The position numbers and the translations under genes were made by a program. A DNA stretch of 64,000 nt from the NCBI RefSeq assembly GCF_003641185.1, contig NZ_CP032757.1, forward strand, positions 3,558,108-3,622,107, read 5' to 3'. The first letter of the stretch is position 1; every line of letters begins with the position of its first letter. Source of the stretch: Lactiplantibacillus pentosus. Lineage in GTDB: Bacteria; Bacillota; Bacilli; Lactobacillales; Lactobacillaceae. This document shows, piece by piece, positions 1-64,000 of this stretch. The notes below the pieces were generated by a model. It saw only the letters and a program-made list of their open reading frames with translations. It did no database searches and had not been told where the DNA came from.

Positions 1-817
1 ACGTTTCAATCCCATCACGAACTGCGGTTTGGAGTCGGCGTGCTCGAGCAACGATATTAGGATCATCTAGGACGCTACTGAAGATAACTTGTAGATAGTC
101 CAAGATCACAACGGCAAACATGTTCGCCGGAATCAGATACCCGTACTCACACGCATCATCGCTTGGACGAAAACCGGACCAGATCATCCCAGTGTCCGCA
201 ACTGGCGTCCCCAGACCATCCCGTTCAAGTGTATCTTCAGGGCGATCGACAGTCCGCACAAAGCGGTATGGTGAGGTGGCATGATGTTGCTCAGTCTCAA
301 AGGTTGTCAGCAGCCTTTTGACACCGGTTACAAAATTATCATCGAATTGGGCAGTTACCCCGGTATTTTTATACAACAGATAGGCCAACTGAACCGGATA
401 ACAGAGTGAATCGATCTCAAACTTCCGTTCCCAAATCCACGGTCCCATCTCGGTCTGATCGGTCTGATGACCGTGTCCATTGGCCGTCTCGTTGAAGGCG
501 TTAGCGTAGGGATCGATCGCCATATTAAAGAATTGGCGTTGAACGACTCGCGTAATTAAAGTCGCAATTGCGGGTTGCTCATGTGCTAGTGCCAGATATG
601 GTCGAACCTGGGCCGTCGAATCGCGTTGCCACATTGCTGGAATATCACCGGTCAAGATAAAGGCGTAACCTTGTTCATCATCTGAAATCGTCGTCTCTAG
701 TGTGTTCAAAAACGTCTTTTGAAAGACCGTCCCTAACTGGGGATCGATTGGTTGACTCAATTGATTGATCTTATTCACAAATTGTTGAACGTGCGAATCT
801 ACATAGTTGGTTGTCAT
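1..817 (-). CDS. GH125 exo-alpha-1,6-mannosidase (3' end cut by window)
   Basis: The first 272 codons of a metal-independent alpha-mannosidase. The protein starts MTTNYVDSHVQQF and carries the GH125 hallmark GDIPAMWQRDSTAQVRPYL near residue 50, followed by NAFNETANGHGHQTD and WERKFEIDSLCYPVQLAY. GH125 enzymes remove alpha-1,6-linked mannose from N-glycan or mannan fragments. There is no signal peptide, so it acts on imported oligosaccharides in the cytoplasm. The ATG at 817 has a GAGGTG ribosome site 6 bases upstream. It is divergent from a GntR-type regulator whose control region it shares. The C-terminal part lies beyond the window edge. The family call is firm; the exact substrate is inferred. 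Confidence 0.9.
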   Translation of the reverse strand, partial: MTTNYVDSHVQQFVNKINQLSQPIDPQLGTVFQKTFLNTLETTISDDEQGYAFILTGDIPAMWQRDSTAQVRPYLALAHEQPAIATLITRVVQRQFFNMAIDPYANAFNETANGHGHQTDQTEMGPWIWERKFEIDSLCYPVQLAYLLYKNTGVTAQFDDNFVTGVKRLLTTFETEQHHATSPYRFVRTVDRPEDTLERDGLGTPVADTGMIWSGFRPSDDACEYGYLIPANMFAVVILDYLQVIFSSVLDDPNIVARARRLQTAVRDGIET

Positions 818-964
818 GTTTTCACCTCGTAATTTGATATATCATTTCAACTAATTATAGCATGTACACCCCGATTGTCTATATCAAATATCAACTAATT
901 CTTCCCTTTTATCGTCAAAAATGATATATTTACACTAAACTTATTTGGAAGAAAGGAACTTTTG
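818..964. promoter_or_regulatory. Divergent control region with TGATATAT operator-like motifs
   Basis: The gap between the GH125 gene and the GntR gene holds the palindrome TGATATATCA (835-844), a TATATCA half site (880-886) and ATGATATATTT (921-931). The last reappears in inverted orientation upstream of the GH20 gene (19255-19265), and its first ten bases upstream of the second GntR gene (24069-24078). I infer that these are binding sites of the paralogous GntR repressors. Confidence 0.5.
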
Positions 965-2029
965 ATGTCGAAATCTGAACCACGCTATTTAACCATCTAT
1001 AATCACCTAAAAGCACAAATCACTGCCGGCACCTTAACTGCCAATGAACAGCTCCCGACTGAATTACAACTCGCTAAAACCTTTAATGTCAGTCGAATTA
1101 CATCTAAACGGGCACTCACAGAGTTGGAAAGTCAGGGACTGATCTACCGTAAGCAAGGTAGTGGTAGCTTTGTACAACCAACTGTACAGACTGCAGCTAG
1201 CAAGCAGATTCTACTGGTCTTACCGTTTCCCACGGACGCTGGGCTTGGCGACTATGCCTCTGGTGTCAGCGCCGCTGCAAGCAAACACCACTATCAAGCC
1301 GTTACGATGGATCCAAGCAGCTTTTTTCAATTATCAACGCTTGAGATCCAGCAAAACTATGCGGGTGTCATTTATTTACCCCAAGACTTGTATCAAGAAG
1401 CTGAGCAACTCTTTAAGCTGAAGCTCGCACAGGTTCCAATCGTCATTCTTGATAAGACCCTGCCTGAGCTGGCGTTGCCCGTTGTCAGTGCCGACAACTT
1501 TAGTGGTGGGCAAATTGCCACTAATCACTTAATTGAACTAGGCCATCAGCAGATCCTATTCTACGCACAACGGAATCAGACCGTTCTACCAAGCTCGGTC
1601 TATGAACGCTATTTTGGCTATTTACAGGCACTGCACCAACATCAGTTAAATCCGGTGGCGGCCTTGGCAGATTTGCCTAAACTGAACCAGTACAGTGCAT
1701 CCGACTGGTTAACGTTCCTGAAAGACCAGAAGATCACCGCCATCGTTGTCGAAAACGACTTGATTGCGATTAAATTAATGAATGAGTTACGTCAAGTCGA
1801 CAATCAGATTTGGCAGCAACTTTCAATCGTTGGCTTTGATAACATTCAAGCAGCTAGTCTGACTTATCCAACACTAACCACTATCGCTCAAGATTTTAAA
1901 GGGATGGGCAAAAAGGCCGTAGACCTATTACTAGACGCACCAACGACGGCTGAAACAATCCGTTTACCCGTACAACTCATCACCCGTGATTCGACTCGAC
2001 CATTGCAACCAGCATTCAAGGAGGATTAA
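965..2029 (+). CDS. GntR-family repressor with LacI/GalR-type sugar-sensing domain
   Basis: A 354-aa AraR-like hybrid regulator. Residues about 5-70 form a GntR winged helix (recognition helix VSRITSKRAL, wing QGLIYRKQGSGSFV). The rest is a periplasmic-binding-protein-like effector domain (VSADNFSGGQIATNHLIELG, IVGFDNI). The ATG at 965 is preferred over the TTG at 962 because AAAGGA at 952-957 is well spaced from it. It sits between the GH125 and GH92 genes and ends 4 bases before GH92, so it probably represses these mannosidases and itself. It is paralogous to the regulator at 24160-25209, with a nearly identical recognition helix. The effector is unknown, probably a mannose-containing sugar. 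Confidence 0.88.
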   Translation: MSKSEPRYLTIYNHLKAQITAGTLTANEQLPTELQLAKTFNVSRITSKRALTELESQGLIYRKQGSGSFVQPTVQTAASKQILLVLPFPTDAGLGDYASGVSAAASKHHYQAVTMDPSSFFQLSTLEIQQNYAGVIYLPQDLYQEAEQLFKLKLAQVPIVILDKTLPELALPVVSADNFSGGQIATNHLIELGHQQILFYAQRNQTVLPSSVYERYFGYLQALHQHQLNPVAALADLPKLNQYSASDWLTFLKDQKITAIVVENDLIAIKLMNELRQVDNQIWQQLSIVGFDNIQAASLTYPTLTTIAQDFKGMGKKAVDLLLDAPTTAETIRLPVQLITRDSTRPLQPAFKED

Positions 2030-2033
2030 CATC

Positions 2034-4187
2034 GTGAAAATTGATCAAATCGATACGCGTCAAGGAACCGCCAATCGCCCCCAACGCTCCAACGGGAATT
2101 GTCTGCCATATAGCGGCGTCCCGTTTGGGATGAACTACTTCACCGTCCAGACTAATGGCAGTGAAGGCGCGTGGTTCTTTCAACCAGACACCCCTAGATT
2201 CGAAGGCATCCGCCTGACCCACCAACCCAGCCCCTGGATCGGTGATTATTGCCATCTCTTACTCATGGGCGTGCAATGGCAGGATCCCGAAAACCGGCCC
2301 GACTTTTCAGGGAACTATCGGCCCAGCGAAGCAACTTTTAATGCGCACCACCTTGCAATTTATGACGATCATTTTAACGTCCAAACTGAGCTAGTGCCTT
2401 CCACGTATGGCGCCATCATCCGCTACGATTTTCAACAACTGGAACTTGCTCACCATGGACTTATGATCCAACTACCCGACCAGGGCGGATTCAAGTACAC
2501 GACAACTGGCGTCCAGATCGCCGTTAGCGACTACCACGGTGGCGAAGATCCCAACCTGACGATGTATATCGAATTGACTATTCCTGGCTTCGACCCAGCT
2601 AGTTCTGGCTTCTATGATGACCAGAATGGCTGGCACCAAGCGACGACCGGCGATGGCCATCAATTAACACTCTTGTTAGCAACAACTCAAGCAACCATTG
2701 ACTGTCATCTAGCGACCTCCTACATTAGCGCCGAACAAGGTCATTTGAACTTATCACGCCTTTCAGCCGCCGATTTAACGTCGCTCAAGAATGTAAGCGC
2801 TGCACAGTGGAACGATTATTTGAGTCGTGTCACCATTCAAGATCATCATCCAGCGCTTGTACAGACTTTCTACACCTGCCTTTACCGCTTATTCCTGTTT
2901 CCACAACGGTTTTATGAACTCGATCAAGACAACCAACCCATTCATTACGATACCAAGGCACGGATGGCCAAACCGGGCCTGCTTTATACCAACAACGGTT
3001 TCTGGGATACTGCCAAGACGGTCTACGGATTGTTCTCAATCCTAGCACCAGAATTATTACCACGCTTCCTGCAAGGGTTTCTAACTAGCTATCAAGAGAC
3101 CGGCTTCTTACCGCGGTGGCTCGCACCAGATGAACGGGGCATGATGCCTGGCAATCTAGTGGATTCAATTATCGCGGAGAGTGCTCGAAAAGGGATTGCA
3201 CTAGATTTGATGCCGGAATTGTTAGCCGCAATGCGTGATAGCGATTCTAAACCTGCTCAAAGCGAACGCTATGGCCGCCAAGGCAGCGACGACTACGAAC
3301 GCCTCGGCTATATTCCAGCGGACAAGTATCCTGAAAGTGTCAACTGGACCCAGGATTATTCCTATAGTGACTACTGTATTGGTCAAGTGGCAGACGTTTT
3401 AGGCGATACAGTCGTTGCTGATACTTACTGGAAACGATCCAAACGCTACTTGAACCTATTAGACGCTGAATCTGGATTTCTACGTCCTAAAAATAGCGAT
3501 GGCCAATTCAAGGAACCGTTTGTCCCAGATCGCTGGGGAAGCGACTACACCGAGGGCAGTGCCTGGCAAAATAGCTATAGCGCCTTTCATGATATTCCAG
3601 AGTTAATGGCCGCACTGGGCGGCGCAGAACGCTTCGATGCGCAACTCACTGCCCTGTGCAACACACAACCGAGTTATCACGTGGGCGGCTATCAGATGGT
3701 CATTCACGAAATGAGTGAAATGGCGGCGATCGACTACGGCCAACTCGCGATCTCTAATCAACCAAGCTTCCACCTGCCCTATCTCTTCAGTTACGCTGGC
3801 CACCCCGAAAAAACACAGGTACTCATTAAGCAATTACGCAAATTATTTGATGCTTCGACGACCGGCTTTCCTGGTGATGAAGACAACGGCTCCATGGCTG
3901 GTTGGTTCATCTTCGCCTGCCTAGGCTTTTATCCAGTTTGTCCGGCTGATGCAACCTACGTCCTGGGAATTCCAGCGTTTGACCACGTAACACTACACTT
4001 GGCTGACCATGATATTCAATTAAATACAGCTAATAATCATGATCATAATAATTTTGTTCAGCATGTCGCGCTAAACGGACATGACTACTCACAGCAAACG
4101 ATCACGCACCAACAATTGATTAACAGTACCTCCATCGATGTTCGGCTCGGTCTAGTCCCTAATCATTCGACCACTGATAATCACTAA
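2034..4187 (+). CDS. GH92 alpha-mannosidase
   Basis: A 717-aa family 92 exo-alpha-mannosidase, a calcium-dependent inverting family that usually cleaves alpha-1,2-mannose. The N-terminal beta domain opens with IDTRQGTANRPQRSNGN and LPYSGVPFGMNYF. The catalytic (alpha/alpha)6 part shows GFWDTAKTVYGLF, DYGQLAISNQPSFHLPYL and PGDEDNGSMAGWFIFACLGF, typical GH92 blocks. The GTG at 2034 is chosen because GGAGG lies 9 bases upstream; the longer ORF runs into the GntR gene. There is no signal peptide, unlike many secreted Bacteroides GH92 enzymes, so it is presumably cytoplasmic. It is coupled to the GntR gene and complements GH125. Confidence 0.92.
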   Translation: MKIDQIDTRQGTANRPQRSNGNCLPYSGVPFGMNYFTVQTNGSEGAWFFQPDTPRFEGIRLTHQPSPWIGDYCHLLLMGVQWQDPENRPDFSGNYRPSEATFNAHHLAIYDDHFNVQTELVPSTYGAIIRYDFQQLELAHHGLMIQLPDQGGFKYTTTGVQIAVSDYHGGEDPNLTMYIELTIPGFDPASSGFYDDQNGWHQATTGDGHQLTLLLATTQATIDCHLATSYISAEQGHLNLSRLSAADLTSLKNVSAAQWNDYLSRVTIQDHHPALVQTFYTCLYRLFLFPQRFYELDQDNQPIHYDTKARMAKPGLLYTNNGFWDTAKTVYGLFSILAPELLPRFLQGFLTSYQETGFLPRWLAPDERGMMPGNLVDSIIAESARKGIALDLMPELLAAMRDSDSKPAQSERYGRQGSDDYERLGYIPADKYPESVNWTQDYSYSDYCIGQVADVLGDTVVADTYWKRSKRYLNLLDAESGFLRPKNSDGQFKEPFVPDRWGSDYTEGSAWQNSYSAFHDIPELMAALGGAERFDAQLTALCNTQPSYHVGGYQMVIHEMSEMAAIDYGQLAISNQPSFHLPYLFSYAGHPEKTQVLIKQLRKLFDASTTGFPGDEDNGSMAGWFIFACLGFYPVCPADATYVLGIPAFDHVTLHLADHDIQLNTANNHDHNNFVQHVALNGHDYSQQTITHQQLINSTSIDVRLGLVPNHSTTDNH

Positions 4188-4253
4188 ACCAACGAGTAGC
4201 TCAAATTTCAGCACGTACTTGTCGTTATACAATTCAACGTGCAGCTGACAGAG

Positions 4254-4290
4254 AAAGCAGGATCACCATAGCGGCTGATCCTGCTTTTGT
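4254..4290 (+). terminator. Rho-independent terminator after GH92
   Basis: The 11-bp stem AAGCAGGATCA / TGATCCTGCTT with a 10-base loop is followed by TTTGTC. It lies 67 bases after the GH92 stop and ends the GntR-GH92 unit. Confidence 0.75.
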
Positions 4291-4357
4291 CATACTGAAT
4301 AACCAATTAATATACAATAACGTGCTTTCGTGGTACCTTAACGATGAGGTGAGGAAG

Positions 4358-4618
4358 ATGCAAGATGCTCGAGAACAACAAGCAACCGTCTCTGTTGAAG
4401 TCAACCCAACTGATAAGCAGCTAGCCAGCGAACTCTTTGATCATCTAGGACTCAGTCCCTCAACTGCGATCAACATCTTCATTAAGAAAAGTATCGCTGA
4501 AGGCGGCATGCCATTTGAGGTCAAGGACCCCTTCTATAACACAGCTAACCAAGCAGAACTTCAACGTCGTTTCAATAAACTTAATCGTAATCAAACTCAG
4601 GACAATAAGCTTGATTAA
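4358..4618 (+). CDS. Orphan RelB/DinJ-type antitoxin
   Basis: An 86-aa ribbon-helix-helix protein: TVSVEVNPTDKQLASELFDHLG, then LSPSTAINIFIKKSIAEGGMPFEV, the standard RelB/DinJ DNA-binding block. The ATG at 4358 is chosen because AGGTG lies about 6 bases upstream; the longer GTG start at 4322 has no ribosome site. RelB/DinJ proteins normally neutralise a RelE/YafQ mRNase encoded just downstream. Here a terminator follows within 35 bases and no toxin ORF is seen on either side. It is either a stranded antitoxin or a stand-alone repressor. Confidence 0.75.
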   Translation: MQDAREQQATVSVEVNPTDKQLASELFDHLGLSPSTAINIFIKKSIAEGGMPFEVKDPFYNTANQAELQRRFNKLNRNQTQDNKLD

Positions 4619-4651
4619 CCAGTCCTGAGTGATGATAATGGCCCACCAAAA

Positions 4652-4694
4652 AAGTAGTATCGTCTGTAAGTTCGCAAACGATACTACTTTTTTA
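4652..4694. terminator. Bidirectional terminator between the antitoxin and msmK
   Basis: The inverted repeat AGTAGTATCGT / ACGATACTACT is flanked by A-rich and T-rich runs on its two sides. It can stop the rightward antitoxin transcript and the leftward msmK transcript. Confidence 0.75.
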
Positions 4695-4769
4695 GTGATG
4701 CTGACTGCCACGAGTATCCAGTCATCGGAGTGGGGTTCTAATGATACGGCCATGGCAGTGGCGTACTGG

Positions 4770-5906
4770 CTAAGCCTGTTGTGTCGCCTCTTCTTCTTCG
4801 TCCAACATGATTGAGTTGTGCGTATCATTGTCAAAGAAGTGTGCTTTGTTAATGTCGAAGCCCATCTTAACCTTGGAGCCCGGTTGATGGAAATCTCGTG
4901 AATCCACATTAGCAACGAATTCAGTATCTCCAACCTGACTGTAAAGCTGACTCGTCGCACCCAATAATTCTGAGACGTTAATCGTTGCTTCCACCGTTGA
5001 GTCCGGCCACGTATCAATGAAGATTTCTTCGGTATGAATATCTTCAGGACGAATACCAAAGACAATATCTTTGCCATTATAGCCGCGTTTATCCAACACC
5101 TTAGCCATCCCTTCAGGAATCGTTAGCCGCACGCCTTTGTGGTCATCAATGACTTTATCTTGGTAATGAACCTTGAAGAAATTCATTGCTGGCGAACCGA
5201 TGAAACCCGCGACAAACATATTACGTGGCCGATCATAAATCTCTGATGGCGTTCCAATCTGCTGGATTTCACCAACAGACATAACGACCACACGATCCGC
5301 CATGGTCATCGCTTCAGTTTGGTCATGGGTCACATAGATCGTCGTCGTATTCAGCCGTTGATGCAACTTAGCAATTTCGGCACGCATCGACACCCGCAAC
5401 TTAGCATCCAAGTTGGAGAGCGGTTCGTCCATCAGGAAGATTGGTGCATCCCGCACAATTGCTCGACCCAATGCAACCCGTTGCCGTTGTCCACCAGACA
5501 AGTCAGCTGGTTTGCGATCCAAGAATTCAGTTAACCCGAGAATCTTAGCTGCCCGGTCAACCCGATCGGCAATATCGGATTTGTCATATTTTCGGAGTTT
5601 CAACCCGAACGCCATATTACCGGCAACCGTCATATGTGGATATAACGCATAGTTTTGGAATACCATCGCAATATCCCGGTCCTTTGGCGAAACATCATTC
5701 ATCACTTTGCCGCCGATTTCCAAGACCCCTTGGGTGATATCTTCAAGTCCGGCGATCATCCGTAACGTGGTTGATTTACCACACCCAGAAGGGCCAACAA
5801 ACACAATGAATTCCTTGTCTTTAATGTGCAAATCAAAATCATTAACTGAGTTTATTTCGGCATTTGGATAACGTTTATAAATGTGTTCAAGATTAATTTC
5901 AACCAT
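4770..5906 (-). CDS. msmK: MsmK/UgpC-type ABC transporter ATPase
   Basis: A 378-aa nucleotide-binding subunit of CUT1-type sugar importers. Walker A is GPSGCGKST, the signature is [18 protein letters not shown], Walker B is [13 protein letters not shown] and the H-loop is [14 protein letters not shown]-terminal TOBE/regulatory region follows ([10 protein letters not shown]). The start is [10 protein letters not shown] at 5906, with an AAAGG site upstream. The LplABC-like importer at 12744-16196 has no ATPase of its own, and MsmK-like proteins commonly energise several such importers, so this is its likely partner. It has its own upstream region with a cre-like site. Whether it serves other importers is unknown. 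Confidence 0.93.
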
Positions 5907-5943
5907 GATAAATCCCAACCTTTCTTTCACTTATTAGCTTAAC

Positions 5944-5957
5944 GGAAAGCGCATTCA
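5944..5957 (-). promoter_or_regulatory. cre-like CcpA site upstream of msmK
   Basis: On the minus strand TGAATGCGCTTTCC matches the cre consensus TGWAANCGNTNWCA at 12 of 14 positions. It lies 38 bases before the msmK start. Confidence 0.5.
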
Positions 5958-6137
5958 TTATGAATGGACATAGTATCTGAAAAAGACGTCTATTTCCGGC
6001 AACTTGCCCAAAGTTAGACGACACTTGCACATTAGCTTTTTCCTGCGCCTGTATCTGCGACCAAATCTGCTGTTATAGCCCATTAATCTTGCGTTTTTTC
6101 GACCGTTTTGGCGGATCCGATTCCAAAATAGCCAATT

Positions 6138-6171
6138 AAAGCCCAAAGTTGATATATCAACTTTGGGCTTT
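6138..6171. terminator. Perfect 34-base palindrome after the ROK kinase gene
   Basis: Two 17-base arms (AAAGCCCAAAGTTGATA and its exact complement) meet at TTGATATATCAA with no loop. On the minus strand it ends in TTTAATT and probably terminates the long sugar operon. The core resembles the TGATATATCA operator-like motif at 835-844. Confidence 0.55.
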
Positions 6172-6201
6172 AATTAGAACTTGCTTTGATTTGATCACTG
6201 C

Positions 6202-7065
6202 TTATTCAAGCAATGATAGCGCCAGCGCAAAATCACCCACCGTCGCCGAAGCATTATCAGGGAAGTGACTATGCACGATTAGATCTGATGGAACTTGCAC
6301 ATAACCATTATTCAATTGATCGAAGTACTGGCGAACCTTCACCATGTCGGCGTCATTAATGACAGATCCACCAAAAATAATTTTTTCTGGCGTCAGATTA
6401 ACATACGCATTGAAGGCCATTTGAGCCGCGTAGTAATCAATATAGTCAAATACTGGATTATCGCGCTGTAAATTCTCACCACGTTCTCCAGTTCTCGCTT
6501 CAATGGTTGGTCCGGCCGCAACACCTTCAAAACAATGGTTGCCATGGAACGGACAACCGCCTACAAAGTCATCATCTGGGTGCATCATCACCGGCGCATG
6601 GCCCATTTCAAGGTGTGAGTAACCACCGATAAACCGCCCATTCTGGATGGCCCCACCGCCAATTCCGGTCCCAATCGTGAAGTAAACTGCCGCATCCACA
6701 TCCTTCGCTTCACCGGCAATATATTCACCATAAACGGATGCATTCACATCGGTTGTGAAATAGATCGGTACCTGTAACGCTGCTGTCAAAATACCGACAA
6801 TGTTGGTCCCAGCCCAACCTGGCTTAGGCGTTGCTAGAATATGTCCGTAGTCAACGGTGCCTGGCTTAATACCAATTGGTCCGAACGACCCTAACCCGAT
6901 GGCGTCAACAGGATTTGCTTTAAAAAAGTCAATACAAGCGGCTAAAGTTTCATCCGGCGTCAGGGTCGGAATTCGCTTCTTAGCGACAATTTCATACGTT
7001 TCATCCGCAACTGCTAAAATAAATTTGGTCCCGCCTGCTTCGATACTACCTAATCTTGTCTTCAT
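6202..7065 (-). CDS. ROK-family sugar kinase (fructokinase-like)
   Basis: A 287-aa ROK kinase. The phosphate-binding motif GSIEAGGTKF is at the N-terminus. The ROK zinc signature (GHAPVMMH, then GGCPFHGNHCFEG) is intact around residues 155-180. Length and motifs match Firmicutes fructokinases that phosphorylate fructose and sometimes mannose. ATG 7065 has GAAGG upstream; the longer ORF start does not. It is the last gene of a minus-strand run beginning at 16196. A mannose-releasing locus would need such a kinase, but specificity cannot be read from the sequence. Confidence 0.88.
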   Translation of the reverse strand: MKTRLGSIEAGGTKFILAVADETYEIVAKKRIPTLTPDETLAACIDFFKANPVDAIGLGSFGPIGIKPGTVDYGHILATPKPGWAGTNIVGILTAALQVPIYFTTDVNASVYGEYIAGEAKDVDAAVYFTIGTGIGGGAIQNGRFIGGYSHLEMGHAPVMMHPDDDFVGGCPFHGNHCFEGVAAGPTIEARTGERGENLQRDNPVFDYIDYYAAQMAFNAYVNLTPEKIIFGGSVINDADMVKVRQYFDQLNNGYVQVPSDLIVHSHFPDNASATVGDFALALSLLE

Positions 7066-7154
7066 GATGATTACCTTCACTATTTCTATTAGATTTTTTG
7101 TCATCGGTGGTGCAACTATGAACGATTAAACGGTGTCAGCTGAATGTTTCTACA

Positions 7155-8621
7155 TTAACAACTACTCAACACCCCAGCCTTTCGATAATCGCCGGGTGAC
7201 ATGCCCGTTTGCTTCTTGAACAACTTGTAAAAATAACTGGAATTTTGATAGCCGACCGTCTCGGCAATTTGACCAATATCCTGATCTGAATCGCGCAACA
7301 GATCAACTGCCACGTCAACACGATAATCGTTAAGAAACTGGGCAAAGCTACGGCCGACTTCTTGCTTGAACAATTGGCCCAGATATACGGCATTTAAATG
7401 TAATTCACTGGCCACCATTGCTAGCGACAGCTGTTCAGAATACCTAGTTTGGATAATGTGGCGCATGGCCACAACATTCCTTGAAAACTGTTGGTTTCCT
7501 TGTTGTGCCGCCAACTTAGCGACTCGTTGTAATTGGGCCTTTATTTCACTGACATCCGTGGCATGATTGATCATTGTGATCACGGCTGATTTATTATCAA
7601 AAGCCGTGAGCCGATCACTAAGCACTAGCAAGACGACTAGTGCAAACTGGCGGGCTAACAAGTCTGAAGCATTAGCACGTTTCATGGCTTCAAACTGTTG
7701 GGAAAGCCATGCGGAAAACGTGGCCAAATCAACGCCATCCAAAGCTTTCTTAACCTCTGAATAACTGGGTAACGTCAGTGGCGTATCTTGTTGGGTGTCG
7801 GGTAACATCATCCGTAACCCAGCTGCAGTTTCAAAGAAGTATTGACGGGCAATTTCACGACGTAATTGTAGATAACGATTATGCAACTGAGTCTCATCTT
7901 GGATCGGGGCCCCAATTAGAAATGGTCGCCGCTCCGCACCAATTTGATGCGGTGCTTCATTAATGAAAATATTCAGCTGGTCCGTGGTTCCTTGAAAGAT
8001 AATGATAAAATCCTGACCTTCAACGTAAAAGCCTTTGACCACATCTAAAATTTGTAAATAACTAACCAGATCCTTTGGTGGTAACGGGTTCAAGACCCCA
8101 ATCAGTCTGACAACCGTCGTCGGATCAAATTGAATGCCTAACGCATCAATCAGCTGTTGCCGTTCCATCTCTTGATCAGTTGTCACTAACGTCCGCGTTT
8201 GCGTTTGCACGGCTAGCGATGCAATCTGGTGTTGCTGCTGTTGGGCTTGCAATCGATCTAGCGCACCATGTAGCGTTTCTAATAATTCGTCCGTATCGAT
8301 TGGCTTTCGCAAATAATTAACCGCATTTTGTTGCAGTCCTGCGCGCACGTAGTCAAAATCAGAATAGCCGGAAATAACGATCAGTTCCATTTCGGGTCGA
8401 ATCGCTTTCGCAGCTGCGACAAAGTCAGGACCCGACAGTTCCGGCATATTCATATCAGAAATTAAAATATCGACTGGATTGTCGTGTAAATACTTCAATG
8501 CTAATTTTGGGTTCTGCTCGGTATTGATAATCTCTAACCCTAATGATTTCCAATCAACTAGCAGCTTCAGGCCGCGTAATAGCATGTATTCATCGTCAAC
8601 CAACATTACCTTTCGCATCAT
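7155..8621 (-). CDS. YesN-type response regulator (REC plus AraC)
   Basis: A 488-aa response regulator. Residues 1-120 form a receiver domain with acidic residues LVDDE and phosphoacceptor D56 in ISDMNMPELSG. A long linker leads to a C-terminal AraC double helix-turn-helix (LHLNAVYLGQLFKQEVGRSF, IAETVGYQNSSYFYKLFKKQ). Two adjacent ATG codons (8621, 8618) follow a GGAGG site; 8618 has the better spacing. It is downstream of its cognate YesM-like kinase and almost certainly activates the adjacent LplABC importer genes in response to an external oligosaccharide. Confidence 0.92.
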   Translation of the reverse strand: MMRKVMLVDDEYMLLRGLKLLVDWKSLGLEIINTEQNPKLALKYLHDNPVDILISDMNMPELSGPDFVAAAKAIRPEMELIVISGYSDFDYVRAGLQQNAVNYLRKPIDTDELLETLHGALDRLQAQQQQHQIASLAVQTQTRTLVTTDQEMERQQLIDALGIQFDPTTVVRLIGVLNPLPPKDLVSYLQILDVVKGFYVEGQDFIIIFQGTTDQLNIFINEAPHQIGAERRPFLIGAPIQDETQLHNRYLQLRREIARQYFFETAAGLRMMLPDTQQDTPLTLPSYSEVKKALDGVDLATFSAWLSQQFEAMKRANASDLLARQFALVVLLVLSDRLTAFDNKSAVITMINHATDVSEIKAQLQRVAKLAAQQGNQQFSRNVVAMRHIIQTRYSEQLSLAMVASELHLNAVYLGQLFKQEVGRSFAQFLNDYRVDVAVDLLRDSDQDIGQIAETVGYQNSSYFYKLFKKQTGMSPGDYRKAGVLSSC

Positions 8622-8637
8622 TTAATCCTCCCCATGA

Positions 8638-10338
8638 TCATTGATCATCAAATTGAATATCGACCGTCACACCCTGCTCACCGGCACTACTAATTGACAT
8701 CTTAAAGCTGTCGCCAAAGCTATCTCGCAACCGCAAATAGACATTTTGTAGTCCGATCGATTGCTGTTGATCTTCTGCCAATGGTTGGCGTATTTTTTGA
8801 TTGACTGCGGTTACGGCTGCTGGAGTCAACCCGCGCCCATTATCAACAATTCTGACATGCACTAGCCCGTTCTCCCGCCAGGCTTTCAAACTCAAGGCAT
8901 TGTCTCCTCGTGAAAAGTTGACGCCGTGCACAAAATAGTTTTCGACAATTGGCTGCAAGCTGAACTTTGGAATTTCCACACCAGCAACATCCGGTGCGAC
9001 CGTAAATTGATAGGCTAACCGATCAGGAAAACGTACTTGGTACAAGAAGACGTACTTCTCAATAAATTTAACTTCCTGCTTTAACGTTGTACGTGAGGAT
9101 AAGTCCGTATTATTCCGTAATAACGCGGCAAAGCTATAGACCACATTGGCCAGTTCTGGTTGGTTGGCCTCCAAAGCAGCCATTCGGATGTATTCCAACG
9201 TATTAGACATAAAATGCGGATTGATTTGCGCTTGCAACGCCTTACGATTGGCTTCTTGTTGGGCAATCTGCAATTGGTAGATGGTATAAATATGTTGATG
9301 AATCTCTTCTAGCATGGCATTAATCCCATCCGCCAACGTATGCAAATCAGTCGGTCGTACATTCATTGGCACGCGCGCATCCAAGTTTCCATCCGAAACC
9401 GCTTGGACGGTATCAACAATTGTATTGAACTGATGCTGATAACGCCGAAATGTGAGCCATAGACCCACACTGAGTCCGAACAACAAAATTAAGCCTAGTA
9501 AAATCAGTGGCAGAACGTGGCCAATAATTAACCGCCCCAATAACTGCCGATTGAGAACCGTGGTTACAGTATCACCGGAAGATAACCGTTTCTTCGTCAC
9601 GTGATAATTTTGCAACATCGTTGTATTATCAGAGGCTAGTGCGCGTTTTAAATCATGCTGTTGCTGGGTGGTGACACGCTTACCTGCAAAGTAGAAGATC
9701 TCATCATCCGCATCTGATCGCACCACAATCTGAAAAGGATCCACCGCCCGAATTTGCGCCAATTGACGCTTGAGCTCATGTTGATCAAAGCTAATACTCA
9801 AGACACCATCCGTCTCAAGCGTCGTTTGATTAATTAGCGGCGCATTAATCGCAAATTTTTGATGAACGTCTTTCGCCGAATACAGCGCACCGCCCGGATT
9901 ATCCTGAGTTGCCACAAACACCTTGTTTTGACTCAATAGCCGCAGCGTTACTTGGGTCACTTGATCATGCTGAGTAAAGAACTGGCGTGATTCAGTCGGC
10001 CAGAAGAAATATGGGCTCCCCGCAATACTTTTATCAATGGCATAATTACTATAATCTGAAATCGAGGAAGTAAAATATTTCGTGATACTCGGCAAATTAT
10101 TGGCTGAACTCGTAATCTGGGTGGCAAATTGCGCGGCAACCTGTTGATTTTGATTCAGCATTTGCCCGATTTGAACGACCGCCGTATTCTCAGCCTGATC
10201 AACTTCCGCATCATAAGTACGAATGCTCACGGCCACAAAGACGGTTGTTGCTAAAACAACCATCACCGAAATGATGGCTGTATATACCTTGATCAGATGT
10301 GCAAAGCTGGCTTGCATAATATGATTTTTCAGCAACAT
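8638..10338 (-). CDS. YesM-type sensor histidine kinase
   Basis: A 566-aa membrane kinase. One transmembrane helix near residues 15-38 and another near 275-300 flank an extracellular sensor region. A HAMP linker (DGNLDARVPM) follows, then the LytS/YesM-type His-kinase motif QINPHFMSNTLEYIRM and an ATPase domain with IVDNGRGL. The start codon immediately follows the stop of the YesL-like gene (TAG then ATG), so the two are translationally coupled. YesMN systems of Firmicutes sense polysaccharide fragments, often through the importer's solute-binding protein. Confidence 0.92.
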   Translation of the reverse strand: MLLKNHIMQASFAHLIKVYTAIISVMVVLATTVFVAVSIRTYDAEVDQAENTAVVQIGQMLNQNQQVAAQFATQITSSANNLPSITKYFTSSISDYSNYAIDKSIAGSPYFFWPTESRQFFTQHDQVTQVTLRLLSQNKVFVATQDNPGGALYSAKDVHQKFAINAPLINQTTLETDGVLSISFDQHELKRQLAQIRAVDPFQIVVRSDADDEIFYFAGKRVTTQQQHDLKRALASDNTTMLQNYHVTKKRLSSGDTVTTVLNRQLLGRLIIGHVLPLILLGLILLFGLSVGLWLTFRRYQHQFNTIVDTVQAVSDGNLDARVPMNVRPTDLHTLADGINAMLEEIHQHIYTIYQLQIAQQEANRKALQAQINPHFMSNTLEYIRMAALEANQPELANVVYSFAALLRNNTDLSSRTTLKQEVKFIEKYVFLYQVRFPDRLAYQFTVAPDVAGVEIPKFSLQPIVENYFVHGVNFSRGDNALSLKAWRENGLVHVRIVDNGRGLTPAAVTAVNQKIRQPLAEDQQQSIGLQNVYLRLRDSFGDSFKMSISSAGEQGVTVDIQFDDQ

Positions 10339-10950
10339 CTAAGCTGCTCCTAACATCTTATCAATCTTGTCATACCACCGCTGCGACAACCGATCTGCGC
10401 CCACCATATAGATTCCAGGGCTCAAGAATAGAATCATTCCTGGCCATTTGAGTGAGACGATAATTAATACGATTGTCGCAATAATAAACGTCAATAACTG
10501 AACAAAATTGCTAAAAAACTGAACAATGGCTAGTTTCAGGCTATCTCGAAACGCGACATCGTATCGCGATCGTAGCATTACCGTAAAAATCGATAAGCTA
10601 AAGTCGAAGACTAAAGCGGCAACAATGATGAACTGAACGAAAAGAATCCAAAAGGTGTGAATCGATAAACTCAAATATAAGTTATAGGCAAGAATCATCC
10701 CAATTCCTAGGAATAGCCAGGTGTGTAAATTAATTGACCAGAAGTTCTTTTTAAACCGGTGCCAACCTTCTTTGAAACTATAAGCGCGATAATCCCATTG
10801 TTTATCCATATGCATTTCAGTGACGGTTCGAAATGCCGGTCCCACTCCCAACACGATTAAACCAGCAATGGCATAAATCCAAAAGTATACCGTCATTATC
10901 AGAAAAATGAATACTCGTGTGAATATTTTATCTGCTGCACGTCCAATCAT
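10339..10950 (-). CDS. YesL-like DUF624 membrane protein
   Basis: A 203-aa integral membrane protein with about five hydrophobic segments, beginning MIGRAADKIFTRVFIFLIMTVYF. YesL/DUF624 proteins are nearly always encoded beside YesMN kinases and LplABC-type importers. Their function is not established, though a role in signalling or transporter assembly is likely. A GGGGGAAC ribosome site precedes the ATG. Confidence 0.85.
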   Translation of the reverse strand: MIGRAADKIFTRVFIFLIMTVYFWIYAIAGLIVLGVGPAFRTVTEMHMDKQWDYRAYSFKEGWHRFKKNFWSINLHTWLFLGIGMILAYNLYLSLSIHTFWILFVQFIIVAALVFDFSLSIFTVMLRSRYDVAFRDSLKLAIVQFFSNFVQLLTFIIATIVLIIVSLKWPGMILFLSPGIYMVGADRLSQRWYDKIDKMLGAA

Positions 10951-11024
10951 TAACAGTTCCCCCTATTTCTCGAATCTACTTGTATAGTACCAAAATTCAT
11001 TTATTGATAATAGCGTTTCCACTT

Positions 11025-12650
11025 TCAATTAAGCGCGACAATAAACGCTTCATATGGTCGTAAAACCGTCTGGCCTAGTTGTCCTGGACCATCTGGATAG
11101 TTGCTGATGACCAGTGTTGACTTGCTCTGAGGCAGCTTAACACTGACAGCTTGCGCGCTATAATTACCGCAAACCAACCATTGTGTCTGTTTCCAGGTCC
11201 GAGTGTAAGCCATCACGGATGCAGGCATCGCCGGCAGTGCTTCAAATTTGCCGTTCTGCAAAACTGGTTCCTGATGACGTAGCGCAATTAATTGTTTGTA
11301 AACCCACCATAGCGATTGGCGATGCGCTTGTGCCGAGGCAACGTTGATTTCGCGATAGTTCGGATTAACTGAAAGCCAAGGTTGAGTCGTACTAAACCCC
11401 GCATAGGGATCATCATTCCACTGCATTGGTGTCCGGGCATTATCTCGATTGAAGACATTAATTTTCTGCATGGCCGTATCAGCATCGTCGCCCCGTTGCC
11501 GCAATTGACGATAGATTGTCCGCGCCTCCACATCGTCCACTTGATCGATCGAATTTACCGGACAATTCGTCATGCCAATTTCTTCACCTTGATAAATGAA
11601 CGGTGTGCCTTTAAGGCCGTGTAACGTAATCGCTAACATTTTTGCGCTTAGCTCACGTTGCGGTCCCGTCGTACCAAATCGTGACACGGCCCGTGGCAAG
11701 TCATGATTGTTCCAAAACAAGCTATTCCAGCCATGGGTGGCCATAGTCGTCTGACACTCATACAAGGCATTTTTCAACCGTTCGACATCCAAGGGGCGTT
11801 CTTCCCATTTGTCACCGCCGATGCGTCGGTCGGCCCACAAATGGCCAAATTGAAAGGTCATACTTAATTCTTGATGCCGTTCGTCACTGTAGCGTAACGC
11901 GTCTTGTGGGCTTGCACTCCAAGCCTCACCAACTGTCAAGAAATCACGATCTGCCCATGTTTGACGATTCATCTCATGCAGATATTCGTGAAGCCGCGGT
12001 CCGTTAACCAACACCTTATTCAGCGGTTCCTTAGCAATCATATCGATGACATCCATCCGAAACCCACTAATGCCCTGATCAATCCAAAAGTTCATCATCT
12101 GATAGATGGCCTGCCGTAGCTTTGGATTCTGCCAGTTAAGGTCGATTTGTTTTTCGGAGAACAAGTGCAAGAAGTATTGTTCGGACTCGGCATCCCACTG
12201 CCATGCAGAGCCACCAATAAATCCAGAGGTCAGATCGTTAGGGACATGGCCGTCAACCGGATCCGCCCACACATAGTAATCACGTGTTGAACGATCAGAA
12301 CCCTGCCGCGCACTAACAAACCACGGGTGTTCGTCACTAGTATGATTGACGACTAAATCCATAACGATTTTGATATTTCGCTTTGCTGCTTCACTGATCA
12401 ATCGTGTCATATCAGCCATCGTGCCATATTCCGGATTAATCGCTTGATAGTCGGAAATATCATAGCCATTGTCCGCATTGGGACTCTGATAGACTGGACT
12501 CAGCCACAAAGCGTCTACCCCCAGTTCTGCGAGATAATCCAACCGGCTGATAATTCCAGGAAGGTCACCAATGCCATCACCATTACTATCTTGAAAACTT
12601 CGCGGATAAATTTGATAGACCGTTGCACGTTGCCACCAATGTTGTGTCAT
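11025..12650 (-). CDS. GH13_31 alpha-1,6-glucosidase (oligo-1,6-glucosidase/DexB type)
   Basis: A 541-aa cytoplasmic alpha-glucosidase. Conserved regions are DLVVNHTS, the nucleophile in GFRMDVID (D200), the acid/base in FLTVGEAW (E242) and the transition-state Asp in NNHD (D317). The residue after the nucleophile is Val, which in this subfamily goes with alpha-1,6 rather than alpha-1,4 specificity. GGAGGGG lies upstream of ATG 12650. It follows the solute-binding protein gene, so isomalto-oligosaccharides or glucosylated glycans may be among the imported substrates. Confidence 0.92.
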   Translation of the reverse strand: MTQHWWQRATVYQIYPRSFQDSNGDGIGDLPGIISRLDYLAELGVDALWLSPVYQSPNADNGYDISDYQAINPEYGTMADMTRLISEAAKRNIKIVMDLVVNHTSDEHPWFVSARQGSDRSTRDYYVWADPVDGHVPNDLTSGFIGGSAWQWDAESEQYFLHLFSEKQIDLNWQNPKLRQAIYQMMNFWIDQGISGFRMDVIDMIAKEPLNKVLVNGPRLHEYLHEMNRQTWADRDFLTVGEAWSASPQDALRYSDERHQELSMTFQFGHLWADRRIGGDKWEERPLDVERLKNALYECQTTMATHGWNSLFWNNHDLPRAVSRFGTTGPQRELSAKMLAITLHGLKGTPFIYQGEEIGMTNCPVNSIDQVDDVEARTIYRQLRQRGDDADTAMQKINVFNRDNARTPMQWNDDPYAGFSTTQPWLSVNPNYREINVASAQAHRQSLWWVYKQLIALRHQEPVLQNGKFEALPAMPASVMAYTRTWKQTQWLVCGNYSAQAVSVKLPQSKSTLVISNYPDGPGQLGQTVLRPYEAFIVALN

Positions 12651-12690
12651 GTCATTGCCCCTCCTTCTTGTGTTCTCGCCCTATGTAGTC

Positions 12691-12724
12691 AAAGAGGTCG
12701 TAGTGCCCAGCACCCGACCTCTTT
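12691..12724 (-). other. Intercistronic hairpin between solute-binding protein and GH13 genes
   Basis: The inverted repeat AAAGAGGTCG / CGACCTCTTT has no long T run after it on the minus strand. This fits an mRNA-stabilising or partial-termination element that keeps binding-protein mRNA in excess of downstream mRNA. Confidence 0.5.
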
Positions 12725-12743
12725 GTGGTAAATGATTTAAGTG

Positions 12744-14213
12744 TTATTGCTTAGCTAAGAAGGCATCATATTGCTTCTGTAATTCCTTCTGAACTTTGTC
12801 ATAACCAGCAGCCTTGAGTTCCTTGTCCATCTTCTTAATCGTTGGTACTGGGTCGGCAGTCCCCGTATTTAAGATATCGAGATACTTACTCATCACGTTG
12901 GATAAGTTCGTAATTTCGGTCTTCAATGAACTTGTATCTGGGTTAAAGCCTAATGCTGCAGAGGTCTTCGCGTCCTTAATGGACTGATCACGCTTCTTAA
13001 TCATCGCTTCAGTTGTAGAATCTTGAGTATAAAGATTCTTGTTATTACCCATCATCCAAGCACCAATGAACGTGTTTGGTTTGTACTTGCTTGTAATCTT
13101 GATCTTACCCTTAGCCTTGTCTGTGAAGTTCCACTGAGTCCCTTCAAGACCCCAAGTAATATTGTTGAGTAAGGTCTTGTTCGTATTCAGTAAGTTCAAG
13201 ACTTGCATAGCTTCCTTCTTATGCTTGGAAGTCTTGGAGATCGTCCATACCGCAACTTGAGCTTGGGCAGAAGACTTGTAAGGATCCGTAACGGCCTTGG
13301 ACTTCATCTGCTTGCCACCGGCGTTTCGAATCAAGGTTGAATCGCCATAATCGAATGGTCCTTGGGTTTCTTGACGAACGAACCAAGTGTTATCTTGCAA
13401 GTTGTATTGCGTGCTTGATGTTGCTGCATCCTTAGGAATATAGCCCTTTTGATAGTAGCTGTGGAGGGTCTTTAAGATCCCTTGCATCTCGCTAGTATCG
13501 TAAACATTCACGACTTTCTTATTTGCGCCACTAGAATCAATTGCGAATGGCAAGCCGTTTCCTAATGGGAAGTCCATGTGCTTTGGTGAAGCCCGGTAAC
13601 CTTGTCCAATTGCGAAAGCTGCTACCCCAGGCTTTTCTTTATGGAACTTCGCCAGCGCTGTTTCCATACTTGCATAAGAATCAACATCGTTAATGTTAAT
13701 GTTGTACTTCTTCAAGAAGTCACCATTAAACGTCAACATGTTTTGCGCATAGATGTTGGCATTAACTGGGAAGCCGTATGTCTTGCCCTTAATTTTCAGC
13801 CCTTTCCAGTAGGCTGGATCAACTTGCTTGTATGCTTTGTTAGCAACGCCGCCACTCTTAAGTTCGCTATCCATGTCGGCATAGGCACCCTTAAGGGCAT
13901 TCGAAGTATAACTCTGGGCGAATGCCAAATCGTAACCGCTACCAGAAGTAACCATAACGTTGTATTTCTGTTCGTAATCGCCCCAGCCAATGAAATTCAT
14001 CTTTAAATTGATATTCTTGTAAGTTTTATGAATTTCCTTGTTGGCACGCTTGATCATTGCGTCATAGTTCTTCGGCTTGTCACCCGGCATATACATATTG
14101 ACGGTAGTGGCCTTACTTGATGAGTCACTGCTGGACTTACCACAACCGGCTAGTGCAACCGTTCCAAATGCCACGGCACTAACCAGGGCAGCGCCCTTTA
14201 CAAATTTGTTCAT
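12744..14213 (-). CDS. LplA/NgtS-type oligosaccharide-binding lipoprotein
   Basis: A 489-aa extracellular solute-binding protein. The signal peptide ends in the lipobox LAGC (Cys24), followed by a Ser-rich linker. The length and the opening VNMYMPGDKPKNYDAMIKRAN fit the large family-1 binding proteins of LplABC/YtcQ importers. These take up bulky glycan fragments; the pneumococcal N-glycan importer NgtS is in the same class. GAGGGGG precedes the ATG. It is co-transcribed with two permease genes. Confidence 0.92.
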   Translation of the reverse strand: MNKFVKGAALVSAVAFGTVALAGCGKSSSDSSSKATTVNMYMPGDKPKNYDAMIKRANKEIHKTYKNINLKMNFIGWGDYEQKYNVMVTSGSGYDLAFAQSYTSNALKGAYADMDSELKSGGVANKAYKQVDPAYWKGLKIKGKTYGFPVNANIYAQNMLTFNGDFLKKYNININDVDSYASMETALAKFHKEKPGVAAFAIGQGYRASPKHMDFPLGNGLPFAIDSSGANKKVVNVYDTSEMQGILKTLHSYYQKGYIPKDAATSSTQYNLQDNTWFVRQETQGPFDYGDSTLIRNAGGKQMKSKAVTDPYKSSAQAQVAVWTISKTSKHKKEAMQVLNLLNTNKTLLNNITWGLEGTQWNFTDKAKGKIKITSKYKPNTFIGAWMMGNNKNLYTQDSTTEAMIKKRDQSIKDAKTSAALGFNPDTSSLKTEITNLSNVMSKYLDILNTGTADPVPTIKKMDKELKAAGYDKVQKELQKQYDAFLAKQ

Positions 14214-14303
14214 AGCTGTTCTTCCCCCTCGGAAAAGTCTCTTTTTTAGTTACTGAATGATACCCCGAACAGTTTAATTGAATTGAATATCCAAGTCTGA
14301 TAA

Positions 14304-15221
14304 TTAACCCTTAACCCCACCAATCGTCATTCCTTTGACAAAGTACTTCTGGAAGAATGGATAGGTTAAAGCGATTGGTAATGTCGCAACGACAACGATG
14401 GCGAAACGCATCCCTTCACTTGGAACGCTGACAGCACCTGAAATTGCCCCGTTGGCCTGCATATTTTGTGTCATATACTGAATATTATTTGAGATCTTGA
14501 TCAGCAAGTATTGTAATGGGGTGACGCTATCCTTGTTAATGTACAGCAAGGCGTTCATCCAGTCATTCCAATACCCTAGTGACGTAAACAGACTGATTGT
14601 AGCAATCCCTGGAATTGCGAGTGGCACCACGATACTTCTGAAGATCCGTAATTCACTACCACCATCAATTCGTGCAGATTCGATAATGGCTTCTGGAATA
14701 GATGTCTTAAAGAATGTCCGCATAATCAGAACGTTGTAAACCCCAAAACTCATTGGCAAGATCAAGGCCCAAATATTATCTTGAAGTCCTAACATCTGCG
14801 TCACAATCAAGTAAGTTGGCACCATCCCAGGAACAAACAACATAGAGATTAGTGCAAAAATCGTGAAGAATTTAGCATAAGCAAAGTCCTTACGAGAAAT
14901 TGCATAGGCATAGGTTGAACTGAACAAACTATTCATAATCGTCCCAACAACCGTTACAAAGATCGTAACACCTAATGAAACTAATACTTGATGGCCCATT
15001 TTGGACAAGTATTGATAGCTCGCGAAGGTCCAGTGTTTCGGCCAGAATTGATAACCGTACGTCGTAATATCCGATTCTTGCGTCAGCGATAAGATAATGA
15101 TGAAGAAGAATGGCAAGATACACGACAAGGCAAAGATTGCCAGAAAGATGTTGAAAAACAGGTTGGCGCCAGGTCCGAACTTGCGAATTTCAACGGCTGA
15201 AATATGTTTCTTTTTACGCAA
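14304..15221 (-). CDS. LplC/YtcP-type ABC permease
   Basis: A 305-aa inner-membrane permease with about six helices. Its EAA loop, contacting the ATPase, is ESARIDGGSELRIFRSIVVPLA. The open frame extends to a GTG at 15230, but the AGGGGG ribosome site would abut it directly. TTG at 15221 is properly spaced (8 bases), giving MRKKKHISAVEIRKFG. It forms the channel with the permease at 15234-16196. Confidence 0.9.
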   Translation of the reverse strand: MRKKKHISAVEIRKFGPGANLFFNIFLAIFALSCILPFFFIIILSLTQESDITTYGYQFWPKHWTFASYQYLSKMGHQVLVSLGVTIFVTVVGTIMNSLFSSTYAYAISRKDFAYAKFFTIFALISMLFVPGMVPTYLIVTQMLGLQDNIWALILPMSFGVYNVLIMRTFFKTSIPEAIIESARIDGGSELRIFRSIVVPLAIPGIATISLFTSLGYWNDWMNALLYINKDSVTPLQYLLIKISNNIQYMTQNMQANGAISGAVSVPSEGMRFAIVVVATLPIALTYPFFQKYFVKGMTIGGVKG

Positions 15222-15233
15222 TGACGGCACCCC

Positions 15234-16196
15234 CTAAAATAATGCTGATTCTGGTTGTTTACGCCGAACCACCCAGTTACATATAATAATTAACAGTGCC
15301 CCAACAACCGATTGCATTAACCCTGCAGCAGTCGACATCCCAATATCATTGGTGGTCGTCAACGCCCGGTAAATATAAGTATCGAATGTCTGGGTCACAT
15401 TAATCAGTGTTCCTGATGAACGTGGAATCAGATAAAATAGCCCGAAATCACTACGGAAGATCCCCCCGATGTTCAGGATTAACATTAACGTCGCAACTGG
15501 TAAGATATGTGGTAGCGTCACGTTTTTGATCTGTTGCCACTTATTGGCCCCATCCATCATCGCAGCATCGTAGTATGACGGATCAATCCCCATCGCGGTT
15601 GCAAAGTATAGAATACTATTGTATCCAATTCCTTTCCAAACCCCTAAGAAGATAATGATAAACGGCCAGACCCACGGTGTATTATAAAAGTCCATTGGCG
15701 TCCCACCAAAAGCTTGGATGATATGGTTCAAAATACCTTTATCCGTACTCAAGAAGGCGTATACGAAGTAGGCCAAGATTGCCCACGATAGGAAATATGG
15801 AAATAGCATCGACGTCTGATAAACTTTTAACAGCCGTTGGTTTCGCATCTGACTCATGACGACTCCAAAGAAGATGGCAAAGAAAAAGTTAAGCAGTAAG
15901 AAGGTCAAGTTGTACCCAACCGTGTTACGTAACACGATCCAAAAGTCTGCCGATTTGAAGAAAAAGGCAAAGTTCTGAAACCCAACCCACGGACTATGCA
16001 TCACACTGTAGATGAAGCCTTGATCCGAGTATTGAAAGTTTTGAAAGGCTACAACGTTAGCCAATACGGGAATGTAGAAGAAGATAATTAAGAATAGCGC
16101 ACCTGGAGCAACCATGAGCAAGAATACGCGGTTATCCCATAAACGCTGGAAGAAATTACGCTTCTTGACGATTGGAACTACGGCATTTTGTGCCAT
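15234..16196 (-). CDS. LplB-type ABC permease
   Basis: A 320-aa permease and the first gene of the minus-strand operon. It has six predicted helices and an EAA loop (YYDAAMMDGANKWQQIKNVTLPHI). The ATG at 16196 has GGAGGG 6 bases upstream. No ATPase gene is in the operon, which is usual for LplABC importers that borrow MsmK. Confidence 0.92.
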   Translation of the reverse strand: MAQNAVVPIVKKRNFFQRLWDNRVFLLMVAPGALFLIIFFYIPVLANVVAFQNFQYSDQGFIYSVMHSPWVGFQNFAFFFKSADFWIVLRNTVGYNLTFLLLNFFFAIFFGVVMSQMRNQRLLKVYQTSMLFPYFLSWAILAYFVYAFLSTDKGILNHIIQAFGGTPMDFYNTPWVWPFIIIFLGVWKGIGYNSILYFATAMGIDPSYYDAAMMDGANKWQQIKNVTLPHILPVATLMLILNIGGIFRSDFGLFYLIPRSSGTLINVTQTFDTYIYRALTTTNDIGMSTAAGLMQSVVGALLIIICNWVVRRKQPESALF

Positions 16197-16230
16197 CGGT
16201 TCTCCCTCCTTTCATTATTACACTTGTTAT

Positions 16231-16244
16231 AGTAACCGCTTTCT
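16231..16244 (-). promoter_or_regulatory. cre-like site upstream of the LplB-first operon
   Basis: AGAAAGCGGTTACT on the minus strand matches the cre consensus at 12 of 14 positions and lies 35 bases before the first operon gene. Catabolite repression of glycan import is inferred. Confidence 0.55.
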
Positions 16245-16470
16245 TGAGCACCAACAATCAACTAATTTAAGGGATATATTCACAAATTCAAGATTTCTTC
16301 AAAATTAGGTATAATCTCGCCCACAAAAGCAACCATGCGGTGTTAACTGCGCGAATTAAGCTATGCCTATTACACCGATCACGCTTTGTGCTCGTTATTC
16401 TGTAGCATTAAAGATGATTAAATCATGCCAGTTGATGGTTTCCTGTTCGTCAGCCAATGCGCGTCCGATT

Positions 16471-16638
16471 CCGACCTCCGGGGCTGGCTGACAACGCTGG
16501 AACAGGGCGGACATCGATTTGAACTCACGCAGAAAATCACTGCGCAATTTCAAATACGAGTCTTCTTCTAGCCCGGGAAGACCACCCGGACAAGAAGAAC
16601 TTCGCCCTTGAGCATTGTCAGCCAGCCCCTCCAGTCGG
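16471..16638 (+). repeat. Structured intergenic repeat, copy 1
   Basis: A 168-bp element. The 19-bp closing arms are 16480-16498 and 16611-16629 (one G-T pair), extended by CCGAC / GTCGG. Internal helix A is ATTTGAA (16517-16523) / TTCAAAT (16549-16555) with inner GCAG / CTGC. Helix B is TTCTTCT (16563-16569) / AGAAGAA (16593-16599) with inner CCGGG / CCCGG. It shares GACAACGCTGGAAC and GAGCATTGTCAG with copy 2. Confidence 0.7.
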
Positions 16639-16921
16639 GAAGCCGCTCGAATGGCGGATGAACGACCGCCTAACTTGGCGCAATTGACCACTGAACATTA
16701 GAAAATAGGTCCTTCAATCAAGCTTTTAGTCGATATTGATGATGCTTTATGGCATTTTAGTACTGAAAAAATTACTGAATATGATTCACTAGTTCAATGG
16801 ACACTAGTCTTGAAGTTGTTCGATAAAACTATCCTCGTTTATAATTTGGAATTGTGCTATATCAAACGACTAATCCAACAAAAGGCTGGGCCCGCACGTG
16901 TCTGCCTTTCGAATACCATCC

Positions 16922-17078
16922 CCGGCTGGAGGGCATTTCTGACAATGCTCAGCGATGAAATTCCACTTAGCAAGCGTTGTGTGCTTGGTTAGTGGAAGAC
17001 CAGTATTTAAGACGTGGGTTGTCGGCTTAAATCTGTGTCCATCGCGTTCCAGCGTTGTCAGAAATGCCTGGAAGCCGG
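16922..17078 (-). repeat. Structured intergenic repeat, copy 2 (inverted)
   Basis: A 157-bp element. The 18-bp closing arms are 16932-16949 and 17051-17068, extended by CCGGCT / AGCCGG. Helix A is ATTTAAG (17005-17011) / CTTAAAT (17026-17032). Helix B is TTCCACT (16961-16967) / AGTGGAA (16991-16997) with CAAGC / GCTTG inside. Relative to copy 1, bases change on both sides of each helix so that pairing is kept. Similarity to the 62-kb copy extends on to about 17142. Confidence 0.7.
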
Positions 17079-17247
17079 TGTAGGACGCAGCCATAAAGCA
17101 GGTTTATGCTAACTCGCACTGTTTCCAGCGGCCTCAGCTGGCAACTCTTGAATTTAGAAAATGGCATGATTTAATCATGATTCATAACAAATTAACTCCC
17201 ACAATGCGTACCGATCATGTGATTTAGTAGATCCCACCGTACTTTTG

Positions 17248-17342
17248 GTACAAAAAATGAGCTCTCATCTGAGAACTCATTTGACTCGTCTTAGTTAAAG
17301 GCGATTACTCCTTCAACAAATAATGGGTGCTGTCGCCTATTT
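17248..17342 (-). terminator. Hairpins downstream of the GH20 gene
   Basis: A stem AGGCGA / TCGCCT spans about 17297-17339. An AATGAG-TCTCA / TGAGA-CTCATT hairpin spans about 17254-17279. Either could terminate the leftward GH20 transcript. Neither has an ideal T run, so the call is tentative. Confidence 0.4.
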
Positions 17343-17345
17343 TTA

Positions 17346-19196
17346 TTAAAATGATAATTCGCACGCACTGACAATTTCTTTGTAGAGACCATGCCCAACT
17401 AATCCATTGCTGCGTTTATCCATCGGTAACACTGGTTCATGCAATTCTGCCAGTTCATCACGGCCTGCTAGCCACTCGTTAATCCGCCAAATGACCGTTT
17501 CACAGCGCGTAATCTGACCACCCAGGCGAACATCAATAATTTCAAATCCATTGCCACGACGTTGCTGATGCCACAATAGTCGAAAATCAACCAGTAGTTG
17601 TTGCAGGGCTAGTTTACATGCTTTCACCGCAGCTAATGCACGGTGCGCCTGCCGACCATCAGCATCGGCTGCTCCTAACGCCGCTACTGCCTTTAACGCA
17701 CGTTGTTTGACTAGTACGGTCTGCGCTAGCTGATGATAGAATGTCACGGTGAGCCGGTTAGCGGCCTGTACCTTCACCTGATCAAGCGCATCAATTAACT
17801 GTTGATACTGACCTTCAATATCGATTGGGGCTAGATTGGCCCGATAACGTTGCACCATCAGATCTTCGTACAAGACAATCTTGCTCACATTATCTGCATC
17901 AACGTTGACCGTTTTAGTGAAATTATCAAATTGATCTAATAACCGATAAAAGGCCGGCTGCTCTCCTTGCGTCAATTGGTAAGCTTCGTCAATAACCTCT
18001 GGCGTCACATCATCGTGATACTGATAAGTGGCGAACGCCTGTAGGCCATACCAAGCTGCACTCACTGGCACTTCAGCCCCATCATCAAACCACATCGTTG
18101 CCACAACTTGTTCGATTTGACTTGCTTTAGCCGCTTTCAGGCCAGCATCAATCGTTGCTAACATTTTACTTTGATTTGGCGCTAGTGCGCTCCAGGTCCA
18201 GATTCCGCCGGCAAATGCGACATCATCGCTGAGTTCAAAGTGTTGAGCGAATCGATCTCGATAGGTCTGCTCGTCCTCATGATAATAGTCCCAATAGACT
18301 TGGCCAACTGGTGGCAAACTTGCTTTGAATGCCGAATCAAAGTGGACATCTGGATCGTACATTTCATGCTTAGCGGACGCAAACGTAAACCATAAATCGC
18401 TCCACATATAAGCCCGTAATCCTAGTTGTTGCGTTAGTGACACCACTAGCTTGAGCTGTTGAAGAATTAGCGTTTCTTGATCGGTAAAGCCATTTTGGTC
18501 TAAATACCGTCCGCGCCCTAGTTGATAGGCCTCATCCATTCCGATATGAATTTTATTAGTGGTAAACGGGGCACTCGCCGCTTGTAATAAGTGTGTCAAA
18601 AATTGAGTTGTTTCCGGTGCACCGACTAATAAGGTATCATCCGTATCCTTAACCGCCATATGCGCATCCCACTTGAGCGCATTATGCAAGTGCGCTAGCG
18701 TCTGAACTGCCGGAACCACGGTTACCCCAAATTGATCACCATAGACAGCAATTTCATGCAATTCAGATTGGCGATAGCGGCCACGACCACGGCCAAAGTA
18801 CGGTTCTTCAGGAATTTCAAATAAATCTTCAAGGTAGAGCCATAGCTCGTTATAGCCCATGCTAGCAAGTCGCTCAATCATTTGTTTGACCATCGCGACT
18901 GTTGGTACCCCGTTGCGAGCAACATCTAACATTGCAGCCAGCACTTTAAATCGTGGGCGTTGTTGAAGTTCAAATTGCGGTTCATTTTGGGCACGACCAC
19001 ACAGTTCAGCGGCGCCATGCATTAAATCTGCGGTACTCCCATAAGTTAGCGTTGCTTGACCATCATGCCGTTGCAATTGCACCCCCGCGGCACCTTGCTG
19101 ACACGTTACAACCAGTTCCATCGCCGAATTTAACGGTTCACAGACCTTTTGAACTGCTTGTAATTGGCTCGCATCTAGTCCTCGCCATACAATCAT
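17346..19196 (-). CDS. GH20 beta-N-acetylhexosaminidase (GcnA-like)
   Basis: A 616-aa family 20 enzyme. The catalytic pair is in KIHIGMDEAYQLGRG (D221-E222 from the chosen start); LPP..YWDYYH and GGIWTWSA follow. The size and absence of a signal peptide fit cytoplasmic GcnA-type streptococcal enzymes, which remove terminal beta-GlcNAc from imported glycans. ATG 19196 is chosen because GGAGG lies 8 bases upstream; the longer ORF has no such site. A TATATCAT motif (19255-19265) and a cre-like site (19285-19298) lie upstream. In an N-glycan pathway it would act before the mannosidases. Confidence 0.87.
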   Translation of the reverse strand: MIVWRGLDASQLQAVQKVCEPLNSAMELVVTCQQGAAGVQLQRHDGQATLTYGSTADLMHGAAELCGRAQNEPQFELQQRPRFKVLAAMLDVARNGVPTVAMVKQMIERLASMGYNELWLYLEDLFEIPEEPYFGRGRGRYRQSELHEIAVYGDQFGVTVVPAVQTLAHLHNALKWDAHMAVKDTDDTLLVGAPETTQFLTHLLQAASAPFTTNKIHIGMDEAYQLGRGRYLDQNGFTDQETLILQQLKLVVSLTQQLGLRAYMWSDLWFTFASAKHEMYDPDVHFDSAFKASLPPVGQVYWDYYHEDEQTYRDRFAQHFELSDDVAFAGGIWTWSALAPNQSKMLATIDAGLKAAKASQIEQVVATMWFDDGAEVPVSAAWYGLQAFATYQYHDDVTPEVIDEAYQLTQGEQPAFYRLLDQFDNFTKTVNVDADNVSKIVLYEDLMVQRYRANLAPIDIEGQYQQLIDALDQVKVQAANRLTVTFYHQLAQTVLVKQRALKAVAALGAADADGRQAHRALAAVKACKLALQQLLVDFRLLWHQQRRGNGFEIIDVRLGGQITRCETVIWRINEWLAGRDELAELHEPVLPMDKRSNGLVGHGLYKEIVSACELSF

Positions 19197-19254
19197 TGAT
19201 TCATCCTCCTCAACTACTTCATTAGCCTGGTTTTCCAGAACTATTTTTTGATTG

Positions 19255-19298
19255 AAATATATCATAGTAGCATCATGCACTAAAGGGTAGCGCTTACA
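19255..19298 (-). promoter_or_regulatory. GH20 control region: shared ATGATATATTT motif and cre-like site
   Basis: The minus strand reads ATGATATATTT at 19265-19255, identical to 921-931. TGTAAGCGCTACCC (19298-19285) matches the cre consensus at 12 of 14 positions. This suggests dual control by a GntR paralogue and CcpA. Confidence 0.5.
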
Positions 19299-19352
19299 TT
19301 AACGTATAAAGTTGTCTGCTCGACTATACCAACTTACTGTATTAGCAGCACC

Positions 19353-20186
19353 TTACGCTTCATTTTTCATCATAGTCGGCGTCACACCGAAATACCGTTT
19401 AAATAGTTTACTGAAATAATAGGGATCCTGATAGCCGACCGTTCGTGCGACTGCATTCACACTTAGCCCGCCTTTTTCAAGCAATGTTCGTGCCTGCTGC
19501 AATCGCAACTTCATTAAGTAAGTGCTAGGTGTCTCTCCTTTGACGGCCTTAAAAGTTCGGGATAAATAGGCCGCACTAACATGTAACGTGGCTGCGACGT
19601 CACCCAATGTCAGTTCTTCTTGGTAATGGGCATTCAAATAATAGGTGGTCGCATTAACCAAGGCCGTTTGATCAACATTATTACTCTGGCTTTGCTTTCC
19701 GGCATAATCATTGCTGACCTTATTGTCAGGTAGCGATCGCAATAACCAGCACAGCTGTTCAATCACCATTGTCTGCGTTAATAAATCATGACCAAAGACG
19801 GTTGGCCGCTGGTTTTCGGCGATAATTCGACGAGCATTAGCCATAAATTCTGCGCGATATTCACCTAAGTTAATCAAACTATCCGAAAATGGCATATGAT
19901 TAGGCGGCTGTCCTGGAAGTGCGATATGTCGAAACCCAATATGCAACTGTAAACTTTCAGAATTCGGTGGTTGGGTCTCTTGATGATGGATGCCGGGATT
20001 AAACAGTAGCGCCTGGCCCGCGACAACTCGCCGCCACTGACCCTCCACGTTGTAATCAGAGTAGCCAGTTACCATGATTGACAGCTCCAAAAAATCGTGT
20101 TGGTGATACACGTAAGTCCCTGGCTGCTGATTTCGAAAAGGAAAAGCATATAAGACTTCCGGTTCAAATGCACTTAGTGACAACAC
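19353..20186 (-). CDS. AraC-family regulator with cupin sensor
   Basis: A 277-aa regulator. The N-terminal cupin (residues about 15-120; YVYHQHDFLELSIMVTG, LLFNPGIHHQET) is followed by a C-terminal AraC domain (LGDVAATLHVSAAYLSRTFKAV, VARTVGYQDPYYFSKLFKRYFG). The frame opens at GTG 20195, but AAGGAGG overlaps it. GTG at 20186 is 8 bases from the site and is preferred (MLSLSAFEPEVLYAF). It lies between the GH20 gene and a divergent ABC exporter, and could regulate either. Confidence 0.88.
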   Translation of the reverse strand: MLSLSAFEPEVLYAFPFRNQQPGTYVYHQHDFLELSIMVTGYSDYNVEGQWRRVVAGQALLFNPGIHHQETQPPNSESLQLHIGFRHIALPGQPPNHMPFSDSLINLGEYRAEFMANARRIIAENQRPTVFGHDLLTQTMVIEQLCWLLRSLPDNKVSNDYAGKQSQSNNVDQTALVNATTYYLNAHYQEELTLGDVAATLHVSAAYLSRTFKAVKGETPSTYLMKLRLQQARTLLEKGGLSVNAVARTVGYQDPYYFSKLFKRYFGVTPTMMKNEA

Positions 20187-20320
20187 TGCTAGCACCTCCT
20201 TGCAAAAAAAGACATTAAATCAGTCAAAATAATCTATTTCCTATCAACACAAACATCCGCATAATTAATCTCGTTAAGTCGCCTAGGTTTGAATGACATT
20301 ATTAACGGGAGGGATCATAA

Positions 20321-22078
20321 ATGAATCCATATCAATGGGTCTGGCAATATGCACGTCGAAGTCAACTGCAAATCATCCTTGCCAGTATCCTGATCATCAT
20401 CAATGCAATTGGCGTCGTGGCAGTCCCATTATTAGGCGGAATGCTTGTCGATCTCGTCATTAATCAGCGCCATCTGAAGCTATTATTACCATTACTGGCC
20501 GCGATGATTGGCATTACTTTAATCCGAACACTGATGCGCTATTGTTATATCATTTTGTGGGAACGCGTCGGCCAAAACTCACTGTTTGCGATCCGACATG
20601 ACTTATTTACGAAATTGCAATCATTAGATGATCCATTCTTTAAGTCAGTCAGCAACGGCGACATCATGGCACGTCTAACCGGTGATACGGATGCGATCCG
20701 CCATTTCTTATGCTGGGTCACTTATAACGCTGACGAATGTATTCTGTGGTTTCTGACCGCTGTTGTCGTGATGGGCTGGATCAATTGGCAACTCATGCTC
20801 GCCTTAATTATCCTGACACCGTTCATCGGCTGGCTAACTACCAGGATGAGCAATGAAGCACACGCCGTCTTCTTTAATATCCGTCAGAGTTTTGCACGTT
20901 TAAACGCCATGGTAGAAGAGAATATTTCCGGCAACCGAATCGTACGTGCATTTGCCCGTGAAGACTACGAAATTAACAAGTTTGAACAGCTTAATCACGA
21001 TTACAAAAATAAAAATATGGCTTCAGCGGCAGTTTCAAGACGTTACCTACCCGCACTAGACTTTTTAGCATCCTTGTTAACCGTGATTGTTTTGCTACTA
21101 GGTAGTTTCTTCGTTATCAACCATCAGATGACGCTAGGGGAACTGGTCTCCTTTAATGGTTTCTTGTGGATGCTCAATCAGCCCATGCGGATGAGTGGCT
21201 GGCTAATCAACGATATTCAGCGTTTCTCTGCCGCAACAATTAAAATTCGCGCCATGTTAGCTGCTCAGCCACAAATCACCACTGAAGAAGTCCCATCCGT
21301 CGGCAAGATCCAAGGTACGGTCGAATTCCAGCACGTTGATTTTGCTTTTCCAGATGACCCTAAAAATAATATTTTGACGGACATCACCTTCAAAGTGACC
21401 CCTGGACAAACCTTGGGAATTTTAGGTGAAACGGGATCAGGAAAGACAACGCTGATGAATTTAATTGCTCGTTTTTATGATCCCACAAGTGGGCGGGTCC
21501 TTATTGATGGCCAGGATGTTCGCCAATGGTCGGCACAAACTTTACGTGATCAAATTACGATTGTGACGCAGGATCTCTTTCTGTTCTCGGACTCGATCAC
21601 TGATAATATTAACTATGGTAATCACGAGGCCACACTTCCCTTCATCCATCAAATGGCCAATATTGCAGATGCTGATAATTTTATCAATCAGATGCCAGAA
21701 GGCTATGATACCGTGGTTGGTGAGCGTGGCGTGGGCCTCTCGGGTGGTCAAAAACAACGAATTTCTCTTGCTCGAGCATTGGTTAAAGATCCGCAAGTCC
21801 TAATCTTGGACGATACCACCAGTGCGCTTGACATGGAGACCGAAGCGACCATCCAGCAACGGCTCCAATCGGTGACTCAAAATAAGACGGTCTTCATCAT
21901 TGCTTCACGCATCTCATCATTACGCCATGCCGATCAAATTATCGTCCTGCGTCATGGGAAGATTGTGGAGCAGGGTACACATGACACGTTACTCGAACAA
22001 GCCGGATATTACGCCGAAACCTACCAACGACAACTTGGACTGCTTGAAACTGCTAAGGGAGGTGAGGACCATGGCTAA
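20321..22078 (+). CDS. Heterodimeric ABC exporter, subunit with degenerate ATPase site
   Basis: A 585-aa half transporter: six N-terminal helices, then an ATPase domain. Walker A GETGSGKTT and signature LSGGQKQRISLARAL are canonical. The catalytic Glu after Walker B is Asp (VLILDDTTSALD), and the switch His is Ser (FIIASRISSL). This is the degenerate-site half of asymmetric exporters such as BmrCD, LmrCD and TM287/288. GGAGGG precedes ATG 20321. Its stop overlaps the partner's start by 8 bases. The substrate is unknown; multidrug or lipid export is typical. Confidence 0.9.
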   Translation: MNPYQWVWQYARRSQLQIILASILIIINAIGVVAVPLLGGMLVDLVINQRHLKLLLPLLAAMIGITLIRTLMRYCYIILWERVGQNSLFAIRHDLFTKLQSLDDPFFKSVSNGDIMARLTGDTDAIRHFLCWVTYNADECILWFLTAVVVMGWINWQLMLALIILTPFIGWLTTRMSNEAHAVFFNIRQSFARLNAMVEENISGNRIVRAFAREDYEINKFEQLNHDYKNKNMASAAVSRRYLPALDFLASLLTVIVLLLGSFFVINHQMTLGELVSFNGFLWMLNQPMRMSGWLINDIQRFSAATIKIRAMLAAQPQITTEEVPSVGKIQGTVEFQHVDFAFPDDPKNNILTDITFKVTPGQTLGILGETGSGKTTLMNLIARFYDPTSGRVLIDGQDVRQWSAQTLRDQITIVTQDLFLFSDSITDNINYGNHEATLPFIHQMANIADADNFINQMPEGYDTVVGERGVGLSGGQKQRISLARALVKDPQVLILDDTTSALDMETEATIQQRLQSVTQNKTVFIIASRISSLRHADQIIVLRHGKIVEQGTHDTLLEQAGYYAETYQRQLGLLETAKGGEDHG

Positions 22079-23861
22079 ACGCAATACGTATAACGAAGAT
22101 GAATCCTTGACCACTCACTTCAACTGGCACGATTACGCCCGATTAGGTCACTATTTGCGTCCCTATCGTTGGCGATTACTCTTAGTGCTATTCACCATTG
22201 TCATCGGTAATATCGCAGTTGTCTTAGGGCCATTCTTGATGAAGGTCGCGATTGATACCGCAATTCCGAACCGTGATATGGCACTAATCTGGACACTTAG
22301 CGGCATCTTCTTAGCCAGCCTGTGCATTGCCTTTGCTTGCTTTCGCTACCGTATTTGGGCAATCACTGAAATCGGACAGAATTTGTTGATCGATATGCGA
22401 ACGGATTTATTCACACATCTTCAAGAATTACCGTTTGCTTACTTTGACTCCCGGCCACACGGTAAAATTCTGATTCGAGTCGTTAACTACATCAACACGT
22501 TGAGTGACCTATTAGCCAATGGATTAGTGAATCTGATTTCAGACATTATTTCAGTCATCGTTACGCTGATATTTATGTTCACGATTAGCTGGCGGCTGAC
22601 GTTTGATAGTCTGGCACTCATTCCAATACTCATCTTGTGGGCTTACGTGATTCAGAAGAAACAACGCCGGGCTTTTCGCCAATTAAGTAATAAGCAATCT
22701 AACCTTAATGCCTATATTCACGAGAGCATTGCCGGAATCAAGGTCACCCAAGGATTTGCCCAAGAACAGTCTGCGATTCAGCACTTTGATCAGGTGGCTG
22801 ATGATAATCGTGACGCGTACATGCAGGCGGTTAAGATTCAATATGCTTTGAGCCCCGGCGTTCAAAATATCTCCACCATGACAACGGCCTTAATCTATTT
22901 CATCGGAATTCAACAGTTAGGCGTTGTTGTTAGTACCGGGACATTAATCGCGTTTATCGGTTATATTAATAATTTTTGGAATCCAGTTATTAATATCGGT
23001 AATTTCTACAACGACTTGATTACCGCCACCGCCTATCTTGAGCGTATCTTTGAAACGATGGATGAGCGCCCCCAAATTCAAGATGCGCCGGATGCTTTTG
23101 CACTACCACCGATTAAGGGCGACGTTCGCTTCAATAACGTCTCATTTCGCTACGATGGCGAGGGTCCTCTGACTTTAAGTGATGTCTCGTTTCACGCACA
23201 AGCCGGTGAAACGATTGCCTTGGTTGGTCCCACTGGAGCTGGTAAGACAACCATCATCAACTTACTCTCGCGGTTTTACAACGTCACCGCTGGAACGATC
23301 ACCATCGACAATATCAACTTGCAACAAGTCACGTTAGATTCGCTACGACAACAGATGGGCGTCATGCAACAGGATACTTTCCTGTTCTCAGGGACCATCA
23401 TGGACAATATTCGTTATGGTCGCTTGGATGCAACGGACGACGAGGTTCAACGAGCTGCTAAAATCGCGCATGCGGATGACTTTATTCGGTCGCTCCCGTC
23501 CGGCTACCAAAGTATGATTCAAGAACATGGTGATAGCCTGTCTGCCGGCCAACGGCAACTGCTTGCTTTTGCACGTGTCCTATTAGCGGATCCACGTATT
23601 CTCATCTTAGATGAAGCGACTGCCGCTATCGATACGAAGACTGAAGCACTCCTTCAAGCTGGCCTTAACGAACTGCTAAAGGGACGAACCAGCTTCATTG
23701 TTGCCCACCGACTATCTACGATTCAACATGCAGATCAAATCTTAGTCGTTAACCACGGTCAAATCGTTGAGGCCGGACGACATGAACAGTTAATGGCACA
23801 ACACGGCGAATATTATCAATTGTACGAATCACAATACCAAATGCTACAAGCGCAAGACTAA
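22071..23861 (+). CDS. Heterodimeric ABC exporter, catalytically competent subunit
   Basis: A 596-aa half transporter with six helices. The ATPase domain has GPTGAGKTT, intact Walker B plus Glu (ILILDEATAAID) and the switch His (FIVAHRLSTI). Its signature is altered to LSAGQRQLLAFARVLL, which in the heterodimer would pair with the partner's degenerate site. ATG 22071 is within the ribosome-site context GGAGGTGAGGACC and overlaps the upstream gene by 8 bases. A terminator follows. Confidence 0.9.
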   Translation: MAKRNTYNEDESLTTHFNWHDYARLGHYLRPYRWRLLLVLFTIVIGNIAVVLGPFLMKVAIDTAIPNRDMALIWTLSGIFLASLCIAFACFRYRIWAITEIGQNLLIDMRTDLFTHLQELPFAYFDSRPHGKILIRVVNYINTLSDLLANGLVNLISDIISVIVTLIFMFTISWRLTFDSLALIPILILWAYVIQKKQRRAFRQLSNKQSNLNAYIHESIAGIKVTQGFAQEQSAIQHFDQVADDNRDAYMQAVKIQYALSPGVQNISTMTTALIYFIGIQQLGVVVSTGTLIAFIGYINNFWNPVINIGNFYNDLITATAYLERIFETMDERPQIQDAPDAFALPPIKGDVRFNNVSFRYDGEGPLTLSDVSFHAQAGETIALVGPTGAGKTTIINLLSRFYNVTAGTITIDNINLQQVTLDSLRQQMGVMQQDTFLFSGTIMDNIRYGRLDATDDEVQRAAKIAHADDFIRSLPSGYQSMIQEHGDSLSAGQRQLLAFARVLLADPRILILDEATAAIDTKTEALLQAGLNELLKGRTSFIVAHRLSTIQHADQILVVNHGQIVEAGRHEQLMAQHGEYYQLYESQYQMLQAQD

Positions 23862-23873
23862 TGCACTTAGACG

Positions 23874-23913
23874 ACAACCACTCATGAGTATTATTTAATG
23901 AGTGGTTGTTTTT
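23874..23913 (+). terminator. Terminator of the ABC exporter operon
   Basis: The 12-bp stem ACAACCACTCAT / ATGAGTGGTTGT is followed by TTTTTC. Confidence 0.85.
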
Positions 23914-24068
23914 CTGTCGTTAAAAATAAATTGTCCATTGCTGGAACCATTAATTTTATGATTTCCTATCCGTCAGTTAGTTCTTATCAGTCATAAATTG
24001 ACCATTCTGACCAACTTCACGTCAAAAAGATATAATTTGTGCACATCTTGATATAGTTTCTCCCTAGG

Positions 24069-24091
24069 AATATATCATGTAAGCGGTTAAA
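24069..24091. promoter_or_regulatory. Shared operator motif overlapping a strong cre site
   Basis: AATATATCAT (24069-24078), the inverse of ATGATATATT, abuts TGTAAGCGGTTAAA (24078-24091). The latter matches the cre consensus at 13 of 14 positions. Both lie about 70-90 bases before the second GntR gene. Confidence 0.6.
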
Positions 24092-24159
24092 ATTACACTG
24101 AAGTTAGCCGATTTATCCCAAAAGTTGTTGGTGGGACTATACCAAGTGGAGGTGAGCTC

Positions 24160-25209
24160 TTGGCTAAATACGAAATTTTATTTAAACAATTACGGATGGC
24201 CATCCTTCGCGGCGAATATGCGCCTAATGACCGCCTGCCAAGTGAAAACGCCATTGCCATCAAACATGGTGTGAGTCGAATCACCTCCAAGCGAGCGTTA
24301 AATGAATTAGCAGCCGCCGACTTGGTTTATCGCGTTCGAGGTGGCGGGACCTTCGTCAAACCACACAAAAGCACCACTCAGCGCCAAATTTTACTCGTAC
24401 TACCTTTTCCTGAAACGACTGCCTTTGGCGACTACCAAAGTGGTATTAAGGCGACCCTGACCGGAACAACTTGGCAATTAAAATTAATGGCGAATGAAGC
24501 ATTTCTTCAACTCGACTTGACGCAATTGGCTGATCAGTACGCAGGAATTATCTACTACCCTCAGAATCTCGCTACTGAATTACCGGTACTGATGACTTTA
24601 TCGGCACAAAAAATGCCACTAGTCGTCCTGGATAAGACCCCCGCAGCACTCGCGGTTCCAAGTGTGACTAGTGACAATGTTGCTGGGGGCCGAATCGCTT
24701 GTGAACACCTTCAAAATCGAGGGCACCAGCGAATTGCGTTCTTACCTGAATCTCCATTCTGGCAGACTTTTACCGGCACTGTGAGTGATCGCTTTTTAGG
24801 CTATTTTAACTGCTTAAAATTGACCGCCAATGATACTGGGCTCCCCTTGCGATGGGCCCAAGCATTACAAGCTTGCACTAATCCCATGCAACTGCACGCC
24901 TATATTCAGGCACAAGGCATCACGGGACTCATTGCTGAGAATGATGTGGTGGCATTGCGCGCTCTACAGCAGTTGCAGCAAATCGATCATGGGATCGGGA
25001 CATCACTGGCGCTAGTTGGTTTTGACAATCTGCCGGCAGCGGCCAGAAATCACCCGGCACTGACCACCGTGGTTCAAGACTTTGGGATGATTGGGGCCAA
25101 AGCTGTCGAAGCCTTACTCGACCAGATCAATAATCCCAAGCATTGTTTTGATCGCCAAATTGTCGTCAGCGTCAAACTCATGGTTCGCGAATCCACCAAT
25201 ACACATTAA
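24160..25209 (+). CDS. GntR-family repressor, paralogue of the one at 965
   Basis: A 349-aa GntR/LacI-hybrid regulator with TTG start at 24160, 7 bases after GGAGG. The winged helix includes HGVSRITSKRALNELAAADLV; the effector domain has ILLVLPFPETTAFGDYQSG and GGRIACEHLQNRGHQRIAF. These blocks align throughout with the 965-2029 protein, and the recognition helix VSRITSKRAL is identical. It likely binds the same TGATATAT-type operators. A PucR-like gene follows 31 bases downstream. Confidence 0.88.
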   Translation: MAKYEILFKQLRMAILRGEYAPNDRLPSENAIAIKHGVSRITSKRALNELAAADLVYRVRGGGTFVKPHKSTTQRQILLVLPFPETTAFGDYQSGIKATLTGTTWQLKLMANEAFLQLDLTQLADQYAGIIYYPQNLATELPVLMTLSAQKMPLVVLDKTPAALAVPSVTSDNVAGGRIACEHLQNRGHQRIAFLPESPFWQTFTGTVSDRFLGYFNCLKLTANDTGLPLRWAQALQACTNPMQLHAYIQAQGITGLIAENDVVALRALQQLQQIDHGIGTSLALVGFDNLPAAARNHPALTTVVQDFGMIGAKAVEALLDQINNPKHCFDRQIVVSVKLMVRESTNTH

Positions 25210-25240
25210 TGACTCAAATCTTTATCAGGGAGGCCCTTTT

Positions 25241-26086
25241 ATGAATACACAGCAATTACTCAAAATTTATCCGCAAGCAACCGTTTCTCCCCTCCCATCA
25301 ATGGCAAAAAATGTGGTCTGCATTACTATTAATAACGGTAAATATGTCTGTATTGATACGACTAACCTAAATCAACGTGAACTGTCATTGCTAGAATTAT
25401 TGACACAAACTAAACCGCAGCCAACTGTTGAAGATAATTGGTCAGAATTTTTAATGGGCCAGCGTACTACGGCTCCTCACACGATAGCCAAAAGCCTGCA
25501 ACTCTTACATTTTCGTGTCCGCTTTACCGATCAACATACGAACCGGTCTCAGTGGCTACACGCCTTAGCCGATACATTCGAGCATGTGCTACATCAGGCC
25601 TTTACAACCTCTAATACGGGTTATCTTATCCTTGCTGAGCCCCAGACGGATACCAAAAATGACCTAACCAGCTTACTTGCGCTAATTGACAACGATTTTT
25701 ATACCAATACCCATCTGTTTATTGGTAGTATCCATACGGACAGTCATGATTTACCAGCCGCATTTACACTAGAACAACAGTTATTTACACGTAATCAACA
25801 AGACACCATTGTGACGTTAAGCGCCAGTTTATTGCCATTCTTAGCCAAGCAGCATCGCCCGGAACTTGAAGTTTTATGTCGTAATTTATGTTTAGATACC
25901 GATACTCAGCAGTTGATCAGTGCACTCTATCATACCCAAGGCAATGTCCGTCAAGCGGCTAGCCAATTATTTATCCACCGTAACACCCTGCTTTACCGCA
26001 TCGAAAAATTCGAACGGTGCAGCGGTCTTAACCTTAAAAACATGGACGATCTGGTTTATTGTTACTTACTCACGCTTGCAAACTAA
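25241..26086 (+). CDS. PucR/CdaR-like transcriptional regulator
   Basis: A 281-aa protein. The C-terminal block ALYHTQGNVRQAASQLFIHR, continuing NTLLYRIEKFE, is the PucR-type helix-turn-helix of carbohydrate-diacid and purine regulators. The N-terminal 200 residues match no domain I recognise. ATG 25241 is chosen because GGGAGG lies upstream; the longer frame overlaps the GntR gene. It is convergent with a PTS operon and may control it, or act with the preceding GntR. Confidence 0.75.
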   Translation: MNTQQLLKIYPQATVSPLPSMAKNVVCITINNGKYVCIDTTNLNQRELSLLELLTQTKPQPTVEDNWSEFLMGQRTTAPHTIAKSLQLLHFRVRFTDQHTNRSQWLHALADTFEHVLHQAFTTSNTGYLILAEPQTDTKNDLTSLLALIDNDFYTNTHLFIGSIHTDSHDLPAAFTLEQQLFTRNQQDTIVTLSASLLPFLAKQHRPELEVLCRNLCLDTDTQQLISALYHTQGNVRQAASQLFIHRNTLLYRIEKFERCSGLNLKNMDDLVYCYLLTLAN

Positions 26087-26144
26087 TGAGGTATCGAGAA
26101 GCTACCATCAGCATGTTTTGAAGTATTGTGATTTTTAGCGTTCA

Positions 26145-26492
26145 CTATTTTGAACGGCCTGCTTTTTGATCCCGCTTTTCAAAGATTGTTATGATCTTTT
26201 GAGTTAAGTTATACTCACTCATAATGCTCATTAGTGTGTCCTGGGCATGAGTGAATAAAACTGAGTATTCGACAGCGTCACCTTCAGCTTCACCCTGTAA
26301 TTTTTGAGTTTGTAGGCGATGCGCAATGAGTAATTTGTCATTTGCCTTCTCCATATTGGCTCGTGCTAAATCATAATCGGCATCACCGATATTATCCAAC
26401 GCTTCAGCAATAAATACACGCGCATCGCCCGCGTTGATGATGATTTCCATCGTGCTCTTTGCAGCTTCGTCTCTAGTTTCTTCCTCGTTCAT
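26145..26492 (-). CDS. PTS lactose/cellobiose-family EIIA
   Basis: A 115-aa three-helix EIIA. The phospho-accepting His is in LFTHAQDTLM, preceded by INAGDARVFIAEAL. The start is ATG 26492 with AAGGG upstream rather than the longer frame start. It is the last gene of an EIIB-EIIC-EIIA operon; no phospho-beta-glycosidase is adjacent, so the sugar cannot be named. Confidence 0.88.
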   Translation of the reverse strand: MNEEETRDEAAKSTMEIIINAGDARVFIAEALDNIGDADYDLARANMEKANDKLLIAHRLQTQKLQGEAEGDAVEYSVLFTHAQDTLMSIMSEYNLTQKIITIFEKRDQKAGRSK

Positions 26493-26518
26493 AGTATTTC
26501 CCTTCATTTTTTAAAATT

Positions 26519-27757
26519 TTAGCCGTTCGCCGCTTCTTCTTTAGCAATCTGCCCATCGTAAACTTTGAAGAATGGGAACCAAATAACCCAAGAAACGATA
26601 AAAATAAGAACGACTAGGATGATCGCTCCCACGGACGGGCTAACTAACCACGTTGAGACTGGAAATGGAATGTACCAGAGCTGCATCAACGCTTTAGGTA
26701 TCGTCGCTAATCCGGCCTTCAATCCGATCCAAGTCATGATTGGAATGACGATTCCATTAATCCATAGCGGGATCATCAAGTATGGATTCCACACAATAAT
26801 CCCGAAAACGACGGGTTCATTAATATTGAACAGTGATGGGACAACGCTGGCCTTACTCAGTGCTTTTAGTCGTTGCGACTTTGCTAAAAACAGCATCATT
26901 AACACGAGCGGCATTGTACAGCCAATACCACCGATCCAAGTCCAGCCGCTATAAATTACTTCACTTGTGAAAACATGCGTTGCAGATTTACCGGCAGCAA
27001 TCGCAGCTGTATTAGCAGCAATACCACCAAGCATCAATGGTTGCATAATCGGCGCAAGCACCCACCCCGAGATCCCCATGGAATAAATAAAACAATAGAT
27101 AAATAGAATTAACGTAAAACCATAAATCGTCTCAACGCCATTTGCTAGTGGTGAGAATACTGCTTGGATCATGTGATACATGTTGAAGTGACAAACATCA
27201 ACTAAGATCCAGCCAATCGCAATAATCACGCCGATCGGTAACATCGAATCAAACCACGCCGTTACAAAATCCGGTATGACGCTATCTTCACCGAAAAATG
27301 AAAAGCGCCCAAACACTTCTAAAACAACACTGACAAAGATTGCGACACTAATCGCGACAAACATCCCTCCAGCACCAAATTCGCTGAATTGAAAGGAAAT
27401 TACCGTGCCTGATGGGGTAAACGTCGGATTTAGTAACATCATAAATAGTGCCACTGACGTCAAACCAGCAATCATCCGTTGCTTGTTCAACTTTTTGTCG
27501 GTGAGATAGTTAAACGGCACCAAAAATGCAATAAAGATTGATAATAATCCGAATGTAAAATTGCTAATCGGCGTAAAATTCGGCCACCATTTCCAAAAAT
27601 TGCCTGGAATATTAAGTAAACTAACGATCGAACCCACTAAAATAAAGGGTAAAACCTCTAGAACTGACTTCTTCAATGTGACAATCCACTGATTATTCCC
27701 AACAATTTGCGCTTTGGGTGCAAATTTATTATTGAGAAAATCCATAAACTTATTCAT
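26519..27757 (-). CDS. PTS lactose/cellobiose-family EIIC
   Basis: A 412-aa membrane permease of the CelB type with about ten helices (MDFLNNKFAPKAQIVGNNQW, FNINEPVVFGIIVWNPYLMIP). The NEPVVFG motif is the conserved substrate-site loop. It sits between the EIIB and EIIA genes. Beta-glucosides, chitobiose or related disaccharides are the usual substrates. Confidence 0.92.
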   Translation of the reverse strand: MNKFMDFLNNKFAPKAQIVGNNQWIVTLKKSVLEVLPFILVGSIVSLLNIPGNFWKWWPNFTPISNFTFGLLSIFIAFLVPFNYLTDKKLNKQRMIAGLTSVALFMMLLNPTFTPSGTVISFQFSEFGAGGMFVAISVAIFVSVVLEVFGRFSFFGEDSVIPDFVTAWFDSMLPIGVIIAIGWILVDVCHFNMYHMIQAVFSPLANGVETIYGFTLILFIYCFIYSMGISGWVLAPIMQPLMLGGIAANTAAIAAGKSATHVFTSEVIYSGWTWIGGIGCTMPLVLMMLFLAKSQRLKALSKASVVPSLFNINEPVVFGIIVWNPYLMIPLWINGIVIPIMTWIGLKAGLATIPKALMQLWYIPFPVSTWLVSPSVGAIILVVLIFIVSWVIWFPFFKVYDGQIAKEEAANG

Positions 27758-27794
27758 TTAGTACACTCCAATAATCGAATTTCATCAGCACACC

Positions 27795-28103
27795 TTATTG
27801 ACCGAGTTCCGCACGTAAATGTGCAATTGCGCCCTGGCCATCTAGAATGGCATAGTAATCGGGCCGCATTAAAATCACAACGACATTCTCGGGTACCCGT
27901 GATTTAATCGCATTAAACTCCGCCTTCAGATGTGGGCCAACCATTAGCGCATCAATTTCGTCTGCGTAGTCACTAAGCTCTGCTTCACTGCGCGCTTTAA
28001 TCTTGTAATCCAAGCCTTCCTTTTTCACTGCTTTACGCATATTTGCGGCCATAAATCCGGAAGAAGCCCCGGAGCCACAAATTAATAAAATATTTTTCGC
28101 CAT
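27795..28103 (-). CDS. PTS lactose/cellobiose-family EIIB
   Basis: A 102-aa EIIB with the phosphocysteine loop ICGSGASSGFMA. The start MAKNILL at 28103 follows GGGGGT; the longer ORF start has no ribosome site. It is the first gene of the PTS operon. Confidence 0.9.
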   Translation of the reverse strand: MAKNILLICGSGASSGFMAANMRKAVKKEGLDYKIKARSEAELSDYADEIDALMVGPHLKAEFNAIKSRVPENVVVILMRPDYYAILDGQGAIAHLRAELGQ

Positions 28104-28157
28104 AATAATTACCCCCAAATAATTGTTCATTTACTTCTGAAACTAGCCGGTCTAAAT

Positions 28158-28192
28158 AAAAAATCAGTTTGGCAACGTCAAACTGATTTTTT
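28158..28192 (-). terminator. Terminator after the PAP2 gene
   Basis: AAAAAATCAGTTTG / CAAACTGATTTTTT with a 7-base loop lies 28 bases downstream of the PAP2 stop and also before the PTS operon. Confidence 0.8.
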
Positions 28193-28219
28193 GTTTGATG
28201 ATTAAAATCCAGACGAGCG

Positions 28220-29128
28220 TTAAAGTTTTAGCGAATCACTAACTAGTTCTTGATAAAGTGCACGCATGATATAAATGATTGCTGCAGTTAAGAAGAAGGA
28301 GAACGTCACGTCAGACAAGAAGTGCGCTCCAATAACGATTCGGCTGATCCCAACTAAGATACCCCATACCACACCAAAGACCCACAATATTTCACGTGTT
28401 CGTTGCTTAGTTGCGAACCAAGAAAAAATCACACATGAAATTCCCGCCATCGTATGACCTGATGGGAAAGACTTATGACCATTAATGCCATTAGGATGAA
28501 GCCACGATGTAAAATTCGTCTGTGACGCGTTCAATTCATAAGGTCGGAATCGACCCCAGTCATTTTTCAACGTTGCATTGACCTCTTCAGCAAACCATAC
28601 TGTTAGCGATGCAAACACTGCAACTAGTAAGTAACGCGCTAATTGTTGATCACTTTGTTTATGTAACCAATAATATTGAAGAATCGCTGTAAAGATAAGG
28701 TAGACAACCAAGCATATTAGAAATGACATCGCCAGTGAACCCGTCCCAGCCATTCCGTCACTATTAGCTAGACCAATTGGCCGATGTTTATGAACGTTAT
28801 TAATCGCTGAAAATGTATAGCTTAGCACCACGTTTAAAAATTGTTTCATCTGCCACACTGACAGCGAGACACTACCGACGAATAAAAATACGGCAAAAAC
28901 TTTATCTCTCAAATGTCGACAGGCGTAGGCTATCCCGATTTGACCACTCAAAAAGAAGACAATGTGAATTGGAGACTCACCAACCGTTTGAAATACGGTT
29001 CCAAAAATACTGTTGTAATTAATAACTGCATTGCTGATTTGCAAATCAAAAAAGGTCGCAATCACTAATAACACGACACAAACGAGGCTTGAGACAACCA
29101 ACAGCTTATTTCTTGTATCTGTATTCAA
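28220..29128 (-). CDS. PAP2-family membrane phosphatase
   Basis: A 302-aa membrane protein with about six helices and the full PAP2 triad: KNDWGRFRP, SFPSGHTMAG and SRIVIGAHFLSDV. Such enzymes dephosphorylate lipid phosphates, for example undecaprenyl pyrophosphate or phosphatidic acid, on the outer face of the membrane. TTG at 29128 is preferred because AGGTG lies about 6 bases upstream. An ATG at 29167 is in frame but has no ribosome site. Substrate unknown. Confidence 0.85.
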   Translation of the reverse strand: MNTDTRNKLLVVSSLVCVVLLVIATFFDLQISNAVINYNSIFGTVFQTVGESPIHIVFFLSGQIGIAYACRHLRDKVFAVFLFVGSVSLSVWQMKQFLNVVLSYTFSAINNVHKHRPIGLANSDGMAGTGSLAMSFLICLVVYLIFTAILQYYWLHKQSDQQLARYLLVAVFASLTVWFAEEVNATLKNDWGRFRPYELNASQTNFTSWLHPNGINGHKSFPSGHTMAGISCVIFSWFATKQRTREILWVFGVVWGILVGISRIVIGAHFLSDVTFSFFLTAAIIYIMRALYQELVSDSLKL

Positions 29129-29524
29129 AATCACACCTACTTTCTTAACAACATGATAGTTTTGCATTGTATAGTTATCGTAGGATTTTGGTAAATATTT
29201 TGAATCAATTATGTAACGAAGCTGTAAGGCCTCGTATTTTGGCGCCTCGCTGGCTTAGTTTTCAACGATTCAATTCAATTTGATTAGTTCCTGAAGGCCG
29301 GTATATCAATTTTAACGCTAGTATGTTTCACATAAATTAAGTTGTATTCCTTACAAACTTTCTGAAATTAAGTTGTGATATTCAATTTTAAATCCGTCAA
29401 TTTAACCGGCTTTCTTTTCATAATCACTTTTACGGAGGCGATATAAAAAACGACCGAGTAAATGTCTTACCCGATCGCTTAATTGATATTGATTATCACT
29501 ATTTTAATGTGTGTCGAACTGTAA
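29129..29524. other. Intergenic stretch upstream of the PAP2 gene
   Basis: About 400 bases of AT-rich DNA with no credible ORF. The only feature I can support is the rbsU terminator at its left side. Confidence 0.5.
29448..29480 (-). terminator. Terminator of the rbsKDU operon
   Basis: On the minus strand CGATCGGGTAA pairs with TTACTCGGTCG (two G-U pairs) and is followed by TTTTTTATAT, 45 bases after rbsU. Confidence 0.7.
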
Positions 29525-30409
29525 CTAAATCATCACCGTAACCGCAGCCGCCGCAATGATCAGCACTAATCCACCAATTGTAACCCACATTTCTTTGGTG
29601 GTCTTCTTCTGACCAAGGAACCAAATCCCAGTCAGTGTCGCTAAGACAACGGAGGTTTGAGAAAGAATGAAGCCAGTGGCTAACCCGTTCATATCTGGTT
29701 GTGCAGAGATCAAGTAAGTCAATGCAGCAAATGCGAAGAAGAAACCAGAAATGATGTGCGTGTATGAGACGCCTTCGACAAGGGCTAACTTTTCACCGCG
29801 AGAAGCTAAGAACAGTGCGTAAACAACGGAGACAATTACCATCCCAATTGCTTGCGGAACGAACGCTTCTTCACCACCGATACTAGTTGCTTGGGGTGCA
29901 GCTGAGTAGGCCCAGTAGCCGATTTCACCGACTGCCAACCAGATAACGGCTTGACGTAATGTCCGGGAATTACCAGCATCCTTATGTTCGGACCACACGG
30001 TTAAGTAAGCCCCGATAATGATTCCGACTAATGCTAAGCCACCAAGGACTTTATCCATCGAGCCTGGCCAGTCGCCAAGTGCAAAGACGCCCCAGAGTGA
30101 GGCTCCTAATAGTTGAAAGGCCGTGGTAATCGGCATTGCTCGTGAAGAGCCAACCATCGTGAAGACTTTGAACGTCACGATTTGGGCACTGGCCCAGCCA
30201 ATCCCTGACAAAATCGAGAACCAGAGATTCATGCCACTTGGAAAGGCAATCCCTTGAGACCATGCATAGATCAGCGCGAAGATCAGCGTCCCAACAGTCG
30301 AACCTAAAATCTGGTTAACAGGCCGGCCACCGATCTTGGAAGCAATCGTGGGGTACAGCCCCCAACCAAGCAACGGTCCTAAGCCAATTAGTAAAGCGGT
30401 AGTATTCAT
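29525..30409 (-). CDS. rbsU: Ribose uptake protein RbsU
   Basis: A 294-aa ten-helix transporter of the glucose/ribose porter (GRP/DMT) family, with an N-terminal GLGPLLGWGLYPTIASKIGG motif. RbsU replaces the ABC ribose importer in lactobacilli and takes up free ribose. It is the last gene of rbsK-rbsD-rbsU with a GAGGGATTGG ribosome site. Assignment rests on family and operon partners. Confidence 0.9.
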   Translation of the reverse strand: MNTTALLIGLGPLLGWGLYPTIASKIGGRPVNQILGSTVGTLIFALIYAWSQGIAFPSGMNLWFSILSGIGWASAQIVTFKVFTMVGSSRAMPITTAFQLLGASLWGVFALGDWPGSMDKVLGGLALVGIIIGAYLTVWSEHKDAGNSRTLRQAVIWLAVGEIGYWAYSAAPQATSIGGEEAFVPQAIGMVIVSVVYALFLASRGEKLALVEGVSYTHIISGFFFAFAALTYLISAQPDMNGLATGFILSQTSVVLATLTGIWFLGQKKTTKEMWVTIGGLVLIIAAAAVTVMI

Positions 30410-30438
30410 TCCAATCCCTCCATTAATCGCCAGCTACC

Positions 30439-30834
30439 CTAAAAAGTAACGCCACTTTCCAATAAGATGTTTGAATATGGTGTCATTTCACCAGTCCGTA
30501 CGAATGCCTTGCAGTCCGCTAAGTCCTTCTTCATTTCTTCATGAGGAATAAAGGTGATTGGCGTGTCTGGCAAGCGCTTCTTGATTGCCGTCAACATCTT
30601 AGGATTTTGAACTTTGATTTCTTCTGCCAAGAAGATTCGTTGAACTTCTAGTTCTTCCAAGACATTATTCAATACTTGCATGAAGCTTGGAATACCGTTA
30701 TCAACGGCCAAATCAATCTTTTCAGTCGTGCTTGGTACTGGCATCCCAGCATCACCAATGCTTAACTTATCAAAATGACCCATGGTTGCGATAACTCGTG
30801 ACAAATCTGAATTAATAACTTTAGTCTTTTTCAT
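30439..30834 (-). CDS. rbsD: D-ribose pyranase RbsD
   Basis: 131 aa, full length for the family. It interconverts pyranose and furanose forms of ribose so that RbsK can act. Active-site His is in [17 protein letters not shown]. The gene lies 2 bases after the rbsK stop. Confidence 0.95.
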
Positions 30835-30836
30835 AA

Positions 30837-31757
30837 TTATTTACCCTCCGCGGCTGTAATTTCGTTTTTATAAGGAATCGATGGTTGTGCGCCAAACCGT
30901 TGTACGGCAATCGATGAGGCCCGGTTACCATAACGAATGGCATCTTCTAGATTACTGAAATCTTTGTCTAATACACTACTCATCGCACCAATGAAGGTGT
31001 CACCAGCTGAGGTCGTATCAACGGCTTCAACCTTGAACGCTGGAATAACGCCGTGCCGGCCGTTGATATCATAGAAAGCACCCTTACTACCGATTGTAAT
31101 AATGACTGCCGAAATGCCTAATTCATGCAAAGCAGCTGAGGCCTTCATCATGCTGGCTTCATCCGTAATCGCAATACCAGTCAACGTTTCAGTTTCAGTC
31201 TCATTCGGAACAATCATATCCGTAACTGCCAGCAATTCAGCGGGTACTTTTTCCATCGCTGGTGCGGGGTTCAAAATTGTTTTGACACCGGCCGCCTGCG
31301 CAATCTTGAACGCTTCAACCGTGCTGTCTACAGCGCTTTCAAATTGAGCAACAACAAAATCACTTGCTTCAATGATATCCCGGTGAGCCGCAACGTCATC
31401 TGGTGTGAACGCCATGTTAGCACCGCCGTGAATCATGATCTGATTTTCACCAGCGTCATCGACCGTCACGTACGCTTGCCCAGTAGACTGCTTCGTCATC
31501 TTGGTGATCCCTGCTAAGTTGATTTTTTCTTGGGTCAGTAAGTCCAGCATGGTTTTACCGGCATCATCATCACCAACTGCGCCAATAAAGTGAGTTTTCG
31601 CACCAGAACGTTGGGCTGCGACAGCTTGGTTCGCACCCTTACCACCACCAGCAGAAAAGATTTCTTTCGTGTGAATCGTTTCGCCAGGTTTTGGCATATT
31701 TTTAACCCGAATCGTCCGGTCTAAGTTGATACTCCCAATAACGGTTACCGTATTCAT
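30837..31757 (-). CDS. rbsK: Ribokinase RbsK
   Basis: A 306-aa PfkB-family kinase making ribose 5-phosphate. Signatures are the N-terminal [14 protein letters not shown] and the C-terminal [12 protein letters not shown] with the catalytic Asp. It is the first gene of the structural operon, behind two RbsR operator copies. Confidence 0.96.
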
Positions 31758-31802
31758 AATGGTCCCTCCAAATAGTTGAATTCGTCTGAATTAGTTTTTA
31801 TT

Positions 31803-31827
31803 AAAACGTTTTATGAAAACGTTTTAA
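31803..31827 (-). promoter_or_regulatory. Twin RbsR operators overlapping a cre-like site
   Basis: The 10-bp palindrome AAAACGTTTT occurs at 31803-31812 and 31816-31825, 13 bases centre to centre. TGAAAACGTTTTAA (31814-31827) matches the cre consensus at 13 of 14 positions. RbsR and CcpA would compete for the right-hand copy. Confidence 0.7.
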
Positions 31828-31860
31828 TTAGCTCATAAAAAATATAACACATTTGAATTG

Positions 31861-32859
31861 TTAATTCAAATGTGTCGTTGAATTTCTGACAATCAATTTA
31901 ACTGGTAAGTGGTGCTCTTCCCATGGCTGACGCGGGTTAGAGATCCGTTCAAGCAATTGGTTCGCAGTCGTTTGCCCCAGCTCAAAAATCGGTTGGGCAA
32001 TCGTCGTAAGCTGCGGTGCGACATATTGACACATCTCGACGTCATCATAGCCGATCACGCTGTAATCTTCAGGAATTCTTTTACCATGTTCGGCCATCCC
32101 TAAGTACACGCCAAAGGCAATTTCATCGTTGACGGCAAAGATCGCCGTTGCGGGCGTCGTAAAAATTTCTGGCACAACTTGGCGACCACCTGCTTTAGAG
32201 AGTGGCGTCGCAATGACGTGAACAGCCTCCCGCGGATACACACTATAGAATCCACTGAGCCGCTTTTGAACATTGGCAGACGGCTTTGCCGGAATAAGGA
32301 CGGCAACTTGCTGGTGGCCTAGGTCTTTCAAGTGTTGGGCTGCTTGGCGGCCGCCATCATAATCATCCGTCAGCACAGAATCACTAAAGCCTTCCGCCCG
32401 TTTTTGATCCAGCACAATGAATGGATGGCCCTTTTGCCGCAGAATATCATTAATGGCATCGTTAGAGACCGCTGAACTCGCGATGATGAAGCCGTCTACC
32501 CCTCGCCGACTCAATTCATCCAGATAGGCCCGTTCCTTATCCTCATCCAGATCAGCATTACAGAGCATCGTAATGAAATTGTGTTGGTAGAGGACGTTTT
32601 CGATCCCCCGAATTAGCTCACCGAAGAACGGATTTCTAATATCGGGCACGAGTACCCCAATCGTCTTACTCGTCTTATTAATCATCCGCTGAGCAAAATA
32701 ATCGGGTTCATAATTTAATTCATCTCGGGCTGCCTCCACCTTCGCAACCGTCGTCGCACTAAACTTATCCCCATGGCCATTCAATATTTGCGAGACCGTT
32801 GCAATCGACCGTTCTGCAAGGCGCGCAACATCTTTGATGGTGACTGGTTTGTTTTTCAT
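31861..32859 (-). CDS. rbsR: LacI-family ribose repressor RbsR
   Basis: A 332-aa LacI regulator. The helix-turn-helix is VTIKDVARLAERSIATVSQI; the ribose-binding-like core contains PDIRNPFFGELIRGIENVLY and VIGYDDVEMCQYVAPQLTTI. It lies directly upstream of rbsK in the same direction, with the twin palindromes between them. Auto- and operon control are inferred from position. Confidence 0.9.
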   Translation of the reverse strand: MKNKPVTIKDVARLAERSIATVSQILNGHGDKFSATTVAKVEAARDELNYEPDYFAQRMINKTSKTIGVLVPDIRNPFFGELIRGIENVLYQHNFITMLCNADLDEDKERAYLDELSRRGVDGFIIASSAVSNDAINDILRQKGHPFIVLDQKRAEGFSDSVLTDDYDGGRQAAQHLKDLGHQQVAVLIPAKPSANVQKRLSGFYSVYPREAVHVIATPLSKAGGRQVVPEIFTTPATAIFAVNDEIAFGVYLGMAEHGKRIPEDYSVIGYDDVEMCQYVAPQLTTIAQPIFELGQTTANQLLERISNPRQPWEEHHLPVKLIVRNSTTHLN

Positions 32860-33000
32860 TTGAGCACCTCCAGTAATACTTTCAATGGATATTGTATCCT
32901 AGATTTTGAAAAACACCTAGTCTAATATGGGCGAGGAGTTGATAATAAATAAAAATCGTTATAGACGCTGTGTAGCTACCAGGACTCAAAAGACACGTAA

Positions 33001-33056
33001 AAAATCGCATTGTCGTATAGAAGAATCCAAAAAAGTCTATACATCAATGCGATTTT
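33001..33056 (-). terminator. Terminator after xylB
   Basis: A long hairpin with outer AAAATCGCATTG / CAATGCGATTTT and inner GTATAGA / TCTATAC helices, just after the xylB stop. Confidence 0.75.
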
Positions 33057-33072
33057 ACCTCGTTACCTTTAA

Positions 33073-34578
33073 TTAGTGTTGTTTCCTTTGTTCCAATAGT
33101 CCAGCAGTGATTGGCTGCGTTTGAACGTATATTTGTTGATATAACCGATACATTTCCTGATATTGTGCAACATGCGCGGTAACCGGATAATATGCCTTAC
33201 CGTAATGAACAAACGTCTGCGCACAATCAGCTAGCGTTTTGAACCAGCCCAAACCAGTCGCTGCAATCATTGCTGCGCCCATTCCAGGGCCTTGCTCATT
33301 TTTCAGACTGACCACTTTACAATTAAAAATATCAGCTTGAATTTGTAACCACAACGCGCTCTTAGCACCGCCACCAATTGAAACAATTGTCTTAAACTCA
33401 GCACCATTATGCTGATATAGCTTGATCAAATCTTCGAATGAAAAGATAATTCCCTCTAAGACCGCCCGTACAAAATCAGCGCGTTGGTGACTACCATCCA
33501 CACCAATGAAACTTCCGCGAATGGTTGCATCCGCATATGGCGCTCGCTCACCAACAATATACGGGGCAAATAACAAGCCGTTGGCACCAATGGTAGATTG
33601 CTCAGCACTAGCAACAACTGTTCCGAAATCCTCATCGGGTGCAAAGGTTTGTTTGAACCAATTCAACGAGTATCCGGCCGCCAATGTGACCCCCATTGAA
33701 TAATATTTCCCGGGAAATGCATGCCGTTCATATTGCAAAACGCCACGATAATCCGTCTGTGCATTGTCTTCATACTTTAAAACTACTCCTGAGGTCCCAA
33801 TGCTAACTAATGCTTTGTCTGAAGATAAAATGCCCGCCCCAACGGCTCCTGCCGCATTATCAGCCGCTCCACCAAACACTTTAGTATTGACGGATAATCC
33901 CGATAATTGAGCATAGGTTTGATTAATATGACCCACATAAGTAGTCGATTCAATTAATGGCGGACACAGTGTCAACGGAATATCTAGCTGATTGCACAAA
34001 GTCTCACTCCACTGACTGGTTGTAATATCCAACAATACTGTTCCAGTCGCATCAGACCTGTCCATCGCCAGCTTTCCTGTCATTCGATAACGCAAATAGT
34101 CTTTGGGTAACAAGAATGTCCGTGCCCGCTTCCAAATGTTAGGTTCGTTTTCTTTAACCCACAACAATTTCGGTAACGTGAATCCCTCCAGCGGTCGGTT
34201 ACCCGTTATCTTAATAAAGTCATCGCCAAATTGTGATTCTAATTTTCGACATTGAGGTGTCGTTCTAGTATCATTCCACAAAATTGCAGGTCGCAACACG
34301 TTGGCCGCGTCATCTAATAAGACTAAGCCATGCATTTGTCCAGAGTAACTTAATCCTTCAATCTGATCTGCGGTGACCTCAGACTGCTGCAACAATTCAC
34401 GAATTGCTTGCGTTGTTTGGGTCACCCAGTCTTCTGGATCCTGCTCACTATAGCCAGGATGAGGCTGTTGTAATGCATATTTAGCACTAGCTTGGGCCAC
34501 GACATTCCCTTGCTTATCAATTGCCGAGACCTTAACCGCACTCGTCCCTAAATCAATTCCTAATACAACTGCTGACAT
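33073..34578 (-). CDS. xylB: Xylulokinase XylB
   Basis: A 501-aa FGGY kinase phosphorylating D-xylulose. The N-terminal phosphate loop is [26 protein letters not shown] is the xylulokinase-type substrate motif. It is downstream of xylA. The coding sequence holds a perfect 14-bp Noc-box palindrome at 33705-33718. Confidence 0.96.
33705..33718. promoter_or_regulatory. Exact Noc-binding-site palindrome (NBS) inside xylB
   Basis: ATTTCCCGGGAAAT is identical to the Bacillus subtilis Noc consensus. Noc binding sites are scattered around the origin half of the chromosome, including within genes, and anchor the nucleoid-occlusion complex. Confidence 0.65.
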
Positions 34579-34644
34579 TTTGCATCCTCCTCACATATAT
34601 AAAAACACGCCGAAGTTCAAGCCTCAAGCGCGTTTTTACATCTC

Positions 34645-35994
34645 TTATTTACTTAACGTCTCGATAATATAATGATTAATTGTATCCTTAACCTCTTCTA
34701 GATGATCTGAAGAAGTGGCTGCAATCAACTCTGATTGAGGCTTATCAATGGCATATGATTCTAGTGATTTGAAGTCAGCCGTTCCAGCTTCGATTTCGGC
34801 ACCAACACCACTTTGATAAGAGCTATAACGGTCTGCAACCAATTTTTCTAAGAAACCGTCTTGCTTCATCTTAAGTGCGACCCGCAATCCAGCGGCAAAG
34901 GTGTCCATCCCAACAATGTGCCCATAGAACAAATCATTAGCCGCAAATGAACTCCGGCGTGGCTTAGCATCAAAATTCAAACCACCCCGTGGCCCAATGC
35001 TGCCATTTTCAACAACTTCATACATTGCTGCAGTTGCTTCATACAGGTCTGAAGGGAATTCATCAATATCCCAACCGATTAACTTATCACCTTGGTTAGC
35101 ATCCAATGAACCCAGTAAGTTGGCTTCACGGGCTACTCGAATTTCATGTTGATAAGTATGTCCTGCTAAGTTGGCATGGTTGCCTTCCAGATTAAGCTTG
35201 AAGTCTTTATCTAAATCATACTCTTTCATGAACGCAATTGTCGTTGCTGCATCAAAGTCATATTGATGTGTCGATGGTTCCTTAGGTTTCGGTTCCAGCA
35301 ACATTTGTGCATCAAATCCAATTTCGTTGGCATAATCTTTAGCCATGTGGAAGAATTTGGCGGCATGCTCTTGTTCTAGCTTCATATTGGTGTTCCATAG
35401 AGATTCATAACCTTCACGGCCACCCCAGAAGACATAGTTTTCAGCACCGACACGTTTCCCAATTTCCAGGCTGTGCTTTAACTGTGCAGCCGCATACGCA
35501 AAGACATCTGCATCTGGTGACGTTGCAGCACCTGCCACAAATCGTGGATTCGTAAACATATTAGACGTGTTCCATAGTACCTTCATTCCAGTTTGCTTCT
35601 GATAATCGACAATTTTATCAATAACCTTGTCCAAGTTACGATTAGTCTCCCGCAGCGTGTCACCTTCAGGAGCTAAATCACGATCATGGAAACAGAGATA
35701 ATCAACACCTAATTTGTGGTAGAATTCGAACGCTGCATCTACCTTTGCTAGGGCCAAGTCCATCGGATCCGTAATATGATCATAAGGCCGTTGTGCGGTT
35801 CCATCACCAAATGGATCTACTAGCCGTTGATCAAATGTGTGCCAATAAGCAACTGAGAATCGTAACCAGTCACGCATCTTTTTGCCACCAATAACTTCAT
35901 CAGGATTGTAATATTGGAACCCTAGTCCTGATTTTTTATCTTGATGACCAATATACTTAATTTGATCGACGCCTTGCCAATATTCGTTTGTCAT
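34645..35994 (-). CDS. xylA: Xylose isomerase XylA
   Basis: A 449-aa class II xylose isomerase. Motifs include [20 protein letters not shown] and [17 protein letters not shown], with metal-binding acidic residues, and [20 protein letters not shown] 35994 follows GGAGG by 8 bases. A XylR box and cre site lie upstream. Confidence 0.96.
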
Positions 35995-36010
35995 AATTCT
36001 TGCCTCCAAG

Positions 36011-36035
36011 TTAGTTTGTTTCGGCAACCAACCTA
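36011..36035 (-). promoter_or_regulatory. XylR operator in front of xylA
   Basis: The half sites TTAGTTTGTT and AACCAACCTA are spaced as in the 25-bp Bacillus xyl operator. 21 of 25 positions agree with that operator. Confidence 0.75.
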
Positions 36036-36066
36036 CAAGTAAGATTATAGCGCATTGACTTATTTT

Positions 36067-36080
36067 TGTAAACGCTTTCT
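36067..36080. promoter_or_regulatory. cre site in front of xylA
   Basis: TGTAAACGCTTTCT matches the cre consensus at 13 of 14 positions, between xylR and xylA. Confidence 0.7.
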
Positions 36081-36093
36081 AAAGCAAAAAAAT

Positions 36094-36118
36094 AAAAGAA
36101 GCGGCTAATCCGCTTCTT
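36094..36118 (-). terminator. Terminator overlapping the xylR stop region
   Basis: On the minus strand AAAGAAGCGG / CCGCTTCTTT is followed by a T-rich run. It separates xylR from xylAB transcription and begins inside the xylR 3' end. Confidence 0.7.
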
Positions 36119-37271
36119 TAAATTGCAATTCATAGTCAACCATGCCCAACACATAGTGCGTAATTAATGAACACCCGCCCAAAGAAGTTGCAAATTGGGT
36201 ATTCGTAGTCAATGTGATTGGTAACTGATCCTGAGCAATATCACGATAATTATCTTGAATATCGCCCAGCAATTCTGGCGCCTCCGCTAACAATTCCGAA
36301 TTAATGAAGATTGCATCCGGATTCAAGGTTGTTACGACGTTATATATTAGGCCCGCAATCACACTGCACGATTGCGAAAGAATCCGTTCAACTTCCCGAT
36401 CATGTTGTTGGTACAACTGAACAACGGTTTGCCGATTAGTCGTCTCGTCTTGTTTGATCCGTTTGACCCGGTTAATGATCGCTTCCTCAGAACATATCGA
36501 CTCCACCGATTGCCCCGCCGTATTCGGCCCTAGCAGCGTTAACGACCGTCCGACTTCCCCGGCCTCACCCTGTTTGCCTCGGAACAAGTGCTTATCCAGA
36601 ATAATTCCCGCACCAATACCGCGATGAATGCTCAAGGTGATTGAGTTACGATAATCACGTCCGGCATTAAAGTCACGTTCATAAATCGCCGACAAATTAG
36701 CTTCATTCTCTAATATAACGGGCACATCAAACTCAGCTTTAAATTGCTTCACAATATCGATATCGTGCATGTCAATCCATGGTGAATGGACAATCTGATT
36801 ATCATTGATAATGCCATGAATCGAGAAACAAATGCCTAATAAGCCATTAATCGCATGAACTTGTGATTGCATCTCATGTACAAAGTGCCGGCATTCATCT
36901 AACATGTCTTCGATGGGCCGTCCCTTGTTATCAATTTCTTGATAATCAATAATTTCAGCGTCTAAATAATTTGCCATCGCATGTAACTGACGATAACCCA
37001 GATCGAAAGTAATCGTATAGCCGTATTTTTTATTTAACCGCGCCATGATTGGTTTTCGACCGCCCACATTAGATGCAGCGCCTTCTCCAAGTTCTTCAAT
37101 AAAATGATCAGCTGACAAGCTATTATATAGCGATGAAATCGTTGATTTATTTAAATTCAATTCATGTGAAATCGCAATTCTAGAAGTTGCAGGATGATTA
37201 ATAATCTGTTGTAAGACCAGCTTTAAGTTCCGGTTTCGTAACTGTGTACGACTGATGCTTCGGTTCTCCAC
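36105..37271 (-). CDS. xylR: ROK-family xylose repressor XylR
   Basis: A 388-aa repressor. An N-terminal winged helix (SRIAISHELNLNKSTISSLYNSL) precedes a ROK sugar-binding domain (GLLGICFSIHG, GAGIILDKHLFRGKQGEAGEVG). The GTG start at 37271 has GAGGG upstream. It represses xyl genes without xylose through boxes such as 36011-36035 and 41221-41245. Confidence 0.93.
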   Translation of the reverse strand: MENRSISRTQLRNRNLKLVLQQIINHPATSRIAISHELNLNKSTISSLYNSLSADHFIEELGEGAASNVGGRKPIMARLNKKYGYTITFDLGYRQLHAMANYLDAEIIDYQEIDNKGRPIEDMLDECRHFVHEMQSQVHAINGLLGICFSIHGIINDNQIVHSPWIDMHDIDIVKQFKAEFDVPVILENEANLSAIYERDFNAGRDYRNSITLSIHRGIGAGIILDKHLFRGKQGEAGEVGRSLTLLGPNTAGQSVESICSEEAIINRVKRIKQDETTNRQTVVQLYQQHDREVERILSQSCSVIAGLIYNVVTTLNPDAIFINSELLAEAPELLGDIQDNYRDIAQDQLPITLTTNTQFATSLGGCSLITHYVLGMVDYELQFKEAD

Positions 37272-37349
37272 GACATCACCCTCTCGTAATCCTATAATTA
37301 GTAAATCTCTAACTTAATCTAACAAAAAAATAGTCAGGTTACAATTGAA

Positions 37350-37382
37350 AAGCGGCCGTCACAAGAATGTGATGACCGCTCA
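37350..37382 (-). terminator. Terminator after xylQ
   Basis: On the minus strand AGCGGTCATCAC pairs with GTGACGGCCGCT through two G-U pairs and is followed by TTTTC. Confidence 0.65.
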
Positions 37383-37401
37383 ATTACCTGTCAAATTCTT
37401 A

Positions 37402-39690
37402 CTAAAGCGTTACTTCCGCTTTTCCGTCCACCAAAGATAACTTAATCGTATCATTATTCTCATGTACATACACTGTTGAATCGCCTGTTAGTCCCACTGT
37501 ATTGATCACAATGTGCCCATTAGCTCGTTCAACCTTAATTTCTGCAGCATCTTGACCGTGTTCATCAACAACCTTGCTTGACACGTTGCCATCTTGGATC
37601 TGATACAAATGAATATCAACATCCTTAGTATAATCATACGCGGCATGCACTGCTTTTTCATTCCGAACAATGATTGAATTCTGACGAACCAGCACTGGTA
37701 AGTCTAATTCATCAAACACTTCATTGACCCACTCACCTGTGCGTGGTGCTTGATAGACTTTACCATCCAAAATACTAGTCCACTTACCACTTGGCAAGTA
37801 AAAATGCGCTTTGCCCTGATCGTTAAAGATCGGCGCTACCAATATTTTTGAACCAAACATATACTGTGTCGCATTATCATAGACATTGTCATCATCGCCA
37901 AATTCCAGGAACATTGGCCGCATCAACGGATTACCATATGCAGCAGCATGTGCAGCTTCCGTGTAGATATAAGGCATTAATGACAGTTTTAAGTTAACGT
38001 ATTTCCGTGTGTTTTCAACAGCTTCATCGTCAAAATTCCACGGTACTCGATAAACATCGCTTCCGTGATAACGGCTATGGGAAGAGAGCAACCCAAATTG
38101 AGACCACCGCTTATAAAGATCCGCAGTTGGCGTACCAGGGCCATCCTCAAAGCCGCCAATATCATGGCTCCAGAAACCAAAGCCTGAAAGCAAGAACGAT
38201 AATCCACCTCTCAATGTATCACGCATTGAGCTGTACTTCGAGAGATTGTCGCCGCCCCAGTGTACTGGATAGGATTGTGAACCAACCGTTGCGGAGCGCG
38301 CAAATAAGACCGCTTCATCCGCACCTTTTTCCTGTTGAATGACTTCATAAACCGCTCGATTGTATTGGAGCGTGTAGTAGTTATGTTCTTGTTGCGGGTT
38401 AGAACCATCGAAGAATTTGACATCTTCAGCTGGAATTCGTTCACCAAAGTCCGTCTTAAAGCTATCAACACCCATATCCAATAACACTTTTAACTTATCT
38501 TGATACCACTTAACCGCCGCTGGATTAGTAAAGTCAACAAACCCGTTACCGGCTTGCCACAAGTCCCATTGCCAAACATCGCCATTTTCCCGAGTTAATA
38601 AGTAACCCTTATCCTTGGCTTCCTTAAATAATGGTGATTTTTGCGCAATATACGGATTCAGCCAGACACACACTTTAATACCGCGGTCATGGATTTTCTT
38701 CAATAACCCCTCTGGATCCGGGAACTGTTCCTTATCCCACTCTAACGTGCACCATTCAAAGCCTTTTTGCCAGAAACAATCGAAATGGAAGACGTCTAAC
38801 GGAATATGATGTTCTTGCATCCCATCAATAAACTTCAAGACAGTTTCTTCACTGTAATCAGTCGTAAATGAAGTCGTTAACCATAGTCCAAATGACCATG
38901 CTGGTGGCAGCTTAATTGCACCAGTTAATTGTGTGTAACGATGCAACACTTCTTTTGGCGTTGGGCCATAAATAACGTAGTACTGTAGGGATTGTCCTTC
39001 CGTGCTAAATTGGACACGATCGACGTTTTCTGAGCCGATTTCAAATGAAACACGTTGGGATTCATCTACAAAGACCCCATAGCCGTTACTACTGATGTAA
39101 AATGGAATATTTTTATACGCTTGTTCACTACCCGTTCCACCATCTTGGTTCCAAGTGTCAACTACTTGGCCATTCTTGACGAAATTAGTGAAGCGTTCAC
39201 CGAGGCCATAGATTTTTTCATCAATCCCCATTGAAAGCTGTTCGCGCATATAATTAACTTTAGTATCATGATTCCAAATAGTCGCCTGGGCGTTCGTCTC
39301 TGATTGTGTAACCAATTGGCCGTTAGCCGTGAACTTCATTTCAAAATCAGTCCGCAATGGTAACGTCACCTTTAAGTCGCCACTTTGCAAACTAGCAACT
39401 TGATCATTTACTTCAATCGCGACCTCTGGATCCAAATTATTGATTTTAAATTCAGGACCGTGTTCATTAGTATCGAAATGTTCCAGTTTAACCCCGATAA
39501 CATTCTCAACTGGTGATGTTAACGTAATTGTCGTTGCGCCCAAATTTAATTGATCGCCACGAGACATAATCCGCTTATACGGTGCAAACGCCGTAATCGT
39601 TTTACCATCTTGTTGTGCATCATATGTTTCCTTTGGCGAGTTAACATCATATTCCTCGCGATTTAGCCAATAACCGTTTGTAAACTTCAC
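37402..39690 (-). CDS. xylQ: GH31 alpha-xylosidase XylQ
   Basis: A 762-aa YicI-type enzyme that splits isoprimeverose (alpha-D-xylosyl-1,6-glucose) from xyloglucan. The nucleophile Asp is in SFKTDFGERIP, the acid Asp is in VHWGGDNLSKYSSM, and LSGFGFWSHDIGGFE completes the YicI fingerprint. The start codon is GTG with AAAGGA upstream. It is cytoplasmic and follows xylP. Confidence 0.94.
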   Translation of the reverse strand: MKFTNGYWLNREEYDVNSPKETYDAQQDGKTITAFAPYKRIMSRGDQLNLGATTITLTSPVENVIGVKLEHFDTNEHGPEFKINNLDPEVAIEVNDQVASLQSGDLKVTLPLRTDFEMKFTANGQLVTQSETNAQATIWNHDTKVNYMREQLSMGIDEKIYGLGERFTNFVKNGQVVDTWNQDGGTGSEQAYKNIPFYISSNGYGVFVDESQRVSFEIGSENVDRVQFSTEGQSLQYYVIYGPTPKEVLHRYTQLTGAIKLPPAWSFGLWLTTSFTTDYSEETVLKFIDGMQEHHIPLDVFHFDCFWQKGFEWCTLEWDKEQFPDPEGLLKKIHDRGIKVCVWLNPYIAQKSPLFKEAKDKGYLLTRENGDVWQWDLWQAGNGFVDFTNPAAVKWYQDKLKVLLDMGVDSFKTDFGERIPAEDVKFFDGSNPQQEHNYYTLQYNRAVYEVIQQEKGADEAVLFARSATVGSQSYPVHWGGDNLSKYSSMRDTLRGGLSFLLSGFGFWSHDIGGFEDGPGTPTADLYKRWSQFGLLSSHSRYHGSDVYRVPWNFDDEAVENTRKYVNLKLSLMPYIYTEAAHAAAYGNPLMRPMFLEFGDDDNVYDNATQYMFGSKILVAPIFNDQGKAHFYLPSGKWTSILDGKVYQAPRTGEWVNEVFDELDLPVLVRQNSIIVRNEKAVHAAYDYTKDVDIHLYQIQDGNVSSKVVDEHGQDAAEIKVERANGHIVINTVGLTGDSTVYVHENNDTIKLSLVDGKAEVTL

Positions 39691-39716
39691 GATATTTCAT
39701 CCTTTCTTATCCCATA

Positions 39717-41156
39717 TTACTTTTGATCGTCAGCAAGTGCATTTTCTTGTGCATGCTTCTGTTCCAAATCAGCCAACATTTTAGGTTCGATCTTATCAAC
39801 TTTATAGAACAATAGTGCGATTGCTGAAAGCCCGAAACCAACGATTGGCACCCATACATAATTCATTTCAATCGCATTCAAGGCTTGGGCGCTCTGTGCA
39901 TGATTAGCGACGTAGCCACCAGCAGATAGAATTAAGCCAGTGACGGCACCACCAATTCCCATCCCAAACTTAGCTGAAAAGCTAGAGAATGAAGTGACAA
40001 TACCTTCTGCACGTACACCATTCTTCCATTCGCCATAGTCAACTGAATCAGCCAACATTACGGCAATTAACCCTGAAACAAAGCCTGTTCCTAAGTAACC
40101 AACAATCGTCCCAACTGTAATCGTGGGTACGTTCAAAGCTTTAGAACCGCCCCACAGAATTAATTGACCAACAATGGCTAGCAACATTCCCATCAGCATC
40201 GTGTTCCGCTTACCGATTCGTTTGGCAGTCCATGGCGTAATTACAACCGCCAACAAGGCAACTAATTGTAAGCCTAAGATAAATGAAGCTAGTGTTGCAT
40301 CATGCATGTTGTATTTAAAGAAATATACCGTTACTTGTGAGCGTGTCTGCATGCCTAACCAGTAAATAAAATTGATAAAAATAACAATAACCCATGGCCA
40401 GTTCCGTTTAAGCGCTTTCAAAGATGTCTTGATTGGAATACTCTTTTTGGACTGAACCGTTTGAACGCGTTCCTTAGTATTCGCAAATACGATAAAGAAG
40501 ATAACCATTGCGATTACCGCCATAATCAAAGCGACCATAAACCAACCGTGTGCGGAAGACGTGCTTCCACCACCGAAGTAGGCTACTAATGGCAACGCAA
40601 TCGTTGAAATAATCGTTGCACCTAAAGTTCCCATAAATTGCCGAATTGTTGATAGCGTCACGCGTTCTTGCGGATTGCTTGTCAGACTAGGCAGGATAGA
40701 TGTAATTGGGATATTGACGGCAGAGTACAGAACATCGACGCCAATGTAAGTCACGTAAGCCCACACAACTTTCATACCCGTGCTCATATTTGGAACCGTG
40801 AAACATAACACACTGAATACAGCAAATGGGATTGCAAACCATAACCAGTATGGCCGGCTCTTACCCCACCGAGTATGCGTATGGTCAATCATAATTCCCC
40901 AGAAGGGACCATCAAACGCATCAACAATTCTCGCAACTAGGAATAATGTTCCGACAATCGCTGCACTAATTCCAAATACATCTGTATAGAAGAACATCAA
41001 ATACGTACTAACTAGTGAAAAAGACAAGTTACATGCAAAATCAGATAGTGAATAACTGAAACGTTCACTCCATGGCACCATATTTTTATGGATAACACTT
41101 GCTGGTTGAGTAGCCGGACTGGCCTCGCTACTATGATGCTGCATACTAACGCTCAT
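39717..41156 (-). CDS. xylP: GPH-family isoprimeverose/xyloside transporter XylP
   Basis: A 479-aa, 12-helix glycoside-pentoside-hexuronide cation symporter (LFLVARIVDAFDGPFWGIMI, WGKSRPYWLWFAIPFAV). ATG 41156 has AAGG upstream; the TTG at 41183 does not. Its pairing with alpha-xylosidase is the XylP-XylQ arrangement of lactobacilli that imports isoprimeverose. Confidence 0.92.
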   Translation of the reverse strand: MSVSMQHHSSEASPATQPASVIHKNMVPWSERFSYSLSDFACNLSFSLVSTYLMFFYTDVFGISAAIVGTLFLVARIVDAFDGPFWGIMIDHTHTRWGKSRPYWLWFAIPFAVFSVLCFTVPNMSTGMKVVWAYVTYIGVDVLYSAVNIPITSILPSLTSNPQERVTLSTIRQFMGTLGATIISTIALPLVAYFGGGSTSSAHGWFMVALIMAVIAMVIFFIVFANTKERVQTVQSKKSIPIKTSLKALKRNWPWVIVIFINFIYWLGMQTRSQVTVYFFKYNMHDATLASFILGLQLVALLAVVITPWTAKRIGKRNTMLMGMLLAIVGQLILWGGSKALNVPTITVGTIVGYLGTGFVSGLIAVMLADSVDYGEWKNGVRAEGIVTSFSSFSAKFGMGIGGAVTGLILSAGGYVANHAQSAQALNAIEMNYVWVPIVGFGLSAIALLFYKVDKIEPKMLADLEQKHAQENALADDQK

Positions 41157-41220
41157 CGATCCAAGCCTTCTTTCTGAATTCAATCCATTGCATTTTTATC
41201 TAGTCATTAATATTTGTAGG

Positions 41221-41316
41221 TTGGTTGGTTGTTGAATACAACTAATGATAGATAAAAAAACGCGACCACTTTTCAAGTTTTAGCAACCGCTTACAAAGAA
41301 GAGTATACCGCTTTCA
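41221..41316 (-). promoter_or_regulatory. xylPQ control region: XylR box and two cre-like sites
   Basis: A XylR box (41221-41245; TTAGTT and CAACCAAC halves on the minus strand) agrees with the Bacillus operator at 17 of 25 positions. TGTAAGCGGTTGCT (41295-41282) and TGAAAGCGGTATAC (41316-41303) each match cre at 12 of 14 positions. Confidence 0.55.
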
Positions 41317-41590
41317 TTTTTGATTGCAAGCCTTTTTCGTTTAAAAAAATTATCGTTTGGAGATCCTCTAGCTTCCATGGCTATTAACTCAAATATAGCG
41401 CTGGATGCGATATCCGGTAATAACCGTCCACTCTAGCCCCTATATTTGGTTTTAATGCAAAAGTATCTGATAAAAATACCATACCTGAATGATTACAGAA
41501 GTATTCTGGACCAAACACTCTCAGTGCCATAGATCTTCTGAACGGTCTTCTTCACTGCACCGACCGACATCGACAGCCTTTCCACCTCAA
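41317..41590. other. Non-coding stretch between xylP and adhE
   Basis: No intact gene. On the minus strand a short open stretch around 41575-41495 reads VGAVKKTVQKIYGTESVW before a stop. It may be the tail of a decayed gene, but I cannot identify it. Confidence 0.3.
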
Positions 41591-41593
41591 AAA

Positions 41594-41619
41594 AGCCCCC
41601 GCTCACCCGAGCGAGGGCT
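41594..41619 (-). terminator. adhE terminator
   Basis: On the minus strand a GC-rich stem AGCCCTCGCTC / GAGCGGGGGCT is followed by TTTTTTGAGG, 18 bases after adhE. Confidence 0.9.
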
Positions 41620-41637
41620 CCCTTAATTCACAAAGGG

Positions 41638-44241
41638 CTATTTTTCAGTACCTTGGCCGTCCCATTCGCGTTCGATGATCGCCTTTAATTCACTGATTAA
41701 AGGTTCGCGAGGGTTTGCGGTCGTGCATTGGTCTTCGTAGGCCAATTCAGCTAATTCGTCGACGGTGGCGTCAAAGTGCTTCTTTTCAACCCGGTTGGCT
41801 TTCAAGGATAAGGTGACATCCATTGAGTGAGCCAAGTCGATATAGGCTTTAACTAAGCTTTCCTTGAGTTCTTCGTCCGTCTTACCTGGTAACCCTAAGG
41901 CCCGGGCAATGTTGGCGTAGTCGGCTAAGGCAGTGTTGTGGTTGTACTTCGGCCACATTGCTAACTTGGTTGGAATCTCAGCATTGTAGCGCACAACTTG
42001 TGGGTAAGTGATGGCAATCGCTAACCCGTGTGGTAAGTTGAATTCCCCACCTAATTTATGCGCGATGGAGTGGTTAATTCCTAAGAAGGCGTTGGCAAAG
42101 GCCATCCCGGCTAAGGTTGACGCATTGTGCATCTTCTCACGGGCCTTCTTGTCGCCATCATAAGAAGCTTTCAAGTACTTGAAGGCTAATTGTAAGGCTT
42201 CAATTGACCAGCCACGCGTGTAGTCAGAGGCCATCGTTGAAACGTACGCTTCAGTAGCATGGGTGATGACATCCAGGCCAGTCCAAGCAGTCGTCCGCTT
42301 TGGCACCGTTTCAACAAATTGTGGGTCAACGATGGCAATGTCTGGTTGCATTGCGTAGTCGGTGATTGGGTACTTAACGTGCGTCTTGGAGTCCGTAATA
42401 ACGGCGTATGGCGTCACTTCAGAACCCGTCCCAGAAGTCGTTGGAATCCCAATATAGGTGACCTTTTCAGATACGGGAACTTTGTAGGTCCGTTTCCGAA
42501 TATCCAAGAACTTCTGCTTAGCACCTAAGAAGGAAGCTTCTGGATGTTCATAGAAGAGCCACATTCCTTTGGCCGCGTCCATTGCGGAACCACCACCAAG
42601 GGCGATGATCGTATCTGGCTTGAAGGCCTTCATCCGTGCGACCCCTTTGTAAACCGTATCCGTCGATGGGTTCGGTTCAACTTCAGAGAAGATATCGATG
42701 TCGACCGGATCCGTCCGCTTGTTCAAGACAGCCGTTACACGGTCAGCGTAGCCAAATTCCACCATCCCAGGGTCACAAACTAGGAAAACCTTTTTAATCC
42801 CAGCCATGTGTTCCAAGTAGCGAACGGAATTGCGTTCGAAGTAGACTTTGGGAGGCATTTTGACCCATTGCATGTTATTACGCCGTTTTGCCACAGTTTT
42901 GATATTAATCAGATCCATATCCGTAACGTTATGAGAAATCGAGTTGCCACCATATGACCCCGTGCCCAGTGTTAATGAAGGTTCCATATTGTTGTAGATG
43001 TTTCCTAAACCACCTACTGAAGATGGCGTGTTCACTAAGATCCGGCAGGCTGGCATTTGAAGGCCGAATTCCTTGACCAAATCATCATCAGTCGTGTGAA
43101 TCCCAGCAGTATGGCCTAAACCACCATAATGAAGTAATTCATCGGCCCGTTTGAACGCAGCTTCATGTGAATCAGCCTTGTAAACGGTCAAAACTGGTGA
43201 TAATTTTTCGCCAGATAATGGGTATTTGACCCCGACACCGTTGATTTCGGCAATCAAGACGCGGCAATCCTTAGCAACATCCTTTAATCCAGCCATTTGG
43301 GCAATTTCGTAAGCAGTCTTCCCAGCGACTGGCCCCCGAACCGTATGCCGGTTAGGATCGATAACGGCATCACTCAAAGCTTGAACGTCCTTAGGTTTAA
43401 CATAGTAGCAACCGAGACGAATAAATTCTGCTTTGACTTCCGCATAAATTTCTTTATCAATAATGGCGCTGTTTTCAGAGGCACAGATCATCCCGTTATC
43501 AAACGTCTTGGATAAGACAATGTCGTTAACGGCTTGCTTGATGTCAGCCGTCTTTTCAACGTAGGTCGGGCCGTTACCAGGGCCAACACCTAAGGCTGGT
43601 TTGCCTGATGAGTAGGCTGCGGTAACCATGCTTGGACCACCAGTGGCTAAGATCGTTGCCACGTCGGTATGGTGCATCAACGCATCCGTCGCTTCAATAC
43701 TTGGATGTTCGATGTATAAAACGGCATCGGCAGGACCACCGGCAGCTTTGATGGCTTCACGCATCACATCAGCGGCCGCGGAACTACACTTCTGAGCTTG
43801 TGGATGGAAACCAAAGACGATCGTGTTACGACCCTTCAAGGAGATCAAAGTCTTGAAGACTGTCGTTGAAGTTGGGTTCGTAACGGGGGTGACCCCGGCC
43901 ACGATCCCGACTGGTTCAGCGATTTCCATTAGTTGTTCTTCATCGTCTTCTTTGATGACGCCAACGGTCTTGTCGTGGCGCATGCTGTTCCAAATATATT
44001 CACTGGCGTAGATGTTCTTGATGGCTTTATCTTCAACCACCCCACGGCCAGTTTCTTCAACGGCCAACTTGGCGAGTTTCATATGATTATCAAGTGCAGC
44101 GACTGCAACTTTTTCACATAGATCATCAATTTGTTCTTGTGTATACGATTTTAAAACGGCCAATGCTTTCTTTGAACGTTGAACTAACTGGTCTACTTCG
44201 TCGGTAACCTTGGTGGTTTGGTTCTTTTCTGTCTTAATCAT
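41638..44241 (-). CDS. adhE: Bifunctional aldehyde-alcohol dehydrogenase AdhE
   Basis: An 867-aa fusion. The N-terminal CoA-acylating aldehyde dehydrogenase has its catalytic Cys in FDNGMICASENSAI. The C-terminal iron alcohol dehydrogenase has GGGSAMDAAK and the metal site GINHSIAHKLGGEFNLPHG. It converts acetyl-CoA to ethanol and regenerates NAD+ in heterofermentation, relevant to the adjacent pentose genes. ATG 44241 is 8 bases from GGAGG. A Rex box lies upstream. Confidence 0.97.
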   Translation of the reverse strand: MIKTEKNQTTKVTDEVDQLVQRSKKALAVLKSYTQEQIDDLCEKVAVAALDNHMKLAKLAVEETGRGVVEDKAIKNIYASEYIWNSMRHDKTVGVIKEDDEEQLMEIAEPVGIVAGVTPVTNPTSTTVFKTLISLKGRNTIVFGFHPQAQKCSSAAADVMREAIKAAGGPADAVLYIEHPSIEATDALMHHTDVATILATGGPSMVTAAYSSGKPALGVGPGNGPTYVEKTADIKQAVNDIVLSKTFDNGMICASENSAIIDKEIYAEVKAEFIRLGCYYVKPKDVQALSDAVIDPNRHTVRGPVAGKTAYEIAQMAGLKDVAKDCRVLIAEINGVGVKYPLSGEKLSPVLTVYKADSHEAAFKRADELLHYGGLGHTAGIHTTDDDLVKEFGLQMPACRILVNTPSSVGGLGNIYNNMEPSLTLGTGSYGGNSISHNVTDMDLINIKTVAKRRNNMQWVKMPPKVYFERNSVRYLEHMAGIKKVFLVCDPGMVEFGYADRVTAVLNKRTDPVDIDIFSEVEPNPSTDTVYKGVARMKAFKPDTIIALGGGSAMDAAKGMWLFYEHPEASFLGAKQKFLDIRKRTYKVPVSEKVTYIGIPTTSGTGSEVTPYAVITDSKTHVKYPITDYAMQPDIAIVDPQFVETVPKRTTAWTGLDVITHATEAYVSTMASDYTRGWSIEALQLAFKYLKASYDGDKKAREKMHNASTLAGMAFANAFLGINHSIAHKLGGEFNLPHGLAIAITYPQVVRYNAEIPTKLAMWPKYNHNTALADYANIARALGLPGKTDEELKESLVKAYIDLAHSMDVTLSLKANRVEKKHFDATVDELAELAYEDQCTTANPREPLISELKAIIEREWDGQGTEK

Positions 44242-44267
44242 GAAGTGCTTCCTCCATTTCAAATCCT

Positions 44268-44296
44268 TTGTGAATTAATTTACAAACTCCATTATA
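44268..44296 (-). promoter_or_regulatory. adhE promoter -10 with Rex box
   Basis: TTGTGAATTAATTTACAA (44268-44285) differs by one base from the Rex consensus TTGTGAANNNNTTCACAA. It lies just downstream of a perfect -10 TATAAT (minus strand, 44296-44291). NADH-responsive repression is inferred. Confidence 0.7.
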
Positions 44297-44439
44297 GCTA
44301 TCCTTGCTCACAATGCAACAATAAATTATAAAATAATTGATTTTAAATCTATAAATAATAATTAAATTGCCTATTTAACGGCGTTTGTCACCAATAAAGT
44401 TTTTTCGATCGTTAAGTTCATTAATGAACAAGACAAACT

Positions 44440-44491
44440 AAAAAAGAATCGCGGTCACCAACGACTAACCTGTCGGACCACGATTCTTTTT
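44440..44491 (-). terminator. Terminator of the universal stress protein gene
   Basis: AAAAGAATCG / CGATTCTTTT outer arms with an inner GGTC / GACC step, 55 bases downstream of the usp stop, followed by a T run. Confidence 0.75.
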
Positions 44492-44545
44492 AGTTATATA
44501 AATTGCGTCACCACGACATCAGTCGATGCCACCTGTTGGACCGCT

Positions 44546-45007
44546 TTAACGGACCACAATAACGGAGATTGGGGCTTTTCGTGCTAACCGGGGCCCAATT
44601 GCGCCCGAAATCTTAGAGTGAGCAAATTCCGTATCCGCACCGGTGACTAATAAGTCAGGTTTGAAGTCTGGAATCACTTGGTCCAAGATCACATCATCCA
44701 CGTCGCCACCTTCGTAAACCAGTGGTTCGACCCGTTTGACGCCACGTTGTTCAGCAAGCTGAACATATTCAGCGACAACTTCTTCAACGTGCTTACGCTT
44801 GGCTTGGATCTTCGACGGGGTCAGTGAATCAAAAATATTAATATCTTCGCTTTCCAGCACCGAGCAAATCCCCAGCGGTGCATCGTAATCGCGGGCCAAT
44901 GTCGTTGCGTAACGGAAGGCCCGTTCAGATGAAGTATTGTCGTCCTCATCAACGGTAAGCAGAATTCGTCGATAAACGAGTGGTTCTTGCATTTTTGAGT
45001 TTTCCAT
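44546..45007 (-). CDS. Universal stress protein, UspA family
   Basis: A 153-aa single-domain Usp. It opens YRRILLTVDEDDNTSSERAF and ends VTGADTEFAHSKISGAIGPR, in the position of the Usp nucleotide-binding G-x-G motif. GGAG precedes the ATG. It is monocistronic, between adhE and padR. Confidence 0.9.
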   Translation of the reverse strand: MENSKMQEPLVYRRILLTVDEDDNTSSERAFRYATTLARDYDAPLGICSVLESEDINIFDSLTPSKIQAKRKHVEEVVAEYVQLAEQRGVKRVEPLVYEGGDVDDVILDQVIPDFKPDLLVTGADTEFAHSKISGAIGPRLARKAPISVIVVR

Positions 45008-45271
45008 AGTAATCTCCTCGTCTCATTGAGTTGAATTGATATTGACCACTGTCATTATACCAGTTTCACACCCCTAACGGACGATTTCTCACCAGAGGCA
45101 CACTCGCCGGCAGCTTAAATCATCGCCGCGGCTCAACACACGCCTGCTACTCCCTGGTTGACCCGCGACATCTGCTTGAAAACTACCATCGACTGCCAAA
45201 CCAAACGGTACGCGAACGTCAATGTACCAATCACACTAGTCGCCTGATGCCACCGTCACGCCAGTATGCGC

Positions 45272-45826
45272 CTATTCCGACTTCTTCGGTAATGCCTGCA
45301 GTGTCTGCTTAAGCCAGTCAACGTAGTACGTCTCACGGCCGATCGCGTGTTGCAAGATCAAATAATGACCATAGTGTTGCTTCGCAGTCGCTGGTTTTGG
45401 AAACACGCTCTCGAGTCGATGCTGAAGGTGAGTCAGCTTGGCTGTGTGCAAGGTCAGTTGTTCGGTAAGCATCTCGCGCAAACGCGGATCTTGATTCGTT
45501 TGAATGAAATAGAGTTTTAAAATAAATTCGTCCTTAGTGGCCGTCAAATCCGGCGTGCCGATACTGATCCACTCATGGAGTAAATCGCGACCAGTTGTCG
45601 TCACGTGGTAGAGCTTCTTTTCCAACTTTTCGCCACTGACGGTGATTTCATGGGTCACGTAGCCCTGCTCTTCTAAGCGTTTTAATTGCGGATAAATTTG
45701 ACTATGTTGGGCTTGCCAGAATTCCCCGATCTCATCATCAAAGGCCTTCGTCAGGTCGTAACCCGTTAACGGTTGTTGATTTAACAACCCTAGAATAATA
45801 AATTGCAACTTATTTTTTTGCGCCAT
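45272..45826 (-). CDS. padR: PadR phenolic-acid-responsive repressor
   Basis: A 184-aa PadR regulator: N-terminal winged helix (FIILGLLNQQPLTGYDLTKAF, QIYPQLKRLEEQGYVT) and C-terminal dimerisation helices. It represses padA until p-coumaric or ferulic acid binds. ATG 45826 is 8 bases after GGAGG. It is divergent from padA, sharing an operator. Confidence 0.95.
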   Translation of the reverse strand: MAQKNKLQFIILGLLNQQPLTGYDLTKAFDDEIGEFWQAQHSQIYPQLKRLEEQGYVTHEITVSGEKLEKKLYHVTTTGRDLLHEWISIGTPDLTATKDEFILKLYFIQTNQDPRLREMLTEQLTLHTAKLTHLQHRLESVFPKPATAKQHYGHYLILQHAIGRETYYVDWLKQTLQALPKKSE

Positions 45827-45886
45827 TGGATATTCCTCCTTGACGATTCTTTGATAACAGTATACACTAACCTTGTTGATTAAAAC

Positions 45887-45902
45887 ATGTAATAATTTAC
45901 AC
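45887..45902. promoter_or_regulatory. PadR operator
   Basis: ATGT, 8 bases, then ACAC fits the known PadR box ATGT-N8-ACAT with one change, in the padR/padA gap. Confidence 0.6.
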
Positions 45903-45941
45903 GTTTTAAATGACATATATTTTTAAAAGAAGGTAATTTAA

Positions 45942-46478
45942 ATGACGAAAGAATTTAAAACGCTAGATGACTTCCTCGGCACCCACTTTATTTACACTTA
46001 CGACAACGGTTGGGAATATGAATGGTACGCGAAAAACGACCACACCGTTGACTACCGGATTCACGGTGGCATGGTCGCAGGTCGGTGGGTCAAGGATCAA
46101 GAAGCGAACATCGTCATGTTGACACCCGGCATTTACAAAGTTGCCTGGACAGAACCAACTGGTACCGATGTCGCCCTTGACTTCTTGCCTAACGAAAACA
46201 AATTAAACGGGACGATTTTCTTCCCTAAGTGGGTCCAAGACCATCCTGAAATCACGGTCACGTTCCAAAACGAACACATTGATTTAATGGAACAGTCTCG
46301 TGAAAAGTACGCGACTTATCCAAAACTAGTTGTTCCAGAATTTGCCCACATCACTTACATGGGTGATGCTGGTCAAAATAACGAAGACGTCATCAGCGAA
46401 GCGCCTTACTCTGGTTTACCAGATGAAATCCGTGCTGGTAAGTACTTTGATGAAAACTATCACCGCGTAAACAAATAA
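45942..46478 (+). CDS. padA: Phenolic acid decarboxylase PadA
   Basis: A 178-aa phenolic acid decarboxylase that converts p-coumaric, ferulic and caffeic acids to vinyl phenols. Family blocks: [58 protein letters not shown] precedes the ATG. A parS site begins on the base after its stop codon. Confidence 0.97.
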
Positions 46479-46494
46479 TGTTTCACGTGAAACA
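46479..46494. promoter_or_regulatory. parS chromosome-partition site
   Basis: TGTTTCACGTGAAACA is an exact fit to the Firmicutes parS consensus TGTTNCACGTGAAACA and a perfect palindrome. It lies about 17.5 kb from the window's origin-proximal end, as expected for ParB/Spo0J loading sites. Confidence 0.88.
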
Positions 46495-46662
46495 TTGTCG
46501 AGAACAATTGGGCACAGTAGCGATAACGGGACTAAGCTTACCCGTAGCATCAGCCTTGCGACCCTAAGCACCAATTTTGCTGGTTAGAATCACTTGAGTT
46601 CTGCAGTCGACCTGCTTAGCAGTTATCCCGCTTGTTTCACACCCATAACGTCAACACCCCAA

Positions 46663-46708
46663 AAAAGCCGTTCAAGGATTGTTTCACAACAACCCTTGAA
46701 CGGCTTTT
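46663..46708. terminator. Convergent terminator between padA and the hydratase gene
   Basis: AAAAGCCGTTCAAGG / CCTTGAACGGCTTTT, a 15-bp stem usable from both strands. Confidence 0.9.
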
Positions 46709-46729
46709 GACCTAGGCCAGTAATTCCAC

Positions 46730-47533
46730 TTATCCTTCGTCTGTCACATCTAGTGCGACTTGTCCCAGTCCACAATCAAAGTCGGCCTGCCAGTGCCCCG
46801 TAGTTAAATGTGGCGGTAAGACGAACGTTCCTGATGAGACGCGTTGGCCGGCAGTAAGTGTCTTGCCCTGCTCAGCTAACTTGCTGACTAACCACTGCAA
46901 GGACTTGAGTGGATTGCCTAACACTTCGCTCGCTTGACCCGTTTTGACCGTCTCGCCATCATGGACGAGGGTACATTTCGGCATTGCGACCGCGTCGACG
47001 GAAGCAAACCGCTTGTCGGTATCTTCTTCCGTCCCGTAGACCACTAACCCACCAACGGCTGCATCAGCTACCACTAGGTTCTTTGGTAAGTCTGGGAACC
47101 AGTCACTAAACCGAGAATCCGGTAATTCTAGGCCAGGTGCCACCGTGGTTTTATGCCATAAATCAGTTAATGAATCAGTGGCACTCAAATCTTCCTTGGC
47201 CTTAAAGACAAGTTCGACTTCAACGAGTGGATCCATCAATTGACCCCGTCGAACTGTGGTAGGTGCTGCAAGGAAATGATCCGCGACTTGCGCACCATAG
47301 AGTGGTGTATGCGCATCAAACATCTTCTGGGTTTCAGCACTAGTTAATGAGACTTTGTAGCCGCCAACGGGTTGCTGTTTTAACGCCGTCAGTTCAGCTT
47401 GAACGCGGTATGCGGCGTCCTCATCGGCGACACTGGTTGCATAATCCGCCATCGTTAAGGCGTGTTGGGTTTGATAGGCATCAAATAATTGTTGTGCGAC
47501 TTGCGTTTCTGTTTCTGTTGTTGTGGTTGTCAT
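46730..47533 (-). CDS. MhpD-like 2-keto-4-pentenoate hydratase family protein
   Basis: A 267-aa fumarylacetoacetate-hydrolase-fold protein of the MhpD/4-oxalocrotonate decarboxylase group (QPVGGYKVSLTSAETQKMF, MDPLVEVELVF, LPDSRFSDWFPD). Such enzymes act on 2-oxo-4-enoates from aromatic catabolism; closeness to padA may be incidental. ATG 47533 is 8 bases after GGAGG. Its leader carries a T-box, a small ORF and six TATGTGT copies. Confidence 0.82.
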   Translation of the reverse strand: MTTTTTETETQVAQQLFDAYQTQHALTMADYATSVADEDAAYRVQAELTALKQQPVGGYKVSLTSAETQKMFDAHTPLYGAQVADHFLAAPTTVRRGQLMDPLVEVELVFKAKEDLSATDSLTDLWHKTTVAPGLELPDSRFSDWFPDLPKNLVVADAAVGGLVVYGTEEDTDKRFASVDAVAMPKCTLVHDGETVKTGQASEVLGNPLKSLQWLVSKLAEQGKTLTAGQRVSSGTFVLPPHLTTGHWQADFDCGLGQVALDVTDEG

Positions 47534-47548
47534 AGGCGTAACCTCCGT

Positions 47549-47708
47549 TATGTGTTTGATCATTGACTAATGCTTATGTGTCTCTACTATGTGTTGCGTT
47601 CGCAAAATCGACTGACTATGTGTTGAAATCGTTCCTAAATCGTTTCGTTTGTGATGACTTCATTTGCTAATTATGTGTCGCATGACTGCGATTGATTGAT
47701 CTATGTGT
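47549..47708. repeat. Cluster of six TATGTGT heptamers upstream of the hydratase gene
   Basis: TATGTGT starts at 47549, 47575, 47588, 47617, 47672 and 47702. In the transcript each reads ACACAUA, mostly followed by G or A. The cluster fills the untranslated gap between the small ORF and the hydratase start. The function is unknown. Confidence 0.7.
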
Positions 47709-47733
47709 TACAAGAACCTGCGAGAATGCGGTG

Positions 47734-47844
47734 CTAAATGCCGCTGTTAGCTTCTCGTCTTATCTGAGGAGCTGCTGCTCCCGTGCGACTAATTGCCGTT
47801 GCCCACACTGATTGGCAATTAGCCACCAGAATGTCCGATTCCAT
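47734..47844 (-). CDS. Small ORF (36 aa) directly after the T-box
   Basis: MESDILVANCQSVWATAISR opens a 36-codon frame ending ANSGI. A strong GGTGAGGAG site sits at proper spacing, and the frame begins 28 bases after the T-box terminator. I do not recognise it. It may be a leader peptide or a real small protein. Confidence 0.5.
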   Translation of the reverse strand: MESDILVANCQSVWATAISRTGAAAPQIRREANSGI

Positions 47845-47867
47845 ACTCCTCACCACCTTTAAATAAT

Positions 47868-48160
47868 AAAAGACGCCCTTTAACTAACTCCAACGAGTTA
47901 ATTAAAGGACGTCCAGAACGGGTTACCACCTTTATTCGCGACTACTTCACAATAGTCACCTTAGTACGTACAGCAAATGCGATACGCCGGTACATTAATG
48001 GGTACCATCCAACGCCTTCTCCAAATAATTTCGGGGCGCGACTCCAAGGTGATCTATGTTAAGTGGTATTGACTGCCTTGCACCAATCTACAGCTCGCTA
48101 ACTAACCGGCTTAACACCGTTCCTTATCACGGTCTTTAATCTAAATTTAATTAATGATTA
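47868..48160 (-). ncRNA. T-box riboswitch leader (minus strand)
   Basis: The T-box sequence AAAGGTGGTAACCCG is at 47933-47919. The terminator stem spans 47913-47872 and is followed by TTTTATTATT. Stem I shows AGCGAG and the distal GGTGCAAG. A promoter precedes it. If the helices are GTTAAG / CTTAAC and AAGG / CCTT, the specifier would be AUC (Ile), which agrees with the UGGU tRNA-end pairing; this reading is tentative. Confidence 0.85.
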
Positions 48161-48161
48161 G

Positions 48162-48190
48162 AGTTTAGCGCCGTAAAATCAGAATGTCAA
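48162..48190 (-). promoter_or_regulatory. Promoter of the T-box/hydratase transcript
   Basis: On the minus strand a perfect -35 TTGACA (48190-48185) is 17 bases from -10 TAAACT (48167-48162). Confidence 0.7.
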
Positions 48191-48267
48191 CCCCAAAATT
48201 AAAAATAAATTATATTTCACATTGGACTAACATTCAAACGCCAATCGGCAGGTGTCACTAACACCAG

Positions 48268-48735
48268 CTAGTTGTTTTCCAAATCGACCAACGCAATATA
48301 TTGCTCCGTATGCGTGTCCCGTAGCGTGTAATTTGGCGGTAACGCGTCCGCGTCAGCCTTAACGATTTGAAAGCCGACCTTGGCATAAAATCGCAACGCA
48401 TTTTCGTTAGCCATGACGCATTTCAACGTCAGTGGTTCCGTGGCGTACTGGCGCATTTCGGTCAACAAACGCTCGCCAACTTTGAGATGGCGAAAATCCG
48501 GTGCGACGAACAATAAATGAATGAAATTAGCCAGTCGGTACAATGAGCAGAAGCCAGCGCGCTGGCCATCGACCCACGCCACCAAGACAAATTCGCCGCG
48601 ACTGTCATAGTCAAAATCCTGTAACTTAGGATCTGTGACCCACGGAAACTCTTGCTGGCGGTCGACTAAGTAAATTTCAGCTAACGCCGCCCGGTCAGCG
48701 TCTGTCGCCGGTTTGATCTCAATTCGTTTCCTCAT
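48268..48735 (-). CDS. GNAT-family N-acetyltransferase
   Basis: A 155-aa GNAT domain (LFVAPDFRHLKVGERLLTEM is the acetyl-CoA loop; NENALRFYAKVGFQIV is the C-terminal motif). ATG 48735 follows GGAGG by 7 bases. The substrate is unknown. Confidence 0.85.
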   Translation of the reverse strand: MRKRIEIKPATDADRAALAEIYLVDRQQEFPWVTDPKLQDFDYDSRGEFVLVAWVDGQRAGFCSLYRLANFIHLLFVAPDFRHLKVGERLLTEMRQYATEPLTLKCVMANENALRFYAKVGFQIVKADADALPPNYTLRDTHTEQYIALVDLENN

Positions 48736-48882
48736 CTTGTGCCTCCCCCATTTGATTATTTTCATTATGACGGTAGTCGCTAGCAATTACAACCGTTTAC
48801 TTAGCCAACAATGCTAGCTTTCCCCCACCAATAAGCGGTATAATGTTAGGCAATACTTTCACCAAATGAAAGCGGGGAAAAA

Positions 48883-49761
48883 ATGAAAACCGCAATTGTT
48901 ACGGATAGTGCCAGTTACCTATCAGCGGCCGACGTTGAAAAGTATGATATTCACGTCGTTCCAATTACTGTTATTTTTGGCCAACAGACTTATTTAGAAA
49001 ACGTCGAAATCACTTCCAAAGAATTTTACGAACGCATGCGAACGGCACCAGAACTGCCAACGACCACTCAGATCACACTGGGACAAATGCAAACGATGTA
49101 CGACCAACTCGCAGCAGCGGGCTACGACGCCGTCATCAGTATTCATTTATCATCTGGTATCACTAGCTTCATCACCAATCTCGAGAGTTATCTCCCGAAC
49201 GTGACGAACATCAAAGTCTATCCCTTCGACTCCCTGATTACCGCCGCCGGTGAAGCCGACATGGTGCTCTTAGCTGCCAAACTGGTGGCTGCGGGTTACA
49301 CACCCGAACAAGTCATCGAACAGCTTAAGAAAATTCGTGAAACGACGGATGTTTACTTCGTTGTCGATAACTTAAGCCATTTGGTTCGCACGGGTCGCCT
49401 CTCGAACGCTTCCGGGCTCGTCGGCAATTTATTGCGCATCAAACCCGTCTTGACGTTCCAAGATGGCAAAATCGTCGCCATCCAGAAAGAGCGGACGATG
49501 CGTCGTGCTTACACCGCCATTAAGGCCAAGTTAGCCGCAGCCATTGACGCTGCCGACTACCCACTGCGCGTGACGATTGAAAATGGGAACAATCCGAAGC
49601 TGCAAGCCGAATGGACGGCTGATTTAAAAGCCAGCTTCCCAGACCTCACGATCGACGAAGGTGAAATCGGTCCGGTCACGTTGGCGAAGGCGTCATGGGC
49701 CTCATCTGGGCACGTGATTGGGAAAAATGGCCGCTGGATAATTAAACGACATGCCGTCTAA
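48883..49761 (+). CDS. DegV/FakB-family fatty-acid-binding protein
   Basis: A 292-aa DegV protein. The N-terminal KTAIVTDSASYLS, the motif PTTTQITLGQM and the C-terminal block GPVTLAKASWAS fit the family. FakB-type members present fatty acids to the kinase FakA. It is monocistronic with a weak GGGG ribosome site. Confidence 0.9.
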   Translation: MKTAIVTDSASYLSAADVEKYDIHVVPITVIFGQQTYLENVEITSKEFYERMRTAPELPTTTQITLGQMQTMYDQLAAAGYDAVISIHLSSGITSFITNLESYLPNVTNIKVYPFDSLITAAGEADMVLLAAKLVAAGYTPEQVIEQLKKIRETTDVYFVVDNLSHLVRTGRLSNASGLVGNLLRIKPVLTFQDGKIVAIQKERTMRRAYTAIKAKLAAAIDAADYPLRVTIENGNNPKLQAEWTADLKASFPDLTIDEGEIGPVTLAKASWASSGHVIGKNGRWIIKRHAV

Positions 49762-50119
49762 TTCGCGTTCGCTGTCACCAAGCTTGAACACGGCGGACTA
49801 GCACGTCCAGCGGAACCAGCAATGCCGTCAAAAATCGGACGGCTTGAAAATGTAGCCGCGCCAGGTGCCCGGCTCACGCCTGGTTTACAGCACTCATCCG
49901 GAGCTGTACTGGTCTTTTCAGCCAGCTCCAGCAATCAACTAAATCAATTAAGTATGACAAAACGGCGCTTCAAGAATTTGATTTCTTGAAGCGTCGTTTT
50001 TAGCGTCTAGTCTCTGGTCATAAACGATCAGTCAAACGGTTAATCGCTAGTCGACCCAGCCATGCGCGGTGATCTAAAATCACCATGCCACCTGGCCGCA
50101 TTCGGCTAGCGATTCCGCC
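49762..50119. other. Intergenic region with a DegV terminator
   Basis: About 360 bases with no credible gene. The hairpin GCGCTTCAAGAAA / TTTCTTGAAGCG at about 49964-49993, flanked by AAAACG and CGTTTTTA, is a terminator. Confidence 0.6.
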
Positions 50120-50554
50120 TTACTTCCGCTTTTTACCCTTTTTCTTTTTCTTCTTTTTACTCGTCTTCTTCGGTGCTGGGTCTTGCGCTTTAGCCTGAGA
50201 TTTGGCTAACAACTTATGTGCCTTTTTGACCAACTTGGCGCGTTGCGTCTGATCTAGCTGCTCCCACAAGGTGACTAACTCGGGGTCCACGGCGGGCGTC
50301 GGTGTCACCGCAACTGGAATCGGCGCCGCTTCTGGCGTCGGTTGCGTGGCCACATCACTCGTCCCCACCAGCCAGTCTGGCGACACGTTGAGAACGCCCG
50401 CTAACGTCACGACCTTATCGTGTTTCGCGACATATTTGTTGCTCAACCACTGACTAATTGAAGAGCGCCCGATTCCCGTTTGCTTGGACAACTGGGCTGA
50501 CGTCAGGTTCGCTTGTTGCATGGCTTGTTTTAATCGGTCTGCAAAAATTCCCAT
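50120..50554 (-). CDS. XRE-family helix-turn-helix protein with poly-lysine tail
   Basis: 144 aa. The N-terminal lambda-repressor-type domain (LKQAMQQANLTSAQLSKQTG, then IGRSSISQWLSNKYVAKH) is followed by a Pro/Ala-rich linker. The C-terminal run is almost all lysine (KKTSKKKKKKKGKKRK), likely a non-specific DNA- or RNA-binding tail. It lies just downstream of pepC in the same direction (12-base gap), suggesting cotranscription. Confidence 0.82.
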   Translation of the reverse strand: MGIFADRLKQAMQQANLTSAQLSKQTGIGRSSISQWLSNKYVAKHDKVVTLAGVLNVSPDWLVGTSDVATQPTPEAAPIPVAVTPTPAVDPELVTLWEQLDQTQRAKLVKKAHKLLAKSQAKAQDPAPKKTSKKKKKKKGKKRK

Positions 50555-50566
50555 AATCTCGTCCTC

Positions 50567-51883
50567 CTAGTGCAACGGGTCCCATGCGGGCAGCCGTTGC
50601 GCGCGTTCGTTGACTAACACTTGAAATTCTGGTGCTAAGAACTGTTTGTGGACCACCACTTCATAGACGTAGGCGTCAAACCAATCTTGGCTCATCACGA
50701 AGTAGCCCTGTTTACCGACCTTTTCGCCCCAACTATTCTCGACTTTCCACTTGGTTGGCGTATCTGCCACCAAATCAACACCGGTGAGCGTCATCGCATG
50801 ACTGACCTCACCGTCGCCAGTCAATAGCCGTTGGGCCTTGGTCAAATGGTCGTTGACCCCGAATAACTGCCCCGTTTCAAACAAGTGGGCATCCAGATAC
50901 CCGGTCTGGCGATCCATCTGCCGCAAGACATCGTTGCCGAACCAGACCGTCTCGCCGGCCTTCAATTGCTGTACCGCAACATCCGTCAGGACCCCCATAT
51001 CGACGTTCAAGAATTCGATTGGTTTACCACCGATGACGTTATCTTCGTCAGGCAGGCTGTATAAGCGATTGAACGGCTTATCAGGCGAGTTCGTCACGAC
51101 AACGTAATCATCCAGGTCAGTGTCAAAATAATCTTGATAGAATTGTTGCGGCGTCAGATCCGTCAGCCGATGATACTGCTGATCATCGTCGCGATAGGCC
51201 AAGTCAAAGCTAGTCGGCGGTTCACCGAAAGAATACGCCGTTATCCGGTAGACAGCCTGCAACATCGACTTTTCGAGTGATTGCAGCTCTGCCTCGTTAG
51301 CGCCGTCCATGACCAACTGCCGTAATTTCAAGCCGTCTTTGCGTAATTGCCGCGATAGCACAGCTTGAAAAGCAGCGGTATTTTCAGTGTTGAACGTTTC
51401 CGGCATCGCACTCGTTGGCACAACGCCGTACTTCTGAACTAAGCTCGCAGCCATCGCCCACTGACCACCATCTTCGCCAGGATTGTCGAACAAGAATTGG
51501 ACTAAACGGTCGCTAATTGGCTGCCGCGCCGTTTGTTCAACGTTGCGATAAAACGTGTTGGCCCGTTCGATCTTATCCCAGAAAAATAAATAACTTTGTG
51601 ACAATTCGAAATCCTTCACGTGATACTTCGTCGCGAATTTGTGTCGCAGGGTATTCAGTAACGAGAACTCCCAGCAGCGACCACTACTCTTTTGATTACT
51701 AACCTTACCTGTCGGAACTTCGATTGAAAACGTCCGGTCTAAGCGACTTGCCGCCTGATTATCAAAACTTGCGGCTTTGATGCCATTTTTGGTGATGGCG
51801 CGCGTTAGTACCGGCGCCATCCGATCATCTGCGTGCGTTGTCCGTAATGCGGCAAGCGCGGCGGGTGTTAATTCAGTTGCCAT
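50567..51883 (-). CDS. pepC: C1-family cysteine aminopeptidase PepC
   Basis: A 438-aa bleomycin-hydrolase-type aminopeptidase. The catalytic Cys70 is in SGRCWEFSLLN, the His is in VSHAMTLTGVD and the Asn is in KVENSWGEKVG. It trims N-terminal residues from imported peptides in the cytoplasm. ATG 51883 follows GGAGG by 9 bases; the longer frame has no site. Confidence 0.94.
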   Translation of the reverse strand: MATELTPAALAALRTTHADDRMAPVLTRAITKNGIKAASFDNQAASRLDRTFSIEVPTGKVSNQKSSGRCWEFSLLNTLRHKFATKYHVKDFELSQSYLFFWDKIERANTFYRNVEQTARQPISDRLVQFLFDNPGEDGGQWAMAASLVQKYGVVPTSAMPETFNTENTAAFQAVLSRQLRKDGLKLRQLVMDGANEAELQSLEKSMLQAVYRITAYSFGEPPTSFDLAYRDDDQQYHRLTDLTPQQFYQDYFDTDLDDYVVVTNSPDKPFNRLYSLPDEDNVIGGKPIEFLNVDMGVLTDVAVQQLKAGETVWFGNDVLRQMDRQTGYLDAHLFETGQLFGVNDHLTKAQRLLTGDGEVSHAMTLTGVDLVADTPTKWKVENSWGEKVGKQGYFVMSQDWFDAYVYEVVVHKQFLAPEFQVLVNERAQRLPAWDPLH

Positions 51884-52085
51884 ATTTACCAGCCTCCATT
51901 GTAGCCCTATTACCAGTTTAGCCTTCATTCTAGGCCTATTAGATAGCGATTTCAATTTAGATGCAAGTTTTTGTTTACTTTTCTGAATTTTATTAGTTAT
52001 TTTATACAGGCACCATTTTTCAAATTAGTAATAATCACCAATAGACGCGTTTTGCTCGTTGTTATTAAGCCTGCATGCCAATAAA

Positions 52086-52117
52086 AAAAGGCGCTGCCCA
52101 CCGTGAGCAACACCTGT
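52086..52117 (-). terminator. Terminator after the signal peptidase gene
   Basis: On the minus strand GGTGTTGC pairs with GCAGCGCC through G-U pairs and is followed by TTTTTTT. Confidence 0.75.
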
Positions 52118-52123
52118 TGATAA

Positions 52124-52711
52124 TTAATAGCTGATTGAATTGACGTTGTGGCGCTTCGTACTACTGGAGTCCCAAAATGGCACCTTGACCACGCCGAGCA
52201 CTTTGCTAGCGGGAACGAAGCCCCAGTAGCGACTGTCGTTGGAGACCGAGCGATGATCACCGAGCACAAAGTACGTGTTTTTCGGGACCTTGGTCGTCTT
52301 TAACCGCCAACTATAGCGCGTCGACAAGGTATTCAAGGTCCAGTTGGTCGTGCCCTGTGTCCGCTCATATTGACTAATGAACTGTTGCGGGACTAGCTTA
52401 CCGTTCACATATAGCTTGCCGTTCTGAGACTTGACAGTATCGCCAGGCATCCCGACCACTCGTTTGACATACTTGACCGATTTCGACCGCGCATCTGGAT
52501 CGACATGGTACGCATTAAATACGATCACGCTCAAATGCCGAATCTTGGCAGTCTTGACCACGGCGACCCGTTCATTATTATCCAGATTAGGTTCCATTGA
52601 TGGGCCGTCCACCCGCACCATCGTAAATATATAATGGCGAATCACCATGGCGACCAGTAAGCCGACCACGATCGGTAACACCCAACTCATAATGCTTTTA
52701 ACAGTTTTCAT
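52124..52711 (-). CDS. lepB: Type I signal peptidase
   Basis: A 195-aa membrane-anchored protease with one N-terminal helix (residues about 8-30). The catalytic Ser38 is in VDGPSMEPNL, the general-base Lys83 is in YVKRVVGMPGDTV, and the box VLGDHRSVSNDSRYWGFV follows. It cleaves signal peptides of exported proteins. Confidence 0.95.
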   Translation of the reverse strand: MKTVKSIMSWVLPIVVGLLVAMVIRHYIFTMVRVDGPSMEPNLDNNERVAVVKTAKIRHLSVIVFNAYHVDPDARSKSVKYVKRVVGMPGDTVKSQNGKLYVNGKLVPQQFISQYERTQGTTNWTLNTLSTRYSWRLKTTKVPKNTYFVLGDHRSVSNDSRYWGFVPASKVLGVVKVPFWDSSSTKRHNVNSISY

Positions 52712-53237
52712 CCAACGTTCTCCCTTACCCCACGCTTAACCTTCAATTATTATAGTCCAATCGACACGGCTTGTCTGGAATCGATGACCCCTTTAAAAAG
52801 ATTTTATAAGTTCACTAATGACGGCCGTCAATTAATTCCGATGTGTGGAAGTCGTTTGGCTGCAAACCAGCAGACCGGACGATCATCTTGCTACGGCTGA
52901 AAACATGGTTTGGCAATCACCACACCACGGGCTTTGACGTCAATTTCAGGTTAGCATCCGTAACCCCCGTAGCCCCGTTCAAACGAGAAATTAGCAGGCC
53001 CTTCCAATTCTAGTGCTTCGTCCGACAAACAGCCCTTTAGGCGAACGACAAAAAAGCCGTTCCAAGAATCACGCGGCACCCACGCACCAGTCATAATTCT
53101 TGAAACGACTTATTTTAGTTTTACATTAATTCTTGGTCTTTCGCACTAACTTTTGATTTTCGCACTGATTCCTAGCGCAAGCACCACTGATTCAACACGA
53201 CCCAGAATTCAGGTCACCAGCGCTTATCAGCTTAAGC
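52712..53237. other. Intergenic region between mnmG and signal peptidase genes
   Basis: 525 bases with no credible ORF. At 53055-53105 the arms CGTT-CCAAGAAT / ATTCTTG-AAACG form a long imperfect hairpin, perhaps the mnmG terminator. I see nothing else. Confidence 0.5.
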
Positions 53238-55151
53238 TTAGTCCTTAACCTTCGCAATCCGGCCCTGTTGAATGTAAACACTCAAGATTGCAATATCAGC
53301 GGGATTAACGCCACTGATTCGCGATGCTTGCGCAATCGTGGTCGGTTGAATCTTCTTCAGCTTTTGATGGGCTTCAGTCGCGAGACCGTCAATGGCGTCA
53401 TAGTCGATCCGGTCTGGAATCTTCTTAGCTTCCATCTTCTTCAAACGTTCAACGCGTTCTTCCGCTTTTTCGATGTAACCTGCGTATTTGATTTGAATTT
53501 CAACTTGTTCAATGATGTGGCGTTCCAATGGTTCTGGCGCCGCTGGAATGAATTTCATCAAATCAGCGTACCGCACTTCTGGCCGCTTTAAGAAATCAGC
53601 AGCCAGAACCCCATCTTTCAGCTCACCAGAATTGTGGGCCCGTAAGAAGGCATTGACGTCATCGTTAGGTTTGATGCGGATTTTGCCCAAACGGTCAAGT
53701 TCGTCTTTGATTGCTTGCCGCTTTGCTTCAAAAGCCGCATACCGGTCGTCGTCAATCAAACCTAATTCACGACCCTTGTCCGTCAATCGTAAGTCAGCGT
53801 TATCGTGACGCAAGATCAACCGATATTCGGCCCGACTCGTTAACAGCCGGTAAGGTTCGTTGGTCCCCTTCGTTACCAGATCATCAATCATGACCCCGAT
53901 GTAGGCATCGCTACGCTTCAAGGTGAATTGACCCCGGTCGAGTGCCCGCAAACCGGCGTTGATACCGGCCATCAAGCCTTGACCAGCGGCTTCTTCATAA
54001 CCGGACGTCCCGTTCGTTTGACCAGCAGTATACAAGTTCTTGATGAGCTTCGTTTCCAGCGTGGCCTTTAATTGATAAGGGGCGACGACATCGTATTCGA
54101 TCGCATAACCCGGCCGCATCATTTCAGCATCTTCCAACCCCTTGATGGAGTGTAAGATTCGTTGTTGAACTTCTTCTGGCATCGACGTTGACAACCCTTG
54201 AACGTACCATTCGTCCGTATTCCGGCCTTCTGGTTCCAAGAAGAGTTGGTGGCGCTTCTTATCCGCGAACCGCACGATTTTATCTTCGATCGATGGGCAG
54301 TAACGCGGACCGACACCTTCAATGACACCCGTAAACATCGGTGCCCGGTCTAAGTTTTCCCGAATGATCTTGTGCGTCGTCTCGTTGGTATACGTTAACC
54401 AGCAAGATAACTGGTGCTTTAAATCAAGGTAGTCTTCATCCTTCGTTTCAAAACTAAAGTGATGGGGTTCTGGATCACCGGGTTGTTCTTCGGTGACACT
54501 GTAATCGATCGTATTGCCATCGACCCGTGGTGGCGTCCCGGTCTTAAACCGTTCCAGCTTGAAGCCTAAGCGTTCCAAGTCACCGGATAGCTTCATTGCC
54601 GGTTGTGAGTTGTTTGGACCAGATGAATACATTAATTCACCAATGATGATTTTCCCACGCGCAGCCGTTCCAGTCGTCAACACGACACTCTTGGCACGAT
54701 AATGGGCCCCCGTATTCGTGATGACCCCTTTGCAGACGCCATCTTCGACGATCAAACCATCAACGATGCCTTGGCGTAACGTCAGGTTAGGTTCACGTTC
54801 GATCGTATGCTTCATTTCTGAGTGGTACGCATGCTTATCAGCTTGGGCCCGCAATGCACGGACAGCGGGACCCTTACCCGTATTGAGCATCCGCATCTGA
54901 ACGTAAGTCTTATCGATGTTGCGGCCCATCTCGCCACCTAACGCATCGATTTCACGAACAACGATCCCCTTCGCCGGGCCACCGACGGACGGGTTACATG
55001 GCATGAATGCCACCATATCCAGGTTAATGGTCATTAAAAGTGTCCGGTTTCCCATCCGGGCAGCGGCTAGTGCAGCTTCTGAACCGGCATGACCAGCACC
55101 AACGACGATCACATCATAGTCGCGGCCCTGATACTGCTTTACTTCTGTCAT
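53238..55151 (-). CDS. mnmG: tRNA U34 carboxymethylaminomethyl-modification protein MnmG
   Basis: A 637-aa FAD-dependent enzyme ([34 protein letters not shown]). It works with MnmE to modify wobble uridine in tRNA. Full length. It lies 18 bases after mnmE in the conserved origin-proximal order. Confidence 0.98.
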
Positions 55152-55169
55152 TACAATTTCCTCCTACCA

Positions 55170-56561
55170 CTATTTACCCAAACAGAACTGGCTAAATAGC
55201 TGGTCTAATAATTCATCTTCATAGCTGTCCCCGGTAATTTGACCGAGAAATTCCCAGCAACGGGTCATGTCGATTTGGACCAAGTCCACTGGCATGCCAG
55301 CGGCCAAACCGGTCTGAACGTCTTGTAGCGCCTGTTTGGCTTGGTTAAGCAAACCAATGTGGCGGGCGTTCGTGACCATAACACTGTTTTGATTACTTTC
55401 GATGCCTTCACTGAAGAACATCTTGGCGATCCGTTGTTCCAATTGCGTCACGCCGCTCTGTTCGAGGACGGACATGCTCAACACGTCTTTGGGGTCCACG
55501 AATTTTGCAAGTTCAGCTTGGTCCAGCTGGGCGGGCAGATCCGTCTTGTTTAAGATCACGATCCGCTTCGACTGCGCTGTTTCTTGTAACAATTCTTGGT
55601 CCTCAGTGGTCAACGGCCGACTGCTGTCTAGGACTAATAGCACTAAATCGGCAGCGCCAATTGCTTTACGACTGCGTTCGACCCCAATTTTTTCGACTTT
55701 ATCTTCAGTGTCGCGAATTCCGGCCGTATCGACCAGTTTGAGCGGCACCCCGCGAACATTGACGTATTCTTCGATAACATCACGAGTCGTCCCGGCAACA
55801 TCCGTCACGATTGCCTTATCTTCGTGTAACAGATGATTGAGCAGACTTGATTTTCCGACATTTGGCCGGCCAATAATGGCGGTCGCTAGTCCTTCACGTA
55901 GGACTTTCCCTTGCTTCGCCGTCGCCAACAATTGGTCGATGCTCTGCGCAACTTCAGTGGCCTTTTCCTTCAGCATCTTGGTCGTCATCGTCTCGACCGC
56001 GTCGTATTCTGGATAATCGATATTAACTTCGACTTGAGCTAAAACGTCCAAAATATCCTGGCGTAAATGCCGGATCAGCTTCGACAAATCACCATCTAAT
56101 TGGTTTAGGGCGACCTTCATGGATTTATCCGTCTTAGCGCGAATCAGATCCATAACGGCTTCCGCTTGTGACAAGTCCAACCGTCCATTTAAGAAGGCCC
56201 GTTTGGTAAATTCACCGGGTTCCGCCATCCGCGCACCGTGACTCAAAATCAGTTGTAAGATTTCGTTGGTCGCAACCAGGCCCCCGTGACAGTTGATTTC
56301 GACCACGTCTTCGCGGGTATAGGTCTTAGGTGCCCGCATCACAGACGCCATCACTTCATCGACTTCTTGATGGGTGTCCGGGTCAACAATGTGCCCATAG
56401 TTGATCGTATGGGATTTGACCTGACTCAGGTCCTTGCCCTTGAAAATCTGGGTGACCACGTTAAACGTCTGGTCCCCGCTAATCCGAATAATTGAAATAC
56501 CACCTTCACCAGGCGGCGTTGAAATTGCCGCGATCGTATCAAATTCTGTGGTCGTTGGCAT
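55170..56561 (-). CDS. mnmE: tRNA modification GTPase MnmE
   Basis: A 463-aa three-part protein: N-terminal formyl-THF-binding domain, helical domain, and inserted G domain ([31 protein letters not shown]). It ends in the catalytic CLGK motif. It partners MnmG. Confidence 0.98.
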
Positions 56562-56792
56562 ACCATCATGTCCTTTCTTGTCAGCGTTTCATCGCCTAAT
56601 ACCATACCAAATTTACTTACAATTAGTTAATAATATGTCCTAAAATGCAGAAAAAAAGCGCCTAGTCCACGCCACCTTAAAGCGTGGATAAAGCACTTTG
56701 ACTACTTTATCTAAAAGATAAGAATGATTAACACCTACTATAATAGCTCACCCGGAGTTTGTCAAACGCCTGTTTGCGTTCACCGTTATGAA

Positions 56793-57902
56793 CTATTTCC
56801 GAATCGCAACAACCACGGCGCGGTGCGGCTCCCGTCCCTCTGAAAAAGTTGTGACGTGATGGTTATTGGCCAATTCAGCGTGGATCAATTTGCGTTCAAA
56901 CGACGGCATCGGGTCTAGGAAGACTTGCTTGCCAGTCGCAATTACTTCCCGCGCCGTACTTTCAGCTAAACGCTTCAAGGTCGCCACGCGCCGATCGCGA
57001 TAATCATCGACATCCAAGACGACGTTGACGTGGGAAGCGCCGTGGTGATTCATATAGACTTGGGCGAGATCTTGCAACGCATTGATGGTGCGCCCATGCT
57101 TCCCAATCAGCAAGCCCTGTTTGGCGGTGTTGAAGTTCAACGTCGCGTACCGGTTGCCAAAATCAACATCGAGATCCGCGGCAATACCCAGTTGCTTGAC
57201 GACTTCCAATAAGTAGGCACTCAAATCCCGAATCGCCGTTTCGTTAGCGGCTTGGCGGGCGGCAATTTCTGCCGGCGTCCGTGGCGTTGGGGCGGTTGCT
57301 GCGTCGTGCGCTGCTTTCGCTTTAGCCGGTTTGGCCTTGGGCGCTGCCGATTTAGCCGCCTTGCCATTGGTTTGGTGGTCGGCGTCCTGCGTATTCACCG
57401 CTTTAGTGGCTGCCACTTTAGTCGTCGTTTCGGTTTCAACGCCAGCTTGAGGCTTGCCAGCAGCACTCACTTTAGTTTCAACGTCCTGCACTTCAGTAGG
57501 CTGAGCGTTGGCTGAATGCCGTGTTGCGTCTGCCGGGGCAACCGTCTCATCCGCTAACCCAGCATCACCAGGAACGACGGGACCCGTGCTGACATCCGGG
57601 GTCACAATGGACTTAGCTGGCGACGTTTCAGCGGATGCGGGTGCTGATGACGTTGCTGGACGCTGAGGCGCCGCCGACTGGTCAGTCGTTTCAGCGGACT
57701 GCGGCTGTTCGGTTGCGCCCGCCGCTGCTGTGGAGGCCGGCACCGCCGTTATTTTAACTTGAGCCGGCTGTTTTCCCAGCCCTAAAAAGCCCTTCTTCGC
57801 TTCAGCAATGACTTCCACAGTCACCTGGTCGCGTGTTCGGTGCAGTTGTTTTAAACCGGCCGCAATTGCGGCCGCGACGGTATTACCTTCAAATACTGTC
57901 AT
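56793..57902 (-). CDS. jag: RNA-binding protein Jag (KhpB/EloR) with long linker
   Basis: 369 aa. The N-terminal Jag domain (EVIAEAKKGFLGLGKQPAQVKI, residues about 1-52) is followed by some 160 residues of Ala/Pro/Thr/Lys-rich low-complexity linker. A KH domain (LLIGKHGRTINALQDL) and R3H domain (REPHRAVVVAIRK end) complete it. Jag/KhpB proteins bind RNA and regulate elongation and division. Usually jag follows yidC directly; here two genes intervene. Confidence 0.95.
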   Translation of the reverse strand: MTVFEGNTVAAAIAAGLKQLHRTRDQVTVEVIAEAKKGFLGLGKQPAQVKITAVPASTAAAGATEQPQSAETTDQSAAPQRPATSSAPASAETSPAKSIVTPDVSTGPVVPGDAGLADETVAPADATRHSANAQPTEVQDVETKVSAAGKPQAGVETETTTKVAATKAVNTQDADHQTNGKAAKSAAPKAKPAKAKAAHDAATAPTPRTPAEIAARQAANETAIRDLSAYLLEVVKQLGIAADLDVDFGNRYATLNFNTAKQGLLIGKHGRTINALQDLAQVYMNHHGASHVNVVLDVDDYRDRRVATLKRLAESTAREVIATGKQVFLDPMPSFERKLIHAELANNHHVTTFSEGREPHRAVVVAIRK

Positions 57903-58446
57903 GACTTAAATCCTCCTCGTTAACAATCCTGTTCTCATTATAGCATTACCATTCCCCTTGCGAACAGCTGACTAGCAACACTTAATGAACCCTTACAACG
58001 ATTCGGCGGGCGTGACGACCTGCATTTGTCGTGCAGCCGTGATCCACATTCACTAGATTACACCGTTATCTATGGCGACCGTGCTAGAACTAGGCGCTAG
58101 TTGGAATCCTACTAAACTAGCACCTGGGCAATAGAAATCGACGCCTAGCCTCCCAACATCGACAGTGCACTCGTTTTGGTCTGATCCAGATTCATGGCCA
58201 TTAACCATTCAGTCGTTCATCCATCTCCAGCGAAAAACCGATTTTCTAGCAGTACTATCCTAGAAAATCGGTTCGTCATTAACCTAAGTATTCAGTTGAT
58301 TAGCCATCATTGCGTGCCGACTGGTTGATCGGTTTCAAAGTAAACTGTCGCATTCAAAATGGCTTTTGTTCAGACTACTGACCATCTCGTTCAGATTATT
58401 GTTCAGCACTGCCCGTTGCCCACACCCAGCAGGCATCCGACCAATC
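57903..58446. other. Intergenic region between jag and the amidohydrolase gene
   Basis: About 540 bases with no credible gene, only the terminator at 58236-58273. It separates the inserted oppA/amidohydrolase unit from jag. Confidence 0.5.
58236..58273 (-). terminator. Terminator of the oppA-amidohydrolase unit
   Basis: AACCGATTTTCTAG / CTAGAAAATCGGTT, a 14-bp stem followed on the minus strand by TTTTCGC. Confidence 0.85.
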
Positions 58447-59700
58447 TTAGCCCACTTGCCGCACTGGTTCATTTTCTTCAACATCTGCCACCTGGGCCGC
58501 CTGATGGACTTGGATACCGTGTTGGAAGACGTCTTTGTCATGCTGAATCACGCGAATATCTTCGATTGGGTTGGCCGTCATTGCAATAAAGTCCGCGAAT
58601 TTGCCGGCCGCAATCGTCCCGTATTCGGCATCCACATGCATCGCCCGCGCGCAGTTGATCGTCGCTGTATCGATGGCTTGAGCCGGTGTCATCCCCGCTT
58701 TATCGACATAGAGCTGCATTTCATAAGCGGATTCATCCTCGAACCCGTTGTACGGCGTCCCGGCATCCGTCCCCATTGCAATTGGGATTCCCGCTGCAGC
58801 TGCCTTCGTGATACTTGCAAAGTGTTTCTTGATGTTCACGATAACTTTTTCGCGCGCCCAGGCTGGCACAGTCTTTTCACCATATTTATAAATGGCATAC
58901 ATCGCATTCATCGTCGGCACAATGACCGTGCCGTGTTTACGCATCATTTCAATGGTTTCATCATCAATATCAAAGGCATGTTCGACCGTATCGACGCCGG
59001 CTTGAACGGCTTCTTTGACGCCCGCATTACCTTGGGCATGGGCCGCGACTGTCTTGCCTTTATGATGGGCTTCTTCGACCGCTGCCTGGACCTCTTCGAA
59101 GTTAAATTGAATGTCATCCGGCGTTTCACCATTGCGAAGCACGCCGCCCGTGACCATCATCTTGATATTGTCAACGCCCATCTTGAGCGCTTGTCGAACG
59201 CCGTGAATCACCGCGTCAACACCATCAACTTCATGACCGCCATCCGCACCGTGACCACCTGTGATCGAGAAGGCTTGCCCAGACGTCATTACGCGGGGTC
59301 CGGCAATCTTACCTTCGCGCTGCATTTTGGCAATGGCGACGTCAATATCATATTGGGCCCCCACATTGCGGATGTAGGTGACGCCATGATTGATCATATC
59401 CTGCATATTGCGAATGGCGTACATCGTATTGTATTCACGAGACGCTGGATGGCGGTCTTCTTGCCCATCATGCCACCAATACGTTGGAATACTGGTGATA
59501 TGCGTATGCGCGTTCATGATCCCCGGCATCACGTACTTACCTTGCATGTCGGTCGTCTGTTCAGCAATCGTATCGGGTGTCCCAGTACCGATCGCGATGA
59601 TTTTACCAGTTGTATCGTCAACGGTCATAAACTGATTGTCGATAAACGTTTGCTTTTCTGAACTGTAGATTGAGGCGTTGATATAGTTGGTTTTGGTCAT
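58447..59700 (-). CDS. Metal-dependent amidohydrolase (possible Xaa-dipeptidase)
   Basis: A 417-aa TIM-barrel amidohydrolase: metal ligands in PGIMNAHTHITS, likely bridging Lys in NIKMMVTGG, His in VAAHAQG and VEHAFD, and Asp in MGTDAGTP. Related enzymes include prolidase-like and N-acyl-amino-acid or Xaa-Arg dipeptidases. Placement after a T-box-controlled oligopeptide-binding protein favours peptide or amino-acid derivative hydrolysis. The plus-strand 431-codon frame over the same DNA is a shadow. Confidence 0.85.
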   Translation of the reverse strand: MTKTNYINASIYSSEKQTFIDNQFMTVDDTTGKIIAIGTGTPDTIAEQTTDMQGKYVMPGIMNAHTHITSIPTYWWHDGQEDRHPASREYNTMYAIRNMQDMINHGVTYIRNVGAQYDIDVAIAKMQREGKIAGPRVMTSGQAFSITGGHGADGGHEVDGVDAVIHGVRQALKMGVDNIKMMVTGGVLRNGETPDDIQFNFEEVQAAVEEAHHKGKTVAAHAQGNAGVKEAVQAGVDTVEHAFDIDDETIEMMRKHGTVIVPTMNAMYAIYKYGEKTVPAWAREKVIVNIKKHFASITKAAAAGIPIAMGTDAGTPYNGFEDESAYEMQLYVDKAGMTPAQAIDTATINCARAMHVDAEYGTIAAGKFADFIAMTANPIEDIRVIQHDKDVFQHGIQVHQAAQVADVEENEPVRQVG

Positions 59701-59832
59701 AATAATGACTTCCTTTCATTTTGGCAGGTCGCGTTCCGTCCAATAACGGTAACGGACCATCGTTTTCATCACAACATTGTTGGTTCTTTAACTGACTGGC
59801 CACCACGCCTCACCACCTTTCAGGGTTATCTA

Positions 59833-61470
59833 TTATTTCCAATAAGCATATTGAAGTTGACTGGCCGTTCCAGAAAACTCATCCCACTTCAATCCACCGA
59901 CATCCTTGCTGACCAAGAACGCGGATGAGGCTTGATAAGTTGGAATGACCGCGGCTAGCTTCATCAACCGGCGATCGGCCTGCTTCTCATAGGCCCACCG
60001 TTGTGCGGCGGTGTATTTGGCCGTGTCGGAGACTTTCGCCATCAAAGCATCATACTTGGCATCCTTCCACTGGGTGAAGTTGATGCTGTTGGAACTCTGC
60101 ATGCCATCCAAGAAGTTCTGCGCATCCGGATAATCCGGGCCCCAGCCAACCGTGACTAGGTCGAAGTTCCCCGTGAAATCTCGTGAAACGTGGGTCGCGT
60201 GTGGCACCGCCACGATTTTAATCGTCACACCTTTCAAATACTTCTCAGCCACGCCCTGAACGTATTCCGCCAGCTTCTTCTCGGTATCCGTGTCATCACA
60301 CAAGAAGTTCAACGTGACTTTCTGCTTGCCTAGCTCTTGTTGGGCCTTTTGCCAATATTGCTTGGCCTTCTTAATATTCGTTGGCGATAGATTGCCGACT
60401 TCCTTGACGAAATCTTCACCGGTCGTTGGATCACTCGCATAGTTTTTCGGGACGATGTTCGTTGCCGCTTGCGATCCATCTTGTAACACATCCTTGGCCA
60501 ACGTCTTCTGATTAACGACGAGGCTCAGGGCGTGCCGGAAATTCTCATTAGCCGTGACCGACTTCTTACTATTGAAGTAAATGTAATTATTCCGCCCAGT
60601 TTTGGTGACCGTCATCTCCTTATTGTTGGCATTATTCTTGACGTATTGTCCCGAAATATTTGTCACTTGCACGGTCCCAGCGTTAAATAGGTTCTGCGCG
60701 GTATTATCGTCCTTAGTCACCGTGACTTTGATGCGCTTGATTTTGACATTTTTGGCATTCCAGTAATACTTGTTCTTGACGTAATACCAACTATCATTGG
60801 ATCCTTTCCAGCCCTTGATGACATAGGCCCCGTTCGCAACCGTTGTCGCAGAATTGCTACCGAGCTTGGACCCGTACTTATTGACGGCGGCCGTATTGAG
60901 TGGGTAAAAACTGGTGAACTCGTAATTCATATACGGCACGGGTTTGCTCAACTTAATTGAAAACGTGCGCTTGTTGATCGCCGTGACACCTAGCTTATTG
61001 ACCGCCATCTTCCCTTTATTGACCGCATCGAAATTCTTGATGTAACTGATTGCATCTAGATTTTGTGACTTCGTTTTCGGATTAGCCTGCCGCCGTAATG
61101 CCGTGACAAAATCTTGTGACGTGATCTTCGTCCCATTCTGCCAGCGCGCATTCTTCCGAATCGTAAACGTGTAGCGGGTCTTGTTCTCAGTCGGTTTGAC
61201 CTTCTTTTCAACGACCCCCGCGACGATCTTATTATTCGCATTTTTGCGATAAATGCCTTCGCCGGTTTGCGTAATGACGGCACCACCATTAGTTTCAATC
61301 GACGTGGTCGGATCACTGGTCATTGGCTCCCCAGGAATCGTAATGCCTAACGTCTTATTCTGGTTGGCTGCGCTGGTCGTCTTTGAAGAATTAGAGACCG
61401 CGCCTAAGCAGCCGGTTAATAATAAGGCACTCACAACCCCAATAATGCTATATGTATACTTTGCCTGCAT
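59833..61470 (-). CDS. OppA-family oligopeptide-binding lipoprotein
   Basis: A 545-aa family-5 solute-binding protein. The signal peptide ends in LLTGC (lipobox Cys21); ADGIYRKN-like and ARWQNGTKITSQDFVTALRR blocks are typical of OppA. ATG 61470 follows GGAGGG by 7 bases; the longer frame runs into the T-box. No permease or ATPase is adjacent, so it must borrow an Opp membrane complex. A T-box leader precedes it. Confidence 0.92.
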   Translation of the reverse strand: MQAKYTYSIIGVVSALLLTGCLGAVSNSSKTTSAANQNKTLGITIPGEPMTSDPTTSIETNGGAVITQTGEGIYRKNANNKIVAGVVEKKVKPTENKTRYTFTIRKNARWQNGTKITSQDFVTALRRQANPKTKSQNLDAISYIKNFDAVNKGKMAVNKLGVTAINKRTFSIKLSKPVPYMNYEFTSFYPLNTAAVNKYGSKLGSNSATTVANGAYVIKGWKGSNDSWYYVKNKYYWNAKNVKIKRIKVTVTKDDNTAQNLFNAGTVQVTNISGQYVKNNANNKEMTVTKTGRNNYIYFNSKKSVTANENFRHALSLVVNQKTLAKDVLQDGSQAATNIVPKNYASDPTTGEDFVKEVGNLSPTNIKKAKQYWQKAQQELGKQKVTLNFLCDDTDTEKKLAEYVQGVAEKYLKGVTIKIVAVPHATHVSRDFTGNFDLVTVGWGPDYPDAQNFLDGMQSSNSINFTQWKDAKYDALMAKVSDTAKYTAAQRWAYEKQADRRLMKLAAVIPTYQASSAFLVSKDVGGLKWDEFSGTASQLQYAYWK

Positions 61471-61532
61471 CCCTAATCCCTCCATATGTATGATCTTAAT
61501 CAGCTTAAACTGGCGTCCGATAAACACAAAAA

Positions 61533-61795
61533 GACGTCCCACTAAGCTATTGCTTAAAAGGACGTCTTCACGCGGTACCACCTCATTTGCGAGTCAGGAC
61601 AACTCGCCACTTACATACGGCCAAATGAATTGACGATATGTTGGTACGCTATCGGGTACAACCGGCAGCCGCTTCACACGACTGCTCACTAGCTATCGAC
61701 TTTGAGTGATCAGTGCAGGTCGCTTTGCAGCTGCCGCGACTCTCTGTGACTGACTGATAACCGACTCCTCGATGGCCGTTCGTTTAATCTAATTA
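61533..61795 (-). ncRNA. T-box riboswitch leader of the oppA unit
   Basis: A canonical T-box GAGGTGGTACCGCG (61584-61571), then terminator stem GACGTCC / GGGACGTC (61566-61533) with TTTTTGTG. Stem I shows AGAGAG and the distal loop GCTGCAAAG. The specifier codon could not be fixed by eye. Uncharged tRNA would switch on peptide uptake. Confidence 0.9.
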
Positions 61796-61813
61796 TTTTT
61801 TAATGTGATTCAC

Positions 61814-61842
61814 ATCTTAGCGGTGATTTTTGAATTTGTCAA
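61814..61842 (-). promoter_or_regulatory. Promoter of the T-box/oppA transcript
   Basis: On the minus strand a perfect -35 TTGACA (61842-61837) is 17 bases from -10 TAAGAT (61819-61814). Confidence 0.75.
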
Positions 61843-61944
61843 ATCTTTTTTCGAATTTTTTAAGTGCGCGCGCAAATGTGGATAGCAGATTGCTATCGTA
61901 TCAGGCCTATTCATGGATGGTTAAAAAAATGCACGTTCTTAAGA

Positions 61945-62150
61945 CAGCCAGCTTAGGCCCGTTGGAAACAGTGCAAATCGGCGTAAACCTACAGTGATAG
62001 ATTCATTTTACGCCAGCTTCCAGAAATTTCTGACAATGCCGGAACGCGACACAGCTTTAAGTCGACCACCCACTTCTTAAATACTGGTCTTCCAATAGCC
62101 AAGCACACAACGCTTACTAAGTAGCATTTCATCACTGAGGATTGTCAGGG
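61945..62150 (+). repeat. Structured intergenic repeat, copy 3
   Basis: About 205 bases similar to 17142-16940 in inverse orientation (shared GGAAACAGTGC, TAAATACTGGTCTTCC, AAGCACACAACGCTT). Helix A (TTTAAG 62056 / CTTAAA 62076) and the TGACAAT / ATTGTCA closing stem are kept. The outer closing stem is lost, so this copy is decaying. A GTTCCAGCACTGTCAG tract after it (62163-) looks like part of another copy. Confidence 0.6.
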
Positions 62151-62266
62151 TTGAAGTATCTTGTTCCAGCACTGTCAGACAGCCTCGCAGTTCAGACTAG
62201 GATACATTTCCGGCTGGCAAATACCCGGACGGCGAATTTTGACTATTCAGTAAAGATAAAACCAAG

Positions 62267-62293
62267 GCACAAAAAAGACCCACCACACGGCAG
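62267..62293 (-). terminator. Terminator after yidC
   Basis: GACC / GGTC plus CC / GG stem, followed on the minus strand by TTTTTTGTG, 12 bases after the yidC stop. Confidence 0.65.
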
Positions 62294-62305
62294 GTCCATT
62301 TGTAT

Positions 62306-63139
62306 TTAACGTTTATGATTGCGAATCGCACGCTTTCTAGCTTTTTCCAAAGCCCGCTTGCGTTCTCGTTCTGCTTTTTGCTTCTCTTCCCGTTCGCGAT
62401 TGATCTTGAATGGGTTTTGCAGGAGCAAGGTTTGTCCAACTTGGAACGCGTTGGAGATCACCCAGTACAAGGACAAGGCTGATGGCACGTTGATGGCCGT
62501 AATCAAGATAATCACGGGCATCAGGTACGTCATCGAAGTCGTCATCCCATTTTGCTCTGGTTGCGACTTCATCGCTAACCAGGAACTGGCGAACGTGAAG
62601 ATCGCCGCCAGAATCGGCAAGACGTAGTACGGGTCCTTACTACCTAATTGAAGCCATAAGAACGAACCGGTCTTCAGGACTTGGGTCCGCCAGATTGCTT
62701 GGTACAATGCAATCAAGATTGGCAACTGAACTAGCAATGGCAACATGCTGGCCATTGGATGCACACCATGCTTGGCGTACAACTTCTTCATTTCCGCTTG
62801 GAGCTTTTGCTGAGTTTCCATGTCCCGTGATGAATATTGCTTTTGTAAAGCCTTCATCTGCGGTTGGACCTCTTGCATGGCTACCATGTTGCGGGTTTGG
62901 AAGATCATCAATGGTAAGATGATGACCCGGATGATCAACGTAAAGACGATGATCCCGAGACCATAACTATGACCGAACAAGTTTGATAACCAAATAATCG
63001 CCCGTGAGAAGTTCAAGATGATCAAGCCATCCCAAAATCCGGTACTCTTATCCGTGATGGGGGTATTGCTACACCCACTCAAAACTAGTACAAGTGCTAG
63101 TACGGCCAGCATTGCCAGTATTTTTCTGTACTTTTTCAA
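62306..63139 (-). CDS. yidC: Membrane protein insertase YidC/OxaA lipoprotein
   Basis: A 277-aa insertase. Lipoprotein signal VLSGC (Cys23), five helices, the hydrophilic-groove region (LIIRVIILPLMIFQTRN) and a very basic C-terminal tail that contacts ribosomes. The start codon is TTG at 63139, 9 bases after GAGG. It lies 15 bases after rnpA. Confidence 0.96.
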   Translation of the reverse strand: MKKYRKILAMLAVLALVLVLSGCSNTPITDKSTGFWDGLIILNFSRAIIWLSNLFGHSYGLGIIVFTLIIRVIILPLMIFQTRNMVAMQEVQPQMKALQKQYSSRDMETQQKLQAEMKKLYAKHGVHPMASMLPLLVQLPILIALYQAIWRTQVLKTGSFLWLQLGSKDPYYVLPILAAIFTFASSWLAMKSQPEQNGMTTSMTYLMPVIILITAINVPSALSLYWVISNAFQVGQTLLLQNPFKINREREEKQKAERERKRALEKARKRAIRNHKR

Positions 63140-63154
63140 ACGAATGTCCTCACT

Positions 63155-63499
63155 TTAATCATTGTCCAGCAGGTGCGCTAGCTTTAGCGCATGGCTTAGA
63201 TAAGCTTTGGTTTCGGCTTGCGACTTACCGGCAACGGTTGGTCGGGCAATGACGAGGAAGTCCGCATCTTGCTTAAGCTGCGGCTTTAGCTCGGTGATTG
63301 ATTGCCGAATCCGGCGTTTGACCCAGTTACGCGCAACGGCATTCCCAATCTTTTTACCGACTGAAATACCCACGCGGAAATGAGGTTGCCCCGGTTTTTC
63401 CAAAACGTAAATGACAAATTGACGATTGGCATACGAGTTGCGGGTCTCAAAAACTTGTTGGAACTCAGTTTCCTTTTTTACCCGATATGATTTTCGCAT
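63155..63499 (-). CDS. rnpA: Ribonuclease P protein component RnpA
   Basis: 114 aa. RNase P protein family: RKSYRVKKETEFQQVFETR and the conserved RNA-binding block AVARNWVKRRIRQS. It matures tRNA 5' ends with the RNA subunit. Confidence 0.98.
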   Translation of the reverse strand: MRKSYRVKKETEFQQVFETRNSYANRQFVIYVLEKPGQPHFRVGISVGKKIGNAVARNWVKRRIRQSITELKPQLKQDADFLVIARPTVAGKSQAETKAYLSHALKLAHLLDND

Positions 63500-63584
63500 A
63501 ATCCATCTCCATGTGTGCGCTCAAGCTCACCTGAGCGAATTGCTACACGACTTTACAGCCCTAAACACTCGGTCCAGGACTGTA

Positions 63585-63612
63585 AAGAAAAAGCCACTGA
63601 TAATCAGTGGCC
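63585..63612 (-). terminator. Hairpin between rpmH and rnpA
   Basis: On the minus strand GCCACTGAT / ATCAGTGGC with a one-base loop is followed by TTTTTCTTT and begins at the rpmH stop codon. It probably attenuates read-through so that L34 exceeds RnpA. Confidence 0.75.
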
Positions 63613-63746
63613 TATGCAGACAATACTTTTCTGCCTCGTTGGCGGCGACGGGCTAACACTTTGCGGCCATTACTGGTGCTCATCCGTTTGCGGAAGCCAT
63701 GTACACGTTGACGATGGCGCTTCTTTGGTTGGTAAGTTCTCTTCAT
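63612..63746 (-). CDS. rpmH: 50S ribosomal protein L34
   Basis: 44 aa, full length, starting [20 protein letters not shown]. Of two adjacent ATG codons, 63746 gives the canonical N-terminus and the right distance from GGAGG. It marks the origin-proximal end. Confidence 0.98.
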
Positions 63747-63838
63747 CATGACACCTCCTTCTCCATAATGACATGAATCAATTCGATTAAGTCGTTATTT
63801 TCAAAACGCAGTTTACATCCTAAATGCATTTCCTGACT

Positions 63839-63867
63839 ACTATAGCATATTTTACTTTATTTGAAAA
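63839..63867 (-). promoter_or_regulatory. rpmH promoter
   Basis: On the minus strand -35 TTTTCA (63867-63862), 17 bases, then -10 TATAGT (63844-63839) with an extended TG. Confidence 0.65.
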
Positions 63868-63931
63868 CCAGTAAATTTAATTTTCGTTCACCTGATTGCC
63901 GGACTAACGACCGGTTAGTTGCGAATGACAT

Positions 63932-63978
63932 TGTGGACGACCCAAACACAACTTTCCGTTATTCGCAGGTTGCCCACA
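63932..63978. promoter_or_regulatory. DnaA-box-like sites at the edge of oriC
   Basis: TCGTCCACA (minus, 63940-63932) and TTGCCCACA (63970-63978) each differ at two positions from TTATCCACA. Their position between rpmH and the expected dnaA fits the start of the origin region. Confidence 0.5.
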
Positions 63979-64000
63979 GACTTTTCGACAAAATCACGGG

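Follow-up and report, generated by a model that had tools for sequence, protein, structure and literature searches.

What kind of sequence carries the folded repeats at positions 16471 to 17078 of the window, the 64,000-nucleotide stretch of Lactiplantibacillus pentosus DNA analyzed here, and what maintains their fold? The initial annotation described copies at 16471-16638, 16922-17078, and about 61945-62150 as separate members of a repeat family that it did not recognize, each with helices that stay paired through changes on both strands and form a three-way junction. We present here an analysis in which the locus is a single transposable element, non-autonomous and with ends of the IS982 family, that encloses two structured units pointing outward. 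We infer that the repeat is selfish and REPIN-like in nature.

The element is 829 bp long and lies on the plus strand at 16381-17209 (profile matches 16381-16872 and 16865-17209). Flank comparison identifies a perfect 7-bp target-site duplication, ACCGATC, at 16374-16380 and 17210-17216. The terminal inverted repeats, defined by comparison of copies, are located at 16381-16430 (plus strand, about 50 bp) and 17162-17209 (minus strand). Between them are two three-way-junction units, which were scored with R1, a covariance model of 157 positions trained on 40 units, both of these included. Unit 1 (16476-16632, 174.2 bits) folds on the minus strand and points left, and unit 2 (16928-17073, 159 bits) folds on the plus strand and points right, each direction being outward. 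The first two copies of the initial annotation are therefore real, with the named helices present, z scores of -4.65 and -9.85, and none of 200 shuffles as good. They are not separate repeats; they are oppositely oriented and make up the two arms of one element. The third copy is matched by R1 as a unit (62018-62164, minus strand, 66.3 bits) but does not keep the fold (z score of -0.17, with 82 of 200 shuffles as good). It is a remnant unit inside a decayed element with a large internal deletion (61913-62255, minus strand; profile matches 62148-61913 and 62255-62161). The IS982-type ends, the target duplication, the inverted pairing of the units, and the decayed state of the third copy had been overlooked.

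Among 30 loci compared in the same genome, the typical element is 0.93 to 0.99 kb long and contains terminal inverted repeats of ~50 bp, with both units adjacent. Within a single copy, the two ends match each other at only 62 to 84%. Relative to full copies, the window copy is missing part of the middle (profile positions 499-624). A coding element was considered and rejected, as the longest stop-to-stop frames in 20 full copies span 65 to 126 codons at scattered positions. The 98-amino-acid frame of the window element has no Pfam match at E values up to 1. The units resemble the structured RNAs of Rfam in their covarying helices and conserved loops and differ from them in that no Rfam 15 family reaches its gathering score within the window; at E values up to 5, just two weak, unrelated matches fall in 16300-17300. 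The initial annotation had counted a match to a known Rfam or MITE family against its reading. Rfam provides none, but the element nonetheless behaves as a MITE. Genome G005 is without the element at the window site, and the intergenic stretch there is too diverged for a single duplication to be read. At the site matching 16374-17216 in G017 and G020, the flanks are ~470 to 540 bp farther apart than in the joined query, and another insertion may be present there.

The end sequence ACGCATTGTGCTAGTT fits the IS982 end consensus AC(N)6T(N)5TT (available text of PMC7335449). Allowing one mismatch at most, 7 of the 21 genomes of the genus contain the end CGCATTGTGCTAGTTA; four of the seven, G003, G004, G005, and G008, have it without the exact 16-base core of the unit. 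In G008 and G016, the element's ends bound ~977-bp copies with IS982 transposases (NF033520; 227.6 and 133.5 bits, respectively), each of which contains a stop inside the domain match. These transposase-bearing copies are flanked, as read, by direct repeats of 7 to 9 bp. Perfect target duplications of 6 to 9 bp were found at 13 of 51 two-ended elements, counting L003 and L105, one shared insertion in two genomes, versus a mean of 0.6 and a maximum of 4 with permuted flanks (1,000 runs). In the L. pentosus genome, a truncated IS982 transposase fragment adjoins an element-like end on the second contig (G000:C2:21814-22056), and the other IS982 matches are weaker. No transposase remnant was detected by tblastn in the bodies of 20 full copies. 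Given these ends, the duplications, and only a fragment of IS982 in the genome of the element, its most likely mover is IS982 acting in trans.

The element shares the end consensus and a full length of about 1 kb with the IS982 family, for example, ISLpl4 of L. plantarum (available text of PMC7335449), and shares with that family and with IS-derived MITEs direct repeats of variable length and ends common to transposase-bearing copies. Unlike IS982 members, it has no transposase or detectable remnant, its body consists of two folded units in inverted orientation, and it is far more numerous than the one to ten copies that the same text quotes for characterized members. By every end feature tested, the element of the L. 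pentosus clade is a non-autonomous IS982 element. Its body is not IS982-derived, and in this it departs from a MITE whose body comes from the parent element.

The exact 16-base core occurs 140 times in the L. pentosus genome (73 forward and 67 reverse; control, 0), so the further copies by which the initial annotation proposed to judge its repeat family are present. The core was also found 111 times in G016, 12 times in G019, and once in G038, and it is absent from the other 294 of 298 genomes. Loci were taken from 100 of the 140 places in the L. pentosus genome and 100 of the 111 in G016, where 60 of 79 clusters were examined. The L. pentosus genome contains at least 80 distinct elements of 300 bp or more; its shorter elements, and those below 250 bp in G016, were left out of the comparison of the two genomes.

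Each unit is ~150 nt long and folds into a three-way junction of 52 pairs, as determined from an alignment of 40 units that covers all subtypes collected from four genomes of the genus. In this alignment, 97.6% of cells are paired, and 39 of the 52 pairs have changed on both sides. Cells with double changes number 444, versus 151 in shuffles, and sliding the partners by 1 to 3 columns gives 31 to 44% pairing; these controls leave relatedness in, and copies within one genome exchange sequence. Among units of the wider family, 47 of 52 pairs covary and 97.0% of cells are paired, in an alignment fitted to the R1 model. The conserved three-way-junction fold in RNA or single-stranded DNA, first proposed from three copies, is strongly supported by covariation in both of these larger alignments. 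Unpaired bases of the junction and internal loops are also kept, as invariant columns across the 40 units, and the string CTGGAACGTGGTGGGCAC recurs, by eye, at L295 in another genus.

Wobble pairs favor the outward strand over the other strand by 57 to 18 in the first set and by 60 to 12 in loci of ten other genomes, using sequence-only alignments and just those pairs predicted on both strands. Counted by pairs, the asymmetry is modest, at 14 to 7 (P = 0.19) and 11 to 4 (P = 0.12), or 25 to 11 together (P = 0.029). A broken unit (L049) and 5 of the 88 rows of alignment A2, which fall outside 130 to 175 nt, were left out. This bias indicates that the folded strand of each unit points away from the element center. 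G-U pairs are rare (141 in about 4,300 cells of alignment A2), which leaves room for a role in single-stranded DNA.

Under strict filters, by which weak matches may be lost, R1 found units in 35 of 199 genomes (that of L. pentosus included) and 9 of 73 genera; a second search, equally filtered, across 299 genomes of the class matched the L. pentosus genome only and none of the 298 others. Within the genus, 15 of 21 genomes contain at least 15 units each, and 3 of 21 contain none. Sixty loci of ten genomes, drawn from the best listed R1 matches, comprise 32 single-unit and 28 two-unit loci. The two units are divergent at 27 of the latter, tandem at one, and convergent at none; at L281, an overlapping reverse-strand match was left out and not scored as a second unit. 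The tandem units are those of L342:1968-2295 (G014), the sole two-unit locus of the 28 that is not divergent. All 14 further two-unit loci are divergent. The spacers between doublet units range from 32 to about 540 nt, and those of 32 nt (L292 and L293) speak against divergent promoters in the spacer as a shared feature.

IS982-type ends are common to G003 and G005. On the outer side of the unit, copies of G013 and G014 stop resembling each other within tens of bases, and those of G008 and G011 appear, by eye, to do the same. The presence in several species of copies without shared outer ends indicates that the doublet is not tied to IS982 ends. Doublets outside the clade with these ends display no target-duplication signal (5 of 19, versus 3.5 expected). 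IS982 genes do not track the units, as G007, G009, G012, and G015, with at least 11 units each, have no IS982 match, and IS982 does not account for the wider unit family. A Y1/RAYT partner was also rejected: none of 30 Y1 loci contains a unit, and six genomes with at least 15 units have no Y1 match. The unit constitutes a family of its own, present as singlets and divergent doublets in several genera of the Lactobacillaceae. No description of it was found in the open-access literature searched, including the available text of PMC2267715.

Parts of the element are present on 26 plasmids of Lactiplantibacillus and Ligilactobacillus, and weaker unit matches were found on plasmids of Levilactobacillus, Liquorilactobacillus, and Lacticaseibacillus. 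One further plasmid query gave no unit match, and the 979-bp element L006, used as a query against 50,697 phage records, matched none. On plasmid pSF118-44 of Ligilactobacillus salivarius UCC118 (NC_006530.1), locus L396 is a half element without IS982 ends that is 89% identical to L006 and lies upstream of an ABC transporter gene. Similar pieces are present on seven Ligilactobacillus plasmids, which suggests transfer between genera.

Insertions shared by the L. pentosus genome and G016 were compared in 23 pairs, hand-picked to have both flanks matching, and 9 of the 23 are inverted between collinear flanks. The collinear flank runs 17 to 51 bp into the element in six of the nine and stops short of it in three. 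The same copy is clearly flipped in three pairs (the window copy and L137, L027 and L146, and L163 and L106), which are 0.90 to 0.92 identical, versus at most 0.84 for eight sampled other copies each. The remaining six inverted pairs are no closer than other copies or, for L009 and L100, hardly closer, which indicates that copies have exchanged sequence. Inversion tends to accompany intact ends: 6 of 9 pairs with both ends in both genomes are inverted, compared with 2 of 6 with both ends in one genome and 1 of 8 with both ends in neither (P = 0.05 for both versus neither; P = 0.086 for at least one versus neither). At some sites where the orientation is the same in both genomes, individual units have changed subtype and the middle has not. 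At L184 and L102, one insertion in the two genomes, unit 1 differs at 22 of 134 positions and the middle differs at 7 of 253; judging from these differences, a single unit seems to have been swapped for another subtype. Because contents are exchanged between copies, pairs from the L. pentosus genome and G016 are not usable for measuring purifying selection after insertion. Internal deletions end near the borders of one unit in 17 of 32 cases (10 for unit 2 and 7 for unit 1), with bins that were chosen by the authors and are generous; a unit that folds into a hairpin as DNA would be expected to give this pattern. Neither of the two deletions in the window belongs to the unit-border kind.

REPs are palindromes of 20 to 40 bp (available text of PMC3733652). 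The units resemble REPs and REPINs (available text of PMC3116915) in occurring outside genes, either alone or as inverted doublets separated by a spacer, in predicted single-strand folding, and in high copy number. They differ in having a unit of about 150 nt with a three-way junction rather than a palindrome of 20 to 40 bp, in showing no Y1/RAYT link, and in bearing IS982 ends in the L. pentosus clade. By analogy, REPINs would be the nearest system in working, yet the family is not REPIN by membership.

We favor, with a probability of roughly 0.55, the reading that the units form a selfish, REPIN-like family, that their fold is under selection because it serves propagation, and that IS982 ends carry them in the L. 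pentosus clade. The fold would form in the outward-reading single strand, as RNA or single-stranded DNA, and would be maintained because it is required for the element to be copied, moved, or tolerated. IS982 ends would have come to surround a doublet in the clade of L. pentosus, G016, G003, and G005, and an IS982 transposase acting in trans, now only a fragment in the L. pentosus genome, would have multiplied it. Elements would flip in place when the terminal repeats of a single copy recombine, and exchange between copies would reshuffle their contents. The patchy spread, the lack of a shared neighboring gene, plasmid copies, frequent unit loss, and exchange all fit a selfish element. Against this reading, no mobilizer was found for the wider family (Y1 and IS982 were examined, and there is no duplication signal). 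In addition, DDE transposition is not known to need an internal fold, and this reading does not account for the persistence of the fold in IS982-ended copies. The modest wobble asymmetry by pairs and the limited likeness between the two ends of single copies also count against it. A bolder form, which we put forward tentatively and hold to be doubtful, is that the units are giant REPINs throughout the family, strand-specific mobile three-way-junction units with their own mobilizer, and that IS982 ends captured them in one clade, where they became elements that flip in place and thereby alter the content of neighboring transcripts.

The chief competing explanations are that the units serve the host as RNA and that arms are corrected non-selectively in DNA hairpins. 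As host-serving structured RNAs, the units would act in transcripts, for example, as 3′-end stabilizers or processing sites of neighboring mRNAs, and, because the doublet is inverted, a transcript reading through from either side would contain, in its downstream half, one unit that folds correctly. The conserved fold and loops and the strand preference of the wobble pairs agree with this, as does the intergenic position of the elements. Classified by crude frame calling in the L. pentosus genome and G016 only (frame within 1.2 kb on each side), the L. pentosus elements (n = 78) have 53 tandem, 17 convergent, and 8 divergent neighbors and the G016 elements (n = 47) have 26, 13, and 8, respectively, with more convergent and fewer divergent neighbors than the element-free gaps of the same loci (49, 13, and 29). 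The control gaps of the window (20, 5, and 4), however, are closer to the element counts, and no neighboring gene family, leaving aside frames that overlap the units, is shared by more than 3 of 78 loci. The units are also often deleted and are absent from 3 of the 21 genomes of the genus. On balance, we consider a host function unlikely.

Weaker still is the case for covariation without selection, in which template switching between hairpin arms would correct one arm from the other in a plain MITE, with the fold as a by-product. The rarity of wobbles at 97% pairing, the hairpin-like deletions, by which the units probably fold as DNA, and the exchange of sequence between copies are all compatible with it. 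Arm correction would not keep unpaired junction and loop bases, yet these are kept, CTGGAACGTGGTGGGCAC even recurring by eye in another genus, and the strand bias of the wobbles also counts against it. Highly improbable, finally, is an inverton, in which the element would be phase variable and would switch neighboring gene expression by inverting between its ends. The frequency of inversion among shared insertions, its association with both ends being kept, and the entry of the collinear flank into the element would suit such a switch, but inversion is seen between species only, just three of nine pairs are clearly the same copy flipped, the rest may reflect exchange between copies, and the element is nearly symmetric.

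If the selfish REPIN-like reading is right, lactic acid bacteria own a large counterpart of REPINs, several times their size, with a fold that is complex enough for specific protein recognition and is precisely defined by covariation. A mobilizing or binding factor is predicted, and the covariance model is ready for use. The element would also be an example, found in nature and at several loci, of a transposable element that inverts between its own ends.

Two minor observations were made alongside. In G093, the flanks of the doublets L295 and L354 share, by eye, a GGTTCTTA...GTTCGGTTAC motif at both outer sides, which perhaps represents the terminal repeats of another mobile element. In the window, the default Rfam scan misses a T-box leader at 61555-61785 on the minus strand, as its 60.7 bits (E value of 1.4e-12) lie below the Rfam gathering score of 93.
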